From: Agrobacterium cucumeris
GTDB lineage: Bacteria > Pseudomonadota > Alphaproteobacteria > Rhizobiales > Rhizobiaceae
Assembly (NCBI RefSeq): GCF_030036535.1
Contig: NZ_CP080389.1
Location: 237,851-301,850 of the forward strand
DNA length: 64,000 nucleotides
Reading direction: 5' to 3'
Of this stretch, positions 1 through 64,000 are shown piece by piece. The notes beneath the pieces are model-generated. The model was given only the letters and a program-made list of their open reading frames with translations. It was not told the DNA's origin and ran no database searches. Every line of letters starts with the position of its first letter. Position 1 is the first letter of the stretch. The translations under genes and the position numbers were made by a program.

Positions 1-704
1 AGGATTTCCTTCAGCGCGGCATCGAGCTTCTCACGCAGTGCCGTATCCTCCTTGCGGACACCAACACCCTTGCCGGCGCCAAACAACGGGTCACGCAGAT
101 CGTCGCCGACCAGTTCGCAGCAGGACCCGTCCGACGACTTCTTGAGCCATTCGTCGAGCAGGATCTTGTCGGACAGGACAACATCAAGGCGACCAGCGGC
201 CAGGTCGGCGCTTGCATCATCAACGGTTGTGTAGGTCTTGATCGTGGAATCTTTGTATTTCGCTTCAAGGAAATTCTGCTGCGTCGTCGACCCCTGGACC
301 CCGATCGTTTTGCCGGCGAGAGCGGCGGGCGAGATATCGGTGACCTTGGCATCCTTCGGAGCCATGAACTTCGCAGGCGTGTCGTAGTATTTCGCGGTGA
401 AGTCGATCTTCTTCTTGCGCTCTTCGGTGATGTTCATCGAAGCGACAATGGCGTCGAACTTGTGCGCGACAAGAGCGGGGATCATGCCGTCCCATTCCTG
501 AGTGACGATCTCGCACTTGAGCTTCGCCTTTTCGCAGAGCGCGTTGGCGATGTCGACGTCAAAGCCGGTCAGCTTGCCGCCTTCGACATAGTTGAACGGA
601 GGGTAGACGCCCTCGGTGGCGATCTTGATTGTGTCTTCCGCGTGCGCGGTAGAAATCAGCGTGAGCGCCAGCGCGCTGGCAGTAGCGATAAGCGAGAGTT
701 TCAT
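1..704 (-). CDS. Periplasmic amino-acid-binding protein of an ABC transporter (partial)
   Basis: The reading frame starts at ATG 704 behind an AGGGG ribosome binding site and is still open at base 1, giving 234 codons of a family usually near 260 residues. The first 22 residues form a typical Sec signal peptide (MKLSLIATASALALTL then STAHA). The mature part begins with the pattern of SBP_bac_3 proteins (IKIATEGVYPPFNY, then GFDVDIANALCEK). These bind a polar amino acid in the periplasm and pass it to an inner-membrane permease. It lies 72 nt downstream of the aminotransferase-like gene on the same strand, so it probably imports the substrate of that pathway. The C-terminus and any permease genes are beyond the window. 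Confidence 0.85.
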   Translation of the reverse strand, partial: MKLSLIATASALALTLISTAHAEDTIKIATEGVYPPFNYVEGGKLTGFDVDIANALCEKAKLKCEIVTQEWDGMIPALVAHKFDAIVASMNITEERKKKIDFTAKYYDTPAKFMAPKDAKVTDISPAALAGKTIGVQGSTTQQNFLEAKYKDSTIKTYTTVDDASADLAAGRLDVVLSDKILLDEWLKKSSDGSCCELVGDDLRDPLFGAGKGVGVRKEDTALREKLDAALKEI

Positions 705-762
705 GTCATTCCCCTTTAGGAAGGTTAAGGATGGCGCGGGTTTTCCCGTCTTTTGTTTTTGC

Positions 763-780
763 GTAGGCCCGAGGGCCTAC
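763..780. other. Perfect hairpin over the stop codon of the class III aminotransferase gene
   Basis: GTAGGCCC and GGGCCTAC form an 8-bp stem with a 2-nt loop. The TAG stop of the upstream gene lies inside the stem. On the transcribed (minus) strand the hairpin is followed by A-rich rather than T-rich sequence, so it is not a classical terminator. It may adjust expression of the binding-protein gene or protect mRNA ends. Confidence 0.5.
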
Positions 781-2114
781 GAGAGTTCGGCGAGTACCTC
801 GTCCAAAGCGGACAAGAAGAGGTCGGCGTTTTCCACGGTGAACGGCAAGGGAGGACGAATCTTCAGGACATGCCCGAATGAACTCGAAGCGCTGATCAGC
901 ATGCGCTTTTCACGAAGTCCATTCACAACGCCAAGCGAGAGTTTGCCGTTCGGCGTCTTCGACTTGCGGTCGGTTACGAACTCCATACCCATGAACAGGC
1001 CTGCACCGCGGACCGCGCCGATTTTTTCGTACTTGTCCTGGAGTTTTCGCATGCCGCCGACCATGTATTCACCGATCTTGGCGGAATTCTCCATCAGCTT
1101 CTCGTCCTTGATGACGTCGAGAACAGCCTGCGCGGCGGCAATGGAAACCGTATTGGCGCCGAAGGTGTTGAAGTAGCGGATATCGTTGCCGAAGCGCTCC
1201 AAAACTTCCGGCTTAGCTGCGACGCCGGCGATCGGCATGCCGTTACCCATCGGCTTGCCCATAACCACGAGATCGGGAACGATGCCGTGGCGTTGGAAGC
1301 CCCACCAATGCGTACCGGTGCGGCCGAACCCGGGCTGAACTTCGTCAGCGATGTAAAGGCCGCCGGCGGTGTGAACGACGTCGACCGTCTTCTTGAGGAA
1401 ACCTGCTGGTTCGGTCAGGATGCCATCGGTCGAGAAGATGCCGTCTGCGATGAAGGCCGCAAGCTTGATACCATGGCGCTGCATCGTCTTGATTGCGTCT
1501 TCGACGCGCTGGGCAAACACTTCGCCAACGTCCTCGCCCTCGCTGCGATACTGGTCCGGAGCGTCGACCACATAGACATGCTGGCCGATAGGGACATTCG
1601 GACCCATCGAAGGCGAGATCTCGGCGACGGCGGTCGTCAGCCCGTGATAGGCATTGGCGGTGACGATGACACCGGTACCGCCGGTATAGTAGCGAGAGAT
1701 GCGCAGTGCCAGGTCGACGGCTTCGCTACCCGTGCAGGTATACATGACATTGGCGATTTCGCACGGATACGTCGCGAGCAAGTCCTCGGAATATTTGAGG
1801 ATCGAGTCATGCAGGTAGCGGGTGTGCGTGTTCAGGATAGCGGACTGCTTGGCTATGGCATCGACGACGCGAGGATGGCAGTGACCGACGGAGGGGACGT
1901 TGTTGTAAACGTCCAGGTAAGCATTGCCCTCTGGATCATAGAGCCAAACGCCTTCCCCCCGCACGACATGTACCGGGTGCTCGTAGAAGAGCTTGTAGGA
2001 GGGGCCGAGAAGCTTTCTCCGGCGCGCGATCAGCGCCTGTTCATCGGCGGGTAGCTTGTCAACGGTGCTGGGATCGAAACCGTTGATCATATATGCGGAA
2101 GCGGATGAGGACAT
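777..2114 (-). CDS. Class III aminotransferase-fold PLP enzyme, possibly a phospho-lyase
   Basis: 445 residues, the normal length for the family. The start at ATG 2114 is set by AGGAG 8 nt upstream; a longer frame upstream overlaps the kinase gene and is unlikely. The PLP pocket is visible: GSEA near residue 129, IADEVQPGFGRTG at 255-267 with the cofactor Asp257, and MGKPMGNG with the Schiff-base lysine at 287. Members are omega-aminotransferases or, when paired with an APH-fold kinase, PLP-dependent phospho-lyases acting on O-phosphorylated amino alcohols (the animal AGXT2L1/AGXT2L2 enzymes). The adjacent kinase favours the lyase reading. That is inference: the sequence proves only the fold and the cofactor site. 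Confidence 0.88.
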   Translation of the reverse strand: MSSSASAYMINGFDPSTVDKLPADEQALIARRRKLLGPSYKLFYEHPVHVVRGEGVWLYDPEGNAYLDVYNNVPSVGHCHPRVVDAIAKQSAILNTHTRYLHDSILKYSEDLLATYPCEIANVMYTCTGSEAVDLALRISRYYTGGTGVIVTANAYHGLTTAVAEISPSMGPNVPIGQHVYVVDAPDQYRSEGEDVGEVFAQRVEDAIKTMQRHGIKLAAFIADGIFSTDGILTEPAGFLKKTVDVVHTAGGLYIADEVQPGFGRTGTHWWGFQRHGIVPDLVVMGKPMGNGMPIAGVAAKPEVLERFGNDIRYFNTFGANTVSIAAAQAVLDVIKDEKLMENSAKIGEYMVGGMRKLQDKYEKIGAVRGAGLFMGMEFVTDRKSKTPNGKLSLGVVNGLREKRMLISASSSFGHVLKIRPPLPFTVENADLFLSALDEVLAELS

Positions 2115-2125
2115 CGAACGTACTC

Positions 2126-3181
2126 CTAGAACGACAATGCGCGAGCAAGCATGTCTGCTGCCCGGGAATGGGGGATTTCGGCGAGACGGTGAAATTGGAG
2201 CCAGGCCTGCGGTGTATTGCGCAGGATGTAGGCGCGGTTTTCCGGGAACCGGACAGCCCGCCATTCGGTTATTGCGATGCGCATGACCGTGCGTGCGACA
2301 ATGGTCGTAAACAGCACGTCGACTTCCTCGGCCAACAACGCGCGTCTGCCATGGAAACCCGTGAGGAAATCGCAAGCCGCAGCCATAGGATCATCGGCCT
2401 CGGTCAACTGGTAGGCCGCGGCCACCGCGGCATCAAAGATAACCGGTGTGCGCACCATGTCGCCAAAATCGATGATGCCAACGACTCGGTCGGTTTCATG
2501 AGGGTCGACGACGACGTTGTCGCTGTTGAGATCGTTATGGACCACTTGAGCGCGTAGGGAAGGAATTTTCGGAACGACTTCCATCGCAAAGCGATCCACC
2601 CAACTTAGGAGCTCCGCCGCTTTGGACGCATCCTTGATCTCATCGATCATCGGCTTCAGGGAGAGCGTGTTCTTGAGATCCCATGTTGAAAAGTGGTCTT
2701 CAGCCGGGTGACGGAAATCTTCGAGCGCTTCTTGCAGACGTGCCAGGCTTGCTCCGATATTCCGGCGCTGCCGACAGGTTTGCGGACTTTTACGCTGCAG
2801 CTCGCCCTTGGTGAATGTAACAAGTCGCACGGCGCGACGGTCATCGGGGCCATAATCAATCTCGAAATCCAAACGTCCATCACGAGTAGGGACCACCCGT
2901 TGGACCGGCATCCCCGGATCCCGTTCCTCGACATGCCGTAGTGCCATCGTGTGCATGTTCGTGACGGCGGGATCTTCCCCTGGATTAACGACTTTCAGCA
3001 AATACTCGTCTCCACCTTCGGTGGAGATACGGAAGTTGCTGTCTTTCTCTCCAGAGAGACGGTGGGCTCGAACTCTGAGACCGTAGTGCTGAAGCGCTAT
3101 GTCCACGGCCTCGTCAGAAGTCAGCAGAGTTGATTTCGCGGTGAGGGCCGGCGTGACTGGATTTCGCTTTGATTGGAGCAT
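2126..3181 (-). CDS. APH-fold kinase, hydroxylysine-kinase-like
   Basis: 351 residues. The protein-kinase-like fold is shown by the catalytic loop HNDLNSDN (215-222), the metal-binding IDFGD (237-241) and a likely ATP lysine at 63 in the stretch EYLLKVVN. The family includes homoserine, choline and hydroxylysine kinases and aminoglycoside phosphotransferases. Residues after the catalytic loop and the neighbouring PLP enzyme point to an amino-alcohol or hydroxy-amino-acid substrate rather than an antibiotic. The start at ATG 3181 has AGGGAA about 9 nt upstream. The stop lies 11 nt before the aminotransferase start, so the two are almost certainly co-transcribed. It diverges from the GntR gene across a region with two operator-like motifs. 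Confidence 0.82.
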   Translation of the reverse strand: MLQSKRNPVTPALTAKSTLLTSDEAVDIALQHYGLRVRAHRLSGEKDSNFRISTEGGDEYLLKVVNPGEDPAVTNMHTMALRHVEERDPGMPVQRVVPTRDGRLDFEIDYGPDDRRAVRLVTFTKGELQRKSPQTCRQRRNIGASLARLQEALEDFRHPAEDHFSTWDLKNTLSLKPMIDEIKDASKAAELLSWVDRFAMEVVPKIPSLRAQVVHNDLNSDNVVVDPHETDRVVGIIDFGDMVRTPVIFDAAVAAAYQLTEADDPMAAACDFLTGFHGRRALLAEEVDVLFTTIVARTVMRIAITEWRAVRFPENRAYILRNTPQAWLQFHRLAEIPHSRAADMLARALSF

Positions 3182-3207
3182 TCATGAGTTCCCTTGCCCT
3201 TCGTTAC

Positions 3208-3226
3208 CGATATATTGGTATATAAA
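3208..3226. promoter_or_regulatory. Operator-like motif, copy 1 (GntR regulon candidate)
   Basis: The core TATATTGGTATATA lies between the divergent kinase and GntR genes, about 27 nt upstream of the kinase start. A second copy follows 77 nt later and a third, inverted and slightly diverged, stands before the chemoreceptor gene. Autoregulation by the neighbouring GntR protein is inferred from position and repetition. Confidence 0.5.
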
Positions 3227-3284
3227 TATTCTGTTGGCAAGCGAGAATCTCCGGATGCACACCGACAAAAGTTTTGGAGTGTTC

Positions 3285-3302
3285 CGATGTATTGGTATAT
3301 TG
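3285..3302. promoter_or_regulatory. Operator-like motif, copy 2 (GntR regulon candidate)
   Basis: CGATGTATTGGTATATTG matches copy 1 over GAT-TATTGGTATAT. It lies about 55 nt upstream of the chosen GTG start of the regulator. Upstream in-frame ATG codons of that gene would lie inside or before these motifs, which is a further reason to prefer the downstream GTG. Confidence 0.5.
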
Positions 3303-3355
3303 TTTGGAAAATCGCCGCGTACGCGCGGCTGTCGGAGAGTATCCCAGAGGTGACC

Positions 3356-4087
3356 GTGGATCAAATCGTGCCGTTGTTTTCCCCCGACCAATTGGATGGT
3401 CGGACATCAAAATCGGCGCAGGTGTACGAACTCCTACGCAATGCGATCATCTCGCTGAAGATGCCGCCGGACAGTGCCGTGGTTGAAAAGGATATTTGCG
3501 CCCAGTTGGGAATTTCACGAACACCATTGCGCGAGGCAATCTTACAGCTAGCGAAAGAAAGTCTGATCAAAATCGCTCCAAGCGACGGAACTTTCGTGAA
3601 CAAGATCATCCTCCGGGAAGTGTTGCAGGGCCAGTTGGTCCGGGACACGATTGAGATGCGATTGACACAGCTGGCAGCCCGGAATTTCAAACCGGAGTAT
3701 GAAAAAGAGTTCGAATTGGCGCTGTTCAAGCAGAAAGCCGCGGCGAAGAGGAAGGATGTTGATGAGTTCTTCGCGCTCGACAACGAGTTCCACAGACTGA
3801 TATGTGAAACGGCTGGCTTTCCAGATGCGTGGCTGGCGATCCACAACGCAACAGGACAACTCGATCGCGTGCGCAGGCAGGCTTTCCCCCTTGAGAGCCA
3901 TTATTCGGTCGTTTTCGATGAGCACCGTGAGATCTACGAGCGGATAAGGAAGCGCGACGAGGCGGGCGCTGCAGCGGTTTTCCAGGTGCAACTGGACAGC
4001 ACTTTTCCGTCCATCCAGATCTTGCGAGAAAAGCGACCGGACCTGATCAGCGGGGACGCCGATATCTCGGTCACCGACATTCGGTGA
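3356..4087 (+). CDS. GntR-family regulator, FCD subfamily
   Basis: 243 residues from GTG 3356, which has CAGAGG 5 nt upstream. The open frame continues back to 3194, but the extra residues are translated from the operator-like region. The N-terminal winged helix reads QVYELLRNAIISL, then ICAQLGISRTPLREAILQLAKESL, diagnostic of GntR. The C-terminal FCD all-helical ligand domain shows LDNEFHRLICETAG and the helix with EHREIYERI, whose Asp/His residues usually bind metal or substrate. FCD regulators mostly respond to small acids or amino-acid-like substrates of adjacent catabolic genes. It probably represses the divergent kinase-PLP enzyme-transporter operon and itself. Confidence 0.88.
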   Translation: MDQIVPLFSPDQLDGRTSKSAQVYELLRNAIISLKMPPDSAVVEKDICAQLGISRTPLREAILQLAKESLIKIAPSDGTFVNKIILREVLQGQLVRDTIEMRLTQLAARNFKPEYEKEFELALFKQKAAAKRKDVDEFFALDNEFHRLICETAGFPDAWLAIHNATGQLDRVRRQAFPLESHYSVVFDEHREIYERIRKRDEAGAAAVFQVQLDSTFPSIQILREKRPDLISGDADISVTDIR

Positions 4088-4617
4088 TGCGAGACTTATT
4101 GACGGAACTGGGGTGCTGCCGAACATCGCGTCGGCAGGAGAAAGCGACGGTGGCTTCGTTCCCGCGATACTGATGCGACGCCTTTCTCGGCTCTGATCTT
4201 AATGCGCGCCCAGCGCATCACGATTTGCGTATAGGCCCCGAGCCCTCGCTTCGATGTTGAATTAAGGCACATATTGAGAATACGGCCTGAGTCCCCACTT
4301 TGTTCGCCCATAGGCTCGCCGATAAACGCTTCCAGCAAAAGTACGGTGCGATAATTCGGTTGGAGCGTATCATCGAGGATCACTCGCAAGGCGAACGATC
4401 TTCGTAGATCTCCTGGCGGGTAATCTCGTTGAAGCCTTGGACGCGATTTGCGAATTCCTCCCACTGTATATCGAGAAATTTGCGTCAGGAGACGGTTGTG
4501 CCTTGCTTGGTTCTGGCCTCAACAACCTTCCGACAGCACTCATGATCCCAGTCATAAGCAATTTCGACGCACGCCATTTCGATGTGACGGTTCAATGAAA
4601 ATTTACTGGTCATCGTC
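4088..4617. other. Intergenic region, no supported gene
   Basis: About 530 nt between the GntR gene and the chemoreceptor promoter. Open frames on either strand (for example on the minus strand at 4096-4464) show no convincing ribosome binding site or recognisable domain. It may hold decayed sequence, but I cannot identify an ancestor. Confidence 0.45.
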
Positions 4618-4640
4618 AGTATATCGATATATCAATACGT
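4618..4640. promoter_or_regulatory. Operator-like motif, copy 3, before the chemoreceptor gene
   Basis: Read on the minus strand the site contains GTATTGATATATCGATATA, matching copy 2 over GTATTGRTATAT. It lies 12 nt upstream of the chemoreceptor ATG, overlapping where a promoter or ribosome binding region must be. It suggests the same GntR protein controls this receptor. Confidence 0.45.
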
Positions 4641-4651
4641 GGGGGTGCGTG

Positions 4652-6505
4652 ATGAAAGTATATCTTCTTGAGTGCCTGACAAAGCCGATGACCACCATCT
4701 CGCTATCGATGCGTGCAAAAGTCGGGATGGCCATGGGGTTGCTACTTCTCAGCACCATTGGTCTGGGTGTCGCGGGGTTGGATCGATTAAACGCCGTGAA
4801 CGCGACGGCGACGTTGATAGCGAACAAATGGCTCCCGTCCGCACAAAGCCTTGGAATGCTGGCCGCCCGCTTCGAGACCGTACGGTCACGTCAATTGCAG
4901 CTTCTTCTCTCGGGTGAGGATGATCGCACAAAGGCCGAACGGGAACTCGAAACCGGTCTGCTCGATATGTCTGACTCCATTAAGGAGTACGGAGCGCTGG
5001 CGGTCGGTGATGATGAAACCAAGAACTCCGATAACATTTCCCTCACTTACGACGCTTACATAAAATTCACAGCGCCTCTGGCTGGAATGCTTTCAGGTGG
5101 CGACTCGGCTGGAGCGCATGACCTACTGCTCGGCCAATCGCAGCCCTACCTGAAAGGGATTCGAGATGCGATAAAAAGGGGCCAGCGATACCAGAAAGAA
5201 AACTCATCATCCGCTGTTGTCTTAGGCACGAGAGCAGCCAAAGAGGCTAACTTATTCTTTGTAGTCGGTTTGGCTGTGGTGACCAGTTTGTGCATTGGCG
5301 CATTCGCGTGGATGCAGTCGCGTGTTGCATTCCCGATCGTTAGGCTCACGAACGCGATGCAGGGTCTGGCCACAGGCAATCGAACGATCGCAATTCCCGG
5401 TCTCACGCGGCGAGATGAGATCGGTTCAATGGCTCAGGCGCTGGCATTTTTCCGTAAAGCCCTGGATGAGCGCGAAATTCTTGAAAATGAACAGAGGCGA
5501 TTACACGATGATACTGATCATCGCTTGCGCTCGACGGAACTGGCATTCGAGGCTGCCAGCATTGAGCAGCGCCGAGCCCTGTCAGTACTTCGTGACGGGC
5601 TGGTCCATCTGTCCAGGGGCGATCTAACGATCCGGATCGACCAGATTCTTTCAGCTGAGTACGAGGATCTGAAGACAAATTTTAATGACGCGGTTGAGGC
5701 ATTGGAACAAACGGTCGCTTCCGTCGTCGAGACGGTCGTCGCTGTAAACCAGACCGCCGCTCAAATGACCGCCATCTCTAATGAACTGGCGAGGCGAACT
5801 GAGCAACAAGCAGCTTCTGTCGAGGAGGCCGCGGGTGTACTGTCGGAAATTACCTCTACGATCGGGCGGACCGCGGCCGGAGCCTCCAATGCCAACGAGG
5901 TTGTCCGGTCAGTCCAAACGGAGGCGAAGCAATCCGAAGCGGTCGTCGAGGATGCGGTCGCTGCGATGGGCGAGATCGAGGGGTCATCGTCGCAAATGTC
6001 GCAAATTATAGCAACAATCGATCAAATTTCGTTCCAAACTAATCTTCTGGCGCTGAATGCTGGCGTTGAAGCAGCGCGGGCCGGAGAGGCCGGAAAAGGA
6101 TTCGCAGTGGTCGCTGCCGAAGTTCGTTCGCTCGCCCAAAGCTCGGCAAGCGCGGCTAAGGAGATCAATAACCTTATTTCGACCTCGGGAGGGCAGGTTG
6201 CGCACGGTGTTGAGCTAGTCGCGAAAGCTGGAACGACTCTGAAGCTCATCGCATCGCGCTTCGAACAAATTGCGCAAATTGTCCACGAAATTTCCGTCGG
6301 CTCAAATCATCAGGCGGAAGGCTTGCGCGGCGTTAACGCAGCCGTCGATCACATTGACAAGATGACTCGAGAAAACGCTCATCTGGTGGATGATTGGAAC
6401 AAAACCGTGCAAGAGATCCTGCGCAGGTCACAAGTTCTAAAGGTTGCCGTGAGCGGCCTCACCCTTCGATCGCGGGCGAGTTTCGAAGAGAGGATGATCG
6501 CGTGA
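4652..6505 (+). CDS. Methyl-accepting chemotaxis protein
   Basis: 617 residues from ATG 4652, which follows GGGGGTG; the longer frame from 4448 crosses the operator-like motif and is not favoured. A transmembrane helix at about 24-43 and a second at 201-221 bracket a periplasmic domain of about 155 residues that looks like a four-helix bundle. A HAMP linker follows, then the methyl-accepting domain with the hairpin tip [20 protein letters not shown] and GFAVVAAEVRSLAQ. No C-terminal receptor-tail pentapeptide is seen. It would pass ligand occupancy to CheA/CheW encoded elsewhere. The position next to the catabolic cluster and the shared motif suggest it senses the same substrate. Confidence 0.92.
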   Translation: MKVYLLECLTKPMTTISLSMRAKVGMAMGLLLLSTIGLGVAGLDRLNAVNATATLIANKWLPSAQSLGMLAARFETVRSRQLQLLLSGEDDRTKAERELETGLLDMSDSIKEYGALAVGDDETKNSDNISLTYDAYIKFTAPLAGMLSGGDSAGAHDLLLGQSQPYLKGIRDAIKRGQRYQKENSSSAVVLGTRAAKEANLFFVVGLAVVTSLCIGAFAWMQSRVAFPIVRLTNAMQGLATGNRTIAIPGLTRRDEIGSMAQALAFFRKALDEREILENEQRRLHDDTDHRLRSTELAFEAASIEQRRALSVLRDGLVHLSRGDLTIRIDQILSAEYEDLKTNFNDAVEALEQTVASVVETVVAVNQTAAQMTAISNELARRTEQQAASVEEAAGVLSEITSTIGRTAAGASNANEVVRSVQTEAKQSEAVVEDAVAAMGEIEGSSSQMSQIIATIDQISFQTNLLALNAGVEAARAGEAGKGFAVVAAEVRSLAQSSASAAKEINNLISTSGGQVAHGVELVAKAGTTLKLIASRFEQIAQIVHEISVGSNHQAEGLRGVNAAVDHIDKMTRENAHLVDDWNKTVQEILRRSQVLKVAVSGLTLRSRASFEERMIA

Positions 6506-6708
6506 TCTCCAGGCTGTCCAGCTCCGAGAGTACAACAAGTTCCATAAATCGCATTATGCGAGATGTTATAACGTTACATGAAAAGGAGCGAAGAAGAGAT
6601 TTCGACTTTCCGAGGCACCTTGGCTGCCGTCGACCAGGTCCCGGCGGCAGCTCTTTTTGTTGGGGCGTCGCCAACTCACCTCCACCGATGTTTCGATGAG
6701 GGCACTCG

Positions 6709-6957
6709 GTGCCACGCTCTCCGCCGACCACGGCGCAACCAACCGCGATTTTTGTCATGAAGGAATGGATACTTTCGCCGCTTGAAAAGAGCTGCATCCG
6801 ATGGATTTATCGAGGCAGAACCGTCGCCGAGATCGCATCCCTCGAGGGTAAGAGCGTTGTTGATATCGAAAACTGCCTGCGAAGTGCTTTACGCACGCTG
6901 GAGGCAAAATCGATCGCGGAGGCGCTCCAGAAGGCGAACCTCCCTAACCCCGATTGA
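6709..6957 (+). CDS. Stand-alone LuxR-type helix-turn-helix protein
   Basis: 82 residues from GTG 6709 (GAGGG 8 nt upstream) or 66 residues from ATG 6757; the HTH lies downstream of both. The stretch LSPLEKSCIRWIYRGRTVAE, then IASLEGKSVVDIENCLRSAL and LEAKSIAEAL, matches the DNA-binding domain of LuxR/FixJ proteins, with the usual dimerisation helix at the end. There is no ligand-binding or receiver domain, so it is either constitutive or works with a partner. It stands alone on the + strand 203 nt after the chemoreceptor. Confidence 0.65.
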   Translation: MPRSPPTTAQPTAIFVMKEWILSPLEKSCIRWIYRGRTVAEIASLEGKSVVDIENCLRSALRTLEAKSIAEALQKANLPNPD

Positions 6958-7266
6958 GGGGCAAATCACTCCCGACGCCCGCTCTTGACTTGAAAACGGA
7001 AGCGATCTTGTTGCCGAGAGCCGCGGGAAGCGTCTGGCTCAAATGCGAATGCCGTACCCGACAGAGCGTTCCAGCTGGAGCAAACCAATCCCGCTCTTTT
7101 GGATGGCGTCCTGGCCCGGTGCCGGATCTTCCACGATCAACCCGCAGGGGGTCCGCTAGCAAGCTGCGGCCGCTCCGGCTTCGCCTCGCGGTGATCGCGC
7201 CCGTCCTCGGGCCTTGTGAGGAGCCATCGAGCGGGAATTGGCCCGCTCCCGATGGAGCCACTTCAA
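6958..7266. other. GC-rich leader region, no gene seen
   Basis: About 309 nt with no credible coding frame. It has the GC-rich, inverted-repeat character of the leaders that precede many accessory genes further right. The last bases carry the GGAG used by the next small gene. Confidence 0.4.
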
Positions 7267-7443
7267 ATGTCGCACGATCTTTCTCTCGCCCAGTCCCACG
7301 CCTTCCAGCTTTCCCGCGACCTGATGGTCCCGGTCACTCTGTTCACGGTCGACGGCGAATACGGCGTCCTTCCGTCCGACGAAATCGACGCCGACGACGA
7401 TCTGGAGATCGTCCATGAATTTTTCCCATGGGCGGCTCATTGA
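7267..7443 (+). CDS. Small acidic protein of unknown function
   Basis: 58 residues from ATG 7267 (GGAG about 10 nt upstream); in-frame upstream ATGs lack a better site. The sequence is acidic (DEIDADDDLEIVHEF) and soluble, with no signal or membrane segment. It lies 178 nt before the Toprim gene on the same strand. I do not recognise the family. Confidence 0.5.
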   Translation: MSHDLSLAQSHAFQLSRDLMVPVTLFTVDGEYGVLPSDEIDADDDLEIVHEFFPWAAH

Positions 7444-7621
7444 GCCGCCGTTCCTGAGTGCCGCTTGCGAGCGGCAGGCCGCAAGGGAGGCTTCGCCGCG
7501 GCCGACCCAGGCATTGCATGATCCGACAATTGTCAGCCGCGCCCTGGCGGCCTTTGCTCTTCGCGGCTGGTGGAAGCGTGCCCGAGAAGAGACGGGCAAG
7601 GAAATGCGAGGAAGAAGAGGC

Positions 7622-8650
7622 ATGGACAGAAGAGAAATAGAGGCGCTCCGCGAACGGGTGAAGTGTGCTGCCGTTCTCGAGCAGACGGGCTTCGCCATCG
7701 ATATGAAGGAAAGCACGCGGCGGGCAGTGAAGTTTCGACGGGGGAGCGAGATCGTCATCGTCACCCATGAGGGGCGCGGATGGTTCGATCCGCTCAGCGA
7801 TGCAAAGGGCGACGTGTTCGGTCTCGTCGCGCATCTCGACCATGTCGACTTTCTCGAATGCGCCGGACGTGTTGCCGCGCTCGTCGGTATTTCGATCACG
7901 GAACCGGAATGGCGGTCTCCAAAGATAGAGCAAGACTACGACCTCTCTTTATCCGAGCGATGGCAAACACGCCGCCGTCCATGGCCCGGTTCGTCGACCT
8001 GGGCTTATCTCGATGGTCAGCGTTTCCTGCCGGCATCTTTGCTTCGCGCCGCGATCCGGCAAGATCGTCTGCGCGAGGGGCCATATGCCAGCATGTGGGC
8101 AGCGCATACCGACAGCGCCGGAGCCGTCACCGGTTGGGAGGCGCGGGGTCCCGAGTATCGCGGTTTTGCCTCCGGAGGGACAAAGGTTCTCTTCCGCCTG
8201 GGGCAGGACACGGCGTTGCGCCTGGCTGTCACGGAAGCTGCGATCGACGCCATGAGCCTCGCCGCCATCGAGGGGTTGCGGGATGGAACGCTCTATCTCA
8301 GCACCGGCGGCGGATGGTCGCCGTCGACGGAGGCGGCGCTGCGGCAGATGGCATCGCGGCCCGAGGCTCTGCTAGTTGCGGCGACAGACGCCAATCCGCA
8401 AGGCGAGATGTTTGCCGAGCGGTTACGGGCGCTCGCTGACGACGTCGGCTGCAACTGGTCGCGCCTTCGCCCGCCGGCGGACGACTGGAACGAGGCCCTG
8501 AAAATCAGGGAGAAAGAAAGGAGGGAGAGGAAGGAAGGCGGCGTGCCGCATTCGCTTCGCCCGCGTCAAGGGAGGCTTCGCCCGGCGGAGCCGGCCCTTG
8601 ACCCGGCCGGTCGCGATGCCGGCGGCCCGGAAGGTGTCATGAAGGACTGA
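7622..8650 (+). CDS. Toprim-domain protein, DUF3991/primase-like
   Basis: 342 residues from ATG 7622, preceded by AGGAAGAAGAGG; an in-frame extension to 7415 overlaps the small gene and lacks a site. The N-terminal part (ERVKCAAVLEQTGFAID, then GWFDPLSDAKGDVFGLVAHL) resembles the DUF3991/CHC2-like domain of plasmid primase-related proteins, but without a visible zinc-finger Cys/His set. The centre holds a Toprim-like fold: LAVTEAAIDAMSLAAIEG, then LLVAATDANPQGEMFAERL with the acidic TDANPQG motif. Likely role: nucleotidyl transfer on plasmid DNA, perhaps priming after transfer. The last 40 codons are read through a GC-rich inverted repeat like the nearby leaders and may be a recent tail. Confidence 0.68.
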   Translation: MDRREIEALRERVKCAAVLEQTGFAIDMKESTRRAVKFRRGSEIVIVTHEGRGWFDPLSDAKGDVFGLVAHLDHVDFLECAGRVAALVGISITEPEWRSPKIEQDYDLSLSERWQTRRRPWPGSSTWAYLDGQRFLPASLLRAAIRQDRLREGPYASMWAAHTDSAGAVTGWEARGPEYRGFASGGTKVLFRLGQDTALRLAVTEAAIDAMSLAAIEGLRDGTLYLSTGGGWSPSTEAALRQMASRPEALLVAATDANPQGEMFAERLRALADDVGCNWSRLRPPADDWNEALKIREKERRERKEGGVPHSLRPRQGRLRPAEPALDPAGRDAGGPEGVMKD

Positions 8651-8716
8651 AGAGGATGGCAAGGTCGGAAGGACAGTGCCGCACTTCGGTCCGGAACCAC
8701 TCCGAAGGAGCCGCAG

Positions 8717-9322
8717 ATGAATCCCTCTTCCGCAATCCGCAAAGTCTTCCAGGGCGTCGCCTCACGCCAGCAAATGTACCGGATGTTCGATCGTCACGCC
8801 CAGCGTCCGAACCGCTGGGAGGATGACGCTGCCCCGCTCTATGCCGGCGAATGGTTCGAGATCGCCGATACCGAACATGACTACATGTTCGAAATCCTGC
8901 CGCCGCTCTGGATCCGTGGATCGATGTTTGCGATGCGCGAGTTTCTGACAGGATCGGTGACATCGGTGTTCTTTGCGCTGCGGATCGACGGCGTCATCCG
9001 GCATTTCCATGGCTATTGCGATCTTTCCGACCGCCAGGCCGTTGAACGCATGCGGGTCGAAATCATCGAGCGCGAGAGCCGGCCGGTGCGCGCCATGTCG
9101 CGCGAGGAACGGCTTGAGCATATCTGGAGTATGACGGCGGACGACTATCGTGGTTATGCTGGCGAGCGCTGGCCGGAGGAGTCGCGTGGCAAGCGCACGA
9201 TCATGCTTTACGGCGGCCAGACGGGCAGCACCCTGAAGCTGCTGGACGATCTCTCCGACGACGAAATCGCAGCCAAGCTGCCGGTGCAACTGCGCCACCT
9301 CCCCTCGCCGATCGCCGCATGA
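8717..9322 (+). CDS. DUF1419 protein
   Basis: 201 residues, ATG preceded by GAAGGAG with good spacing. The core GEWFEIADTEHDYMFEILPPLW, then GSMFAMREFLTGSVTSVFFA and MSREERLEHIWSMTADDYRGYA, is what I recall of DUF1419 proteins. These occur mostly on rhizobial plasmids beside conjugation genes. No catalytic motif, signal peptide or membrane helix is visible. It precedes the DUF3085 gene by 13 nt, so the two are one operon. Function unknown; the company of antirestriction and methylase-helicase genes suggests a role in plasmid establishment. Confidence 0.72.
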   Translation: MNPSSAIRKVFQGVASRQQMYRMFDRHAQRPNRWEDDAAPLYAGEWFEIADTEHDYMFEILPPLWIRGSMFAMREFLTGSVTSVFFALRIDGVIRHFHGYCDLSDRQAVERMRVEIIERESRPVRAMSREERLEHIWSMTADDYRGYAGERWPEESRGKRTIMLYGGQTGSTLKLLDDLSDDEIAAKLPVQLRHLPSPIAA

Positions 9323-9335
9323 AGGAGGTCGCGCC

Positions 9336-9737
9336 ATGCTTTCCTTCCCGCTCACATCCGTCCGCGCGGTGATTGCCCGCGGTCGGGCCGATGCGGAGGC
9401 CAATGGTGGCTTTCGTGATCTCTATTACGGCCTGCGCCCTGGCAAGGACGAGAAGCCGGGCCTCTGGCTCGTCGGCGATCACGGCGTTTATCTGATGTCC
9501 AACGGCAAGCTGCTCGATGGCGCCAAGCCCTTGGTCGTCTATGCCGAGGAGTGCGATCCCAGCACCAATGACGACTGGTTCGACGTCAAACGCCGGACAT
9601 TCGGCGGCGACGACGGCGTCGATTTCATCGACGCGGAACAGCTGGAACCGATGATGGCGGCGGCTCCAGAGGCGACGCACCTTCGCATCGCATTTCATCA
9701 GGACTCGATGCAGCTCACCCTGATCGCGAAGTCCTGA
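9336..9737 (+). CDS. DUF3085 protein
   Basis: 133 residues, start at ATG 9336 behind AAGGAGG. It matches the DUF3085 pattern (DLYYGLRPGKDEKPGLWLVGDHGVYLMSNG, then VVYAEECDP), a small soluble family on proteobacterial plasmids and mobile elements. It lies between the DUF1419 gene (13 nt) and the large methylase-helicase gene (112 nt). No enzymatic residues can be assigned. Function unknown. Confidence 0.7.
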   Translation: MLSFPLTSVRAVIARGRADAEANGGFRDLYYGLRPGKDEKPGLWLVGDHGVYLMSNGKLLDGAKPLVVYAEECDPSTNDDWFDVKRRTFGGDDGVDFIDAEQLEPMMAAAPEATHLRIAFHQDSMQLTLIAKS

Positions 9738-9849
9738 TCACTGAGACCACCGGCCCCCGTCAGGCCACCAATCCCTGAACCCAGAGCGTACTTCAATCCC
9801 GCGAGCTTTTCCGCGGGTGATGACGCTCGCCTTTCCCGAGGAGAACTTC

Positions 9850-12800
9850 ATGAGCAACGATCCCTTCACTCTCGACATGTTCGGCAGCAGCGCGCTGTCG
9901 TCCGGCCTTGGCCTCGGCGGCGTCACAGCATTTGGCGGTTTCGATGCCGTTGCTGCCAATGACGACGACCCCGAACCGACACCGCCCTCTTCTGCCCCGG
10001 CCTTGCCGGTCGCGACGGCAAAGCGTCCGGCGCCGCGGCGACAGGGCGGCCGGTCCAACTTCTACCTCGACGATGCCGATCGCGTTCTTGCGGCGACGTG
10101 GAAGGAACGGGCGCGCATCAATGTCGCGGCGATCCTGATCGCAAACAACATCGAGAAGCAGGACCGGCCGGCCACTCGCGAGGAGCAGCAGCGGTTGATC
10201 CGCTTTACAGGCTTTGGCGCATCGGAACTTGCGAACACGATATTCCGTCGTCCGGGCGAGCCTGACTTCCGCGCCGGCTGGAGCGAGCTTGGCACTTCGC
10301 TCCAGAGTGCGGTTTCGGAGGGAGACTACGCGTCCCTTGCCCGCTGCACGCAATATGCGCATTTCACGCCGGAGTTCATCATCCGGTCCATCTGGGCGAG
10401 CTTGCAGCGCCTTGGCTGGCGTGGCGGCCGGGTGCTCGAGCCTGGCATCGGCACCGGCCTGTTCCCCGCGCTGATGCCGAAAGCATTGCGCGATCGGAGT
10501 TTCTTCACCGGTATCGAGCTTGACCCTGTCACCGCCAGGATCGTCCGCCTGCTACAGCCGAAGGCGCGGATCATCAACGGCGACTTTGCGCGCGCCGATC
10601 TGGCGCCGATTTACGATCTCGCCATCGGCAATCCGCCTTTCTCCGACCGGACCGTCCGATCCGACCGGGCCTATCGCTCGCTGGGCTTGCGGCTGCATGA
10701 CTATTTCATCGCCCGTTCGATCGACCTCCTGAAACCCGGCGCGCTCGGCGCCTTCGTCACCAGCGCCGGCACGATGGACAAGGCGGATGCGACAGCACGC
10801 GAACACATCGCCAAAACCGCGGACCTGATCGCCGCGATCCGCCTGCCGGAGGGCACCTTCCGCCGCGATGCCGGCACGGACGTCGTGGTTGACCTGCTCT
10901 TCTTCCGCAAGCGCAAGACCGGGGAGGCTGAGGGAGACCTCTCCTGGCTCGCCCTTGAGGAGGTGCGACCGGCGACGCAAGACGACGGCGCAATTCGGGT
11001 GAACCGCTGGTTTGCGCGACATCCTGATTTCGTGCTTGGCGATCATGCCCTGACCTCCGGCCCCTTTGGCGAGACCTACACCTGCCGACCGCGTGCCGGC
11101 GAGGACCTTGAGGCGGCTTTGCAGCAGGCGATCCTCCTGCTTCCCGAGGGCCGCTATGACGGCGAGCCGACCGAAATCGACATCGACCTCGAGACCGAGC
11201 TCGGCGAGATCGTCGACCTTCGCCCCGACAGTCGACAGGTCCGGGAGGGTAGCTTCCTCATCGACATCAGACGCGGTCTCATGCAGATGGTCGACGGCGC
11301 GCCGGTCGAAGTCCAGGTGCGCAAGGGCCGCACCGGCGACGGCATGCCGGAAAAGCACGTCCGCATCATCAAGAAACTGATCCCGATCCGCGACGCCGTG
11401 CGCGATGTGCTGAAGGCCCAGGAACAGGATCGGCCGTGGCGCGATCTGCAGGTTCGCCTACGAATCGCCTGGTCGAGTTTCGTGCGCGATTTCGGGCCGA
11501 TCAACCACACCACCGTCAGCATCACTGAGGATCCCGAAACCGGCGAGGTGCGCGAAACGCACCGCCGCCCGAACCTGCAGCCCTTTCTTGACGACCCCGA
11601 TTGCTGGCTGGTCGCCTCAATCGAGGATTACGATCTCGACACCGACACGGCCAAGCCCGGCCCGATCTTTTCCGAACGGGTGATTTCGCCCCCTGCCCCG
11701 CCGGTAATCACCAGCGCCGCCGATGCACTCGCTGTTGTCCTCAACGAACGTGGTCGCGTCGATATCGAGCATATCGCCGAACTGCTGCACAGACATGCCG
11801 ATGCGGTCGTCGATGAACTCGGCGATTCAATCTTCCGGGATCCTGACGACGGGTCCTGGCAGACGGCCGACGCCTATCTCGCCGGCCCGGTCCGCACCAA
11901 GCTCGCTGTCGCTGAAGCGGCCGCGGGACTGGATCCAGCCTATGAGCGCAACGTTCGTGCGCTTCGGGCCGTACAGCCCGGCGACCTTCGCCCCTCCGAC
12001 ATCACCGCACGTCTGGGTGCGCCGTGGATTCCGGCGAGCCATGTCGTGGCTTTCGTCAAGGAGAGGATGGGCGCCGACATCAGGATCCACCATATGCCGG
12101 AGCTTGGCAACTGGACCGTGGAGGCGCGGCAGCTTGGCTACAGTGCCGCCGGTACATCCGAATGGGGTACCAGCCGCCGTGATGCCGGTGAACTGCTCGC
12201 CGACGCACTGAACAGCCGCGTTCCGCAGATCTTCGACGTCTTCAAGGACGCCGGCGGCGAGCGGCGCGTCCTGAACGTGGTCGATACCGAAGCCGCGCGC
12301 GACAAGCTGCAGAAGATCAAGCAGGCCTTCCAGGATTGGGTGTGGACCGACCCGGATCGCACCGACCGGCTGGCGCGGGTCTATAACGACCGGTTCAACA
12401 ACCTCGCGCCGCGCAAATTCGATGGTTCGCATCTCAAACTTCCTGGCGCCTCAGGCGCCTTTGTTCTCTATGGGCACCAGAAGCGCGGCATCTGGCGGAT
12501 CATCTCGTCCGGCTCGACCTATCTCGCGCATGCCGTCGGCGCCGGCAAGACGATGACGATGGCGGCCGCAATCATGGAACAGCATCGCCTCGGTCTGATC
12601 GCCAAGGCGATGCTGGTCGTGCCCGGCCATTGCCTGGCGCAGGCGGCGCGTGAGTTCCTCGCCCTCTACCCCAATGCCCGCATCCTGGTGGCGGACGAGA
12701 CCAACTTCACCAAGGACAAGCGGGCGCGATTCTTGAGCCGGGCGGCGACCGCCACCTGGGATGCGATCATCATCACGCACTCGGCGTTCAGGTTCATCGC

Positions 12801-14961
12801 TGTGCCGTCGGCCTTTGAACAGCAGATGATCCACGACGAGCTCGAACTCTATGAGGATCTGCTGACCAAGGTCGACAGCGAGGATCGCGTCTCGCGCAAG
12901 CGCCTCGAACGACTGAAAGAGGGTCTGCAGGAACGCCTGGAGGGCCTCGCGACTCGCAAGGACGATCTTCTCACAATCTCGGAAATCGGTGTCGACCAGA
13001 TCATTGTCGACGAGGCGCAGGAGTTCCGGAAGCTTTCCTTCGCGACCAACATGTCGACGTTGAAGGGTATCGATCCGAACGGCTCGCAGCGCGCCTGGGA
13101 CCTCTACGTCAAATCCCGCTTCATCGAAACCAAGAATCCCGGCCGGGCGCTGGTGCTCGCTTCCGGCACGCCGATCACCAACACGCTTGGCGAGATGTTC
13201 TCGATCCAACGCCTGCTCGGACACGAAGCGCTTGCCGAGCGCGGTCTGCACGAGTTTGACGCCTGGGCATCGTGCTTCGGCGACACGACGACCGAGCTCG
13301 AAATACAGCCCTCCGGCAAATACAAACCGGTCAGCCGGTTCGCGAGCTTCGTCAATGTTCCGGAACTGATCGCGATGTTCCGCGCTTTCGCCGATGTCGT
13401 CATGCCGGAGGATCTTCGCGAATTCGTCAGGGTGCCTGATATCTCCACCGGCCGGCGGCAGATCCTCACCGCTAAACCGACGCCGGCCTTCAAGGCCTAT
13501 CAGCAGATCCTCGATGCCCGTATCAAAGCGATCGAGATGCGCGAGGGACCGGCACAGCCCGGCGACGATATCCTGCTCTCGGTCATCACCGACGGCCGCC
13601 ATGCGGCGATCGATTTGCGCCTCGTCATCCCGGTAAACGATAACGAAAAGGACAACAAGCTCAACCTCCTCGTCCGCAACGCCTTCCGGATCTGGCAGGA
13701 GACCAGCGAGGCCACATTTATTCGCCCGGACGGCAAGGCTTACGAGCTGCCAGGTGCGGCGCAGATGATCTTTTCCGATCTCGGCACCATCAATGTCGAG
13801 AAGACCCGCGGCTTTTCGGCTTACCGTTGGATCCGCGACGAGCTCGTGCGGCTCGGTGTTCCCGCTTGCGAAATCGCTTTCATGCAGGACTTCAAGAAAA
13901 CCGAGGCCAAGCAGCGGCTCTTCGGTGATGTGCGCGCCGGCCGGGTTCGGTTCCTGATCGGCAGTTCCGAGACAATGGGCACGGGTGTCAATGCGCAGCT
14001 CCGTCTGAAAGCGCTGCACCATCTCGACGTCCCGTGGCTGCCGTCTCACATCGAGCAACGCGAGGGCCGAATTGTCCGGCAGGGCAATCAGCATGACGTG
14101 GTCGATATCTTCGCCTATGCCACGGAAGGGTCGCTCGATGCTTCCATGTGGCAGAACAACGAGCGCAAGGCCCGCTTCATCGCGGCAGCGCTCAGCGGTG
14201 ATACATCGATCCGCCGGCTCGAGGATCTCGGTGAAGGGCAAGCCAACCAGTTCGCCATGGCGAAGGCCATCGCTTCCGGTGACGAACGGCTGATGCAGAA
14301 GGCTGGACTGGAGGCCGATGTCGCCCGTCTGGAACGGCTGCGCGCCGCCCATGACGACGACCAATATGCGGTCCGCCGGCAAATGCGCGATGCGGAAGGC
14401 GACATCGAGGTCTCGACCCGCCGCATCGCGGAGATCGGCCAGGATATCGGCCGGCTGGTGCCGACTACCGGCGACGCTTTCGCGATGACCGTTCTCGGCA
14501 AAGCCTACCAGGAGCGCAAGGATGCCGGCCGCGCGCTGATGAAGGAAATCCTCACTCTTCTCCAACTGCAGCAGGAGGGTGAGGTTCATCTGGCGAGCAT
14601 TGGGGGTTTCGATCTTGTCTATGAGGGCGAGCGCTTCGGAAAGGGTGATGGCTATCGTTACCTCACCACGCTCCAGCGCACCGGCGCGGATTACGAGATC
14701 GATCTTGCGGTGACGGTGACGCCGCTCGGCGCCGTGTCCCGCCTCGAGCACGCGCTCGACGGGTTCGACGAGGAGCGGGAACGCTATCGCCACCGCTTGG
14801 AGGAAGCGCGTCGGCGGCTTGCCTCCTATCGCTCGCGTGAAGGCGGCGTTTTCCCCTTTGCGGATGAACTTGCCGAGAAGCGCAGACAGCTCCGCGACAT
14901 CGATCAGGCCCTCGCCGATGATGCGAGGCGTACGGACGAAGCCGCTGCTGTTGCCGCTTAG
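9850..14961 (+). CDS. Giant DNA methylase-helicase fusion protein
   Basis: 1,703 residues from ATG 9850, which has GAGGAG 8 nt upstream; an in-frame ATG at 9817 is less likely. An N6-adenine methyltransferase-like domain comes first, with the SAM loop EPGIGTGLF near residue 196 and catalytic motif IV NPPF at 261-264. A superfamily 2 helicase follows: Walker A GAGKT (897-901), Walker B DEAQ (1054-1057) and motif VI EQREGRIVRQG near 1402. The C-terminal 250 residues are charged and helical. Such fusions are common on rhizobial plasmids and phages; they may modify or remodel entering plasmid DNA to counter restriction. Its stop overlaps the convergent antitoxin stop by 3 nt. Confidence 0.86.
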   Translation: MSNDPFTLDMFGSSALSSGLGLGGVTAFGGFDAVAANDDDPEPTPPSSAPALPVATAKRPAPRRQGGRSNFYLDDADRVLAATWKERARINVAAILIANNIEKQDRPATREEQQRLIRFTGFGASELANTIFRRPGEPDFRAGWSELGTSLQSAVSEGDYASLARCTQYAHFTPEFIIRSIWASLQRLGWRGGRVLEPGIGTGLFPALMPKALRDRSFFTGIELDPVTARIVRLLQPKARIINGDFARADLAPIYDLAIGNPPFSDRTVRSDRAYRSLGLRLHDYFIARSIDLLKPGALGAFVTSAGTMDKADATAREHIAKTADLIAAIRLPEGTFRRDAGTDVVVDLLFFRKRKTGEAEGDLSWLALEEVRPATQDDGAIRVNRWFARHPDFVLGDHALTSGPFGETYTCRPRAGEDLEAALQQAILLLPEGRYDGEPTEIDIDLETELGEIVDLRPDSRQVREGSFLIDIRRGLMQMVDGAPVEVQVRKGRTGDGMPEKHVRIIKKLIPIRDAVRDVLKAQEQDRPWRDLQVRLRIAWSSFVRDFGPINHTTVSITEDPETGEVRETHRRPNLQPFLDDPDCWLVASIEDYDLDTDTAKPGPIFSERVISPPAPPVITSAADALAVVLNERGRVDIEHIAELLHRHADAVVDELGDSIFRDPDDGSWQTADAYLAGPVRTKLAVAEAAAGLDPAYERNVRALRAVQPGDLRPSDITARLGAPWIPASHVVAFVKERMGADIRIHHMPELGNWTVEARQLGYSAAGTSEWGTSRRDAGELLADALNSRVPQIFDVFKDAGGERRVLNVVDTEAARDKLQKIKQAFQDWVWTDPDRTDRLARVYNDRFNNLAPRKFDGSHLKLPGASGAFVLYGHQKRGIWRIISSGSTYLAHAVGAGKTMTMAAAIMEQHRLGLIAKAMLVVPGHCLAQAAREFLALYPNARILVADETNFTKDKRARFLSRAATATWDAIIITHSAFRFIAVPSAFEQQMIHDELELYEDLLTKVDSEDRVSRKRLERLKEGLQERLEGLATRKDDLLTISEIGVDQIIVDEAQEFRKLSFATNMSTLKGIDPNGSQRAWDLYVKSRFIETKNPGRALVLASGTPITNTLGEMFSIQRLLGHEALAERGLHEFDAWASCFGDTTTELEIQPSGKYKPVSRFASFVNVPELIAMFRAFADVVMPEDLREFVRVPDISTGRRQILTAKPTPAFKAYQQILDARIKAIEMREGPAQPGDDILLSVITDGRHAAIDLRLVIPVNDNEKDNKLNLLVRNAFRIWQETSEATFIRPDGKAYELPGAAQMIFSDLGTINVEKTRGFSAYRWIRDELVRLGVPACEIAFMQDFKKTEAKQRLFGDVRAGRVRFLIGSSETMGTGVNAQLRLKALHHLDVPWLPSHIEQREGRIVRQGNQHDVVDIFAYATEGSLDASMWQNNERKARFIAAALSGDTSIRRLEDLGEGQANQFAMAKAIASGDERLMQKAGLEADVARLERLRAAHDDDQYAVRRQMRDAEGDIEVSTRRIAEIGQDIGRLVPTTGDAFAMTVLGKAYQERKDAGRALMKEILTLLQLQQEGEVHLASIGGFDLVYEGERFGKGDGYRYLTTLQRTGADYEIDLAVTVTPLGAVSRLEHALDGFDEERERYRHRLEEARRRLASYRSREGGVFPFADELAEKRRQLRDIDQALADDARRTDEAAAVAA

Positions 14962-15389
14962 CTTGCCTGTTGCCGCAACTCTTCGATGAGTTCCGGATGC
15001 CGGTCGAGAAGGCGCAGCAATTGGCTGGTCGGGCCGCTTGGCTCGACCAAGCCGCGCTCGTATTTGTCGAACGCGCTTTCACCAACCTTCAGGATGCCGC
15101 CTGCTTCACGTTGCGACAGTTTTAGTTTTTTGCGCACTCTGCGGATTGTCGACGGAGAGGGAATGCCTTCAACTTCTTCCTTCAACGCCCGCAAGGCCGC
15201 GTCCGTTGCCTCCATGTCGTTGCCGACATGAACACCTTCGTCGCCGCTATCGGGATAATATCCCGGCAGGTCGACCGTTTTGCTCTTGCCCTTGTAGGTC
15301 ACGACAAACGGTCGGACGTCCCGGCGCAGCGTCTCTCCGGTTTCCGGTGAGATCATCGTTTCGGGCAGTATATTTGCTGCAACCGCCAT
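14958..15389 (-). CDS. mqsA: MqsA-family antitoxin without the N-terminal zinc site
   Basis: 143 residues from ATG 15389 (AGGAG 8 nt upstream; an ATG 6 nt earlier is too close to it). The C-terminal half is an XRE helix-turn-helix (IRRVRKKLKLSQREAGGILKVGESAFDKYERG), typical of MqsA, ending in the helix with LLRLLDRHPELIEELR. The N-terminal half keeps the VTYKGKSKTVDLPGYYP stretch of the MqsA toxin-binding domain. The CxxC pairs that bind zinc in E. coli MqsA are replaced (SPETGE). It should neutralise the toxin encoded just upstream and repress the operon. Its stop overlaps that of the helicase gene. Confidence 0.8.
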   Translation of the reverse strand: MAVAANILPETMISPETGETLRRDVRPFVVTYKGKSKTVDLPGYYPDSGDEGVHVGNDMEATDAALRALKEEVEGIPSPSTIRRVRKKLKLSQREAGGILKVGESAFDKYERGLVEPSGPTSQLLRLLDRHPELIEELRQQAS

Positions 15390-15391
15390 TA

Positions 15392-15703
15392 TCATCTCTC
15401 CTTGAATGACATGATCCGGAATTCCGTGATCACGTCCGCCTGGAATTTCACATAAAGCACCATGCCGTGCTCGGGGACCGGCACATGATAAACATCTTGC
15501 CATACCCGATGGTCTGCGTTCGCTGTCATCGACTTGTAGAACATACGGCGCTCGATGGTGTCGATGGTCGCGACGATGCCGGCGCGGTCGTAGCCCAATG
15601 AGGCGGCATCCCGCAGCGCCGTCGTCGTGATGGCAAGCGTCGAAATCGACCCCAAAACAGCTTTAACGGCCTCGAGATCGTATGTCGGGCGCCTTTTCTC
15701 CAT
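15392..15703 (-). CDS. mqsR: MqsR-family toxin (RelE-fold mRNA interferase)
   Basis: 103 residues from ATG 15703; a GTG five codons upstream lies inside the operator palindrome. The sequence EKRRPTYDLEAVKAVLGS, then ALRDAASLGYDRAGIVATI and MFYKSMTANADHRVWQDVYHV, matches MqsR, a ribosome-independent ribonuclease that cuts mRNA at GC-containing sites. C-terminal LYVKFQADVITEFRIMSFKER completes the RelE-like sheet. Toxin precedes antitoxin, as in E. coli mqsRA, with 2 nt between stop and antitoxin start. On a plasmid the pair is a likely addiction module. Confidence 0.83.
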   Translation of the reverse strand: MEKRRPTYDLEAVKAVLGSISTLAITTTALRDAASLGYDRAGIVATIDTIERRMFYKSMTANADHRVWQDVYHVPVPEHGMVLYVKFQADVITEFRIMSFKER

Positions 15704-15712
15704 GACTTTATA

Positions 15713-15731
15713 TGACACCTTAATGGTGTCA
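15713..15731. promoter_or_regulatory. Operator palindrome of the mqsRA operon
   Basis: TGACACC-TTAAT-GGTGTCA is a perfect 7-bp inverted repeat. On the minus strand it overlaps a TTGACA-like -35 and sits before TATAAA. It differs from the E. coli MqsA site (AACCT-N3-AGGTT) but holds the usual place for autorepression. The ATG starts 4 nt after TATAAA with no ribosome binding site, so a leaderless transcript is possible. Confidence 0.6.
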
Positions 15732-16017
15732 AATCAAGCTTGTCGTTGTGGGGAAAAGATAGAGGAAAATCCGGGAGGAGAACCGGTCGCAGATCGGTCG
15801 TCCCGTCGCCGCTTGCGCTCAACCGCCGCCTCCGCATCCCGGCCACTCGTCCCGCGCAGGGCGCGAGGCACCCCGCTTGTCCTTCGAAGCAGGGACGCTC
15901 GGCCGCAGTTGCGCCGGTCCGCCCGTCCTGCGGTTCGGAAAGTGTCTTCGGAAAGAGATGAAGACAGGAAGGACCGGCAAGAGGCCGCGTCCCCGCATCC
16001 CGGAAGAGGAAAATCCC

Positions 16018-17772
16018 ATGCATATCATGAAGGTCGATCCGCGCTCGTTGAAGGACAATCCGGACAATACCCGGCAATCCAAATCCACCCCGCAGGCCGA
16101 TGCGCTGCTGCTCGCCACCATCAAGGCCGTCGGCATCATCCAGCCGCCCGTCATTTTTCCCGAAGTTGGTGGTGGGAACGGCTACGTCATTGAAGCCGGT
16201 CATCGTCGCACCCGCATGGCCATCGCCGCAGGCCTCGAGGAAATCGAGGTGCTCGTCGTCGAAGCCGCAAACGACAATGGCGCCATGCGGTCGATGGTCG
16301 AGAACATTGCGCGCGAACCGCTGAACCCGGTCGACCAGTGGCGCGGCATCGAACGCCTGGTCGCACTCGACTGGACCGAGGAAGCAATTGCGGTGGCACT
16401 CGCCCTGCCCGTCCGGCAAATCCGCAAGCTGCGCCTGCTCGCCAACGTCCTACCGGCGATGCTCGACCAGATGGCGTTCGGCGACATGCCGAATGAGCAG
16501 CAGCTCCGCACGATCGCGGCAGCACACCTCGATGAGCAGAAGGAGGTCTGGAAGGCGCAGAAGCCGAAGAAGGGCCAGCCCGCCGCATGGTGGCAGATTG
16601 CCAACGCGCTGAGCAAGACCCGGATGTATGCCAAGGATGCGAGCTTCGGTGACGATCTCAGAGAAGCCTACGGCATCGAATGGATCGAGGATCTGTTCGC
16701 TCCCGCGGACGAGGACAGCCGCTACACCACCAATGTCGAAGCCTATCTCGGCGCCCAGCAGGAGTGGATGACGAACAATCTGCCCAAGAAGGGAATGATC
16801 GCCGAGGTTTCTCAATGGGGCGAGGTGAAGCTGCCGCAAAAGGCAAGCCGCGTCTATGGCAAGCCCGGCAAGGGTGACCACACCGCCATGTATCTGGATC
16901 GGAACGGCAAGGTTCAAACCGTGCATTACCGGATGCCCGAGGAGAAGAAGACCAAGGGCAAGGGAGCGGTCGTCGGAGGTGGCGACACCGCTGGCGAGGA
17001 TGCGATCGACGGGCCGAAGCAGCGTCCCGACGTCACGCAGAAGGGCCTCGATATGATCGGCGACCTCAGGACCGACGCGCTGCACGAGGCGCTCGCCCGC
17101 GCACCGATCGAGGACGACACGCTGATGGCCCTCCTTGTCCTCGCCTTTGCCGGCATGAATGTCCGGGTTGACTCCGGGGCAAACGACCACGTCTTCGGCG
17201 CGAAGCGGTTCGCCCGCCATGCGGCTCGGTTGCTCGACGCTGACGGCAAGCTCGCCTTCGACCGCGACACCTTGCGGGTTTCCACCCGCTCGATGCTGGT
17301 CGATGTGCTGTCGTGCCGCCGAGGCATGTCGAACAGCGGCATCGTGTCGCGCATAGCCGGCGACGCCATCGGCGCGGACGGATACCTCCCGAACATGGGC
17401 ACAGAAGACTTCCTGCTTTGCCTGTCGCGGCAGGCGCTCGAGGCTTCGTGCGAGGGCACCTCGGTTCTCCCCCGCCCGAGGGTCCGCGAGACCCGTGCCG
17501 CACTGGTCGAGCACTTCAAGCAAGGGCATTTCGTCCATCCGGCCGCCCTGTTTGCCCCCGATCCGAAGGATCTCGCCGAACTGATCAAGCAGGGCGAGGT
17601 CGTGGAGGATTACGATACGGTGACCTCCGAGGAAACAACGGATCGCCTCGAAGGCGAACTTGCTGACGGCAGCGTCGCCGGCGAGGAGGCCGATTTTGCT
17701 GTCGCCGATCCGGAAGCCGGTGACGGCGCCGACGACGCGGTCGAGACCGCCTACGGCATCGCGGCCGAATAG
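16018..17772 (+). CDS. ParB/Spo0J-like N-terminal nuclease-domain protein
   Basis: 584 residues from ATG 16018 (AGAGGAAAA upstream). The first 130 residues match the ParB/sulfiredoxin fold: NPDNTRQS, then ATIKAVGIIQPPVIFP, YVIEAGHRRTRMAIAAGL (the GHRR box) and MVENIAREPLNPVDQWRGIE. A helical DNA-binding-like part follows (TEEAIAVALALPVRQIRKLR). The long C-terminal part is acidic and unrecognised. No parA is adjacent and the length is about twice that of a segregation ParB. So it is more likely one of the plasmid accessory ParB-like proteins with CTPase/nuclease activity than the partition protein, which is expected as RepB to the right of the window. Confidence 0.75.
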   Translation: MHIMKVDPRSLKDNPDNTRQSKSTPQADALLLATIKAVGIIQPPVIFPEVGGGNGYVIEAGHRRTRMAIAAGLEEIEVLVVEAANDNGAMRSMVENIAREPLNPVDQWRGIERLVALDWTEEAIAVALALPVRQIRKLRLLANVLPAMLDQMAFGDMPNEQQLRTIAAAHLDEQKEVWKAQKPKKGQPAAWWQIANALSKTRMYAKDASFGDDLREAYGIEWIEDLFAPADEDSRYTTNVEAYLGAQQEWMTNNLPKKGMIAEVSQWGEVKLPQKASRVYGKPGKGDHTAMYLDRNGKVQTVHYRMPEEKKTKGKGAVVGGGDTAGEDAIDGPKQRPDVTQKGLDMIGDLRTDALHEALARAPIEDDTLMALLVLAFAGMNVRVDSGANDHVFGAKRFARHAARLLDADGKLAFDRDTLRVSTRSMLVDVLSCRRGMSNSGIVSRIAGDAIGADGYLPNMGTEDFLLCLSRQALEASCEGTSVLPRPRVRETRAALVEHFKQGHFVHPAALFAPDPKDLAELIKQGEVVEDYDTVTSEETTDRLEGELADGSVAGEEADFAVADPEAGDGADDAVETAYGIAAE

Positions 17773-17871
17773 CCGAAGCCCTCCCATCTTTTCCGATCGA
17801 TCCCCCGCCGCCGGCCATCACCGGCGGCGGTTCGTTTCCATGAACACCGCAGAATTTCAAGGAGATGTCCA

Positions 17872-18345
17872 ATGTCTGCGTCCCTGATCTACGATCTCGT
17901 CCCGATCGGCTCCATCATTGCCTGGTCCGATGGCACACCCCGCCCGCCCGAGCGCTTCAAGAAGAAGCTCGCGGCCTGGCAGACGCGCAACAGCAAGGGC
18001 CGGCTGATCCGCAAGGAGGGTCCGCGCTCCGGAAACTACAACTCGCCTGGCTATTTCACACTGCATGAGGCGGATTTCGGCGGGAAAAACACCATCGTCA
18101 TGCGCATTCACCGAACCTTCGGCCTCGACTCCGATCTCACCTTCAAGGTGCTCGAGCGCCCCGCCCTCGGTTCGATCCGCGTCTTCGATCGCGCCGGTTC
18201 GAACGCGGAACTTGTCCATCTCGCGGACAATCGCGAGGCGGCCGCGGTCTGGCTGCAAGAACACGGCTATCCGAACGCCGTGCTCGAAGAGGTGACCGCC
18301 GACGAGGTTGCGGCTGCTCAGGTCGAAGGGAGGGCCGCCGCATGA
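17872..18345 (+). CDS. Conserved plasmid protein of unknown function
   Basis: 157 residues, ATG preceded by AAGGAGA with 7-nt spacing. The sequence is soluble, basic in the first half (RFKKKLAAWQTRNSKGRLIRKE) and acidic at the end. It opens a three-gene operon: its stop overlaps the next start as ATGA. No recognisable domain. Confidence 0.6.
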   Translation: MSASLIYDLVPIGSIIAWSDGTPRPPERFKKKLAAWQTRNSKGRLIRKEGPRSGNYNSPGYFTLHEADFGGKNTIVMRIHRTFGLDSDLTFKVLERPALGSIRVFDRAGSNAELVHLADNREAAAVWLQEHGYPNAVLEEVTADEVAAAQVEGRAAA

Positions 18346-19235
18346 GGACCTCAGAACTTCAGCATGAGCCGGTATCGGCTTTAGAGGATTTGGACGTGGA
18401 ATTCGGCGTCAGCGCCGACGGATTTCCGGTCGCCCGGATCGGCGATACGCATCTGGCAATGATGCCGGCGCGCGATGGCGCGAGCTTCCTCGCGAGCGCT
18501 TGGCGGCTCGTCCATCCGCTTTCCGAGCTGACGCGCGCAGATTTCTACGGTCACGATGGCCGCCTCGAGGATGAGGCGGCTTTTCGCGCCCGGGTCTTCG
18601 AGACGGCCCAGCACAAGCGCGAGTTATCCGCCCTGAGGCGGATCCAGACCCGCATGACGGCCAGTACGCCCTGGGGACCGTCGCAGCTTGCGACCGTCTA
18701 CGCGGAGGGGATCGTGTCCCATATGACGGCTGGCCATGGCGGGTTTCATCTGTCGGCCGAACGGAATCTTCGCGTCTCCCCGTTGCTGCGAAAGTCCTCG
18801 CACTGGTACGAGGAGGATGCCGAATGGGCCATCGTCGCCCTCTCCTTCCCGGAGCTCTTCACCTCATACGAGCGCAAAGGTGCGGACGAGACATTCCGCA
18901 ACAGCTGGCCGACCGCATGGGAAGAGATCCACGGGCGCGAACTCGGGTCCGGCCAATCCTGGACGAAGGACCGGCAAGCCTTCGAGCGCAGGCATGCCGG
19001 CGACTGGGTCGTCGTCTCGGCGATCTATTCCAGCCACTATGCCGATATGACGGAGGTGGTCGCCACGCGCGGCGGCATGCGGGACCAACGTGCCGACGAG
19101 CGGCGCTTTCTTGTTCCGAGCGCCGAATATGCAACCCGCGGGCCGTTCGGCTTCGTCATCGATGAACAACGTCACGCCGTCTATGACGGTCCTTCGGACT
19201 TCATCGGCTGGCAGTGGCGGAGGACCGGGACATGA
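18342..19235 (+). CDS. Conserved plasmid protein, DUF7007-like
   Basis: 297 residues beginning with ATGA overlap with the previous stop. Notable stretches are STPWGPSQLATVYAEGIVSH, then HGGFHLSAERN and YEEDAEWAIVALSFPELF, followed by a C-terminal GPFGFVIDE. I recall this layout from proteins labelled DUF7007 on rhizobial plasmids, but cannot confirm it. No membrane segment or catalytic motif is clear. Its stop overlaps the next start, so it is translationally coupled on both sides. Confidence 0.58.
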   Translation: MRTSELQHEPVSALEDLDVEFGVSADGFPVARIGDTHLAMMPARDGASFLASAWRLVHPLSELTRADFYGHDGRLEDEAAFRARVFETAQHKRELSALRRIQTRMTASTPWGPSQLATVYAEGIVSHMTAGHGGFHLSAERNLRVSPLLRKSSHWYEEDAEWAIVALSFPELFTSYERKGADETFRNSWPTAWEEIHGRELGSGQSWTKDRQAFERRHAGDWVVVSAIYSSHYADMTEVVATRGGMRDQRADERRFLVPSAEYATRGPFGFVIDEQRHAVYDGPSDFIGWQWRRTGT

Positions 19236-19567
19236 CCCCGATCAGTCCGTGGGTGCTCCTTTCCCGCATGGAGGCGGCGCGTCGTCAGACGCGCCATCAT
19301 CTCGATCTCGTCCATCGGCAGATTGCCACACGCGCTGAGCGCCTGGCCGTGACCGAAAAGGCGAAAGCCAAAAACCGCACGCACAAGCGCTCCGGCTCAC
19401 GATGGACTCGGTCGGATGAGATGCTGTTTCAGGATCACCTCGATCGCCTGTCATTCGAACGTCGCGGCGAACTCGAGGCGCTCATCCGGAAACTGGAGCG
19501 TCAGGACCGTGCCATCACCACGCTACGGCTGAAGCTCGGTGACGCGGTTTGGCGAGAGGCAGCGTGA
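19232..19567 (+). CDS. Small coiled-coil protein, unknown
   Basis: 111 residues from ATG 19232, which overlaps the previous stop as ATGA. The protein is highly charged and helical throughout: LLSRMEAARRQTRHHLDLVH, and a C-terminal coil from LDRLSFERRGELEALIRKLE onward. It is the last gene of the three-gene operon starting at 17872. Length and charge suggest an adaptor or DNA/RNA-associated factor, but nothing is recognised. Confidence 0.55.
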   Translation: MTPISPWVLLSRMEAARRQTRHHLDLVHRQIATRAERLAVTEKAKAKNRTHKRSGSRWTRSDEMLFQDHLDRLSFERRGELEALIRKLERQDRAITTLRLKLGDAVWREAA

Positions 19568-19953
19568 GAGGCAGCCGCCGGCAGCGCATTTGCGGAGTGT
19601 GCCCGCGTATTGGTGAGAGGCATTGCGAGGATGGCCATCGTTTCCCACATTCGGTTTCGGGGAGAGTCTCAGCCCCGTGCCGGCCTGCCCTTCGTGTTCG
19701 TTGCGGTCTGAACCGGCGGCCGGTCGTTTCAAGGCCGCTTTCGCGCCGCGGTGCGGCCAAAACAGCCTCGCTGCGCAAAGCGAACCCGCGTCCCGCGCAG
19801 GGTGCCCCCGCTTGGTCGCAAGCCCGCTCCGCTCGCTCAGCCGCTCCGGACCTGTGAAATCGCCCGTCCCTCGCCGGTTCCTTTTGACCGCACCGAAGGG
19901 CAGACCGGCACGGGGCCGGAACCGCTTCGGACCAAACCGAAAAGGAAACCGTT
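19568..19953. other. GC-rich structured leader, no gene seen
   Basis: 386 nt containing blocks such as CGCGTCCCGCGCAGGGTGCC that recur in variant form before the ParB-like gene (about 15848-15885). Frames here have proline/arginine-rich shadow composition. It probably is a long untranslated leader or repeat relic for the next gene. Confidence 0.45.
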
Positions 19954-20541
19954 ATGGCCAAGCCCGCGACCCCCAACCGCTCTTCCGCCCGCGTCGTGCA
20001 ACTCCGCAAGGGTGCGACCCTCGAAATGGTCCGCCTCACCTGCCCCGACAGCGCCCAGGCGCTCAAGATCGCCGAAAGCTTCGGAACCGCACTGGTCGAC
20101 AGCGACGGCATCCGCGACCTGCATGAGCGACTGATCAATGAGACCGCCGACAGCCTGGCGGAGGGCCTCGGCGAACGGGCGATGCAGATCCATCTCCAGC
20201 GCATCGTCGGCGCCTTCGTCGGATCGGCACATGGCGCCGGGCAGTTCTACTCTCGTGCGGTCACAGAAGCCCGCGACGCCACGGCGAAGGCGTCCAACGA
20301 TGCCCGCGACGAGGATCTCGATGGTCCCGTTGGCTACGACAGCGCCGCCCAGCGCAAGCGCGAGTTCGCGGCCGACATGGGTGTCCAGGCTCATGCGCTC
20401 AGGATGGCGGCCGAGGGCGCCGTCGCAGCCTACGAGCAGGTCGTCGGCGAGACCTGGAAGCCCTTCGATCGCCCGGTCGAAAACCCCGGCGCCAATCTCG
20501 ACCGCAAGGCGGCCGAAGCGCAAATGGCCGCCCTCGGGTAA
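19954..20541 (+). CDS. Conserved helical protein, unknown
   Basis: 195 residues from ATG 19954 (AAAAGGAAA upstream). Mainly alpha-helical with alanine-rich segments: LTCPDSAQALKIAESFGTAL, then MQIHLQRIVGAFVGSAHGAG and LRMAAEGAVAAYEQVVGETW. No signal peptide. It is a single-gene unit between two long leaders, just before the ArdC-like gene. Function unknown. Confidence 0.6.
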   Translation: MAKPATPNRSSARVVQLRKGATLEMVRLTCPDSAQALKIAESFGTALVDSDGIRDLHERLINETADSLAEGLGERAMQIHLQRIVGAFVGSAHGAGQFYSRAVTEARDATAKASNDARDEDLDGPVGYDSAAQRKREFAADMGVQAHALRMAAEGAVAAYEQVVGETWKPFDRPVENPGANLDRKAAEAQMAALG

Positions 20542-20854
20542 AGCGGCCCGGGCGGCGCCCACGTGCCGCCCTACCCTCATCTTTCCAGCTTCCATCGGCC
20601 GGCTCCCAAGAGGGGCCGGCCTTTCCGCATGTCGCGCTGCCCCAGGGGAAAAACAGGCAAGGAAATGAGGAACCGGCCTATCGCGGCCCGTCCCTGTCGG
20701 CGGTCCTGCAGGAGCCCGGCTTGTGAGGTGCAACGGCTTCGCCGTCCTCCACGCTGTTTCGGCCGTTCCGGTGCGCTCCAAGCCCTTCCGCTCCTGCCCT
20801 CGGACCTCCGCGACGGGCCGCGATAGGCGCGGCTCGGAATAGGAGGTTTGAGAC
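20542..20854. other. Leader with two hairpins before the antirestriction gene
   Basis: No gene. A stem GGCCGGC (20597-20603) with GCCGGCC (20615-20621) followed by TTTCC could act as a weak terminator of the preceding gene. The rest is GC-rich leader ending in AGGAGG before the ardC-like start. Confidence 0.45.
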
Positions 20855-21781
20855 ATGAACAGGAAAACCGAAGGCGAACGCGGCGATATCTACACGAGGA
20901 TCACCGACCGGATCGTTGCCGATCTGGAAAAAGGGGTTCGTCCCTGGATGAAGCCGTGGAGCGTAGCCAACACTCAAGGCAGGATTACGCGGCCGCTACG
21001 GCACAACGGGCAGCCCTATTCGGGCATGAACGTTCTCCTTCTATGGTCCGAGGGGATGGCGAGAGGTTTCGCCTCTCCGGTGTGGATGACCTTCAAGCAA
21101 GCGCGGGAGCTCGGAGCCGTGGTTCGCAAGGGCGAAACCGGCTCGACTGTGGTGTTCGCGAGCCGCTTCACCAAATCGGAAACCGACGGCAATGGCAAGG
21201 AGGTCGACCGGGAGATCCCTTTCCTGAAGGCGTATTCTGTGTTCAATGTGGACCAGATCGACGGTCTGCCGGACCATCACTACCATCGTCCGGAACCGAC
21301 TCTCGATCCGGTCGAGCGGATAGAGAATGCCGATCGCTTCTTCCGCAACACCGGCGCCGTTATCCGCCATGGCGGGACGCAAGCCTACTATTCGCCGGTG
21401 ACCGACCATATCCAGATGCCGCCGTTCCAGACCTTCCGCGATGCGGCTTCCTACACGGCAACGCTGAGTCATGAGGCAACGCACTGGACCGCGAACCCGC
21501 GGCGCGTGGGCCGCGATCTCAGCCGTTATGCCAAGGACAAGAGCGAGCGCGCCCGCGAGGAACTCATTGCCGAGCTCGGCAGCTGCTTCCTATGCGCCGA
21601 CCTTGGAATCGTACCGGAGCTCGAGCCACGGCCCGATCACGCGTCGTACCTTGCCTCATGGCTCGCCGTGCTTTCCGAAGACAGGCGGGCGATTTTTCAG
21701 GCGGCCGCTCATGCGCAGAGGGCAGTCACCTTCCTGCACGATCTGCAGCCTGATGCAGCTGATGAGAAAGTCGCGGCTTAA
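20855..21781 (+). CDS. ardC: ArdC-like antirestriction protein (ssDNA-binding plus zincin-like domain)
   Basis: 308 residues, ATG behind AGGAGG. The N-terminal ssDNA-binding (DUF1738-type) domain reads IYTRITDRIVADLEKGVRPW, then NGQPYSGMNVLLLW. The C-terminal metallopeptidase-like domain holds HEATH at 206-210 and a downstream glutamate in AREELIAELG (235-241), completing a zincin site. ArdC proteins of conjugative plasmids coat entering single strands and protect them from restriction. The full length and intact zinc ligands suggest it is functional. Confidence 0.85.
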   Translation: MNRKTEGERGDIYTRITDRIVADLEKGVRPWMKPWSVANTQGRITRPLRHNGQPYSGMNVLLLWSEGMARGFASPVWMTFKQARELGAVVRKGETGSTVVFASRFTKSETDGNGKEVDREIPFLKAYSVFNVDQIDGLPDHHYHRPEPTLDPVERIENADRFFRNTGAVIRHGGTQAYYSPVTDHIQMPPFQTFRDAASYTATLSHEATHWTANPRRVGRDLSRYAKDKSERAREELIAELGSCFLCADLGIVPELEPRPDHASYLASWLAVLSEDRRAIFQAAAHAQRAVTFLHDLQPDAADEKVAA

Positions 21782-21784
21782 AAA

Positions 21785-21961
21785 TCAGCGTCGGTCGTTG
21801 CATCCGCCAACGGCCGACACCTCTCTCGGCTCTCTCTGCTTGAGCGCGCCCTGATCTGGTGTCAGGTCCAGCTTGCCCCAGATCGAGGTTTTGCGGTCGG
21901 TCGGTTTGAGCTTTCGGGATTGCTTGATTTCGACGGTAAACGGCTTTGTCTGCTGACGCAT
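21785..21961 (-). CDS. Small basic protein with a strong ribosome binding site
   Basis: 58 residues on the minus strand. The start at ATG 21961 follows GGAGG by 4 nt, the best site in this stretch. The N-terminus KPFTVEIKQSRKLK, then SIWGKLDL, looks like a conserved short rhizobial protein, but I cannot name the family. It is convergent with the ardC-like gene (stops about 4 nt apart). The frame stays open upstream to 22312, but that part runs through repeat sequence. Confidence 0.45.
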   Translation of the reverse strand: MRQQTKPFTVEIKQSRKLKPTDRKTSIWGKLDLTPDQGALKQREPREVSAVGGCNDRR

Positions 21962-22415
21962 GTATCCTCCAGGCGACGAATCGCGAGCACACGATACCGG
22001 GTTGATTACTGGAGGCAACTCCCACTCTGGCCGGTCCGTCGCCACCGAATTGCGGCTCTGGCATTGCGATAGAGAAACGGTTCGACCACAGCAATGTTCC
22101 GCTGGGTGAGGCGGTGGCAGGTTGCCATCAGCGTGTTCCTCTTGACCCGTCGGCATAGGCCACGTCCTTTGCGGGCTCGATGAGGCATGTCTGATCGGGG
22201 AGCGGCTTCGCCTCGATCGTCTTCCCGCAACGGCCATGCAAAACTTTCTTCCCCTGGCGGCTACGCCGCCATTCCTCGCGCGGCAACAAAGTTTCTCCCG
22301 GCCGCCCTCCATTCCATTCCGGCCTTATCAGGTGCGGTCCGATCGTCCCCGATCCTTGCGACAGCCATCGAGGCCGCGAAGGGCGCGGCCCGAAACCAAC
22401 GAAAGGAACACGAAA

Positions 22416-22724
22416 ATGGCAACGATCGGCACCTTCACCTCCACCGAAACCGGCTTCAACGGCTCGATCCGCACGCTTGCCCTCAACGTCAAGGCCCGCA
22501 TCGCCCGCATCGAGAACCCCTCCGACAAGGGCCCGCACTACCGCATCTACGCCGGCAATGTCGAGCTCGGTGCGGCCTGGCAGAAGCGCTCCGAGCAGGA
22601 CCGCGACTACTTCTCGGTCAAGCTGGACGACCCGAGCTTCCCCGCTCCGATCTACGCAACCCTCACCGAAGTCGAAGGCGAGGACGGCTACCAGCTGATC
22701 TGGTCCCGCCCCAACCGGGATTGA
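22416..22724 (+). CDS. DUF736 protein, copy 1
   Basis: 102 residues from ATG 22416 (GAAAGGAAC upstream). Matches DUF736: [20 protein letters not shown], then [17 protein letters not shown] and GYQLIWSRP. The fold is small and beta-rich; the function is unknown, though it is among the most common proteins on alphaproteobacterial plasmids and ICEs. It differs from copy 2 in this window at one residue (Phe in DYFSVKLDD, Leu in copy 2). In-frame upstream starts lie in the duplicated leader and have no site. Confidence 0.85.
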
Positions 22725-22735
22725 GATCCGGACGA

Positions 22736-22759
22736 GGCCCCGCTCGCCAAGGCGGGGCC
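22736..22759 (+). terminator. Hairpin after DUF736 copy 1
   Basis: GGCCCCGC and GCGGGGCC form an 8-bp stem with an 8-nt loop, 11 nt after the stop. No T-run follows (TCCTCCCG), so termination may be weak. The same hairpin follows copy 2 at 24692-24715. Confidence 0.5.
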
Positions 22760-22820
22760 TCCTCCCGACAACAGGGCGACCTCCTTCGTGCCGCGGCTTT
22801 TTCCCGTTCGTTCTTCCATA

Positions 22821-22894
22821 TTGGATGAAATTGGATGGAAAAATGGATCTCGCTATGTCATACCCCATTTGGATGGAAACGGATGGGAAAATGG
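22821..22894. repeat. Short direct repeats before the Fic gene
   Basis: TTGGATGAAA, TTGGATGGAA, then TTGGATGGAAA and CGGATGGGAAA occur within 74 nt, partly at 10-11 nt spacing (one helical turn). They end at the preferred start codon. They look like an operator array for a DNA-binding protein, possibly the winged helix of the Fic protein itself. Confidence 0.5.
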
Positions 22895-23950
22895 ATGACG
22901 GCGCTCGATCTCTCCAAATTGCGTATCACGCCTGAGATCCTGTCGTTGATCGCCGAGATTGACGAATTCAAAGGCGCCTGGCGAGCGCTTGGTCGCATCG
23001 CACCCGATCGGCTGTCCAGCTTGCGGCGGGTTGCGACGATCGAAAGCATCGGATCGTCGACACGTATTGAGGGCGCGAAATTAAGCGACCGCGAGGTCGA
23101 AAGGCTGCTCTCGAACCTCCGTATCGGCTCGTTCTCCAGCCGAGACGAACAGGAGGTTGCCGGCTATGCCGAGGTGATGGAGACGATCTTCTCCGCCTTC
23201 GACGCAATCCCGCTTAACGAAAATCACATCCGCCAACTGCATCGGGATCTGCTCGCGCACTCGGTCAAAGATGAACGACACAGGGGAAACTGGAAAACCC
23301 TTGCCAACAACGTCGAAGCCTTCGACGAGGATGGACGAAGTCTGGGCGTCGTCTTCGCGACAGCCTCCCCTTTCGATACGCCGGGCCGAATGTCGGAACT
23401 AGTGGCCTGGCAACAAGCTCAGGAGAAGGATGGCACGTTTCACCCTCTACTCGTCGTCGCTGTCTTCGTCGTCGTCTTTCTGGAAATCCATCCTTTCCAG
23501 GATGGCAATGGCCGACTGTCGCGCGCTCTGACCACTTTGCTGCTTCTTCGGGCGGGTTATTCCTATGTGCCGTACAGCTCACTGGAAAGTGTTATCGAGC
23601 AGAACAAGGAAGCCTATTATCTCGCGCTTCGCCGAACGCAGGGCACGATACGAACGGACCAACAGGACTGGAATCCGTGGGTCGAGTTTTTCCTGCGGAG
23701 CCTGCAACGCCAGAAGCAGCGTCTCGAGCGCAAGATCGAGCGTGAGCGCATTCTCCTCGGCGACCTGCCGGAGTTGTCCGTCGCGATCCTCGAACTGGCG
23801 CGTGAGCGCGGGCGCGTCACGGTGATGGATGTGGCCAAAGCGACAGGCGCGAGCCGCAACACCGTCAAGGATCATCTTCGGGCGCTGACCGAGCAGGGAC
23901 ATCTGACCCTCCACGGAGCCGGTCGTGGGACCTGGTACGGCTTAAGCTGA
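22895..23950 (+). CDS. Fic-family AMP-transferase, class II, with C-terminal winged helix
   Basis: 351 residues from ATG 22895; in-frame ATGs at 22883 and 22835 are possible but lie in the direct repeats. The inhibitory helix motif STRIEG (about 55-60) is the [S/T]xxxE[G/N] of self-inhibited Fic proteins. The catalytic loop HPFQDGNGRLSR (about 199-210) is intact, with the His base and the ATP-binding GNGR. The C-terminus (VTVMDVAKATGASRNTVKDH) is a winged helix-turn-helix. Such proteins transfer AMP to a target Ser/Thr/Tyr; the DNA-binding tail suggests autoregulation. No separate antitoxin gene is visible, which fits built-in inhibition. It sits between two DUF736 copies. Confidence 0.86.
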   Translation: MTALDLSKLRITPEILSLIAEIDEFKGAWRALGRIAPDRLSSLRRVATIESIGSSTRIEGAKLSDREVERLLSNLRIGSFSSRDEQEVAGYAEVMETIFSAFDAIPLNENHIRQLHRDLLAHSVKDERHRGNWKTLANNVEAFDEDGRSLGVVFATASPFDTPGRMSELVAWQQAQEKDGTFHPLLVVAVFVVVFLEIHPFQDGNGRLSRALTTLLLLRAGYSYVPYSSLESVIEQNKEAYYLALRRTQGTIRTDQQDWNPWVEFFLRSLQRQKQRLERKIERERILLGDLPELSVAILELARERGRVTVMDVAKATGASRNTVKDHLRALTEQGHLTLHGAGRGTWYGLS

Positions 23951-24371
23951 CGCCGGAGCGAAGCGTCCCCCGATCAGCCGAAATCGGAGCTATGGTCCAA
24001 TTGTGCGCAGCCGCCATTGCCACGTGCCTTTGCCTGATATAGCGGGGCTCCATTCGCGGGCTCGATGAGGCATGTCTGACCGGAGACCGGCGTCGCCTCG
24101 ATCGTCCTCCCGCAACGGCCATCCGAAACTTTCTTCCCCTGCGGACGCAACCCCACTCGACAGGCCGAGTGGGGACCCCGGCGTGCCGCATTCCTCGCGC
24201 AGCAACAAAGTTCCTCCCGGCCGCCCTCCATTTCATTGCGGCCCGGCAAGCCACCCCACGGCGCGATGCGCAATGGGGACCCCGGGGGTGCGGTCCGATC
24301 GTCCCCGGTCCTTTCGACAGCCATCGAGGCCGCGAAGGGCGCGGCCCGAAACCAACGAAAGGAACACCACA
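23951..24371. other. Leader of DUF736 copy 2, no gene seen
   Basis: 421 nt. From 24056 onward it is the diverged counterpart of the leader of copy 1. It carries an extra segment near 24145-24290 with two similar GC-rich stretches (GTGGGGACCCCGG and ATGGGGACCCCGGG), perhaps an internal duplication. Confidence 0.5.
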
Positions 24372-24715
24372 ATGGCAACGATCGGCACCTTCACCTCCAC
24401 CGAAACCGGCTTCAACGGCTCGATCCGCACGCTTGCCCTCAACGTCAAGGCCCGCATCGCCCGCATCGAAAACCCCTCCGACAAGGGACCGCACTACCGC
24501 ATCTACGCCGGCAACGTCGAGCTCGGTGCGGCCTGGCAGAAGCGCTCCGAGCAGGACCGCGACTACCTCTCGGTCAAGCTGGACGACCCGAGCTTCCCCG
24601 CTCCGATCTACGCAACCCTCACCGAAGTCGAAGGCGAGGACGGCTACCAGCTGATCTGGTCCCGCCCCAACCGGGACTGAGATCCGGACGAGGCCCCGCT
24701 CGCCAAGGCGGGGCC
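24056..24715. repeat. Direct repeat, copy 2 (leader plus DUF736 gene plus hairpin)
   Basis: Counterpart of 22171-22759. The DUF736 genes and trailing hairpins are almost identical, while the leader differs by substitutions and an extra segment. Both copies have the same orientation. Confidence 0.85.
24372..24680 (+). CDS. DUF736 protein, copy 2
   Basis: 102 residues from ATG 24372, GAAAGGAAC upstream as in copy 1. The sequence differs from copy 1 at one residue (Leu in DYLSVKLDD). Most base differences are silent, so both copies appear to be under selection or recently homogenised. Function unknown. It is followed by the same GC hairpin (24692-24715). Confidence 0.85.
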
Positions 24716-24835
24716 AAGCGGCCGAATAGAGAAGCCGGGAGCGGGCATCGAGCCCGCTTCCGGCTTTCCTGGTGCCATGCGGAACCGGAAATGTCTGCTC
24801 ATAGCGCTCCAGTATGCCGTGCCGGCATGGCGGCC

Positions 24836-24945
24836 TCAAGGACGAGCGGTCAACCCCCAATTTTGCCTCCGCTTCGGTTCCCGCCGCTCCAACAAAATCG
24901 GCTCCCCCACTCGCCGCCGCTGGCGGTCGCGTTCGCGATCCCTGA
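24836..24945. repeat. Structured GC-rich leader element A
   Basis: Begins TCAAGGACG, then CCCCCAATTTT, AAAATCGGCTCCCCC and ends CCCTGACCCC. The left and right parts are complementary, so it can fold into a long imperfect hairpin. It shares landmarks and order with the element at 25345-25436. It lies about 60 nt before a 54-aa gene. Confidence 0.55.
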
Positions 24946-25004
24946 CCCCGCCATCCCGTCCCGCCCCGCGTCGTCGTCTTTCACGAACTCAAGGAGATGA
25001 GACG

Positions 25005-25169
25005 ATGACGATCGAACAGCACATCGAGGAACTGCGTGCCGAACTGAGGAACGCATGGGGCGCGGCCGAGCGGCGTCAAATCGAGGCGGAGCTCCAACTC
25101 GCCGAGGCCGATCTGGCCGTCATGCTTGCCGAACAGGAGGGCGCCGTCGAAGCCGAGCCGCCATTCTGA
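25005..25169 (+). CDS. Small helical protein, unknown
   Basis: 54 residues from ATG 25005, with AAGGAG 8 nt upstream. One long amphipathic helix (IEELRAELRNAWGAAERRQI, then EAELQLAEADLAVMLAEQEG) that would form a coiled coil. No relative recognised. It is preceded by structured leader element A. Confidence 0.55.
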   Translation: MTIEQHIEELRAELRNAWGAAERRQIEAELQLAEADLAVMLAEQEGAVEAEPPF

Positions 25170-25490
25170 GCGGCTCGTTCCTCCTGTTATTTGAGCCGGT
25201 CCGCCGGCTCGACCGGCCTCCCGGCTGTCAGGGATTTCACCCCTCAACGCTCCCCCCGGCTCCCGCCGGAGACGGTCGCGTCCCCTACGGGTCCGCGGGT
25301 CTCTTCTCTCTATGACCTCCCATTCTACTCCAGCAAATCCGGCGTCAAGGACGGCGCGGTCTCCCCCAATTTTTCCGCCGCCAGGCTCTGGAAAAATCGG
25401 TTCCCCCGCTTGCGAGCCGCGTCCCGCGGTCCTTGACCCCTCTTTGCTACAGAGTGGCCGATCTCCGTCATCAACGAAGGAGATCACATC
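25170..25490. other. Leader region containing structured element B
   Basis: 321 nt with no gene. It contains the hairpin element at 25345-25436 and ends with GAAGGAG for the next gene. Confidence 0.45.
25345..25436. repeat. Structured GC-rich leader element B
   Basis: Outer arms TCAAGGAC (25345-25352) and GTCCTTGA (25429-25436) pair perfectly. Inner arms ATTTTTCC (25369-25376) and GGAAAAAT (25390-25397) also pair, leaving a 13-nt loop. Same plan as element A, 510 nt to the left. Could be an untranslated regulatory leader, a small RNA or the relic of a small mobile repeat. Confidence 0.6.
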
Positions 25491-25982
25491 ATGACAACCG
25501 ATCAGAACATCATGCTCTACGCCAAGCTTTCAGGCTTCCGTCTCGTCGTCCTCGCAAACCGCATCGGTTGCGACAGCGAATTCTCGCGAGCGCTCCACGA
25601 TCGCCTGATCAAAGGACTGGAGGCAGCAATTGGCTGCGTGCGGATCATCATGGCGCTGGAGCGGAGCGTTCTCACCGGAGGCGAGGAGTTCGCCGACTAT
25701 CAGTTGGAGGGGGAGGCCGAGATATTCGGGCGCTTTACTATCAACTTGCTGGACGATCTCGAATTCGATTTCGACACGCATGAATATCGCATCAACGGCG
25801 GCGATTGGGCCATCGCTTTGACGGCGGACTATACCGGCGTTGATATCGACTATCCGGAGCTGATCGCGCTCACTGACGACGAACTCGGCTCACTTGCGCC
25901 GATCATCACGGCGATCACGCGGGAAACCGGCACCCCGGTAAATGCGTCCCGTATCAGCTACGACGATCACGCAGAATCATAA
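25491..25982 (+). CDS. Conserved acidic protein, unknown
   Basis: 163 residues, ATG behind GAAGGAG. The N-terminal third is helical (LYAKLSGFRLVVLANRIGCD, then LIKGLEAAIGCVRIIMALER). The rest is acidic and beta-like (FGRFTINLLDDLEFDFDTHE). Single-gene unit following structured element B. No family recognised. Confidence 0.58.
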   Translation: MTTDQNIMLYAKLSGFRLVVLANRIGCDSEFSRALHDRLIKGLEAAIGCVRIIMALERSVLTGGEEFADYQLEGEAEIFGRFTINLLDDLEFDFDTHEYRINGGDWAIALTADYTGVDIDYPELIALTDDELGSLAPIITAITRETGTPVNASRISYDDHAES

Positions 25983-26301
25983 TCAGTCTTGCGGTGCAGT
26001 TTCATCCGAGGGGCGGCGAGAGCCGCCTCTCAATAGGGATGTCGAGGAGGCATCGCGATCGTAGCGATGGCGACCAGTTGAGCCTCTTCCTTTCGATCCT
26101 GCTGTCATCTCTCATCGGGGATGTTGCAGCCCGTTCGTCACGACGCAACCTGCCGCCGCCAGAATTTTCCCCACAGCACTGCTGCTCCTCGCGGATCAAA
26201 ATTCAGTCGCCGGCAAGTCCTCCACATTCGTTTCGGTGCGTCCCTCCTTTCCGGTCTGCCGACTATCCCCGCGATGACCGCAATTCGAAAGGAGAAACAA
26301 C
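25983..26301. other. Leader region with hairpin, no gene seen
   Basis: 319 nt. A stem near 26009-26032 (GAGGGGCGGC with GCCGCCTCTC) may terminate the preceding gene, though no T-run follows. The remainder is GC-rich leader ending in AAAGGAG. Confidence 0.4.
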
Positions 26302-26766
26302 ATGCAACAGCTCGCTCAATTCCTCGCCGCCACCGGCCGTCGGCTCCGTACTCTCTGCAAGGTGATCAGCCACTTCTTCCGCAAGGGCAAGCTCGGCTTG
26401 AAGCTCGTGATCAAGATCCCCTTCTTCGTCGAGATCGAAGTGTCCCTCGAGACCGACTGGGACCGGCGTCGCTGAAACGCCCTCTTGGCCCGCTTCGGCG
26501 GGCCTTTCCCAATTTGCCACAGAGGCGCGCGGGCGGTAACCGCGTTTGCGCTTTTGTCGAAGCAGATCGAGAAACAGTTCGACAGCTTCCTCTTCCCGCC
26601 CGAAATGATGGACCATCATTTGACCCTTCGCGCCAATGCGGCCCCACTTCCTGAGTAGGCAAACATCGCCAAAGAGGTTCGGTTCGATCGACATGGCGTA
26701 GTAGCGTGCCATGTTCTTCGCGACATCCGTGCGTTCGACATAGAGATGGTAGGGTTGCGCGATCAT
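26263..26766 (-). CDS. WGR-domain protein with a long acidic tail
   Basis: 167 residues from ATG 26766 (PYHLYVERTDVAKNMARYYA is the usual start region of rhizobial WGR proteins). The WGR domain spans roughly residues 1-80: LFGDVCLLRKWGRIGAKGQM, then HHFGREEEAVELFLDLLRQK. WGR domains occur with PARP and MolR proteins and bind nucleic acids; many rhizobial plasmids encode them alone at about 90-110 residues. Here the frame continues through an acidic tail (GHFDLDEEGDLDHELQAELA) that is antisense to the 57-aa gene. Either the tail is real or a stop codon was lost. The start lacks a strong ribosome binding site. Confidence 0.7.
   Translation of the reverse strand: MIAQPYHLYVERTDVAKNMARYYAMSIEPNLFGDVCLLRKWGRIGAKGQMMVHHFGREEEAVELFLDLLRQKRKRGYRPRASVANWERPAEAGQEGVSATPVPVGLEGHFDLDEEGDLDHELQAELALAEEVADHLAESTEPTAGGGEELSELLHVVSPFELRSSRG
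26302..26475 (+). CDS. 57-aa basic amphipathic protein
   Basis: ATG 26302 with AAAGGAG 8 nt upstream. The chain is basic (RRLRTLCKVISHFFRKGKLG) followed by a hydrophobic beta-like stretch (LKLVIKIPFFVEIEVSLETD). No family recognised. It lies wholly inside the minus-strand frame of the WGR gene, an unusual antisense arrangement. Confidence 0.5.
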   Translation: MQQLAQFLAATGRRLRTLCKVISHFFRKGKLGLKLVIKIPFFVEIEVSLETDWDRRR

Positions 26767-26965
26767 GAGATCAGAATCGCCGATCGCGGGAATCGCGTCC
26801 AACGACACTTTTGAATCGGTCGGGGTGGATCGATTCACATCGGTGATGAAATCGGAAATGTCATGACAGGCTTGGGCGGGACGCCTTCGGCGCACGGCTC
26901 TATTCGCGGTGCTCACGGAGCCCGCACACGATCTCCGCCCCATGGTGACGATCCTCTCGCGGCTC

Positions 26966-27547
26966 TCAGCCGCACCATCCATGTCGAGCGCCGTCCCAGC
27001 GCCGGGCGAGGCCCTCGTTGACGAGGGTGTCTCCAAGCGAGCGCCCTGCCCGCGTCACGGTACGGAGCTTGCGGCCATACTTGTCTTCGTCGCACAACCC
27101 GGCTGAAAGCGAAAACTTGCCAGCATTGAGCAGCGCCCGCAGGCGTGCTTTCGCGGCCTCGCCCTTGATCCTTTCCGCCTCGCAGCGCGGCGGGCTGAGT
27201 TCCGGCGTGTCGATATCCGCGATGCGGATTTTCTCTCCCTCGAACCAGAACGTATCGCCGTCGACGATGCAGTTCACATGGCGATCTGCACCGCAGAATG
27301 AAAATGCCGCTGACGATGAATCCGCTGTTGGTGTGTTGGCCGCAGTCACAAACCCAGAAAGCTTATTAATACCCCCGAAGGCAAGCCAGCCTCCCGCAGC
27401 AATGACCATGGCGCAGACGATCGCGATCAGGGGTTTGCGCGGGCGGCTCGGTCCCGATCGGGGTGACTTCCCCTGCCAGCGATGTCGATCGTTCCTGCTG
27501 CCGGACTTCCTCGGCTTTCTGAACGGAACCACATTCGATTTCGTCAC
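26966..27547 (-). CDS. Membrane-anchored thermonuclease-family (SNase) protein
   Basis: 193 residues from GTG 27547 (GAGAGGA 6 nt upstream); an in-frame ATG at 27607 is possible. A basic N-terminus precedes one transmembrane helix (LIAIVCAMVIAAGGWLAFGG). The nuclease domain then shows VDGDTFWFEGEKIRIADIDT, followed by PEL, EAERIKGEAAKARL and DKYGRKL, with the Asp and Arg residues used by staphylococcal nuclease. It should act outside the cytoplasmic membrane. Such genes commonly lie next to traG on rhizobial plasmids. It is on the same strand as the downstream WGR gene, 199 nt away. Confidence 0.8.
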   Translation of the reverse strand: MTKSNVVPFRKPRKSGSRNDRHRWQGKSPRSGPSRPRKPLIAIVCAMVIAAGGWLAFGGINKLSGFVTAANTPTADSSSAAFSFCGADRHVNCIVDGDTFWFEGEKIRIADIDTPELSPPRCEAERIKGEAAKARLRALLNAGKFSLSAGLCDEDKYGRKLRTVTRAGRSLGDTLVNEGLARRWDGARHGWCG

Positions 27548-27618
27548 CTCGGTCCTCTCCTGTATTCCCCAACTTATCGGCTTCGGTTCATCCGCGTTTA
27601 TGAGCAAGCGTGCTATCA

Positions 27619-27721
27619 GACGGTGTGCGGGAGCGGGGCGCGGTCGGTCCCGCCTCCCCTTCGGGCCTCTTTGTTGAGGCTCCTGCGGCTGCGCTATTTC
27701 CCGCTCCTCGCACGACGAGAA
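27619..27721. other. Inverted repeat between traG and the nuclease gene
   Basis: GTGCGGGAGCGGG near 27619 faces CCCGCTCCTCGCAC near 27707, forming long imperfect arms with a GC-rich loop. Similar in character to the structured leaders further left. Possible termination or end-of-operon structure for traCDG. Confidence 0.4.
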
Positions 27722-27769
27722 TTCCCGAAATCCCGCCCTTTCGTGCGACGCTGATTTCTCCGATACTCT

Positions 27770-29746
27770 TCATTTTTCTGGATCGACCTTGCTCGCTGCT
27801 CTGCGCGCCGGCTCGATCAGAGGGGCTTCGGGTGGGCTTCCAAGCTTGTGAAACCTGTTCGTGCCAACACAAGCTTTCATGTCGTCGCGCCGAAACCAGA
27901 TCGCGCGGCCGCATCGAAGCGGCGCGTTCCCCGCCGTGAAGACGATCTGTTCGTCAGCGCGCATGCGAAGGACTTCGTGCGGCTGGATCAACGGTCGTGC
28001 GGCCAACTGCTTCGACCGCGTCCGCGACGATCCTTTCATCTGCGAACTTCGGCTGACCTGGTCGATCTCGGCCGTCGTCATGCCGCAGCGACGCGAGATG
28101 TAATCCGCGGTTTCCGTATCGTTGATCGCCGCGAAACTGATCCAGCTCGCGCTCTCGAACCACTTGCTCGCGGCATCGCGGCCGCCGTAGGTTTCCCGCA
28201 TCTGGCCGATTGACTGGTAGATCATGAGAAGCGTGATGCCATACTTCCGGCCGGCGTCGCGCGCGGTCTCCAGGATCCGCATGTAGCCAAGGCGGGCAAC
28301 CTCATCGAGGAGGAACAGTGCTCTGCCCTTCATCAAACCATCGCGGTTATAAATTGCATTGAGGAACGAGCCGATGATGACGCGTGCGAGGCCCGCATGC
28401 GTCTCCAGGGTCTTGAGATCGATGTTGATGAAGACGTCGGTGTTTCCATCGGCAAGATCCCCCGTCGAAAACGTCTTGCCCGAAACCAGCGCGGCGTAGT
28501 TCGGATAGGACAGCCAGTGGGTTTCCTTGATGGCATTCGCATAGACGCCGGAGAAGGTTTCAGGCGTCATGTTCACGAAGGCCGCGACGTTCTCCTTTAC
28601 GAAATCCGAGTCCGAATTGTCGTAGATTTCCTGCAGGCGTTGGCGCAACTGCGGTTCAGGTTCGGAAAGATTGGCGCGGACCTGGCGAAGCGTCTGGTTC
28701 TCCTTCTCAGTATGTCCGGAAAGGCAAACGTCGGCGATCATCGCCGTCAACAACTGCAAGGCCGAGGCCCGGAAGAAGTCGTCGCGCACACCGCGCGTAC
28801 CGCCGCTATCGCTCATGATCCATGAGGCAACGGATGCGATATCCTCTTCCTTGGTGCCGCCGAATTGCCCGATCCAATCCAGCGCATTGAATCCGGTTTC
28901 CGGCTTCTTCGGATCGAGGACGAACAGGTCTCGGTCCGCGCTGGTGCGATGGGCCGACACCATTGGGGCAACCTCATTCGACGGGTCGAGGACGATCAGC
29001 GAGGCGCCCCATTTGAGCGCCGTCGGGATCGTCACCGATGTCGTCTTGAAACCGCCGGAACCAGCGAACACGATGCCATGCGACGAACCGAACGAACCGT
29101 CGAAGCATAAGAGCGGTGACTTACCACCGGCACCCCATGTGTCGGGATCATCGGCGCGAAACGCGCGCGTCCCTACGCTGTCCTTGTCGACGCGATATCG
29201 CTCGCCGACGACGATACCGCCGCCCTCCGCAAACAGGCCCGTCGTCTCCTGCATTTTCATCCAGTCGGCCTCTCCATGCAGCGCCCGCTTGCCGCGTATG
29301 CGTTTGGGCTCGGCACTGGCGAAGGCCGCGTTGCCGACGAGCGCAACGCGGAGGGCGAAGCAGGCAGAAAGCGCTGCAGCTGCCGCTCCGATCAGCGTCG
29401 CCGGATCGAGATAGGAGAGGAGCGACTTGCCGACCGGAACCTGGTTCGCGAATGCCGACAGCCTGATCGCCTCGCGAACGATGGCGACAATGATCGTCGC
29501 TAGCCCTCCGGCGGCGACGCCCCATCCTGCCGTCTTGATCCTGATCGCGCCGGCGCTCGCGAACAGCAACACGATGCCGATGACCGCCGCGGCGACATAA
29601 GGCAGGGCAATGCCGGCGCGGCCGAGCGTCTGTCGAGCAGCCTCCGTCTTTCCGAAGCCGGACAGCCAGTGTTCGATCCCGGTCAATCCGATCACGACCA
29701 GGATCATCAGCACGACAGGCGCCATGAAAAGAATGATCCTATTCAT
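27770..29746 (-). CDS. traG: TraG coupling protein (VirD4-type ATPase)
   Basis: 658 residues from ATG 29746, the size of Ti-plasmid TraG. Membrane helices at the N-terminus ([20 protein letters not shown], then more around 80-140) anchor it. Walker A is GSGGFKTTS within [16 protein letters not shown]; Walker B lies in [10 protein letters not shown]. Motif [15 protein letters not shown] and the following [14 protein letters not shown] are typical of the coupling protein family. It links the TraA-DNA relaxosome to the Trb channel and drives DNA export. The start overlaps the end of traD by 8 nt, so translation is coupled. Confidence 0.95.
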
Positions 29747-29954
29747 CGCTGTTGCCAAAGGCCCCCGCGCCGATCGCCAGCAGCCGCGGCCGTTCGGTCT
29801 CATCTGCTTTGAGGCGCTGGCTCAAATCGATGAGCGCGCCCAGCAGCAGCGCCCGTTTCTCGTATCGAAGGCCCGCTTTGACGATCAGACCGCCGAGCTC
29901 GATCTTTTCCCGCGTGTCCTTCTTGCGGGCGTCGGATGTGGTCGTGCGCGCCAT
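29739..29954 (-). CDS. traD: TraD conjugal transfer protein
   Basis: 71 residues (start [20 protein letters not shown]), exactly the size and place of Ti-plasmid TraD between traC and traG. Helical and basic at the start. Considered a relaxosome accessory factor. It starts 4 nt after the traC stop and overlaps traG. Confidence 0.9.
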
Positions 29955-29958
29955 CCGC

Positions 29959-30255
29959 TCAAGCCTCAGCAGTCCCGCCCGCAGCCGCGCCAGTCGCGTT
30001 CTGCGTGGACGGTGCCCTGCTTTCGCCTGCGCCTGCTCCCCTCTTTCCTCCGGTCGTACGAACCTCGCCTCCGCGAAACCGTTTCGCCAGGTCCTCGAAG
30101 GCCGCCTGCAGCTCTGCCTCGTCGACCTCGATCTCGCCAAGTCCGGCCTTGAGGGCGATCCGGCCGATGCGCTCGGCCTCACGGGTCTCGGCGATCTTTA
30201 GCTGCTCCTGGAGTTTGGCGATTTCGTCGCGGATCTTGGAGGATGGCCTTTTCAT
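29959..30255 (-). CDS. traC: TraC relaxosome accessory protein
   Basis: 98 residues from ATG 30255 ([20 protein letters not shown]), the same length as Ti TraC. Helical, charged coiled-coil N-terminus typical of MobC/TraC helpers that open oriT and assist the relaxase. A frame open to 30351 adds residues from the promoter region. First gene of traCDG, divergent from traA across oriT and a tra-box-like site about 75 nt upstream. Confidence 0.9.
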
Positions 30256-30327
30256 TCCGTACGTCTCCTTTGGGTTGGAAAGCTTGTCTTTCGAACCCAG
30301 TTTCCCGGAGGAGCGTGCGGAACGCAC

Positions 30328-30349
30328 TACTGTGAATCCTACAATCGCC
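30328..30349. promoter_or_regulatory. Candidate TraR binding site (tra box) between traC and traA
   Basis: The core ACTGTGAATCCTACAA (30329-30344) recurs inverted at 63771-63786 beside traI; over 22 nt the two sites differ at one base. In Ti plasmids one tra box in this divergent region activates both tra operons. The sequence here differs from the canonical ATGTGCAGATCTGCACAT. Confidence 0.65.
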
Positions 30350-30393
30350 AAAGCGCCAGCTTTGGTGAATGATCCCGGCCGTTCCGAAGGAGC

Positions 30394-30431
30394 GGATCCG
30401 AAGGGCGCAATTATACGTCGCTGACGCGACG
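30394..30431. other. oriT: Origin of transfer (oriT), Ti/Q-type
   Basis: AAGGGCGCAATTATACGTCG followed by CTGACGCGACG matches the conserved nick region of Agrobacterium/rhizobial oriT as I recall it. A 6-bp inverted repeat CGTCGC (30416-30421) and GCGACG (30426-30431) flanks TGAC. It sits between traC and traA, the standard location. The nicked strand and exact bond need experiment. Confidence 0.85.
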
Positions 30432-30509
30432 TTCTGCTTTTTGCCCCTGGCGGGGCCTTCCGCTTCCGACGAACCTGTTGATTTCGTTCGCAACCGGGAA
30501 AGAATTGCT

Positions 30510-33500
30510 GTGGCCGTCCCCCATTTCTCCGTCAGCGTTGTCGCCCGCGGCTCCGGCCGCAGCGCCGTGCTGTCGGCGGCCTACCGGCACTGCGCCAAGA
30601 TGGAGTTCGAGCGCGAGGCTCGAACGATCGACTACACTCGCAAGCACGGATTACTGCACGAAGAGTTCGTTATTCCCGCAGACGCTCCCGAATGGCTGCG
30701 AACGATGATCGCGGATCGTTCGGTCGCCGGTGCTTCCGAAGCCTTCTGGAACAAGGTCGAAGATTTCGAGAAGCGCTCCGATGCGCAGCTTGCCAAGGAC
30801 GTCACCATTGCTCTGCCGATCGAACTGAGCGCTCAGCAGAATATCGCGCTCGTGCGGGATTTCGTCGAACGGCACATCACGTCGAACGGCATGGTGGCCG
30901 ACTGGGTCTATCATGACGCGCCGGGCAACCCGCACGTTCATCTGATGACAACCTTGCGGCCGCTGACCGAAGACGGTTTCGGCGCCAAGAAGGTCGCGCT
31001 GCTTGGACCGGACGGCAATCCGATCCGCAACGATGCCGGCAAGATCGTCTATGAGCTCTGGGCTGGAGGCATCGACGATTTCAACGCGTTTCGCGACGGA
31101 TGGTTTGCCTGCCAGAACAGGCATCTGGCGCTGGCCGGTCTCGACCTTCGCGTCGACGGCCGCTCCTTCGAAAAGCAGGGGATCGATCTCGAACCGACCA
31201 TCCACCTTGGCGTCGGGACCAAAGCGATCGAGCGGAAAGCCGATGTTGCTACGAAGCCGGTCGAGCTCGAGCGCATCGAACTGCAGGATGCGCGCAGAGC
31301 CGAAAACGCGAGACGGATCGACCGGAGCCCAAAACTCGTCATCGACCTGATCACGCGTGAGAAGAGCGTCTTCGACGAGCGTGATGTCGCCAAGATCCTG
31401 CATCGTTATATCGACGATCCCGCCCTGTTCCAAAGCCTCATGGTCCGGATCATCCTGCATCCCGACACGTTCCGCCTTGAGCGCGAGCGGATCGACTTTG
31501 CCACTGGTTCCAGATTGCCCGCCAAATACACGACGCGGGAAATGATCCGGCTGGAAGCGCAGATGGCCAATCGCGCCGTCTGGCTATCGCAACGGTCGTC
31601 ACATGGCGTGCGGGATCCGGTGCTCGCCGCGACTTTTGCCCGTCATGACCGCCTGTCGGATGAGCAGAGAACTGCGATCGAGCACGTCGCGGGAGCCGAG
31701 CGGATTGCCTCGGTGATCGGCCGCGCCGGCGCCGGTAAGACGACGATGATGAAGGCGGCACGCGAAGCCTGGGAGGCGGCCGGCTATCGGGTCGTCGGTG
31801 GCGCACTTGCCGGCAAGGCGGCCGAAGGGCTGGAGAAAGAAGCGGGAATCCCTTCTCGGACACTTTCGTCCTGGGAGCTTCGCTGGAATGCGGGAAGAAA
31901 CCAGCTCGACAGCAAGACGGTCTTCGTTCTGGACGAGGCCGGCATGGTGTCGTCGCGGCAGATGGCGCTGTTCGTCGAAGCGGTGACGAAGGCCGGCGCC
32001 AAGCTCGTTCTCATCGGCGATCCCGAACAGCTCCAACCGATCGAAGCAGGCGCCGCGTTTCGGGCGATTTCCGATCGCATTGGGTATGCGGAACTCGAAA
32101 CCATCTATCGCCAGCGCCAGCAATGGATGCGCGATGCCTCGCTCGACCTGGCGCGCGGCAACGTCGGCAAGGCAGTCGACGCCTACCGTGCCAATGGCAA
32201 GGTGATCGGGTGGGATCTGAAGGCCGACGCCGTCGACAACCTCATCGCCGCCTGGGACCGCGATTACGATCCGGCGAAGACGTCGCTGATCCTGGCTCAT
32301 TTGCGCAGGGACGTTCGCATGCTCAACCAGATGGCGCGCATCAAACTCATCGAGCGCGGGGTTCTCGACAAGGGAGCTATGTTCAAGACGGCGGACGGCG
32401 ATCGCAATTTTGCCGTGGGCGACCAGATCGTGTTCCTCAAGAACGAAGGATCGCTCGGCGTCAAGAATGGCATGTTGGCCAAGGTCGTTGAGACCGGGCC
32501 GGGCCGCATCGTCGCGCAGGTTGGCGATGGCGAGCTTGCGCGCCAGGTGCTGGTGGAACAACGCTTCTACAACAACCTCGATTATGGCTATGCCACGACG
32601 ATCCATAAAAGCCAGGGCGCCACGGTCGATCGGGTCAAGGTGCTGGGTTCTCTTTCTCTTGATCGCCACCTCACCTATGTCGCCATGACTCGTCATCGTG
32701 AGGACCTGGCCGTCTATTACGGCCGAAGATCCTTCGCCAAGGCCGGCGGCTTGATCCCAGTCCTCTCGCGCAGGAACGCCAAGGAAACGACCCTCGATTA
32801 CGCTGGTGGTCCCTTCTACCATCAGGCCCTTCGCTTCGCCGAGGCTCGAGGTCTCAATCTCGTCAACGTGGCCCGCACGCTCCTCCGCGATCGGCTGGAA
32901 TGGACGGTTGGGCAAAAGCAAAAGCTCATCGATCTTGGTGCGCGGCTGGCCGCGGTCGCCGCCAAGCTCGGGCTCATCATCGGCTCTGTGAAATCCCCAA
33001 TTCATGACACTGTCAGGAAGGCAAGACCCATGGTTTCCGGCATCACCACCTTCGCAAAATCAATCGACCAGGCGGTGGAGGACAAGGTCACAGCCGATCC
33101 CGGTTTGAAGAAACAGTGGGAGGAGGTTTCGACCCGTTTCCACCTCGTCTACGCGCAGCCGGGAATCGCGTTCAAGGCGATCAACGTCGACGCACTGCTG
33201 AAGGATGGAGCGGTGGCGAATGCCACCATCGGCAGGATCCGCGATCAACCGGAAAGCTTCGGCGCCTTGAAAGGCAAGACCGGTCTACTGGCAAGCGGCA
33301 CTGACAAGCAGGCGCGGGCAACAGCGCTGACCAACGCGCCGGCTCTGGCTCGAAATCTGGAACGCTATCTGCGCCAGCGTGCAGAGGCGGAGCGCAAATA
33401 TGAGGTCGAGGAACGCGCCGTCCGTCTGAAGGTGTCCATCGATATTCCGGCGCTCTCGGCAAACGCAAAGCAGACCCTCGAACGTGTGCGCGATGCGATC

Positions 33501-33821
33501 GACCGCAACGACCTGCCGGCCGGTCTCGAATATGCGCTTGCCGACAAAATGGTGAAGGCGGAGCTCGAGGGATTTGCGAGAGCTGTATCGGAGCGTTTCG
33601 GCGAGCGGACCTTCCTGCCTCTTGCCGCAAAAGGCACCAACGGACAGACATTTAACACCGTCACCGCGGGGATGACGGCCGGACAGAGGGCCGAAGTGCA
33701 ATCAGCATGGAATTTTATGCGGACCGCGCAGCAGCTGGCCGCGCATGAGCGCACGACGGAGGCTTTGAAACAGACGGAAACCCTGCGTCAGACAAAGAGC
33801 CAGGGACTGTCCCTGAAATGA
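30510..33821 (+). CDS. traA: TraA relaxase-helicase
   Basis: 1,103 residues from GTG 30510 (GGGAAAG upstream), giving the family start [20 protein letters not shown]; upstream codons cross oriT. The N-terminal MobA/MobQ-type relaxase shows the metal motif NPHVHLM near residue 138. A RecD/TraI-like helicase follows with Walker [11 protein letters not shown] near 404, then [15 protein letters not shown] and [10 protein letters not shown]. The helicase C-terminal motif [17 protein letters not shown] is intact. It nicks oriT, stays bound to the 5' end and unwinds the plasmid. The stop overlaps the traF start (ATGA). Confidence 0.95.
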
Positions 33822-34384
33822 CGGCGCAAGTCTCTGTACGTCGGATGCGACCTGCGCGACGATCGAATGCCGTCGTGCTTTTGTTGGTGGCGGCAACCGT
33901 CGTTGGGGGCAGTGCCGCTGCCGCCAAGATCGGCGGCTACCGCATCAACCTGACGCCGAGCGAGCCCCTCGGGATATGGCGCATCTCGGCGCTCAATCGA
34001 GTGGTATCGGCAGGCGATCTCGTCTTCATTTGCCCTCCGCAAACGCCTGTCATGCGAGAGGCCAGAGCGCGTGGCTATCTCCGCTTCGGAACCTGCCCGG
34101 GCGGGGTCGCTCCGCTCATCAAGACGGTCATCGCGGTTCCCGGGCAGCATGTCGAAATCGGTGCGGGCGTAACGATCGACGGGCATGCGATCCCTTTCTC
34201 CGATCTGGCTCAGCGCGACGGCAAGGGTCGGCCGATGGTGCCGTATTTCGGCGGCGCCGTGCCGGCACAAAGCGTCTTCCTCCATTCACCGCACAGGAGC
34301 TCCTACGACTCCCGCTACTTCGGTCCCCTTCCCGTTTCGGGCATCCTCGGCCTGGCGCAACCGGTGCTCACCTATGTGCCGTAA
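33818..34384 (+). CDS. traF: TraF, signal-peptidase-like pilin-processing protein
   Basis: 188 residues, ATGA overlap with traA. One N-terminal membrane helix ([20 protein letters not shown]). The Ser of TPSEPLGIW and the Lys of [10 protein letters not shown] are the expected catalytic dyad of S26/TraF proteases. In RP4 and Ti systems TraF cyclises or matures the TrbC pilin. Its end overlaps traB by 11 nt. Confidence 0.92.
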
Positions 34385-35537
34385 GCGCGTTCGGCCGGTC
34401 CTGTTGATTGCCGCTTCAATCATCGCCGGAACGGTGGCGTGGAGCGGTCACGTCCTTTTCCTTCCGCTCGCATGCACGTTTCCAACCCTCTGGGCGCTTG
34501 CGCGGTCACGACTGGCGGCCGCAGCGGTTTCCGCCGGTTATTTCCTCGCTGCATCACGCGGTCTGCCGCAGGGCGTTGCCACCTTCTATTCCTCCGACCT
34601 CTGGCCGGGACTGCTGCTCTGGCTCAGCGCATCGCTGGGCTTTGTCGGTGTCCACGCAATGTTCTGGACGAGATGCGAACGTACACGACCGTTTCGCTAC
34701 CTCGCGGCAGTCTTGCTCATGGCCATTCCGCCAATCGGTATCACCGGCTGGGCGCATCCGATCACGGCCGCGGGCGTGCTGTTTCCGGGATGGGGATGGT
34801 GGGGGCTCCTTGCCGCGACAGCCGGCCTCATGGGCCTCGTAACCCGCATGTGGCCAGCTGTCGCGATTGTCCTGGCAGGCTTTTGGATCTGGTCCGCCGC
34901 AACCTGGGACGAGCCGAAGCTAACGGAAGCGTGGCGGGGCGTCGATCTCGAATTCGGCGCTTCACTCGGTCGCGACGTCAGCATTAGGCACCACCGTGAT
35001 CTGATTGCCACGGTGAAGGATCGAGCATCCGGCGGCGCCCTCACCATTGTCCTCCCCGAGAGCGCCCTGGGCTTCTGGACGCCGACCGTCGAGCGGCTCT
35101 GGGTAAATGGGCTGCAGGGCACTGACGTCACCGTCATTGCCGGCGCTGCGGTCGTCGATACGGGCGGATACGATAATGTTCTGGTCGCTCTCTCTCGTAA
35201 CGGTGCTCGCGTCATTTATCGCGAGCGCATGCCGGTCCCGGGCTCGATGTGGCAGCCTTGGCGTCCCCTGCTGGGTCAGAGCGGTGGCGCGCGGGCGCAT
35301 TTCATCGCGGACCCGGTAGTGGCGGTCGCTGATGCTCGGGTCGCACCGCTGATCTGCTACGAGCAACTGATCGTCTGGCCCGTTCTCCAATCCATGCTCC
35401 ACGATCCGGACGTCATTGTCGCCGTCGGCAACGGCTGGTGGACCAAGGGGACATCCATCGTCGCCATCCAACGCGCCAATGCGGAAGCCTGGGCGCGTCT
35501 GTTCGATAAGCCCCTCTTGATTTCCTTCAACACCTGA
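34374..35537 (+). CDS. traB: TraB, nitrilase-fold membrane protein
   Basis: 387 residues from ATG 34374 inside the end of traF. The N-terminal half has several membrane helices ([20 protein letters not shown] and others up to about residue 170). The C-terminal half resembles carbon-nitrogen hydrolases: the Glu in LPESALG and the Cys in PLICYEQL are present, while the lysine region reads [12 protein letters not shown]. TraB raises Ti transfer efficiency but its reaction is unknown. Arrangement traA-traF-traB is standard. Confidence 0.9.
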
Positions 35538-35553
35538 AGCCCGAGGAGACCTC

Positions 35554-36168
35554 ATGCTCGACGCTGCCCTGATCCAACAATGCGCCGACCCCTCATTGAA
35601 GCCGGCAATCGTCGAACAGTTCGTGACCGCTGCGGGCTCGAACGATCCGCTTGCCGTCACGGTCAAATCGGGTGGCCGATTGATCCTCGTCCCGAAGGCG
35701 ATGACGCCGGACGAGGCCATGGCGATCGTCCGGCAGTATGTCGGCCAGGCAGTGGTCCGCGTCGGCTTGACACAGTTCCCTGCGGGTGTCGGCGTCAAGG
35801 ATACGGCCGACTTAAAGGCTGATCTCGTCGATCCTTGCGAAAACCTTCGCAAGGGAACGGCGATGTTCGCGAAGGTCTTGCGGATCGTTGCCAAATGGTA
35901 CGGCAATCCGAAGAGCGATGACGTCTTCCCTCAGATCTTCGAGGACGCTGTCTACGCCTGGAAGACCGGCGAGTTCGAAGGCGTGAGCGTGTTCCAGGCG
36001 GAGGATCCGAGAAAAAGCGTGACGATAGACAATGTATTGCCTCCAGAGGAGGCCGAGGCGAGCAGCGACATACCTCCTGCGGATACAAGCACTGAAGGCG
36101 CCGAGAAAAGCGAGAACGTTGGGTCAGCTGAGATGCGGATCGACCTGTCGAGGATCGGAGGAAAATGA
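35554..36168 (+). CDS. traH: TraH conjugal transfer protein
   Basis: 204 residues, ATG preceded by CCGAGGAGA. Last gene of traAFBH, 16 nt after traB. Conserved helical core (DEAMAIVRQYVGQAVVRVGL, then LIVPENLRKG-like ENLRKGTAMFAKVLRIVAKW). The C-terminal 60 residues are acidic and probably flexible. Role in transfer is poorly defined. No signal peptide. Confidence 0.88.
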   Translation: MLDAALIQQCADPSLKPAIVEQFVTAAGSNDPLAVTVKSGGRLILVPKAMTPDEAMAIVRQYVGQAVVRVGLTQFPAGVGVKDTADLKADLVDPCENLRKGTAMFAKVLRIVAKWYGNPKSDDVFPQIFEDAVYAWKTGEFEGVSVFQAEDPRKSVTIDNVLPPEEAEASSDIPPADTSTEGAEKSENVGSAEMRIDLSRIGGK

Positions 36169-36184
36169 TTTCCTTGGAAGGTGA

Positions 36185-36562
36185 CTATACTTCCGGAAGC
36201 GAATAGCGCGTGAGAACCGCTTCCTCTCCGTCGAGGGTTACTTCGATGACTGCGTTGACCATATCCTGCGCGCCTGCCAGATCCTGCAATATGAGGGCAA
36301 ACAATTCTCGTTGCAGCACAGGCAGCACCTGCGGGACGATAATCACCAGACCCGCATGCAGCTCTTCCTTGGCATAGAGCTTCCGGAAGTCGCGGGCGTT
36401 GTTCGTCACGAAGGTGAAATCTTCCTCGATAATCCGAGGCATTAGGTCCCAATCGGTCTCGCCGCTCAGTCCCAGCCAATTTACATGGAAACAATCGTGG
36501 CCGTGCTCTTGAGCCACGGCCACGAGAGACGTGTGAAGGCATTCATCGATAAGAAACTTCAC
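36185..36562 (-). CDS. DUF5615 PIN-like toxin
   Basis: 125 residues. MKFLIDECLHTSLVAVAQEH opens the PIN-like fold with Asp6 and Glu7. FTFVTNNARDFRKLY carries the second acidic cluster (NARDF). DUF5615 proteins are predicted VapC-like RNases. Its ATG overlaps the stop of the DUF433 gene by 4 nt (ATGA), so the pair is one unit, antitoxin first. It ends 16 nt from the convergent traH stop. Confidence 0.8.
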   Translation of the reverse strand: MKFLIDECLHTSLVAVAQEHGHDCFHVNWLGLSGETDWDLMPRIIEEDFTFVTNNARDFRKLYAKEELHAGLVIIVPQVLPVLQRELFALILQDLAGAQDMVNAVIEVTLDGEEAVLTRYSLPEV

Positions 36563-37191
36563 GAGGTCGAGCCAGACGTTTTAGGGACGTTCTCGTTCCG
36601 AAGGATCAGGCGCTTCACGGATTTCACCTTCAGGCCCTGCTCCGAAAGCTTCCTCGGACGTCCTCTGGCGGGATGGGCCGCAACCCAGATCTCGGCAAGT
36701 TCCACCATGCGCTCGGTGAGCGAAGGATAGCCCTCAACGATTTCCGCTGTACTTGCGCCTTGGGTCTTCATCGCGGCAATCGTTCGCACGGGAACACGGG
36801 TTCGCTTGAAAACCGGCTCGCCGCCCACGACGCCTTTCACGCTTTCAATCAGTCGTTCGGCTTCTCGAAGCGCCTCGGCCCGCGCGGCCAGTTGTTCTCG
36901 TGCTCGCGCAACGTCGATAATGAGATAATCGTCTGCCCTAACAGTTTCGGCATCGGGGTTCTGGTCGATCGTATCGAATAGGCGCTTGCGGCGCTCGGCA
37001 GACAAGATCGATCCGACGCCGTACCAGAGCTTCAACCGAAGCAGATCCTCATCGGTGAGTGCTCGACCCCTGCTACCAACGAGATGAGTCTCGATGATGC
37101 GCTTGTCGATCGCATTGTGCACCGACTTCACAGCGATCTCGCTGACAGCCGCCGCCTCGGCGGGTGTGTAGGCGTGTGATGTGCTGGCCAT
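36559..37191 (-). CDS. DUF433 antitoxin with N-terminal helix-turn-helix
   Basis: 210 residues from ATG 37191 (AGGAG 7 nt upstream; an ATG 6 nt before is too close). The N-terminus (YTPAEAAAVSEIAVKSVHNA, then RALTDEDLLRLKLWYGVGSI) is MerR/HTH-like. The C-terminal DUF433 domain shows GGEPVFKRTRVPVRTIAAMK, then GASTAEIVEGYPSLTERMVE, the usual antitoxin part. It should neutralise the adjacent DUF5615 protein and repress the operon at the palindrome overlapping its ribosome binding site. Confidence 0.82.
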   Translation of the reverse strand: MASTSHAYTPAEAAAVSEIAVKSVHNAIDKRIIETHLVGSRGRALTDEDLLRLKLWYGVGSILSAERRKRLFDTIDQNPDAETVRADDYLIIDVARAREQLAARAEALREAERLIESVKGVVGGEPVFKRTRVPVRTIAAMKTQGASTAEIVEGYPSLTERMVELAEIWVAAHPARGRPRKLSEQGLKVKSVKRLILRNENVPKTSGSTS

Positions 37192-37195
37192 AATC

Positions 37196-37213
37196 ATTCT
37201 CCTTGTGGAGAAT
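37196..37213. promoter_or_regulatory. Operator palindrome of the DUF433/DUF5615 pair
   Basis: ATTCTCC-TTGT-GGAGAAT has perfect 7-bp arms and includes the AGGAG of the antitoxin gene. On the minus strand a TATATAT box precedes it. Position suits autorepression. Confidence 0.6.
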
Positions 37214-37362
37214 ATATAATGCGGCCCGCCGCTCGTGTAAAGCCTTGACCCATGCTCAATCTCAGTGGTCGAGCTGTCCCAATCGATCGATGCACATCGG
37301 CTTCGGAGCGGAAACCGCCTCCGAACCCTAAAATCCAGTCGACCACGGGCGCGATTTGCAGA

Positions 37363-37575
37363 TCAGTTCGATTTGGTCACAAGCTCGGCGGGTTCGACGC
37401 CCAGCGCTTCTGAAATCTGGCCAAGGACGGTGAGGGTTGCCGACATTTCGGCGCGTTCAATGGCACCGATATGGCGTGCGCTCAGGCCTGTGCGGTGCGC
37501 CAGTTCCTCCTGCGTCAGTTTCTTGCCATGACGTATTCGACGCAAATTGACCGCCATGACCTCGTTGAGATCCAT
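37363..37575 (-). CDS. Small XRE-family regulator
   Basis: 70 residues, a single helix-turn-helix: NLRRIRHGKKLTQEELAHRT, then GLSARHIGAIERAEMSATLT. No ligand or protease domain, like Cro/C-protein type regulators. It is divergent from traM across a set of palindromes, so it may regulate both itself and traM. No ribosome binding site is obvious; a leaderless or weakly translated gene is possible. Confidence 0.75.
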   Translation of the reverse strand: MDLNEVMAVNLRRIRHGKKLTQEELAHRTGLSARHIGAIERAEMSATLTVLGQISEALGVEPAELVTKSN

Positions 37576-37591
37576 GACGTGAGCGGAACCT

Positions 37592-37630
37592 GAATCGGAA
37601 TTATTGTTCTAGGAACTATAGTTCCGATTC
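37592..37630. promoter_or_regulatory. Nested palindromes between the XRE gene and traM
   Basis: GAATCGGAA (37592-37600) and TTCCGATTC (37622-37630) are perfect 9-bp arms 21 nt apart. Inside, GGAACTATAGTTCC (37612-37625) is a perfect 14-bp palindrome. The set lies 17 nt upstream of the XRE start and about 140 nt upstream of traM. Expected binding site of the XRE protein. Confidence 0.6.
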
Positions 37631-37771
37631 GACATGTCCTGTGATATTGGGGGCAATCGATCTTCGACGGATTTGCAATGTTGGTCTTATGATAGTCTGT
37701 AGCGCGGCCGCACAGTGCGGGACCAAAGCATCGTTTCGAGTGGTGAAGGAATGAGTTTCGAGGAAAAACGA

Positions 37772-38152
37772 ATGAACGATGCGGAGTCCTCTGAGACCGA
37801 CAAGAGCGAGCGGGATCCGCGGTTCTGTTCGATGCCGAAGGAAGCGTTGGAGGAATTGGCGGTGTCGGCAATACACGAACACCGCCGGCTGCTCGCCGCG
37901 GATGAGGCTGTCTACGAGGAATGGACTCGCGCGAGCGGCGACCCCTCGGTTTCCAGCGACGTCCTGGCAAACCTGCAGGATGAATACATTGCCCGTCAGA
38001 AGAAGTCCGAAGCCCAGCAGGAAGAGCTGTCGCAGATCATCGACGCACTTGGCTACATCCCCGACGTCCCATTGGACGATTCAGCACGGTGTTTCGAACA
38101 TACAATCCGGCCATCAGTATCATCGTATCGGGCGGAGAAGACTGGAAGCTAG
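37772..38152 (+). CDS. traM: TraM, TraR antiactivator
   Basis: 126 residues from ATG 37772 (GAGG 8 nt upstream); ATG 37751 would add seven residues. The C-terminal two thirds follow the Agrobacterium TraM pattern: LAVSAIHEHRRLLAADEAVY (TraM has DAIRTHRRLVEKADELF), then a helix ending ELSQIIDALGYIPDV (TraM has ALNTLISILGFIPKV). TraM binds TraR and blocks DNA binding until autoinducer accumulates. On related plasmids traM and traR are close neighbours; here about 14 kb separates them. The N-terminal 20 residues are charged and unlike the model. Confidence 0.78.
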   Translation: MNDAESSETDKSERDPRFCSMPKEALEELAVSAIHEHRRLLAADEAVYEEWTRASGDPSVSSDVLANLQDEYIARQKKSEAQQEELSQIIDALGYIPDVPLDDSARCFEHTIRPSVSSYRAEKTGS

Positions 38153-38162
38153 CTCGTTGTGT

Positions 38163-38450
38163 TCATGTTGGTATATTGCCACCCATAAATTCGACGCCCA
38201 GTTCATTAAACCTACGCCAACGTATTTCACATTGACGCCGAGAACCGCCTTCCAGCGCCAGCTCGAACACGTTGGGAAGTTCCATCGTCGTTTCCATGAC
38301 CAACCGGGCGCCACCTGCAGACAGATTGCGGATCGTGCAATCCCGCGTGGCCACGCCGTTGTTATAGATGATACGCGCGCCCTTGAAGGCGCGTATTCTG
38401 GGGGACGCCCGCCGCTCATCCACGGCAGAGCAAACCGTCGGGACGTGCAA
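38163..38450 (-). CDS. PilZ-domain c-di-GMP receptor
   Basis: 95 residues, single PilZ domain. The two c-di-GMP motifs are visible: RASPR (RxxxR) near 14-18 and NLSAGG ((D/N)xSxxG) near 42-47. The start is uncertain; the furthest start is TTG 38450 with a GGGG-like site. It follows the second tadE-like gene by 27 nt and probably is the last gene of that operon. It gives the cluster a c-di-GMP reader to go with the two GGDEF proteins nearby. Confidence 0.82.
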   Translation of the reverse strand: MHVPTVCSAVDERRASPRIRAFKGARIIYNNGVATRDCTIRNLSAGGARLVMETTMELPNVFELALEGGSRRQCEIRWRRFNELGVEFMGGNIPT

Positions 38451-38477
38451 CGTGGTATGGAGCCCCGTGCGGCCACA

Positions 38478-38915
38478 TCAGTAGTTGGTGTAGCATGCTT
38501 CGGCTTTCAGCTGAGTGCCGCCCGCCAGGGACGTCAGGAGATTTGGCACAACGGTCGTGAACTCGTATTCGATCCTCGCCTTTGAAAGACCTTCCAAACC
38601 GTTGCAGCTGGCACTGCGATCGAGAGTGATCGCCGTCGGATCAAGTTGGATGAGCCACCCCGCCGCTTTGGACTTCGCAAATGCGATCGCATTCTCCGAG
38701 CTGTAGGCTCCACCGTCTTCGCATTGGATCTGCGGTATGCCCATGCAACGCGCCGTGGCGATTGCTGTTTCGTGAAGAGCATGGGTCGCCCAGAACAACC
38801 GGGCAAATTCGATCATACCAAACAGCAACAACAAAAAGACCGGCGCGACCAACGCAAACTCAACGGCGCTGGCGCCGGAACGTTCACGAATGAACCTGCG
38901 TATGGAATACCTCAT
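38478..38915 (-). CDS. TadE-family minor pseudopilin, second copy
   Basis: 145 residues. RRFIRERSGASAVEFALVAP, then VFLLLLFGMIEFARLFWATH, is the TadE/TadF signature: a glutamate at +5 of the processing site followed by a hydrophobic helix. The start overlaps the upstream stop (ATGA). Four cysteines in the C-terminal part could form disulfides outside the membrane. TadE-like pseudopilins are cleaved by the prepilin peptidase and assist Flp pilus assembly. Confidence 0.85.
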   Translation of the reverse strand: MRYSIRRFIRERSGASAVEFALVAPVFLLLLFGMIEFARLFWATHALHETAIATARCMGIPQIQCEDGGAYSSENAIAFAKSKAAGWLIQLDPTAITLDRSASCNGLEGLSKARIEYEFTTVVPNLLTSLAGGTQLKAEACYTNY

Positions 38916-39508
38916 TTCGTCTGCACCATTGCGTTGGCGGCAATGGAACCGTCCTTGACGACATCGAACATCGTGAAGAACGGGGTATATGCCTGCTTTG
39001 CCGTTACAGCGACATAGCGTCCGGCACGCCCGCCGTCAGGGCAAGACGAGTTGCAGGTGACTTGCGACCCCCACTCGACAGATGCGGCATTCCCCTTCGG
39101 GCAATAGCAGGCATTGGCCTGACTGGAGACGCCACCGATCTTGATCGTCGCCCCGTCATAACTGGCCTGCGGACCGTTATTGACCTGTATTGCCGCGGTG
39201 GCATCGCCCCGATAATTGCTGGCGATCATGAGGGCAAGATTCTTGGCCAGTTCGCTACCGTTGCTGCCATCGACCTGGTCGGCATGGGCGATTGCATAGC
39301 TGGCGCTTGCCGAGACGGCCGCCTCCAGTTGAAATCGCGAGAACACCAGCATTCCCAGATCGACACTCGCCACGAAGACGAGAGCGAAGATGGGAACGAC
39401 CAAGGCAAATTCGATAGCAGCATTGCCCTTTGTGTCTTTCAACACAAAAAGCGGATGGCCAAGGCGAACGCGTGCTCGCAGCGCCATTATTCTCAGAAAC
39501 GTCTTCAT
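38912..39508 (-). CDS. TadE-family minor pseudopilin, first copy
   Basis: 198 residues from ATG 39508, overlapping the stop of the TadG-like gene by 4 nt. KDTKGNAAIEFALVVPIFAL carries the processing site and helix start with the conserved glutamate; FVASVDLGMLVFSRFQLEAA follows. The exported part contains a cysteine cluster (ACYCPKGN and TCNSSCPDGG). Together with the next gene it resembles a TadE/TadF pair. Confidence 0.83.
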   Translation of the reverse strand: MKTFLRIMALRARVRLGHPLFVLKDTKGNAAIEFALVVPIFALVFVASVDLGMLVFSRFQLEAAVSASASYAIAHADQVDGSNGSELAKNLALMIASNYRGDATAAIQVNNGPQASYDGATIKIGGVSSQANACYCPKGNAASVEWGSQVTCNSSCPDGGRAGRYVAVTAKQAYTPFFTMFDVVKDGSIAANAMVQTK

Positions 39509-41442
39509 TGGACCAAGGCCACCTTTCGGGTTCCACTCAGTTGCGTACATTCGGACATCGCTTGGGAGCCGCCGGATAGCGAGATGCTCGTGCCGATCAG
39601 TTGCAGACAGCCGTTACCCGCGTCCCCGAGCTGACCACCACCGCCAAAATCGATCACGCCATTTGGAAAATAGAAGGCGCCCGAGATTTTCGCTCTGCCG
39701 CCGGAGGTGATCTCAGCGCCTGTCGTATTCTTGGAAGACTGCGGACCGATAACCGCCAATTCCGCATAGGGGCCGGATTTCGGGGCGTTGAGCGTGATGG
39801 CGTTGCCGCCGGTCAGGCAGAATGACTTTCCGCTACATTCCCAATCAGAAGGTGTTTCGGTGCCTGACAGGACGATGGTGACGTCCTTGCCGGAGACCGC
39901 GACGTTGTCGCTGCATGCGGAGCCGCCGGTATTCACCGAGAAGTACCCGTCAACGGTATAGGTACCAGCGCCAAGTCGTGCACCGCCTGCCAGATTGACG
40001 TTTCCGGATATGTCATGCTCGGCGCTTGCGGGGATGGTGATGCAGCTACCGCCACCACCGCCGTTCAGATCTCCGTTCAGGCGGAAAACACCCTTTCCGG
40101 TGCTGGCATCCGCCATGACCGTGATGGAGCCGCCATCAAGCCCGATGGCGTTGTCGCCGCTGGATTTCCCGATGGTGTAGCTGTTGGACGTACCGGCCCC
40201 GAGTTTGAGTGTGGCGCCTGCACCCGTGTAGAAACCTGCGTCAAACACGAAGGCGCTTGGTCCATCTATGGTGACTTTGCCCGAGGCACAGAGGCTATAG
40301 CGGGCATCACCACATTTCTCGCCTCCCATGCCGAAGTGGAACGAACCAGTTCCAAATGTCAGGTCCGCACCATAGACCCCCTTCTCGACGTTGAACGTGC
40401 CGTCACCGAATTCGAGCTTCGTGCCGAAGTCGTTCTGAATCCTGCCCGAGAAGTTATAGACTGTCGACTTGACCCCCGAGACGTTGAACTTCACCTGGAG
40501 GTTGCCGTGGACAAGCAACGAGCCGATGTTGATCTTGGAACCGCTGCAGGTCACATCCCACTTGTCCATCCAGTACTGATTGTAGTTGGCCGGATCGTAG
40601 CTGCATCCAATGGCCTGCAGGGCGGCGGCAGTGTCCGGGGGTGAGGTGCTGCCACCGAACTCGATGTCCTTGCCTTTGGTGACCGAAGCCTCAGTCGGCC
40701 AGGACGCCTTCCGAATTATGTCGAGGCGAGCATTGAGTTCCGCCACGCCCGCGTGATTTTCCAAGGGATCGGAGGTGTACTGCTTGGTGACGGGAGCTTC
40801 GCTGCCGTCGCCTTTCACAATGTTCGCTGTCCACGGACAGGGCTGCGAAGAACCCTCAAAGTAGGTGGCACTCTTGGCTGTGATCTTGGTACCACATGGT
40901 GCGATCAGATCGTTGTTAGAGGCCACGTAGCAATTTGGCGCGCCGACCTGGACACCACCGGAAAGCGTCACGCCTGTTCCCGATTTATCAAGCGCGATGA
41001 TGCAGGCACTTTCCGCCGCGCCAAACGAAGAATAGGCCTCTGCTGCGACGTCAAGCTGAGGTTTCACCCCTAGAACCGGCGCCAGAAACAGCGTGTTCGT
41101 CGTCTTCACCTCAACGTATACCGCCTGGAGCTTTTCGTTTTTCGGTGACGCCGCAAGCGAGACGGAAACGTTCGCGGGATCGACGCCGTTGAGCTTCGCA
41201 ACATTGAGCGCGGCAGACCTCATCCGATCCTGCGAGCTTGTTTCACTATAGGCGAGCGCGCCCGCGTAAGATGCCAGATCAGCAGTGCGCTGATTTTCGT
41301 CCCGGACCAGCAACCCGTATCCATACTCGACGGACAAAGCAGCAAAACCAATGATGACCGGCAGCAGTATTGCCGCCATGATCGCGATGCCGCCGTGCCG
41401 GTCGGCGCTCAAACGTAAAATAAGGTGGTGAATAATCTTCAT
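39505..41442 (-). CDS. TadG-like pilus protein with large exported domain
   Basis: 645 residues from ATG 41442. The N-terminus ADRHGGIAIMAAILLPVIIG, then FAALSVEYGYGLLVRDENQR and TADLASYAGALAYS, matches the TadG-like N-terminal domain of Flp/Tad systems. The remaining 480 residues are exported, rich in Gly/Ser/Thr and paired cysteines, with repeating beta-like stretches (for example TVDGYFSVNTGGSACSDNVA), suggesting a beta-helix or adhesin-like domain instead of the von Willebrand domain of classical TadG. It opens the TadG-TadE-TadE-PilZ operon. No tadABC or flp genes are here, so it must use machinery encoded elsewhere. Confidence 0.82.
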   Translation of the reverse strand: MKIIHHLILRLSADRHGGIAIMAAILLPVIIGFAALSVEYGYGLLVRDENQRTADLASYAGALAYSETSSQDRMRSAALNVAKLNGVDPANVSVSLAASPKNEKLQAVYVEVKTTNTLFLAPVLGVKPQLDVAAEAYSSFGAAESACIIALDKSGTGVTLSGGVQVGAPNCYVASNNDLIAPCGTKITAKSATYFEGSSQPCPWTANIVKGDGSEAPVTKQYTSDPLENHAGVAELNARLDIIRKASWPTEASVTKGKDIEFGGSTSPPDTAAALQAIGCSYDPANYNQYWMDKWDVTCSGSKINIGSLLVHGNLQVKFNVSGVKSTVYNFSGRIQNDFGTKLEFGDGTFNVEKGVYGADLTFGTGSFHFGMGGEKCGDARYSLCASGKVTIDGPSAFVFDAGFYTGAGATLKLGAGTSNSYTIGKSSGDNAIGLDGGSITVMADASTGKGVFRLNGDLNGGGGGSCITIPASAEHDISGNVNLAGGARLGAGTYTVDGYFSVNTGGSACSDNVAVSGKDVTIVLSGTETPSDWECSGKSFCLTGGNAITLNAPKSGPYAELAVIGPQSSKNTTGAEITSGGRAKISGAFYFPNGVIDFGGGGQLGDAGNGCLQLIGTSISLSGGSQAMSECTQLSGTRKVALVQ

Positions 41443-41691
41443 GGTCAAAATTCTCTTTGGGAGCCATGGGCCAGTGCAAACCTGATGGCCGGGCGCCTTT
41501 GCTCTTCATATTTTTTGTCTGGCAAATGGCGACCCGGCTCCGTTCCACGAGGGACCCCAAAACAGGGTTCTCGCTCCAGCGATGGGACCGAAAAACGAAG
41601 TGCTCTGCGCTGTTCCTGGCTGCACTTCACCGCGAACGCGGACAGAGCCCGACGGAATGGACACCACTGAGCAATCGCTCAGTCCGCGTTC
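41443..41691. other. Intergenic region upstream of the TadG-like gene
   Basis: 249 nt between the chemoreceptor stop and the TadG-like start. The only structure noted is CCCCAAAACAGGG, which lacks the neighbouring TTAA-like half present upstream of other operons in this block. Contains the promoter by position. Confidence 0.35.
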
Positions 41692-43359
41692 TCAGAACGC
41701 CTCCCAATCTCCGGTAGCGATTGCTGCATTGCCCTGACTGGCAAATGTTTCACGCAGTTTCGACCGAAGGTCGCGCGCCGGAGAGGACGCCGCGTGCACA
41801 GTGGCTTTCCCAACAGGGCGAGGACGCGCGATCGAACCTCGGCCGGTGTTGAAATCGCTGAGCATACCCGTGATACGGCTGACCTCCTGGACCAGAGCAT
41901 GGCTTGCAGCAGTGGATTCTTCCACCATCGCGGCGTTCTGTTGCGTTCCCTGATCCATCGTGTTGACGGCAGTATTGATCTCCTGAAGAGCGGTCGCCTG
42001 CTCGCTGGATGCCCTGACGATCGCCCCGATGTGACGGTCGATCTCTTTCACTTCGCCGACGATCTCCGTCAGAGCTTCACCGGTCTGCCCGACCAGCGAT
42101 ACACCTTCCTTTACCTGCTCGCCGGAATTGTTGATCAGTTCCTTGATCTCCTTGGCGGCCTTGGCCGAGCGTTGCGCCAGTTCGCGGACTTCCTGGGCGA
42201 CAACGGCAAAGCCCTTACCCGCATCGCCGGCCCTTGCGGCTTCGACACCCGCATTGAGCGCCAGGAGGTTGGTCTGGAAGGCGATCTCGTCGATCACCCC
42301 GATGATGCTGGAGATTTCCCGCGATGAGCTGTCGATCGCACCCATGGCGGAGACGGCCTGCTGAACAATCTGGCCGGACTTTTCGGCGCCTGCACGGGCC
42401 TTGGCAACAAGGTGCCCAGCCTCTTCCGCGCGTCGGCTCGAATCCTTGACAGTTGTCGTGATCTCCTCCAGCGCCGCCGCCGTCTCCTCGATCGAGGCGG
42501 CCTGTTGTTCGGTGCGCTTGGCGAGATCATCGGCGGCAGAGCGGATCTCCTGCGCGCCGGCGCTGATCTGGGTCGCGGCACCATCAATATGCTGGATCGT
42601 CGTCGACAGCTGTTCCAGTGCATTGTTGAAGTCGTCTCGCAGCACATGATAGGCCGCCGGTAGATCGTCATCGATCCGGTAGCTCACATCCTTGGCGGCG
42701 ATTGCCGCCATCGCCTTGCCGAAACAGTTGCAGACGAGCTGACGCTCCGCGTCGATGGCTTCTGTCTGGGCCTTCTGCTTGGCGATCTCCGCCTCGTCGA
42801 TATAGACGGATATCGCCAGGTCCATGTCCAGCATCACGGCCTTCACGAGACCGGCGAGTGCTTTGCCGAACTCTGCCGGCTTCATCGTCTTCTTCGAGAA
42901 CATCCCGCCCTTCGGGAATATCTCTTCGACGGCGCTGTTGATCAGATGGTCGAGAATGATGGCGTATCCACCGATATACCATTGTGGCTCCAGGCCGATG
43001 CGGGCATGCACCGTGCCAATCGTCCGCACCTTGGCAACATAATCCTCGTTGAAGTTGCCGTCCGCGATATTGACCCAATGACCCATCTGTGCGCCCTTGG
43101 CGCGGGAAATGTGATCATCGGAGGAGAAGAAGCGGCTGGCTTCGGGGGTTATTCGCAGTTGCGTGTAGAATTTGTCGAGGCCATGTGGCAGTTCGCGTTC
43201 GACGAGGGCCTTCAGCGATCGGATCCCGGCGCGTCCTTCCTGATCGAGTTGCATGAAATCGAGACGACGCTCGACACTCTGACTTTTTGACTTTGAGACT
43301 ACAGCTGCAGCACTCTGGACGGAGTTGCTGCAGGTATGCATGGCGGACTGGCTCGACAT
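41692..43359 (-). CDS. Globin-coupled methyl-accepting chemotaxis protein (soluble)
   Basis: 555 residues; ATG 43359 has GAGGTCGGGA upstream, with ATG 43254 as an alternative. Residues about 35-190 form a protoglobin-type heme sensor: [20 protein letters not shown], then [20 protein letters not shown] with the proximal His near 118. There is no membrane helix, so it is cytoplasmic. The C-terminal half is a receptor signalling domain with [20 protein letters not shown] and [20 protein letters not shown]. HemAT-type proteins sense oxygen. A 36-nt composite element shared with two other promoters lies 107 nt upstream. Confidence 0.92.
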
Positions 43360-43743
43360 TCCCGACCTCGATTAAAATGGCTGAAACGGTGATCGGGCAG
43401 TGCCTCAATCACGTCGAAACCCGTCATCATGTCCGGCTTTGGCGCTCATCCGCCTTTCTCGACGACCCCAAATTTGGCCGACCTGGTTAATTTGGTGTTA
43501 ACCGAAACCCATAGGTGCTTGACCCTTCACCCTTAGCTGCGCCCATGGGACATCGCGTGCGAATTTCGGATATTATCGGCCGATACTGTCGGGATGAAAA
43601 ATGAGCGGTCATTCCGACGCGATCAATTGCTTGGCAGGCACACGACCGCCACCGCATGTGCTATGCTCGGCTCATCTACCTCCGCGGCCCGCTCTGGCAC
43701 TCCGGCCGTTGCGAGTGATCAGCGCTCACTTCCCCTGATGAGC
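43360..43743. other. Intergenic region upstream of the globin chemoreceptor
   Basis: 384 nt with no credible gene. It holds copy A of the composite regulatory element (43466-43501). Confidence 0.5.
43466..43501 (-). promoter_or_regulatory. Composite regulatory element, copy A
   Basis: On the minus strand: TTAACACCAAATTAA (43487-43501), then 10 nt, then the dyad CAAATTTG (43469-43476) extended by GGGG. The TTAA-N7-TTAA half is a perfect match to the CtrA consensus of alphaproteobacteria. Copies B and C have the same parts with the same 10-nt spacing. Located about 107 nt upstream of the chemoreceptor start. Confidence 0.65.
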
Positions 43744-45000
43744 CTATTTCTTGCTTAGGACAGCATAAAGCTGCTCCTGAGCGCTTTCGACGGGTATGCG
43801 ATCATCGTCGAAAAAGTTCGCAAGAACCGCGATAAATGCTTCGGACATCTGGGCGGGCATTGCCATGGATTGGGCGCTAACGTCGCTGTTCCTTGCGATC
43901 ATTTCCAATCCAAGACGACCACAGCGATCAAGGTTACTCGGATCCACGTCTGTCCGTACGGGAAGTGATCCCTTGAGCCCGCTGAAAGCAACCTGATTGA
44001 CCGGGTCCATGACCACGCGGGCAAAATCCCGCTGTGCTTTGATTGAAGCTTCGCGATTTGTAATCGGGAAGGCGAAGGCATCGACGACCATGAAGTAGGC
44101 GATTTCCGTACCCGGCACGAGGCTGCATTGGAAGTCCTTGTCCAAGACATAGCCTCTTGTCATCAGTTCTCCCTTGGCCCAATCACCCATGAACTGCATG
44201 CCGGCATCCCCGCTTCCCACCGCCGCAGCAGCATCCGCCCAGGTTTTGCCCACCCGCCGCTGCGCAGGCTCAGCATAGCTGGACAGTCGTCGCAACATCG
44301 AGAGCGCTTCAGCCATCCGGGGATCACGTATCATCGACGCGTCACCCCGGATTACGCGGGCATATCCTTGCGAACCCAGCTGCTGGTACATGATGTTATT
44401 GAATATGAGCGAGATCTCCCAGCGGCCGCCTCCCAGTGCGAGAGCAACATGCCCCTCCTGTTTTATCCTGTCGGCAGCGCCAATAATTTCCTCCCACGTC
44501 CTCGGCGCCGGAAGTCCCAGCCGATCAAAGAGGGCCTTGCTGGTCCACAGCCAGTTCTCGGCATGAATGTTCGTTGGTGCGAAGTAGATCTTCCCCTTGA
44601 AGCTTATCCGATCAACCACGGTCGCAGGTAGCACCTCACGCCAGCGGTCTGCCGCGGCAACCTCTTCCAGATCCAGGACGATTCCCATTTCCGGCAATTC
44701 CCGGGAACCTTCATTGGCGTTCCACTGCATGACCGCGGGTGCGTAGCCGCTGGCGACGCGATCACTCACTGTGCGTTGAACGGCAACCTTGTTTTCCATA
44801 GGAAGATCGATCCAACGGTTTCCCGCACGCGACCAAGCATCCCGAAACACGTCGAGCGCTCGTGCCTCACTCTTCGACACCCAATAATGGACGACATCGA
44901 TGGCGCCGCGCTCGTCTGCCGAAACAGGACTGGAGGGCAGGCCAAATACCAGTGGCGCAAGAACCAGACCAAGATGCTTTGCTTTGTTTGAAAAGGTCAT
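43744..45000 (-). CDS. Extracellular solute-binding protein (SBP_bac_1 type)
   Basis: 418 residues from ATG 45000 (GGAG 9 nt upstream). A signal peptide (LGLVLAPLVFGLPSSPVSA) precedes a binding protein of the sugar/polyamine type: YAPAVMQWNANEGSRELPEM, then FAPTNIHAENWLWTSKALFD and LPAPRTWEEIIGAADRIKQE. No permease or ATPase genes are near. It starts 25 nt after the GGDEF-EAL gene stop in the same operon, so it more likely serves as a periplasmic ligand detector for that protein than as an importer. Confidence 0.85.
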   Translation of the reverse strand: MTFSNKAKHLGLVLAPLVFGLPSSPVSADERGAIDVVHYWVSKSEARALDVFRDAWSRAGNRWIDLPMENKVAVQRTVSDRVASGYAPAVMQWNANEGSRELPEMGIVLDLEEVAAADRWREVLPATVVDRISFKGKIYFAPTNIHAENWLWTSKALFDRLGLPAPRTWEEIIGAADRIKQEGHVALALGGGRWEISLIFNNIMYQQLGSQGYARVIRGDASMIRDPRMAEALSMLRRLSSYAEPAQRRVGKTWADAAAAVGSGDAGMQFMGDWAKGELMTRGYVLDKDFQCSLVPGTEIAYFMVVDAFAFPITNREASIKAQRDFARVVMDPVNQVAFSGLKGSLPVRTDVDPSNLDRCGRLGLEMIARNSDVSAQSMAMPAQMSEAFIAVLANFFDDDRIPVESAQEQLYAVLSKK

Positions 45001-45025
45001 TTTGCATTTGCTCCGGAATGATGCG

Positions 45026-47116
45026 TCAATGTGCGCCCGCGGCGACCGGGTGGATTGTTTCGACAAACGGTACGAATTGGACCGCAGGAATGTGAGAGAC
45101 CGCAATCTCAGCGGGCGCGGGTTTGCCGAACAGGTAGCCTTGACCCAGCTCGCAGCCGATCTCGAGAAGGAAGCGGCTTTGGGCATCCGTCTCGATACCC
45201 TCGGCGACGCATCGTTTTCCGAGATTGTTGGAGAGGTCCACGATTGCGCGGATGATTTGTGCCGACCGCGGATCCGTTTCGATGCCGGAAACGAAGCTAC
45301 GATCGATTTTCAGTTCGTCGAAGGGGAAGTCCCGCAGATGGACCAAGGAAGCAAACCCAGTGCCAAAATCGTCGAGCGACACGGAAACGCCCTGTCGACG
45401 AAATCCCTCCACAGCGTTGAGAATCCGCTGGGAACCTCGGTTGAGGAATACATCTTCTGTGATCTCGACAGAAAAATCGCTCCATTCAAGGCGGTTTTCT
45501 CGGATTACCTTCGCAAAGATATCATAGCTTTCGTCCGTCAGGAGAAGCATCTCTGGCAGGTTGATGGCGACGGTGCCGGGCGCCAAGCCGGAACGCTTCC
45601 AGAAACGAAGGTCACGGCCAACAGTCGATATGACTGCCTTGGTCATACCCTTCATGAGTTGGGTGCCATCCATCAATGGCAGGAACCGACCGGGCGGCAG
45701 CAATCCGAAACATGGGTGCTGCCAGCGCACCAGCGCCTCAAACCCCACATGCTTGCCTGTGAGGAGGTCGACCTTTGGCTGATAGTGAACGACAAACTCC
45801 TGTCGGTCGGCTGCGGTGGCAAGTGCAGCCAAGAGCTGAGTGTCCTCGATCCGGTTGGCAAGTGCAGCTTCGTCGATGACGACGGCGGCACTACGTTCCC
45901 CCTTGGCGGCGTACAAAGCCACATCGGCCGCTTGCAGCAGACCGGTGCCATCATTTGCATGAAGAGGCGCGATAGCCCCACCAACGGATGCCGACGTCCG
46001 AAGAATTCGCCCCTCGAAGACGATATCTTCGGCAATGGCCTGCCTTATGCGCTCCGCAATAGAAATTAATAATGACGCATCCGTCACGCCAGGAAGAAGC
46101 ATCGCGAATTCGTCTCCCCCAAGACGCACTGCCGTATCACCTGCACGCACAACCTGCCGAAGCGCCTCTGCGACATGCCGGAGGATCGCATCTCCGGCAG
46201 TATGACCGAAGCTGTCGTTGATACCCTTGAAGTGATCGAGATCGACCAGGAGTATTGAAAAACCCGGATCCTTGCGTCCGAGTTCAGAGACAAGATGCGT
46301 AAGAACGGTGTTGAACTGGGAGCGATTGCCAAGCCCCGTCAAACCATCCGTATGCGCAAGATGCTCCAGTTTGGACTGGTAGTCTACGGTCCGGAAATGC
46401 TCATTGCGCAGTTTCTGCAGCAGGGGGCGGAACACCAGCGTGGCTGTGACGAGGACGGTCATTGCGATGAGCGCAAGAAGACACACGCCCGCAAGTTTCG
46501 CGTTGTAGACACTGAGCGTGCTTCGTTCGTGAGTACGCTGACTGAGATCTGAAAATCCGCGCATCAACATGCTGTCGGATGCTGCCGCAAAATCTATCGC
46601 TCCCCAGAACGAATATCGATCCCGCCTCTCTTGCGTGCCGGCCGTTGCGATTTGCTCAGCTCGCCCAAGGAATTCCACTACAGACTTGCCCAAATCCTCT
46701 CTTGCGCGCTCAAACGCCTCGTCCTGGGGGAGTAGACGTTCAAGGTAGTTCCCCTTGATTTCTGCATGCATGGTTTCCAACCGGCTCGCCACGGAGCGGA
46801 GGTCCGTAATTGCCTGGAGGATGTCGTCACGCATCGCATCGACAATATATTCGGGCAGCTTGAGGTCAGCCGAAGCGCGCATCAGAGCACGGGTCTGGTT
46901 GGCGAGTTGTTGAAACCGTATGAACTGATTGCTGGTCAGAAAGCTGATGTTCTGCTGCAGCGAGTGGCGGTCCAGCGCCACCAGCACCGTCGCGCACGTA
47001 GCCCCGATCAACAACATCATAATGATGACCGTGTTAAGGTATTGCCGGCTGATCGACCGAATATACCGACCCATGGACTTGTTGTGTTCGCTTATGAGCT
47101 GTCCAGCAAACGGCAT
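45026..47116 (-). CDS. Membrane GGDEF-EAL protein (c-di-GMP synthesis/breakdown)
   Basis: 696 residues from ATG 47116; ATG 47074 is an alternative. Two membrane helices (VIIMMLLIGATCATVLVAL and LAGVCLLALIAMTVLVTATLV) enclose a helical periplasmic domain of about 160 residues. The cyclase domain has GGDEF in RLGGDEFAML and an upstream RAGD inhibitory site. The EAL domain shows FEALVRWQHP, then DDFGTGFASLVHLRDFPFDE and AEGIETDAQ, so both halves look active. It starts 4 nt after a small upstream gene and is followed by a solute-binding protein gene, suggesting periplasmic ligand control as in Vibrio MbaA-NspS. Confidence 0.92.
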   Translation of the reverse strand: MPFAGQLISEHNKSMGRYIRSISRQYLNTVIIMMLLIGATCATVLVALDRHSLQQNISFLTSNQFIRFQQLANQTRALMRASADLKLPEYIVDAMRDDILQAITDLRSVASRLETMHAEIKGNYLERLLPQDEAFERAREDLGKSVVEFLGRAEQIATAGTQERRDRYSFWGAIDFAAASDSMLMRGFSDLSQRTHERSTLSVYNAKLAGVCLLALIAMTVLVTATLVFRPLLQKLRNEHFRTVDYQSKLEHLAHTDGLTGLGNRSQFNTVLTHLVSELGRKDPGFSILLVDLDHFKGINDSFGHTAGDAILRHVAEALRQVVRAGDTAVRLGGDEFAMLLPGVTDASLLISIAERIRQAIAEDIVFEGRILRTSASVGGAIAPLHANDGTGLLQAADVALYAAKGERSAAVVIDEAALANRIEDTQLLAALATAADRQEFVVHYQPKVDLLTGKHVGFEALVRWQHPCFGLLPPGRFLPLMDGTQLMKGMTKAVISTVGRDLRFWKRSGLAPGTVAINLPEMLLLTDESYDIFAKVIRENRLEWSDFSVEITEDVFLNRGSQRILNAVEGFRRQGVSVSLDDFGTGFASLVHLRDFPFDELKIDRSFVSGIETDPRSAQIIRAIVDLSNNLGKRCVAEGIETDAQSRFLLEIGCELGQGYLFGKPAPAEIAVSHIPAVQFVPFVETIHPVAAGAH

Positions 47117-47120
47117 CTCA

Positions 47121-47363
47121 TCAGCCCTCGCCGGCAAGTTCGGAGGCAGCACCCCGCCCGTTCGCGGCCCAGAGACCAAACTCCGTATGATCCAGCAATT
47201 GAATTCGAGGTGCGGCAGCGCCTTGCGATGCAGAAGCAGTTATCGCCATGCGGATCTCTTCGAGCTGTGCATAGACCTCCAGAATCTGGTCACGTACAGC
47301 CCGCAGCTCAGGGGATGAATGCTGTTGGAACCTGGTACTGGGAAAGGAAATGAGATTAGACAT
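47121..47363 (-). CDS. Small protein preceding the GGDEF-EAL gene
   Basis: 80 residues, ATG 47363 preceded by AGGGGAA. It begins SNLISFPSTRFQQHSSPELR and has a helical middle (AVRDQILEVYAQLEEIRMAI). No signal peptide or known domain. Its stop lies 4 nt before the start of the GGDEF-EAL gene, so the two are coupled. Function unknown; a cytoplasmic partner of the cyclase is one possibility. Confidence 0.6.
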   Translation of the reverse strand: MSNLISFPSTRFQQHSSPELRAVRDQILEVYAQLEEIRMAITASASQGAAAPRIQLLDHTEFGLWAANGRGAASELAGEG

Positions 47364-47846
47364 TTTGAGAGTATTCCCCTAAATCATGCAATTCGTTGGT
47401 CTTTCAGCGCCACCAGCATTGTGACATTCCATCTCCTTCCCGCACGCCTTCCAGTAGCGAATAGCCCTCACGGCATTTCGCAACGACGCTGTATTAGGAG
47501 AAATTGGGAACCGGCGGATCGTAAGGATGAGCTGACGCAGTAGTCTCGATGGCGGTGAAAGTTGATATCGACCAGGCACAGACCCCGGTCGTATCGAAAT
47601 CCGACATCCTGCCAGCCCCGGCGTTCATCCGCCTTTCCGATAAAGCCCAGAATTGGGCTCAATTGTAAATTTGTGATTAATCAAATATTGGCCAGATGAA
47701 GGCGAACAAATAGGTTGCGGATTTCGGATATTCGGCACGCCACAGGGATATCCGGGAAGAAAGCGACCGTCGATGGAAACGGCGCCTATCTAAACGAACC
47801 GGCCGGGCAAGGTTGGAAAACCCTTCAAGGTCTCCGCCCGCCTCTT
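47364..47846. other. Intergenic region between the c-di-GMP operon and the AraC gene
   Basis: 483 nt without a convincing gene. It holds copy B of the composite element (47645-47680). Confidence 0.45.
47645..47680 (-). promoter_or_regulatory. Composite regulatory element, copy B
   Basis: On the minus strand: TTAATCACAAATTTA (47666-47680), 10 nt, then CAATTCTG (47648-47655) within GCCCAATTCTGGGC. Flanking sequence (ATCCGCCTTTC on the plus strand) also resembles copy A. About 280 nt upstream of the small gene and GGDEF-EAL operon. Confidence 0.6.
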
Positions 47847-48842
47847 TCAATCGCGCTGGGCTTGGCTTTCCCGACCCCTGCGAATTGTCTCATTAGGCAA
47901 TTCCCCGAAAGCCGCTTTGTAGAGAGCTGAAAAATGGCCCATGTGGACGAACCCGTAGCGTCTGGCCACAGCTGAGACCGTCAAGTCTCCCGAAACGAGA
48001 AAATCGCGCCGGACGGCTTCCAACCGCAATTGCCGCCAGTAGTCGGATGGGGTCGTGTCCTTGAACTGCTGGAATGCTGATTGCAGAGCGCGGATGCTCA
48101 CACCAGCGGCTATTGCGAGGTCCGCCATCTCTAGCGACGTATCAAGGTGAGCCATCATGAAGTCTATCGCTCGCTTCACGTGGCGAGGCACAGCGGCCGC
48201 CGCCGGGTCTTTGAGCGCGCTGGAATAGGTGTGTGGCAACTGTTCCAGCATGCATACGAGCATTGACCGGAACAGAAGCTCCGTTGACCGGAGTGGCAAG
48301 GCTTCTTCTTTGTCGTTTGCAAACGTCGACCACAGCAAGCCTCCCAAGGACATGAGATATCCGTGCAAGGTCGTGTTGGCTTCGATCTCAATCGCGAAAT
48401 CCACATCCCCCGTCACAGGCCGATCGAGTAACAAGCTCAGTTCCCGTTTGAGAGCGTTCTGGCTGAAGGTGACGCCGATATGCGAGCGTCCCGCATGCTT
48501 ACGAACGAACTCCGTCTGCTGCAGTTTGCCGACCAGAATACTATCTGACTTGGAAACGAGATCGAGGCCGCGACAACGAACTTCCATTGCCCCCGCTATT
48601 GGAAGGTACAGAGCACACGAGTCGGGAGGGGCATCGAAACTTGCCTCGACGCCGATGCCACAATCCGTCCGCCAGATGTCAAAACTGCCGGCGGAAAACT
48701 GCAGGTTCTCCATGCTGACCTTTCCGGCCTTGGAGAGAGGGCGGAGTTTTACGCATTCACGGCTCTGAGGAAGCTGTTCCTGAAGTTCGTCGATGTCCAT
48801 TTGCACGAACTTGAAACGAGACGTTTGAGGAGCCCGCACCAT
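47847..48842 (-). CDS. AraC-family regulator
   Basis: 331 residues; ATG 48842, or ATG 48800 giving 317. The N-terminal half is the AraC-binding-like beta domain (SFDAPPDSCALYLPIAGAME, then RKHAGRSHIGVTFSQNALKR). The C-terminal domain carries two helix-turn-helices: HLDTSLEMADLAIAAGVSIR, then LTVSAVARRYGFVHMGHFSA followed by YKAAFGELP. Likely local activator of the c-di-GMP/pilus block. Copy C of the composite element lies about 230 nt upstream. Confidence 0.88.
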   Translation of the reverse strand: MVRAPQTSRFKFVQMDIDELQEQLPQSRECVKLRPLSKAGKVSMENLQFSAGSFDIWRTDCGIGVEASFDAPPDSCALYLPIAGAMEVRCRGLDLVSKSDSILVGKLQQTEFVRKHAGRSHIGVTFSQNALKRELSLLLDRPVTGDVDFAIEIEANTTLHGYLMSLGGLLWSTFANDKEEALPLRSTELLFRSMLVCMLEQLPHTYSSALKDPAAAAVPRHVKRAIDFMMAHLDTSLEMADLAIAAGVSIRALQSAFQQFKDTTPSDYWRQLRLEAVRRDFLVSGDLTVSAVARRYGFVHMGHFSALYKAAFGELPNETIRRGRESQAQRD

Positions 48843-49195
48843 CAGTGCCCCCGGATGCGTGCGGATCGGGCAGGGAGCTTTTGGGTAAGTTCCGTACCGC
48901 TCCGCCCAGATTCTCGCCAGATTTCAGCCGAGGGATACCGAAGAATGGGAAGTTGCCCGTGGGCAACAGTATCCGCACAAGTCGGCTTTGCAAATTCGAT
49001 GAACATTGTGGTACGTACCTCAGAATACTCAAAATGCGGTGTCGTGGAGGCGAGAGCTCGTCTCTTCCTACCCCAGATTTGGGTCGATTCGCTAATTTTC
49101 TGCTAAAATGAGGACGGGCTGCCGAGCAGATGTTGCCGAAACCACGATGGCTGCGCCGTTATATTTCACGTGAAGTTAGAGCAAAGACTCCTGCA
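48843..49195. other. Intergenic region upstream of the AraC gene
   Basis: 353 nt between two genes on the minus strand; no gene seen. Contains copy C of the composite element (49071-49106). Confidence 0.5.
49071..49106 (-). promoter_or_regulatory. Composite regulatory element, copy C
   Basis: On the minus strand: TTAGCAGAAAATTAG (49092-49106), 10 nt, then CAAATCTG (49074-49081) flanked by CCC and GGGG. Same plan and spacing as copies A and B. Confidence 0.6.
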
Positions 49196-49912
49196 TCATA
49201 TTAGATGCCGGCGAATTGCTTCGGCGATCGCATGAGCGCGGTTAGCCGCGCCCAGCTTCTTCGCCGCGCTCTTCAGGTAGCTGTTGACAGTTTCGGTTCG
49301 ATACTCGGAAACCCCGGAAATTTCCTCGCTGGTCAAGCCAGTGCTGGCGAGCTGAAGGCAACGCAGCTCACCATCTGTAAGCCGCAAGGCATCAGCGGCA
49401 AAACGATCCATCAAAGGCTTTGAAATTGTCCGGTGCAACGGCTCCGCGATGAATACCAGGAACTCTCGTTCGCCTGGGGTAAACGCCCGCTCCGTCGTGA
49501 AGGAAACACCGCCATAAACAACACCACCCCTGGCGACGGGAATTTGCAGGCGCTTGCCGATCTCGTAAGAGCGATGCAGATAGGAAAGACGTTGGGCCGG
49601 CGGCGAAAGGTCAAATGCCTCTTCCTCTGTCATCGGTGTCGCCTGTGCAGTCGACCGAACAAGCAGGGGATCGGAGCGGTTCCACTGTTCCGAAAAGTAT
49701 GTTTCGACATAGGCTGGCGGCATGTCGCTCTCGATCGAGCGCCCTCGCCCGATGTGGTATCCGTTCAGGTCAAGTCCACCGAAGGCGACGTGCCGGAACC
49801 CGACAGCCTTTCTCACATGTTCAAGCAGCTCGTTATCGCGCAGTTGTCGCTGAACTGGAACTTCCGAAAGGTTCTTGAAGCGGTCAAACCCCTCCCCGTG
49901 TGTATGCCCCAT
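49196..49912 (-). CDS. LuxR-type regulator with autoinducer-binding-like domain
   Basis: 238 residues from ATG 49912. The N-terminal domain has the autoinducer-binding pattern (YVETYFSEQWNRSDPLLVRS, then GGVVYGGVSFTTERAFTPGE). The C-terminal HTH reads LRLTDGELRCLQLASTGLTS, then EEISGVSEYRTETVNSYLKS and AANRAHAIAEAI. No luxI-type gene is adjacent, so it may be a solo that listens to the TraI product or another signal. It ends the minus-strand series and diverges from the GGDEF gene by 147 nt. Confidence 0.82.
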   Translation of the reverse strand: MGHTHGEGFDRFKNLSEVPVQRQLRDNELLEHVRKAVGFRHVAFGGLDLNGYHIGRGRSIESDMPPAYVETYFSEQWNRSDPLLVRSTAQATPMTEEEAFDLSPPAQRLSYLHRSYEIGKRLQIPVARGGVVYGGVSFTTERAFTPGEREFLVFIAEPLHRTISKPLMDRFAADALRLTDGELRCLQLASTGLTSEEISGVSEYRTETVNSYLKSAAKKLGAANRAHAIAEAIRRHLI

Positions 49913-50059
49913 CACTGATCTCTCGCCGAATCCTGAAAACCACATTTTTGCGCTGAATGCTTAACGCAATATCAATCGTCAACAGGCAACTTCTGGCTGA
50001 TATTTCAGCTTCGCTCTCAGATTGTCAGCCGGGTCTCGGCGATTACACAGGGTATATGC

Positions 50060-51946
50060 ATGGCAACGGGCGTCTGGGAGCGGCTTGCGGGCAATCTGGC
50101 ATTTGTCGTTTTGTGCTTCGCCATGTGGGCACATTTTTCGATCTGGTACCGTCGGCTAATCGTTCGGCACGACAAAGTTCTTTTTGGTGCGTTCGCGGGC
50201 TGCACTTCTATCGGCTCCATGTTGCTCGCAGTCCAATACCAGCCCGGAATCTATCTTGATCTTCGTTTTGTTCCGCTTGCGCTGACCGCTGCATTGGGCG
50301 GCCCCATATCTGCCATCGGTGCAGTAGTCCCAGCCGCTATCTTTCGCCTCTATCTTGCCGGAACGGCTACCCTTGACGGGATCGTGGCGATCCTGGTCGT
50401 GAGCTCGGTGGGAGCGGCGACCTATTTGCTGCCGCGCACAAAATTCTCAGCGGGACGCATCCTTCTATTTCTCAGCCTGGCCCTGGCGCTTGCGCTAACC
50501 CTGGTGCTCGCTATTCTTCCAAGCCTGTCGGAGGTCCAAGCGCTCTCGGCCATCGGGTTCCCACTCATCACGGCAAACTGTGTCGCTGCAATCCTGTGTG
50601 GCCTCATCATGCTCAAGACAGATCGGGTGCAGCTGGAGCGCCGAATTTTGGAAACGGCATTCTCGCAGTCCCCCGACTATCTGTACGTTAAAGACAGGGA
50701 GAGCAAATTCCTGACCGTGAACGACAATATGGCCCGGCTATTCCGTTTTCCCGCAGCTTCCGACATGATCGGGCTTTCCGACTTCAACCTGCGCACTCCT
50801 CCAGAAGCCGAGGAGCTGTATTTCCGCGAACAGCAGATCATGCGCACCGGCGAACCGCAGATAGACTTTCAGGAGCGGTTGAACGATCGCCACCTGCTTG
50901 CGTCGAAGGTCCCTCTTCGGGATAGTGAGGGGCACATCGTTGGCCTCGCAGGCGTCACCCGTGACATTGCCGAACGCGTGGAACTCGAAAGCGAGCTTCG
51001 CGAAAAGCGAAACCTGCTGACGCTTGCGATGCATGGCATGTCCGAGGGTTTCGCCATTTTCGACAAGAAGGGGTTCCTCGTCTTCTGCAATGAGCAATAC
51101 CGGGACGCATTCCCGTTTTCACGCGATGCTCGAGTCGTCGGTGCGCATATCAGCGACATCTTACGCAGCGTAGCGGAAACGGGCGAGCGTATCGACATGC
51201 CCGACGTGGCTTCAGAGCAATGGATCGAGCTGGCGGCAGCAAGCCTTCCTGTCAACAAGGACGAAGAAATCCAGCTTCAGAACGGCGAGTGGCGCGCACT
51301 TAAGACCCGGCTCGCCCATGATGGCACGGCGATGGTGGTCGTGTCTGACATCACGGCGACGAAGCAGGCGGAAATCGCTCTCCAGGAATCGGCTAACCAG
51401 CTCAGAGCCCTTGCAGACACGGATGGACTGACCAATCTCACCAATCGCCGCGCTTTCGATCGGGCTTTTGCGGCCCAAACCGAACATTGTATCAGCAGGG
51501 GTATGCCGCTCAGTGTCCTGATGATCGATGTCGACCGCTTCAAAGCCTACAACGACACCTATGGCCATCTTGCTGGTGACGACTGCCTGCGCATCGTCGG
51601 AAGATGTCTAGACAAGTCCGTGAAGCGCGCAGGGGACCTCGTGGCGCGTTACGGCGGCGAGGAGTTCGTGGTTCTACTTCCAAACACGGACGAAAAAGGC
51701 GCTGCAATCGTTGCCGACGAATTTGCTCATCTCCTGGCCAAAGAGAACATCCCACATGCTGGGAGCGAGTTCGGGCGAGTGACCGCGAGTGTAGGAATCT
51801 CAACGGTCACGGGGAAAGGTCTGCACTTCGGCTCAGCACGCATCCTTTCGGAAGCCGATGACGCCCTCTATGAGGCGAAAGAGAACGGTCGCAATCAAGT
51901 GGTGGCGCGGACGCTATCGGACGGACAGACCGTGACAGTTAAGTAA
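50060..51946 (+). CDS. Multi-pass membrane diguanylate cyclase with PAS domains
   Basis: 628 residues. About six N-terminal membrane helices (residues 1-190) resemble 5TM/LYT-type sensors. Two PAS domains follow (AFSQSPDYLYVKDRESKFLT, then AMHGMSEGFAIFDKKGFLVF). The GGDEF domain has VARYGGEEFVVLLP with a RAGD inhibitory site 5 residues before GGEEF, so it is likely an active, feedback-inhibited cyclase. No EAL domain. It is the only + strand gene of this block and is divergent from the LuxR-type gene. Confidence 0.9.
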   Translation: MATGVWERLAGNLAFVVLCFAMWAHFSIWYRRLIVRHDKVLFGAFAGCTSIGSMLLAVQYQPGIYLDLRFVPLALTAALGGPISAIGAVVPAAIFRLYLAGTATLDGIVAILVVSSVGAATYLLPRTKFSAGRILLFLSLALALALTLVLAILPSLSEVQALSAIGFPLITANCVAAILCGLIMLKTDRVQLERRILETAFSQSPDYLYVKDRESKFLTVNDNMARLFRFPAASDMIGLSDFNLRTPPEAEELYFREQQIMRTGEPQIDFQERLNDRHLLASKVPLRDSEGHIVGLAGVTRDIAERVELESELREKRNLLTLAMHGMSEGFAIFDKKGFLVFCNEQYRDAFPFSRDARVVGAHISDILRSVAETGERIDMPDVASEQWIELAAASLPVNKDEEIQLQNGEWRALKTRLAHDGTAMVVVSDITATKQAEIALQESANQLRALADTDGLTNLTNRRAFDRAFAAQTEHCISRGMPLSVLMIDVDRFKAYNDTYGHLAGDDCLRIVGRCLDKSVKRAGDLVARYGGEEFVVLLPNTDEKGAAIVADEFAHLLAKENIPHAGSEFGRVTASVGISTVTGKGLHFGSARILSEADDALYEAKENGRNQVVARTLSDGQTVTVK

Positions 51947-52060
51947 GGACCGAAGGCATCATAATGGCGGCCTTTCGCTGTTGCCGCCAAGCCCAAACAC
52001 AGCAGAATTGGGCGCGTCTGCAGCTCGTATTCCAATTGTGGGAGGGCTGACGCGACGATG

Positions 52061-53148
<1,088 letters not shown>

Positions 53149-53370
53149 TCACTTGGCGTCGATACGCGCCCGCTCGGATCTGACGGCTTTGATGATACGC
53201 CAGTTAATTCCCGGCTCGCGTGGCATCTGGATATCGTCCATGTTGTCGAAATCCGAAAGCCGGGTGTAAAACGCACTTCGAAGGCGCGAGATAAACTGCT
53301 TCGGCAAAGCGGTGTTTTCGAGAAGGTCCGGGTCGTCATCCGGCAAATCGCCAAAATCCATTTCTGTCAT
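53149..53370 (-). CDS. 73-aa protein downstream of trbI, unknown
   Basis: ATG 53370 follows AGGAAAGGATAGG. Acidic N-terminus (MTEMDFGDLPDDDPDLLENT) and a basic second half (QFISRLRSAFYTRLSDFDNM, then INWRIIKAVRSERARID). It occupies the place where TraM is found on some plasmids but does not resemble TraM, which is encoded at 37772. It is 97 nt after trbI and could be the last gene of the trb operon. Confidence 0.55.
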   Translation of the reverse strand: MTEMDFGDLPDDDPDLLENTALPKQFISRLRSAFYTRLSDFDNMDDIQMPREPGINWRIIKAVRSERARIDAK

Positions 53371-53467
53371 CGCCTATCCTTTCCTGCGTTGAGCAGGACC
53401 ATCCGGCACCATTTCTTCAGCCAGCGCAACTCGCAGATTTGCACCTCTTGCAGACTTGGCGTTTCCT

Positions 53468-54769
53468 TTAGTTTATGCGGTAAGCCGACGGAAAGATGAT
53501 GTCCTGGTCGACGAGGACGTTGAACTTATAGCCGGGGCGTATCTGGATCGTCGGCTGTACATTCAGGTTCTTCGAGATTGTCTGCTCGGCGACGCGACCG
53601 AAGCTTTCAGCAAAATTCCGTCTGGCGGCATCGGACGCCGTATCCTGCGTCGCAAGCGTCGAACTCTCCGGCATGGACATGTCGATCCCGGTTCCGATCA
53701 GCGCGACGAGTGCTGCCGAACCCCAGGTGCGCCAGAGATGTCGATCGACTTTATCCTTGAACCCGCCATATCCCTCGGCATCCGTGCCCGCCATGCCGCC
53801 GATCTGCAGGGTCGATCCGTTCGGAAAGATGAGGTCGGTCCAGACGACGAGTACGCGCTCCTGGCCAAACGACACCTTGGAATCGTAGCGGCCGAATAGT
53901 TTGGACCCCTGCGGGATCAGGAGCCGATAGCCGGTGGCGCTGTCAAAAACGTTCTGGCTGACCTGAGCGGTGATTCTGCCCGGAAGATCGGAGTTGAGCC
54001 CGGTGATCAACGTGGCCGGAATAACCGAGCCGCGCTTCAGCTCATAGGGCGAGATCTGCGGTACGACCCGGTTCGGCAGATAGCCGAGATCCTTGATGTC
54101 CTGATTGAAAAAATCCTGCTTCGAAGTCTGGGTGTTCGGATCGACGTTCTGTCCCATCAGCCCTGATTTGACAGCGGAGGCGTAGAGGTCGGAGGCATTG
54201 TTGGCTGTCGCAGTTGTCGTCTGCCGGCCCGTGTCTCTGGAATTGTTGGCGACTTTTTCGACATCGGAAATATCCACCTTCAATGGCGAGTCCAAAGCCG
54301 TTGCCCGCGCCTGAAGGCGGGCCATACGCTGGCGCTGCGCCTCGCGGATATATTGTTCGTCCTGCTCCCGTTTCAGGCGGGCTTTCCATTCCTCTTCGGA
54401 TTCGAGCCTTGGCCGCCGTTCTTGCCTTTCCGCGGACTGGCGGTCGACAACAGATGTTTCCTTCTCGACCTTCTGTTCGACGGCGGGCGTTGGCTGAAAC
54501 GCTTCGCGCTCAACCGGCTCGCCGATGATGCCGTCGGTAACGCCGCGTTTGAGTTGGTCTCCAAAATTGGTTGCGGGAGCATTCGAGGCGCTCTCGATAT
54601 CATTGTTCCGATTGAATGCCAGCCCGCGCCACGACAGCCCGACCACGACCACCCCGACGAACAACGCGATGATGATGATGGCGATGATGATCGGCAGCCG
54701 ATTGAGACGGCGCATACCCTTCTGATCGTCGGCTTGGTTGGAGGCGCCAAGCTGGAGAGACTGGACCAT
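53468..54769 (-). CDS. trbI: TrbI, VirB10-like outer/inner membrane bridge
   Basis: 433 residues. A membrane helix (LPIIIAIIIIALFVGVVVVGL) follows a short cytoplasmic tail. A proline/charged linker precedes the VirB10/TrbI beta-barrel domain: YELKRGSVIPATLITGLNSD, then GRITAQVSQNVFDSATGYRL and LIPQGSKLFGRYDSKVSFGQ. Spans the periplasm in the core complex. Last gene of traI-trb, 12 nt after trbH. Confidence 0.94.
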   Translation of the reverse strand: MVQSLQLGASNQADDQKGMRRLNRLPIIIAIIIIALFVGVVVVGLSWRGLAFNRNNDIESASNAPATNFGDQLKRGVTDGIIGEPVEREAFQPTPAVEQKVEKETSVVDRQSAERQERRPRLESEEEWKARLKREQDEQYIREAQRQRMARLQARATALDSPLKVDISDVEKVANNSRDTGRQTTTATANNASDLYASAVKSGLMGQNVDPNTQTSKQDFFNQDIKDLGYLPNRVVPQISPYELKRGSVIPATLITGLNSDLPGRITAQVSQNVFDSATGYRLLIPQGSKLFGRYDSKVSFGQERVLVVWTDLIFPNGSTLQIGGMAGTDAEGYGGFKDKVDRHLWRTWGSAALVALIGTGIDMSMPESSTLATQDTASDAARRNFAESFGRVAEQTISKNLNVQPTIQIRPGYKFNVLVDQDIIFPSAYRIN

Positions 54770-54781
54770 GTTCGCCTCCCC

Positions 54782-55219
54782 TCAGTTGCGTTGCATGATG
54801 GAAAGCGGGCTTGCCGGCGTGGCGCCGGCCGCCGTGGCCGTGTAGGCCCGACCAAGGGCAACGGACGGCGTGGAGAGCCGTGCGAGCACCTGGCCGTCGA
54901 CGTCATCGATCGAATAAACGAGCTCGACCGTCTTCACATCCTTCCCTACCTTGCCGTCGGTGATGACGGTGTAGCCCCATCCTTTCAGCGCCGCCTCGAG
55001 CGCCGCCGCGAAATCTGACGTGTCCTTTTCCATTTTGAGCGTCGTCGTGCCTGCCGGATCGATCTGCTCGGCGAGGCGGCTCGCCATGTCGCCGGCGATG
55101 GCGCTAGCGGCTGGGCCGGTGACGGCGACCGGGGTTGAACTGGTGGTCAATCCATCCTCGGCTGTCTGGCAGCCTGAGAGCAGGGTGGCGGTGATGATGA
55201 TGACGAGAAGCTTGCGCAT
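54782..55219 (-). CDS. trbH: TrbH lipoprotein of the conjugation channel
   Basis: 145 residues. Lipoprotein signal with the lipobox LLSGC ([20 protein letters not shown]), so it is probably attached to the outer membrane like VirB7. Size and place between trbG and trbI match Ti trbH. Four nt separate it from trbG. Confidence 0.9.
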
Positions 55220-55222
55220 GGT

Positions 55223-56035
55223 TCAGCCTCCCCGCCGGATGGTGATCTTCTGTTGGCGCCAGCCAACGCCGGAGACGAGGATCGCCTTGTCGACCGCGTA
55301 GTCGACGATCATCATGTCATTCTTCATCCGGTAATTGACGATGCGGTTCTGGCCGCCCGAGACGACGAAGAGCACTGGCGCATCCTGCCCCGAGATCGAT
55401 TTCGAAAACTGGATGTAGGTTTTGACGCCATCCGAATAGACCCGTTTCGGCTTCCAGGGCGCCGAGCCACTCACGGAGTACGAGAAGTTCAGTTTGTCGG
55501 GCGCCGTGCCGGGAATGCCGCCGGTCTCGAGCCGGGAATTGATGTCGGCGAGCTTGGTCGATACGTCCTCCGGATATTCGAAGCCGATGCGCGCCATGTA
55601 CTGGCTCGGATGGGATTTCAGCTGGATGTGGTAGGTGCGCCGCGATGTGGTGACCACCATCGAGGTAACGAGTCCCGGTTCCGACGGCTTGACGATCAAA
55701 TGGATCGCCTGCCCGCCCGTGGCGCCGGAAGTCGCCGGTTCGACCTTCCAACGAACCGTGTCACCGACAAGCACATCGCGGACGATCTCGCCGCCTTGCA
55801 ATTCGATATCGCAGACTTGAAGCGGCGAGCAGACGACCGACGGCTGGGTTTCTCCGAACAGGAAAATGACCTTGCCATCCGGGCCGGTCGTCACCAGCCC
55901 CGATGTCCCGCGCCACTTCCTGGAAATGTTGGTGCCCTTCACCTCGTTGTTTGTCATGCTCTGCGCCTCGATGCCGCTCGCGAGGACGAGCGTGGCCAAG
56001 CAGCCGGCGGCTGCGATCAATCCTGTTCTGTGCAT
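55223..56035 (-). CDS. trbG: TrbG, VirB9-like outer-membrane core protein
   Basis: 270 residues with a signal peptide ([19 protein letters not shown]). VirB9/TrbG domain: [20 protein letters not shown], then [20 protein letters not shown] and the C-terminal [20 protein letters not shown]. Forms the outer-membrane ring with TrbH and TrbI. It starts 18 nt after trbF. Confidence 0.94.
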
Positions 56036-56052
56036 TGAGAAATCCCCTGCCC

Positions 56053-56715
56053 TTAAAGCTGCGCTGTCCAGTCGAAATCCCGGACATAGAGACCGATCGG
56101 ATTGAGACGGATGGTCGCCTCATCCTGCGGTGCGGTGAGCGTGACCGTTGCGATCCCGCGGAACCGGCGCGTGCCGATTTCCTTGCCCTTGCGGTCGCGT
56201 TCGTACTCGGTCCAGTCGATCTGATAAGTCTGGTTCGAGAGCGCCACGATGTTGTTGACCTCGATGGCAACGGTCGAGGACTTCGCTTTCTCGAACGGCG
56301 AGTTGCTCCGGAACCAGTCATTGATCTTCTGCGTCGACGGATCGGAGGTCCGAAGCAGCGCATAGGTCCGATCGATATATTGCTTCTGCACCACGGCATC
56401 CGGCGTAATGCTGCGGAAGCTGGTCACGAAGTTGCCGAGCGTGGCGCGCACCACCCGGACATCGGCATATTCGATCTGTTCGGGGAACCCTGACGTCACC
56501 GAGGTTCCAAGCTTGTCGACCTGGACGATGTAAGGCACCAATTTGACCTGAGTGCTCAAGTACATCGAATAGCTAAAGCCGATGACCGCCATTGTCAGAC
56601 CGAGGATGCCGACAATGCGCCATGCGTCGGCGGCCTTTACGTAAGAGCCGTATCGTTCATTCCATTCCTGGCGTGCGGCGAGGTACGGGTTTTCGGGGGC
56701 GCGGTTCGCTGCCAT
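56053..56715 (-). CDS. trbF: TrbF, VirB8-like inner-membrane assembly factor
   Basis: 220 residues. One membrane helix ([20 protein letters not shown]) then a periplasmic VirB8-type domain ([20 protein letters not shown], then [20 protein letters not shown]). Nucleates the channel. Starts 24 nt after trbL. Confidence 0.93.
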
Positions 56716-56739
56716 CGATCCATCACTTTCTAATTGCGG

Positions 56740-57918
56740 TTAGTCTTTGCGTTCGGGAGGTGGCTTTGGTCCGCTATGCCCGCTACGCGCCTGGTCGAGC
56801 TTGGCGTTGGCAAGACCGAGGATCGAACCTGCATAGGCGCCGGGAGAACCGATGGCCTTCTCCTTGGCGGCCGAGCCTGCCGCATGTCCGGCCGATCCGA
56901 TGCCAGCTCCGATCCCGCGAAGCATTGCGCCGGCGACGGATGAACCTGCAGCTCGGGCAGCCTGACCAGCCGCGAAGCCGGTCCCCGCGGCACCCGCTGC
57001 GAGGAAGCCAGCGCCTGTGGCGAAGGACGCGGCCTGCCCACCGTGCCGGATTGCTTCCATTCCGCCTGAGACAGAAGCTCCCTGCACGACGCCCTGCATG
57101 ATGTTCGGGACGTAGATGGCGACAATGAAGACGACGACCGCAATGCCGGCGATCGCAAGTGCCGTCTGGAATTGGTCTCCAATGTCAGGTTCGTTTGCCA
57201 ATCCGATCAGCACTTCCGATCCGATGCGCGAGATCATCACAAGCGCCATGAGCTTCATTCCGACCGAGAATGCGTAGACTAGGTATCGGACGGCGAAGTC
57301 CTTCGTATAGGACGAACCGCCAAGGCCGAGCATGATCATGCCGGCGAGAAGGCCGATATACATTTCGACCATGACCGACACAAAAATCGCTGCAACGAGC
57401 GAGAATGAGATGACCACGACGACCATTGCAAAAGCAGCCGAGATCGCCAGCGCATTGTCCTCAAAAAGACCGAACTGAATCTTTTCCGACATCTTCGTTG
57501 CGACGGCGAGTCCGGCATTGAAGACGTCGGCTGGTGACGCGGTCCCGCCACCAGCACCAATCTGGAACAGGCTGTCGACTACCGCCTTGGCGAAGGTGGG
57601 ACCCTGCGCCAACACGAAGGCGAAGAAGCCGACGAACATGATCCGCCGGACAAGCTCGGCGAACCAGCTGTCAAGCGATGCGGCCTGTAGTGCCAGCCAG
57701 ACGGCGGCGATGCCGATTTCGATCGTCGCCAGGATCCAGAATAACGATTTCGCCGCATCCATGACCGTGGTTTCCCACCCCTTCGCGGCCGTGGTGATCT
57801 GGCTCTGCAATGAGGTTAACACCGAGCCTTCCTGGGCGAAGGCTGGCTGGGCCGCCAGTGCGCAGAAGGTCGCAAGCAGCATCGCTGCCCTGAACCGTTG
57901 AAAAGGTATCCCCGTCAT
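56740..57918 (-). CDS. trbL: TrbL, VirB6-like polytopic membrane protein
   Basis: 392 residues with several membrane helices (FWILATIEIGIAAVWLALQA, FAMVVVVISFSLVAAIFVSV, LLAGMIMLGLGGSS and others) and a hydrophilic C-terminal tail rich in Gly/Ala (GFLAAGAAGTGFAAGQAARA). Forms the inner-membrane pore. Begins with a cleavable signal-like segment ending PAFAQ. Starts 4 nt after trbK. Confidence 0.93.
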   Translation of the reverse strand: MTGIPFQRFRAAMLLATFCALAAQPAFAQEGSVLTSLQSQITTAAKGWETTVMDAAKSLFWILATIEIGIAAVWLALQAASLDSWFAELVRRIMFVGFFAFVLAQGPTFAKAVVDSLFQIGAGGGTASPADVFNAGLAVATKMSEKIQFGLFEDNALAISAAFAMVVVVISFSLVAAIFVSVMVEMYIGLLAGMIMLGLGGSSYTKDFAVRYLVYAFSVGMKLMALVMISRIGSEVLIGLANEPDIGDQFQTALAIAGIAVVVFIVAIYVPNIMQGVVQGASVSGGMEAIRHGGQAASFATGAGFLAAGAAGTGFAAGQAARAAGSSVAGAMLRGIGAGIGSAGHAAGSAAKEKAIGSPGAYAGSILGLANAKLDQARSGHSGPKPPPERKD

Positions 57919-57922
57919 CTGC

Positions 57923-58099
57923 TCACCACTCGACCTTCATTCTCTCGCCGCCAGAGGTCGGATACTTCTTGGAGGTGCCAAAGAACTGTTCGCGACGCTC
58001 CTGCGCAGCCTGCTTTTCGGAGATGAGCAGCCAGATGCCGGTGCTGCCGGCCGCCACGATGGCCGCGAGTGTGAGCAGGATCAGTTTCGTTCTCACCAT
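57923..58099 (-). CDS. trbK: TrbK entry-exclusion protein
   Basis: 58 residues from ATG 58099, overlapping the trbJ stop by 7 nt. One membrane helix (LILLTLAAIVAAGSTGIWLL) and a short exported tail. There is no lipobox cysteine, unlike RP4 TrbK. The tail RREQFF...SGGERMKVEW closely repeats the C-terminus of TrbJ. By place it is the surface-exclusion factor of Ti-type systems. Confidence 0.8.
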   Translation of the reverse strand: MVRTKLILLTLAAIVAAGSTGIWLLISEKQAAQERREQFFGTSKKYPTSGGERMKVEW

Positions 58100-58896
58100 T
58101 CCACCTTCATCTTCTCGCCGCCGGACGTCGACGGGGCTGTCGCGCTGAAGAATTTCTCTCGTCGCGCCTGAGCCAGGTCCTTGTCGGTCTGCTCGGTCTG
58201 CAGCCAAGTCCCCATCATCGTCATTTGCTGGGAGACGAGACCGCGCAGTTTCTGCATCTGCGCGACCTGCTGTGCGGCGATCTCGTGCCCAACCTGGAGG
58301 GCCTTCATCTGCCCATCGGCGGTCTCGGACATCGATCGTAGCGAGGACATCGTGCCTTCCTCGCTGTCGAACTGATCGGCCGTCAGGCTTGCCGCTTTCA
58401 GGGTGCTGGCGATCGTGTCCCGGTTGGTATCGGACCACGACTGGTAGCTGGAGGAAAAGCTTGTCGCGCCCGGCAGGTTGGCCCTGAGGCTTGAATAGCT
58501 CTGGAAGCGCTGCTGCAGCACATCGTCTGCATTGCCCATCGAAAACGAAATGCTCTGGCCCTGGTCGATGAGGCTGCGCAACTGATTGAGGTCGCTTTCG
58601 ACCTGTCCCCAGATATGCGACGGGAGGGTCGCCGTATTCTGCAGCAGGTTCTGGTAGATATTGAGCTGCGTTTCGATCTGTTGCGCGAGCTGGCTGATCT
58701 GGGTGAGCTGGTTCTGGATTTGCTCGCCGGATTGGCCAACGAGGGATACGAGTTCTCCATTGTTGAGGACCTGCGTCCATTCGGTCGCTGCACCTGTGGC
58801 GGTGCCGGCACGCGCTGGCGCGGCTGCACTTAGTGCAACGATTACAGCCACCAGACTGACGACGAATCTATTCGAAGTTGAGCAGCGACGCGGCAT
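58093..58896 (-). CDS. trbJ: TrbJ, VirB5-like minor pilus protein
   Basis: 267 residues with a signal peptide (VVSLVAVIVALSAAAPARA). Helical VirB5/TrbJ domain with Gln-rich coiled segments (QIQNQLTQISQLAQQIETQL, then QKLRGLVSQQMTMMGTWLQT). The end RREKFF...SGGEKMKVEW is shared with TrbK. Overlaps trbE by 29 nt. Confidence 0.93.
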   Translation of the reverse strand: MPRRCSTSNRFVVSLVAVIVALSAAAPARAGTATGAATEWTQVLNNGELVSLVGQSGEQIQNQLTQISQLAQQIETQLNIYQNLLQNTATLPSHIWGQVESDLNQLRSLIDQGQSISFSMGNADDVLQQRFQSYSSLRANLPGATSFSSSYQSWSDTNRDTIASTLKAASLTADQFDSEEGTMSSLRSMSETADGQMKALQVGHEIAAQQVAQMQKLRGLVSQQMTMMGTWLQTEQTDKDLAQARREKFFSATAPSTSGGEKMKVEW

Positions 58897-61324
58897 CGTG
58901 AACTCCTCTCATTTGAAGCCAGTGAACCGGCCAGTCGCGGCCGTGTTCGGAACTAAGCGTGCGAATGCGCTTCAAGTCTTCCTTGCCGGATGCGCCAACG
59001 AAGCTCAGCGCCACGGGGCCGAGCGCCATATCGAACAACCGACGGCCTTCGGGGGTGACGACGTAGTATTCGCGTTTGGGAATGGCGTTCGAAACGATCT
59101 CGATCTGTCGCTCGTTAAAGCCGATCCGTTCGTAGAATTCGCGCGTCCCAGATTCCCTTGCGGCGCCGTTCGGCAAGCAAATTTTCGTTGGGCAGGATTC
59201 CTTCAGCACATCGATAATACCCGAGCGTTCGGCGTCGGAGATCGACTGCGTGGCGAGTACAACGGCGCAATTGGCCTTGCGCAGCACCTTGAGCCACTCG
59301 CGGATCTTGCTGCGGAATACCGGATGACCGAGCATCAGCCAGGCCTCGTCGAGCACGATCAGGCTCGGGGAACCGTCGAGACGCTTCTCGATCCGCCGGA
59401 ACAAGTAGGTTAGCACGGGCACAAGATTGCGCTCGCCCATGTTCATAAGGTGCTCGATCTCGAAGGTCTGGAATGCGCCGAGGGAAAGGCCGTCCTGTTC
59501 CGCGTCGAGAAGCTGGCCCATCGGGCCGTCGACCGTGTAGTGATGAAGCGCGTCCTTGATCTCGCGCATCTGGACGCCGCTGACGAAGTCTGACAGGGAC
59601 CGTCCGGCCGCGCTGCCCATCAATCCGATCTGGCGAGAGATCGCGTTGCGATGATCAGGGGTGATGGCAACACCCTGAAGGGCGACCAACATTTCGATCC
59701 ATTCCGTTGCCCAGGCGCGATCCGCATCGCTCGCGAGGTCCGATAGTGGGCAGAAGGCCAGCGCCTTTGCCTCTTCTTGGGCGTCGCCACCGATCTCATA
59801 GTGATCGCCGCCGGCGGCGAGCGTCAGCGGCAGGAGCGAGTTCCCCTTATCGAAAGCGAAGATCTGGGCGCGTTCGTACCGTCGGAACTGCGCTGCGATT
59901 AGTGCCAGCAGCGTCGACTTGCCCGAGCCGGTCGGCCCGAAGATCAGGGTGTGACCGACGTCATCGACATGGAGGTTCAACCGGAACGGAGTCGAGCCGC
60001 TCGCCACCTGCATAAGGGGTGGCGAGTTCGGCGGGTAGAATGGGCACGGCGCCGCCGGGCTGCCGGACCAGACCGAGTTCAGCGGGACCAGATCGGCGAG
60101 ATTGCTGGTGTTGATTAGCGGCTCGCGGATGTTGCAGTACCAATTGCCGGGCAGGCTGCCGAGATAGGCGTCGGTGGCGTTGAGGGTCTCAATCCTTGCG
60201 CCGAATCCTTCCGCCTGGATCAGCCGGCGAATGGCTTCCGCTTTTTCCTGGAGAGCCTCACGGTCGTGATCAAACAGGACGATGACAGGCGTGTAGTAGC
60301 CGTAGGCAACCAGCTGCGAGGAGGCTTGCGCGATGGCATCCTCAGTCTCGGCTACCATGGTCATGGCATCCTGGTCGACGGAGCGGCTTTGCGTCTGGAA
60401 GAGCTGATCGAAGAACGGCCGTACCTTCTGCTGCCATTTCTTGCGGGTGCGTTCGAGTTTCTGCCGTGCCTCTTCCGCATCGAGGAAGATGAAGCGCGAT
60501 GACCAGCGATAGGTGAGCGGCATCAGGTCCAGGCTGTTGAGAATCCCCGGCCAGCTCTCGGCCGGCAGGCCATCGATTGCCACAACCGCGAGAAACCGAT
60601 TCTCGACCTTCGGCGTCAGGCCATGCTCGAGCTCGGCTGTCGCAATCCAGTCGAGATACATCGGGGCATCCGGCAATCTGATCGGATGGTTTTCGCCGGT
60701 GACGCAAAAGCGAACGAATTGTAGCAACTCGTCATAGCGGGCGAGCCGCTCCCCTCCCCTCTCCGCGACTTCGCGCGTCTCCATGCGCCGGATCGAAAGA
60801 GTGTTGGCAAAATACTGCTCGATCTCGCGGATGGCGTTCCTGAAGATGAAGAGCACCGTGTCGGCATAGCTCTTCTTGCGGCTCTCCTCGTCCGAGTAAA
60901 TGTATTTGCTCAGCGCGGTCTTTTTGGACTCCAGGGGCCGATAGGTGAGGACGAGCGCGTGCTTGCTCTCGAAATGCCCCTGCTCGCGCCCGAAATGCGC
61001 CCGCCGCTCGGCGTCGATCGCGCGCGTGACCGCATCTGGAAAGTGGCAGCGATCGTCAGACGGATAGTCGAATGTCGGGATGCGAACGGCTTCGACCTGG
61101 ATCATCCAGCCGCTCCCGAGCCGCGACAGGATCGTATTGATCTGCCGTGACAGGTCGTTGCGCTCGAGATCGGTAGCACTTTCGGAGTCGGGTCCCGCAA
61201 AATACCAGCCGGCCATCAGGCTTCCGTCTTTCAACAGAAGGACGCCATTGTCGACGAGGCCGGCATAGGGGACGAGATCCGCAAAGGATGGGCCGGTGGC
61301 CCGGAAGCGTTTCAGAGCAACCAT
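58868..61324 (-). CDS. trbE: TrbE, VirB4-like ATPase
   Basis: 818 residues. CagE/TrbE N-terminal domain then the ATPase with Walker A FGPTGSGKSTLLALI and Walker B SLIVLDEAWLMLGHPVF. Motif VVLATQSISDAERSG follows. Powers pilus assembly and substrate passage. Starts 9 nt after trbD. Confidence 0.96.
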   Translation of the reverse strand: MVALKRFRATGPSFADLVPYAGLVDNGVLLLKDGSLMAGWYFAGPDSESATDLERNDLSRQINTILSRLGSGWMIQVEAVRIPTFDYPSDDRCHFPDAVTRAIDAERRAHFGREQGHFESKHALVLTYRPLESKKTALSKYIYSDEESRKKSYADTVLFIFRNAIREIEQYFANTLSIRRMETREVAERGGERLARYDELLQFVRFCVTGENHPIRLPDAPMYLDWIATAELEHGLTPKVENRFLAVVAIDGLPAESWPGILNSLDLMPLTYRWSSRFIFLDAEEARQKLERTRKKWQQKVRPFFDQLFQTQSRSVDQDAMTMVAETEDAIAQASSQLVAYGYYTPVIVLFDHDREALQEKAEAIRRLIQAEGFGARIETLNATDAYLGSLPGNWYCNIREPLINTSNLADLVPLNSVWSGSPAAPCPFYPPNSPPLMQVASGSTPFRLNLHVDDVGHTLIFGPTGSGKSTLLALIAAQFRRYERAQIFAFDKGNSLLPLTLAAGGDHYEIGGDAQEEAKALAFCPLSDLASDADRAWATEWIEMLVALQGVAITPDHRNAISRQIGLMGSAAGRSLSDFVSGVQMREIKDALHHYTVDGPMGQLLDAEQDGLSLGAFQTFEIEHLMNMGERNLVPVLTYLFRRIEKRLDGSPSLIVLDEAWLMLGHPVFRSKIREWLKVLRKANCAVVLATQSISDAERSGIIDVLKESCPTKICLPNGAARESGTREFYERIGFNERQIEIVSNAIPKREYYVVTPEGRRLFDMALGPVALSFVGASGKEDLKRIRTLSSEHGRDWPVHWLQMRGVHDAASLLNFE

Positions 61325-61333
61325 GGCTTGCCC

Positions 61334-61633
61334 TCAATACCGGCGCCATGGCGAGGAGGTCGCCTTGTAGTAATGCTTGTACGAGACATGGCGGATATAG
61401 ACCTGTCGCATCAGCGGGTCCGCCTTTGCCATCATTCTCAGGAGGCCGACGACGACGATCCAGACGGCAACGCCGAAGAGCGCGGAATAGATCGTCAGAA
61501 CGACGAAGATGAGGATGACTGCAGCAAGACCGGTGATCAGCACCAACTCCCGGTCCGCGCCCATCAGCAGGTTCGGACGCGACAGCGCCCGATGAATGCG
61601 GTTGCGTTGCAGGCCAGACAGGGACTCAGCCAT
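61334..61633 (-). CDS. trbD: TrbD, VirB3-like inner-membrane protein
   Basis: 99 residues from ATG 61633, overlapping trbC by 8 nt. [20 protein letters not shown] precedes two adjacent membrane helices ([20 protein letters not shown], then [18 protein letters not shown]). Conserved end [15 protein letters not shown]. Works with TrbE. Confidence 0.93.
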
Positions 61634-62009
61634 GAGCCCCCTCCCCTTCCCCGCTTTGATTGATTGAGATGGTCTGCTCGTCGGGCAGTCCGATCGAGGC
61701 ACCGGTTGCGCCAAAAAGGCCGACGATGTTGGTGGCGCCAAGCAGGATGCCAGCGACGAGCACGATGTACATGAGCCGCCGCGCGAAATCGTTCAGTTCG
61801 CCGCCGAAGATTAGCATGCCGCCGGCGATCGCGACGGCTGCAAGCGCAATGGCGCCGGCAACTGGTCCGGTGATCGATTCCTGGATCTGCTGCAGCGGCC
61901 CTTCCCAGGGAAGACTGCCGCCGGAACTGGCGAGCGCCGGCGAGACCGAGGCAAGAGCGATGGGTGCCGCAAGGAGTACAGCGGCGATGAATGCGTTTCT
62001 ACGCGACAT
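61626..62009 (-). CDS. trbC: TrbC pilin
   Basis: 127 residues, long signal peptide ([26 protein letters not shown]) and two membrane helices ([20 protein letters not shown] and [20 protein letters not shown]), as in VirB2/TrbC propilins. TraF probably processes it. Overlaps trbB by 11 nt. Confidence 0.93.
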
Positions 62010-62976
62010 GGCGCGCCTCCTGTTCTTCCGTAAGCTGGTCGGATTCGATTTCGTATTGGCCGCCCGCGAAGCGCTCGACCTGGATGACGTCGCGAACGCG
62101 CCGCCCGCGCGGCGTTCGCTCGATCGAGACGACGAGATCGACCGCTTCCCCGATCACTTCATGCATCGGCTGCTGGCTGGCTTCGGCAGTTAGCTGCTCG
62201 AGGCGGCGTAGCGCCGACATAGCGGTGTTGGAATGGATGGTGGCCACGCCTCCGGGATGGCCCGTGTTCCATGCTTTCAGCAACGTGAGCGCAGCGCCGT
62301 CGCGGACCTCGCCCACGACGATCCGGTCTGGGCGCAGACGCATGGTGCTCTTCAAGAGCCGTGCCATGTCAACGGTATCGCTGGTGTGGAGAAGAACAGC
62401 GTTCTCGGCCGCGCACTGGATCTCGGCGGTGTCTTCCAGGATGACGAGGCGGTCTTCCGGGGCAGACTTGACGATTTCGTCGATGACGGCATTTGCGAGC
62501 GTCGTCTTGCCCGACCCGGTGCCCCCGGATATGATGATGTTGAGCCGGGACGAAATCGCGCTGCGGATAGTCGAAGCCTGGTGTTCGGTCATCACGCCGG
62601 AGCGCACATAGTCATCGAGCCGGATCAGGCGCGAGGCTCGGCGGCGAATGGTGAACGCCGGCTTGGCGACAACGGGAGGCAACAGCCCTTCGAAGCGGTG
62701 ACCGCCGATCGGTAGCTCCCCGGATATGATTGGTTGCTCGGTATCGACCTCGGATTGGAGCGCATGCGCGACCGTTCCGATCACCATCTCGGCGGCGGCA
62801 GGCGACATCTCACCGGCAGGCGCGACGCCATGACCGAGCCGTTCGATGAAGAGCTTGCCATCGGGATTGAGCATGATTTCGACAACCGTTGAGTCTTCCA
62901 GCGCAAAGCAGAGCTGGTCGCCCAGTGCCTCCTGGAGTTTGCGGACAAGTCGAGGATGAGATCGAAGCTGGTTCAC
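61999..62976 (-). CDS. trbB: TrbB, VirB11-like ATPase
   Basis: 325 residues from GTG 62976. RecA-like hexameric ATPase with Walker [16 protein letters not shown], Asp box [11 protein letters not shown] and Walker B region [19 protein letters not shown]. Switches the channel between pilus assembly and DNA export. Starts 12 nt after traI. Confidence 0.95.
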
Positions 62977-62988
62977 GGCTTTTCTTTC

Positions 62989-63612
62989 TTACGCTGCTTG
63001 GCTGACGGCGCTGAGTTCGGAACGGTAGTTGGCAGGTCGGAGCCGTTGGAATGTGTCTGCATTCGCGGGAAGGGTCCCGGCGACAGCCATGGTCACCCCG
63101 ATCTTCTTCGGCTCCGCCAGCCGCTGCAGGGGCCAGCCAACACGAGCGAGGATCCGCTCGAAGCGGAGGTCGGTCACCGTGACGATCTCCGTGTAGCCGT
63201 TCGCCATGCACCACTCGATGATGCCCGCAAACATGGTCAGGGTCGCCTCATGGACGGAGCCGTCTCCCCTACCCTCCCCGAGAGTCGTATCGACGCAGAA
63301 GCGGGAACTCTCGATCATGGCGGTGTGCGCATTCAGCTGACCATCCGGCAGCAGCGTCGGAAAGATGTTCGTCACCATCGTCGCGCCAAGAGCCGGGAGT
63401 AGCCTGGCGCAACCAGTCACGGCGCCACCGTCGGAAATTGCGAGAACGTAGGTCGGCATAAGAGCGTCAAAGGCGTCCGCCTCTTGACCGTCGACGACTT
63501 TGACCTCCCAGCCCAGGCGCTCGGCAAAAACGCGCGCACGTAGCTGATGATGGCGGTGGAGAAGCCGAGCTTCTTGAATATTTCGCGGTTTGGAAATCGC
63601 GAGAATCTGCAT
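62989..63612 (-). CDS. traI: TraI autoinducer (acyl-homoserine lactone) synthase
   Basis: 207 residues, ATG 63612 with CGGAGAAA upstream. LuxI-family synthase: HHQLRARVFAERLGWEVKVV, then DAFDALMPTYVLAI and MIESSRFCVDT carry the conserved Arg, Trp, Asp, Glu and Arg residues. Makes the AHL ligand of TraR (3-oxo-C8-HSL in Ti plasmids; the chain length here is not predictable). First gene of the traI-trb operon, about 60 nt downstream of a perfect palindrome resembling a tra box. Confidence 0.95.
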   Translation of the reverse strand: MQILAISKPRNIQEARLLHRHHQLRARVFAERLGWEVKVVDGQEADAFDALMPTYVLAISDGGAVTGCARLLPALGATMVTNIFPTLLPDGQLNAHTAMIESSRFCVDTTLGEGRGDGSVHEATLTMFAGIIEWCMANGYTEIVTVTDLRFERILARVGWPLQRLAEPKKIGVTMAVAGTLPANADTFQRLRPANYRSELSAVSQAA

Positions 63613-63673
63613 GAATTTCTCCGTCGGATATTGGTCGGCGGGGAAATCAGCACGGAACAGATTCGGGTGGTAG

Positions 63674-63689
63674 TTGTAGGATCCTACAA
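63674..63689. promoter_or_regulatory. Candidate tra box upstream of traI (perfect palindrome)
   Basis: TTGTAGGATCCTACAA is a perfect 16-bp palindrome about 62 nt before the traI ATG, the usual place for TraR activation. Its left half is shared with the sites at 63771 and 30329. Confidence 0.68.
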
Positions 63690-63765
63690 GCCCGATTGGA
63701 GTGAGTCGCGGCGCAACCGTCCCCTTTTCCGCGAAAGCAGCCTTGTTCCCGCAACAATTCGGTTA

Positions 63766-63787
63766 GGCGGTTGTAGGATTCACAGTA
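63766..63787. promoter_or_regulatory. Second candidate tra box in the traI-rep region
   Basis: TTGTAGGATTCACAGT (63771-63786) is the exact inverse of the site between traC and traA. In Ti plasmids two tra boxes lie between traI and repA, and the repA-proximal one raises plasmid copy number. Confidence 0.65.
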
Positions 63788-63789
63788 AA

Positions 63790-64000
63790 ACAGACCATGA
63801 ACCTGTGGGAGTGACGTGCTTTCTAAGGCAATGTTTCTACGGCTAAAAATTGATTGCGTTGGACGCCTTCTTTCTTGAGCGTTAAGCTTTCGTTAACCAA
63901 AAAGCTCTTGCTCAAAATCCAGAATCGACGCTTATTGCCAGTGGCGGAACTTTTGAAGTTTCGCGAAAAATATCGCCACTGGCAAGAAATGGGTTTTGAG
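63790..64000. other. Leader region of an inferred repABC locus, with inverted repeats
   Basis: No gene starts before the edge. TTGCCAGTGGCG (63935-63946) and CGCCACTGGCAA (63974-63985) are perfect 12-bp arms 27 nt apart. Upstream, TTGAGC (63875-63880) and GCTCAA (63910-63915) flank GTTAAC-containing sequence. This is where Ti-type plasmids have the repA promoters and RepA/RepB sites; repABC itself is not visible. Confidence 0.5.

Follow-up and report, generated by a model that had tools for sequence, protein, structure and literature searches.

A repeated upstream element of chemotaxis and c-di-GMP genes in Rhizobiaceae, read as a promoter box followed by a probable structured leader RNA

Rhizobia and agrobacteria carry many plasmid-borne chemoreceptors, and to our knowledge little is known about how these receptors are wired into their hosts. 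For R. rhizogenes C16/80 and A. vitis T60/94, transcription starts that depend on condition are reported ahead of chemoreceptor genes (PMC10469942). CtrA is a controller of motility genes in alphaproteobacteria, and the VisNR-Rem regulon involves LuxR-type regulators of chemotaxis genes. This regulon is named in a portion of PMC7617929, and the motif in use for Sinorhizobium meliloti CtrA, as given in part of PMC3616915, is TAA-N7-TTAAC. Excerpts of PMC4514859 and PMC5481539 give the operator of the AraC-family activator XylS as TGCA-N6-GGNTA-N6-TGCA-N6-GGNTA, i.e., two 15-bp direct repeats with boxes 6 bp apart. At the RNA level, a passage of PMC1273637 describes the serC, speF and ybhL elements (RF00517, RF00518 and RF00520) as structured 5' leaders of alphaproteobacteria, with conserved hairpins that begin near the putative transcription start upstream of orthologous genes.

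The window analyzed here is a stretch of 64,000 nucleotides from Agrobacterium cucumeris. The original prediction described a 36-nt composite element upstream of a globin chemoreceptor gene (site s1), a GGDEF-EAL operon (s2) and an AraC gene (s3). All three sites were found where they had been placed, on the minus strand and with their halves exactly 10 nt apart, and the repeated DNA pattern is real. The genes and the first halves of the element are as follows.

41692..43359, minus strand: protoglobin chemoreceptor (Protoglobin and MCPsignal domains), downstream of s1
43487..43501, minus strand: s1 inverted repeat TTAA-N7-TTAA (first half)
45026..47179, minus strand: GGDEF-EAL protein, whose true start is probably within the listed ORF
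47121..47363, minus strand: small ORF (MSNLISFPS...), the first ORF after s2, found by eye
47666..47680, minus strand: s2 box TTAA-N7-TTTA (first half; 5 of 6)
47847..48842, minus strand: AraC-family protein (HTH_18, AraC_binding_2)
49092..49106, minus strand: s3 TTAG-N7-TTAG (degenerate first half)
49196..49945, minus strand: LuxR solo (Autoind_bind and GerE domains)

Relative to the layout TTAA-N7-TTAA-N10-CAAATTTG, s1 has no mismatches, s2 has 1+2 and s3 has 2+1. With up to four mismatches in total, the window contains five matches (the three sites, one at 49943, where the LuxR gene starts, and one at 54537), a count above that expected by chance in 40 first-order Markov sequences (mean 0.85, maximum 3); at a loose setting there are 13 versus a mean of 4.05 (maximum 9). 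A pattern that is post hoc, because it was drawn from the three sites themselves, retrieved exactly s1, s2 and s3 from the 5.7-Mb genome at up to three mismatches, and its reversed control retrieved none. Across 39 genomes of the genus, it gave one extra site with three mismatches, and the reversed control gave one match.

The similarity of s1 and s2 extends beyond the 36 nt and spans about 140-160 nt, with a 49-nt piece (79.6%) on the downstream side and a 17-nt piece (94.1%) on the upstream side; s3 has only the core in common with them. These shared pieces, and the location of the block on a contig common to two genera, would suit an upstream region that was recently duplicated, or else a small mobile element, in either case with no function of its own. 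Such an origin is very improbable, since box, spacing and pairing are kept in instances too diverged for blastn to join, and these diverged instances precede different genes.

In relatives, the first half appears as an inverted repeat, TTNA-N7-TNAA, at a near-fixed distance from a leader with three hairpins, and the predicted constancy of spacing between the halves extends to them. For this comparison we chose 39 leaders, 20 from alignment A1 and 19 others; near-identical copies, L013:11974 (just 12 nt upstream), L088:15623 (low score) and the doubtful L043, L050 and L052 were omitted, and the low-scoring L081:8794 was retained. With letter patterns of box and tandem repeats fixed after the sequences had been seen, and the box in view when weak matches were judged, at least 5 of 6 box letters occur in 39/39 leaders and all six in 25, versus 5.7 and 0.5, respectively, in shuffles; a shifted control reached a score of 5 in one leader. 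Among the leaders that are not part of model R1, and with the register confined to five positions, the box is present at this level in 19/19 (shuffles: mean 1.35, maximum 5).

The original prediction likened this half to a CtrA site, and proposed a CtrA box joined to a further dyad of unrecognized kind. The two AT half-sites with 7 bp between them are indeed shared with CtrA sites of rhizobia, motility genes of alphaproteobacteria are under CtrA, and s1 is an exact match to TTAA-N7-TTAAC, in agreement with the S. meliloti motif (PMC3616915, in part). However, in many relatives the half-sites drift to TTCA/TGAA or TTTA/TAAA while the box stays tied to the leader; the CtrA-type site, present in s1, is lost in many relatives and is not conserved across orthologous promoters. 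Because of this drift, CtrA as the reader is unsupported. In addition, TTAA-N7-TTAAC alone is not special in the genome (43 strand matches versus 26 for a reversed control), unlike the composite, and the N letter of the box follows inverted-repeat symmetry above chance, if weakly (18/39 versus 11.8, p 0.02). We regard the CtrA proposal as rather improbable.

The dyad that forms the second half, described as unrecognized, is present, but is better read as the first hairpin (H0) of a three-hairpin RNA leader, since its pairing outlasts sequence change and a hairpin persists in two relatives that have lost CCC/GGG. Likewise, the notion of a two-protein binding site fits less well than that of a promoter box with a short folded RNA behind it. 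The leader features in the window are listed below.

43416..43484, minus strand: s1 leader, 58.0 bits to model R1 (s1 is among the 20 sequences of R1)
43466..43479, minus strand: s1 H0, inner pairs only, a weak copy (second half of the element)
43441..43454, minus strand: s1 H1, GGCG-GAUGAG-CGCC
43421..43435, minus strand: s1 H2 region, loop AUGAU; folded by itself it forms no stable stem
47596..47663, minus strand: s2 leader, 61.5 bits to model R1 (s2 is among the 20 sequences of R1)
47645..47658, minus strand: s2 H0, GCCCA-AUUC-UGGGC (second half of the element)
47620..47633, minus strand: s2 H1, GGCG-GAUGAA-CGCC
47601..47615, minus strand: s2 H2, CUGGC-AGGAU-GUCGG

Pairing of the leader is conserved through compensatory change. 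In 43 distinct rows, 83.9% of cells pair, versus 77.5 +/- 0.8 in shuffles and 34-50% in slid controls, and two-sided changes number 51 versus 20.7 +/- 3.7 in shuffles; the structure of A1 was assigned by us, alignments A2-A4 were fitted to models and are biased towards them, and neither shuffle counts nor binomial p-values are independent tests, because the sequences are related. The strand sense of the 39 leaders is that of RNA in H0 (21 G-U versus 8 A-C cells) and H2 (19 versus 5); in H1 the difference (15 versus 10) is not significant. In two relatives H0 is replaced by hairpins without CCC/GGG, one of them weak (L076, -0.9 kcal/mol) and the other of -2.6 kcal/mol (L115).

Support from folding of single sequences is weaker. 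Minimum-energy folds of whole leaders contain the three hairpins in only about 6/21 sequences; they appear in s2 once the sequence is shortened, and were not seen in s1, whose H2 is unfolded when folded alone. In piecewise folding of 29 matches, H0 outperformed shuffles clearly (mean z -4.0), but H1 and H2 only slightly (mean z -1.2 and -1.3). Searches against Rfam 15 returned no matches for window positions 43000-49600 at E up to 1 or for eight loci at the gathering score, and literature titles and abstract openings described neither such an RNA nor this LuxR group. Like the serC, speF and ybhL elements (part of PMC1273637), the leader has conserved hairpins that would open close to a putative start site; it differs from them in having no Rfam match in these searched pieces and in heading several kinds of genes joined by chemotaxis and c-di-GMP. 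We also considered that the AUG in H2 might open a leader peptide and rejected this, since its frame is not preserved: in the alignment, s1 has a one-base gap relative to its relatives.

The main rival to an RNA leader is a DNA operator, in which the LuxR solo binds the CCC...GGG dyad beside the TTAA box of a second factor, and H1 and H2 are incidental. Because LuxR genes adjoin it, we at first read the dyad as a box of the LuxR or ExpR type. In six other Rhizobium plasmid records (BT03, N324, CIAT894, CB3171, NXC24 and CB3060), the leader and globin gene are immediately preceded by a LuxR relative of 66-67% identity; relatives of 53-54% lie ahead of leaders in L020, L022, L023 and L024, and four of the loci examined that combine leaders with chemoreceptor, HD-GYP or CheW genes have relatives of about 42-43%. 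By counting, the dyad-to-dyad distance is about two helical turns, as would suit an operator. Yet such a LuxR gene is found in the examined flank of only 5/12 accepted model-found loci, and in none of the stretches examined of SL42 and pLN1, and a constant dyad with a linked LuxR gene was not observed. Covariation (which extends to H1 and H2), the strand-specific U-G pattern and the exchange of H0 for other hairpins displaced the LuxR/ExpR-box reading in favor of RNA, and we now consider the operator unlikely. As in the VisNR-Rem regulon, a LuxR-type protein accompanies chemotaxis genes, and VisR (NF047403) is the best NCBIfam match of the window LuxR; however, its 50.2 bits are far under the cut-off of 300, so it does not qualify as VisR, and any link to H0 would be hypothetical.

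Leader homologs occur in other Rhizobiaceae in the same orientation, ahead of like kinds of function-linked genes: chemoreceptor, CheW, GGDEF/EAL and molybdopterin-kinase-HD-GYP genes. The proposal that the element marks a chemotaxis and c-di-GMP gene group is borne out by these relatives. As after s2, small ORFs lie ahead of the EAL genes in SL42 and L068. A listing of 19 model matches comprised the window's own two, five accepted (L041, L042, L044, L046 and L057), three doubtful (L043, L050 and L052) and nine within ORFs that we attributed to chance. Some accepted leaders, L042 and L057 among them, are also overlapped by mechanical ORFs; these were accepted on downstream gene and box. L062-L065 were judged chance in a first listing of 13 rows and none in a second, in which individual inspection extended to rows other than L070, L071 and L078; in a listing of 27 it extended to rows other than L105, L106, L108, L112 and L116. 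Below s1 and s2 in their own genome, individual inspection covered the next two matches, L033 (22.2 bits) and L034 (19.4 bits), both within coding sequence. The search beyond Rhizobiaceae yielded 11 rows, four already known and seven judged chance, and none was accepted as an instance outside the family; long ORFs overlap the match stretch in L097 and L098. Matches in Azospirillum, of which several are assigned to flhA, look like chance.

Farther upstream, tandem boxes resembling those of AraC/XylS-type activators were observed, which are absent from the original description.

43558..43572, minus strand: s1 direct repeat TATCC-N6-CGCA, distal copy (all 9 fixed letters present)
43538..43552, minus strand: s1 direct repeat, proximal copy (8 of 9), at 20 bp from the distal copy
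47736..47750, minus strand: s2 direct repeat, distal copy (7 of 9)
47716..47730, minus strand: s2 direct repeat, proximal copy (9 of 9)

Such tandem TATCC-N6-CGCA repeats precede 16/38 leaders, s1 and s2 included, with a period of exactly 20 bp in 15 and 19 bp in one; shuffles gave a mean of 0.085 and a maximum of 2. Their reverse complement, TGCG-N6-GGATA, resembles the XylS operator, and an AraC_binding_2 protein is encoded close by. The predicted sites differ from XylS/Pm operators in their 20-bp rather than 21-bp period, and they are reversed and farther from the presumed start. An AraC relative is found in the examined flank of 10/12 replicons with a good repeat versus 1/15 loci without one, the query proteins having come from repeat-positive loci; when query-supplying loci are left out, the counts are 4/6 versus 0/14 (Fisher, p 0.003). 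Both sets of counts were typed in manually. The AraC-family protein of the window is a candidate reader of the repeats; it is only 30-33% identical to the AraC proteins of CIAT894 and N324. Because leaders of MoCo-kinase and PAS-MCP genes have no tandem repeats, the AraC part is limited to some lineages.

The third site fits this arrangement poorly. Its second half and downstream sequence contain the following.

49070..49084, minus strand: s3 H0-like ACCCAAAUCUGGGGU
49047..49064, minus strand: s3 H1-like hairpin GAGACGAGCUCUCGCCUC, with no H2 seen

Because s3 has neither tandem boxes nor H2, and neither model listed it in its own orientation, it is a degenerate or doubtful member. A 28-nt match to s3 in Caballeronia (E 0.03) looks like chance.

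Together, these data make it fairly probable that a transcription-plus-leader module operates here, in which transcription driven by an AraC/XylS-type activator, together with a putative factor that recognizes the inverted repeat, yields messages whose structured leader is probably regulatory. The activator, perhaps the protein at 47847-48842, would bind the two upstream direct repeats (TGCG-N6-GGATA as reverse complement, 20-bp period), and a putative dimeric factor would read TTNA-N7-TNAA around the promoter -10 and start region. Because the spacing is kept, the start is placed near the foot of H0. The message would open with the three hairpins, as the comparative pairing suggests, and the loop of H2 is usually AUGAN. 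The leader may tune how stable chemoreceptor and c-di-GMP mRNAs are or how well they are translated, or may instead bind a common RNA-binding protein or small RNA. Being common to these sensory genes, the module would co-regulate them. If true, it would show a joint expression route for receptors, CheW and c-di-GMP enzymes. It offers a searchable signature for this gene group, a testable pair in the AraC-type protein and tandem boxes, and a testable RNA. More tentatively, a new family of regulatory leader RNAs might bring the Rhizobiaceae genes for chemoreceptors, CheW and c-di-GMP enzymes, mostly on plasmid-sized contigs, under shared control at the RNA level, atop AraC-type transcriptional control; a protein, small RNA or ligand would recognize such leaders by the conserved H2 AUGAN loop.

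The original prediction described a composite promoter element on the minus strand, consisting of a TTAA-N7-TTAA first half, a constant gap and a dyad, ahead of three genes. We confirmed all three copies at their coordinates, and the gap between the halves is exactly 10 nt at each of them:

43466-43501, minus strand: s1, upstream of the globin chemoreceptor gene
47645-47680, minus strand: s2, upstream of the GGDEF-EAL operon
49071-49106, minus strand: s3, upstream of the AraC gene

The layout is not as frequent in randomised sequence: with up to four mismatches, the window contains five matches (the three sites and two others), and 40 Markov sequences averaged 0.85. A pattern built from the three copies and allowed up to three mismatches has no other match in the 5.7-Mb genome. 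When the genus was scanned (39 genomes), this pattern recovered the same three in one genome of the same species and added one three-mismatch site, and its reversed control had one match. The first half alone is common in the genome (43 matches versus 26 for the control). Thus, the composite is real and specific, whereas the TTAA half alone is not.

Twenty instances, including s1 and s2, could be aligned as three successive hairpins: H0, which is the predicted dyad; H1, variable in sequence with complementary arms; and H2, usually with a C-AUGAN-G loop. A covariance model built from them (R1) recovered unused instances, including the second copy on pLN1, ahead of the pLN1 globin gene. Copies found by the model precede genes for chemoreceptors, PAS chemoreceptors, a GAF-PAS-GGDEF protein, EAL proteins and molybdopterin oxidoreductases. 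In 43 distinct rows, 83.9% of cells were paired (77.5 +/- 0.8 when shuffled, 34-50% when slid) and two-sided changes numbered 51 versus 20.7 +/- 3.7 in shuffles; these figures are inflated because this alignment was fitted to the model. In the first alignment, made with MAFFT and with a structure set by us, pairing was 82.1% versus 77.1%, and two-sided changes were 16 versus 5.8. G-U cells outnumber A-C cells in H0 (21 to 8) and H2 (19 to 5), as expected if RNA of the coding strand folds; H1 has no clear excess (15 to 10). In L076 and L115, H0 lacks CCC/GGG and different arms pair, weakly in L076. Single-sequence folding speaks against this reading: in whole-leader minimum-energy folds the complete set of hairpins formed in about 6 of 21 sequences, s1 not being among these, and, folded piecewise, H1 and H2 were only slightly more stable than shuffles (mean z -1.2 and -1.3), compared with -4.0 for H0. 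Each pairing argument is modest by itself, because the sequences are related, but combined they favour RNA; the second half of the element probably forms a hairpin in RNA. That the dyad is instead a LuxR operator in DNA seems unlikely to us.

The first half proved to be an inverted repeat of 15 bp, TTNA-N7-TNAA. It was examined in 39 leaders of our choosing, 20 from the first alignment and 19 others; the leader models contain no sequence upstream of the leader. All 39 match at five or more of six positions and 25 at all six (shuffled means, 5.7 at five of six and 0.5 at six of six), and windows moved 25 nt upstream gave 1 of 39 at five. In the 19 leaders outside the first model, with the register fixed to five positions, the box occurs in 19 of 19 (11 at six of six; shuffled mean, 1.35). 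In 32 of the 39 its register lies 17 or 18 nt ahead of the model start; in s2 the scan chose a neighbouring register, tied with the predicted one. The combinations TTTA with TAAA, TTCA with TGAA and TTAA with TTAA show a weak excess (18 of 39 versus 11.8 by chance, p 0.02). The first half had been likened to the site of CtrA, but this resemblance was not borne out: TTNA-N7-TNAA differs from the CtrA motif, and control by CtrA is very improbable.

Comparison among relatives supports the box, spacing, pairing, upstream repeats and gene classes, and we consider it fairly likely that the element is a promoter box plus structured leader, that is, a transcription-plus-leader module. Transcription would start at the foot of H0, and the leader would have a function of its own. 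Locking of the box to the leader 5' end would explain the constant 10-nt spacing.

Farther upstream, two TATCC-N6-CGCA copies occur in 16 of 38 leaders (L081:8794 excluded; one copy matching at least 8 of 9 letters and the other at least 6), spaced by exactly 20 bp in 15 and 19 bp in one; shuffled sequences gave a mean of 0.085 and a maximum of 2. The proximal copy lies near either -67 or -58, the latter one helical turn closer. Class I sites of MarA and SoxS have a backward orientation and lie farther from the start, and the tandem repeats, sharing both features, are reminiscent of them. Among 12 replicons with a good repeat, 10 (all except L010 and L091) had an AraC relative in the fetched flank, whose length varies between loci; among 15 loci without a good repeat, 1 did (L026). 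With the seven query-supplying loci removed, the counts were 4 of 6 versus 0 of 14 (p 0.003). In our reading, an AraC-type activator would act through these repeats. Among the 38 leaders, those of molybdopterin-kinase-HD-GYP operons and PAS chemoreceptors have no tandem repeats, and activation there must therefore differ. The reverse complement of the repeats, TGCG-N6-GGATA twice, resembles the XylS operator, TGCA-N6-GGNTA twice with N6 between (PMC4514859, PMC5481539).

When the s1 region served as query in a distant DNA search, seven plasmid records were returned: six from Rhizobium, with the element ahead of globin sensors, and Agrobacterium pLN1, with the element ahead of a TadG-like gene. 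The s2 region located it ahead of an EAL operon in Rhizobium sp. SL42, and a CIAT894 query added BT03 and a third SL42 copy, upstream of a chemoreceptor gene. The window block encodes a protoglobin chemoreceptor, a solute-binding protein, a GGDEF-EAL protein, an AraC-family protein and a LuxR solo; two LuxR-type genes of the window were noted:

49196-49945, minus strand: LuxR solo, best NCBIfam match VisR (50.2 bits, cut-off 300)
52061-52774, minus strand: second LuxR protein, best NCBIfam match TraR (141.5 bits, cut-off 250), adjoining a TrbI conjugation gene (53468-54769)

A relative of the LuxR solo (66-67% identity) directly precedes the leader and globin gene in BT03, N324, CIAT894, CB3171, NXC24 and CB3060. 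More distant relatives (about 42-43%) were present at five fetched loci. Four of these are surrounded by chemoreceptor and HD-GYP genes, in some cases also by CheW or hemA, and show the dyad or a leader; the fifth, L027, has neither such neighbours nor a dyad or leader. Many relatives of the solo on Rhizobiaceae plasmids adjoin chemoreceptor, CheW, hemA or molybdopterin-kinase-HD-GYP genes. The dyad also precedes a molybdopterin-kinase operon, an MCP gene and CheW in an R. brockwellii plasmid region (L029 9034, 15352, 15471), and two units in a single A. pusense plasmid region (L028 807, 10400).

Site s3 retains TTAG-N7-TTAG, the spacing and H0-like and H1-like hairpins; it lacks H2 and the tandem repeats. 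In its own orientation it is absent from the model listings, and its opposite strand scored 19.1 bits with R1, within noise. Because it sits directly after the LuxR-solo gene, where relatives carry the leader and globin gene, s3 may be a decayed leader copy. The chemoreceptor and EAL upstream regions have pieces in common over about 140-160 nt, and these are missing from the AraC-gene upstream region.

Downstream of the 39 leaders lie globin chemoreceptors (10), other chemoreceptors (11), CheW (1), molybdopterin-kinase-HD-GYP operons (9), GGDEF-EAL genes (4), a GAF-PAS-GGDEF gene (1) and, in three cases, a TadG-like gene, a small ORF and no ORF of at least 80 aa; genes were assigned by annotation, tblastn and Pfam, for some the ORF start was read, and the class of several operons is that of the first gene only. 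Most leaders are on plasmid records or plasmid-sized contigs, with L072/L083 on a 4.0-Mb contig. In genome screens, which score only the best first-pass candidates and miss weak copies, a second model, applied to the genus of G066, found leaders in 19 of 148 genomes, the first model (E <=0.02) had hits in 9 of 39 own-genus genomes, four only through rows judged to be chance, and a search of 397 genomes of the order yielded no accepted instance outside Rhizobiaceae.

The window reaches the end of its contig (C3, one of five in the genome), and its LuxR solo is matched at 100% on a GBBC3284 contig (labelled Rhizobium rhizogenes). Leaders scoring the same as s1 and s2 are accompanied by a further EAL leader in two genera, that of the window (G005, same species) and a second one:

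G005, contig C11: L058, L066, L068
G438: L070, L078, L079
G914: L108, L112, L116

Because of this co-occurrence, the block appears to travel between genera, and the data point to recent horizontal transfer of the leader set between the two.

Three leader matches depart from the common pattern:

L043 1501-1571 / L092 10010-10080, plus strand: leader of a Sel1-repeat-like gene, 32.9 bits, GUUCC/GGAAC and CGGACAUGAUGUCCG hairpins
L081 8794-8849, minus strand: PAS-chemoreceptor leader
L088 15623-15695, minus strand: PAS-chemoreceptor leader

The first, whose gene resembles exoR, has no TTNA-N7-TNAA box and could be a distant relative or a chance match. The other two keep the box and H0, and different sequence or hairpins apparently replace H2, as in s3.
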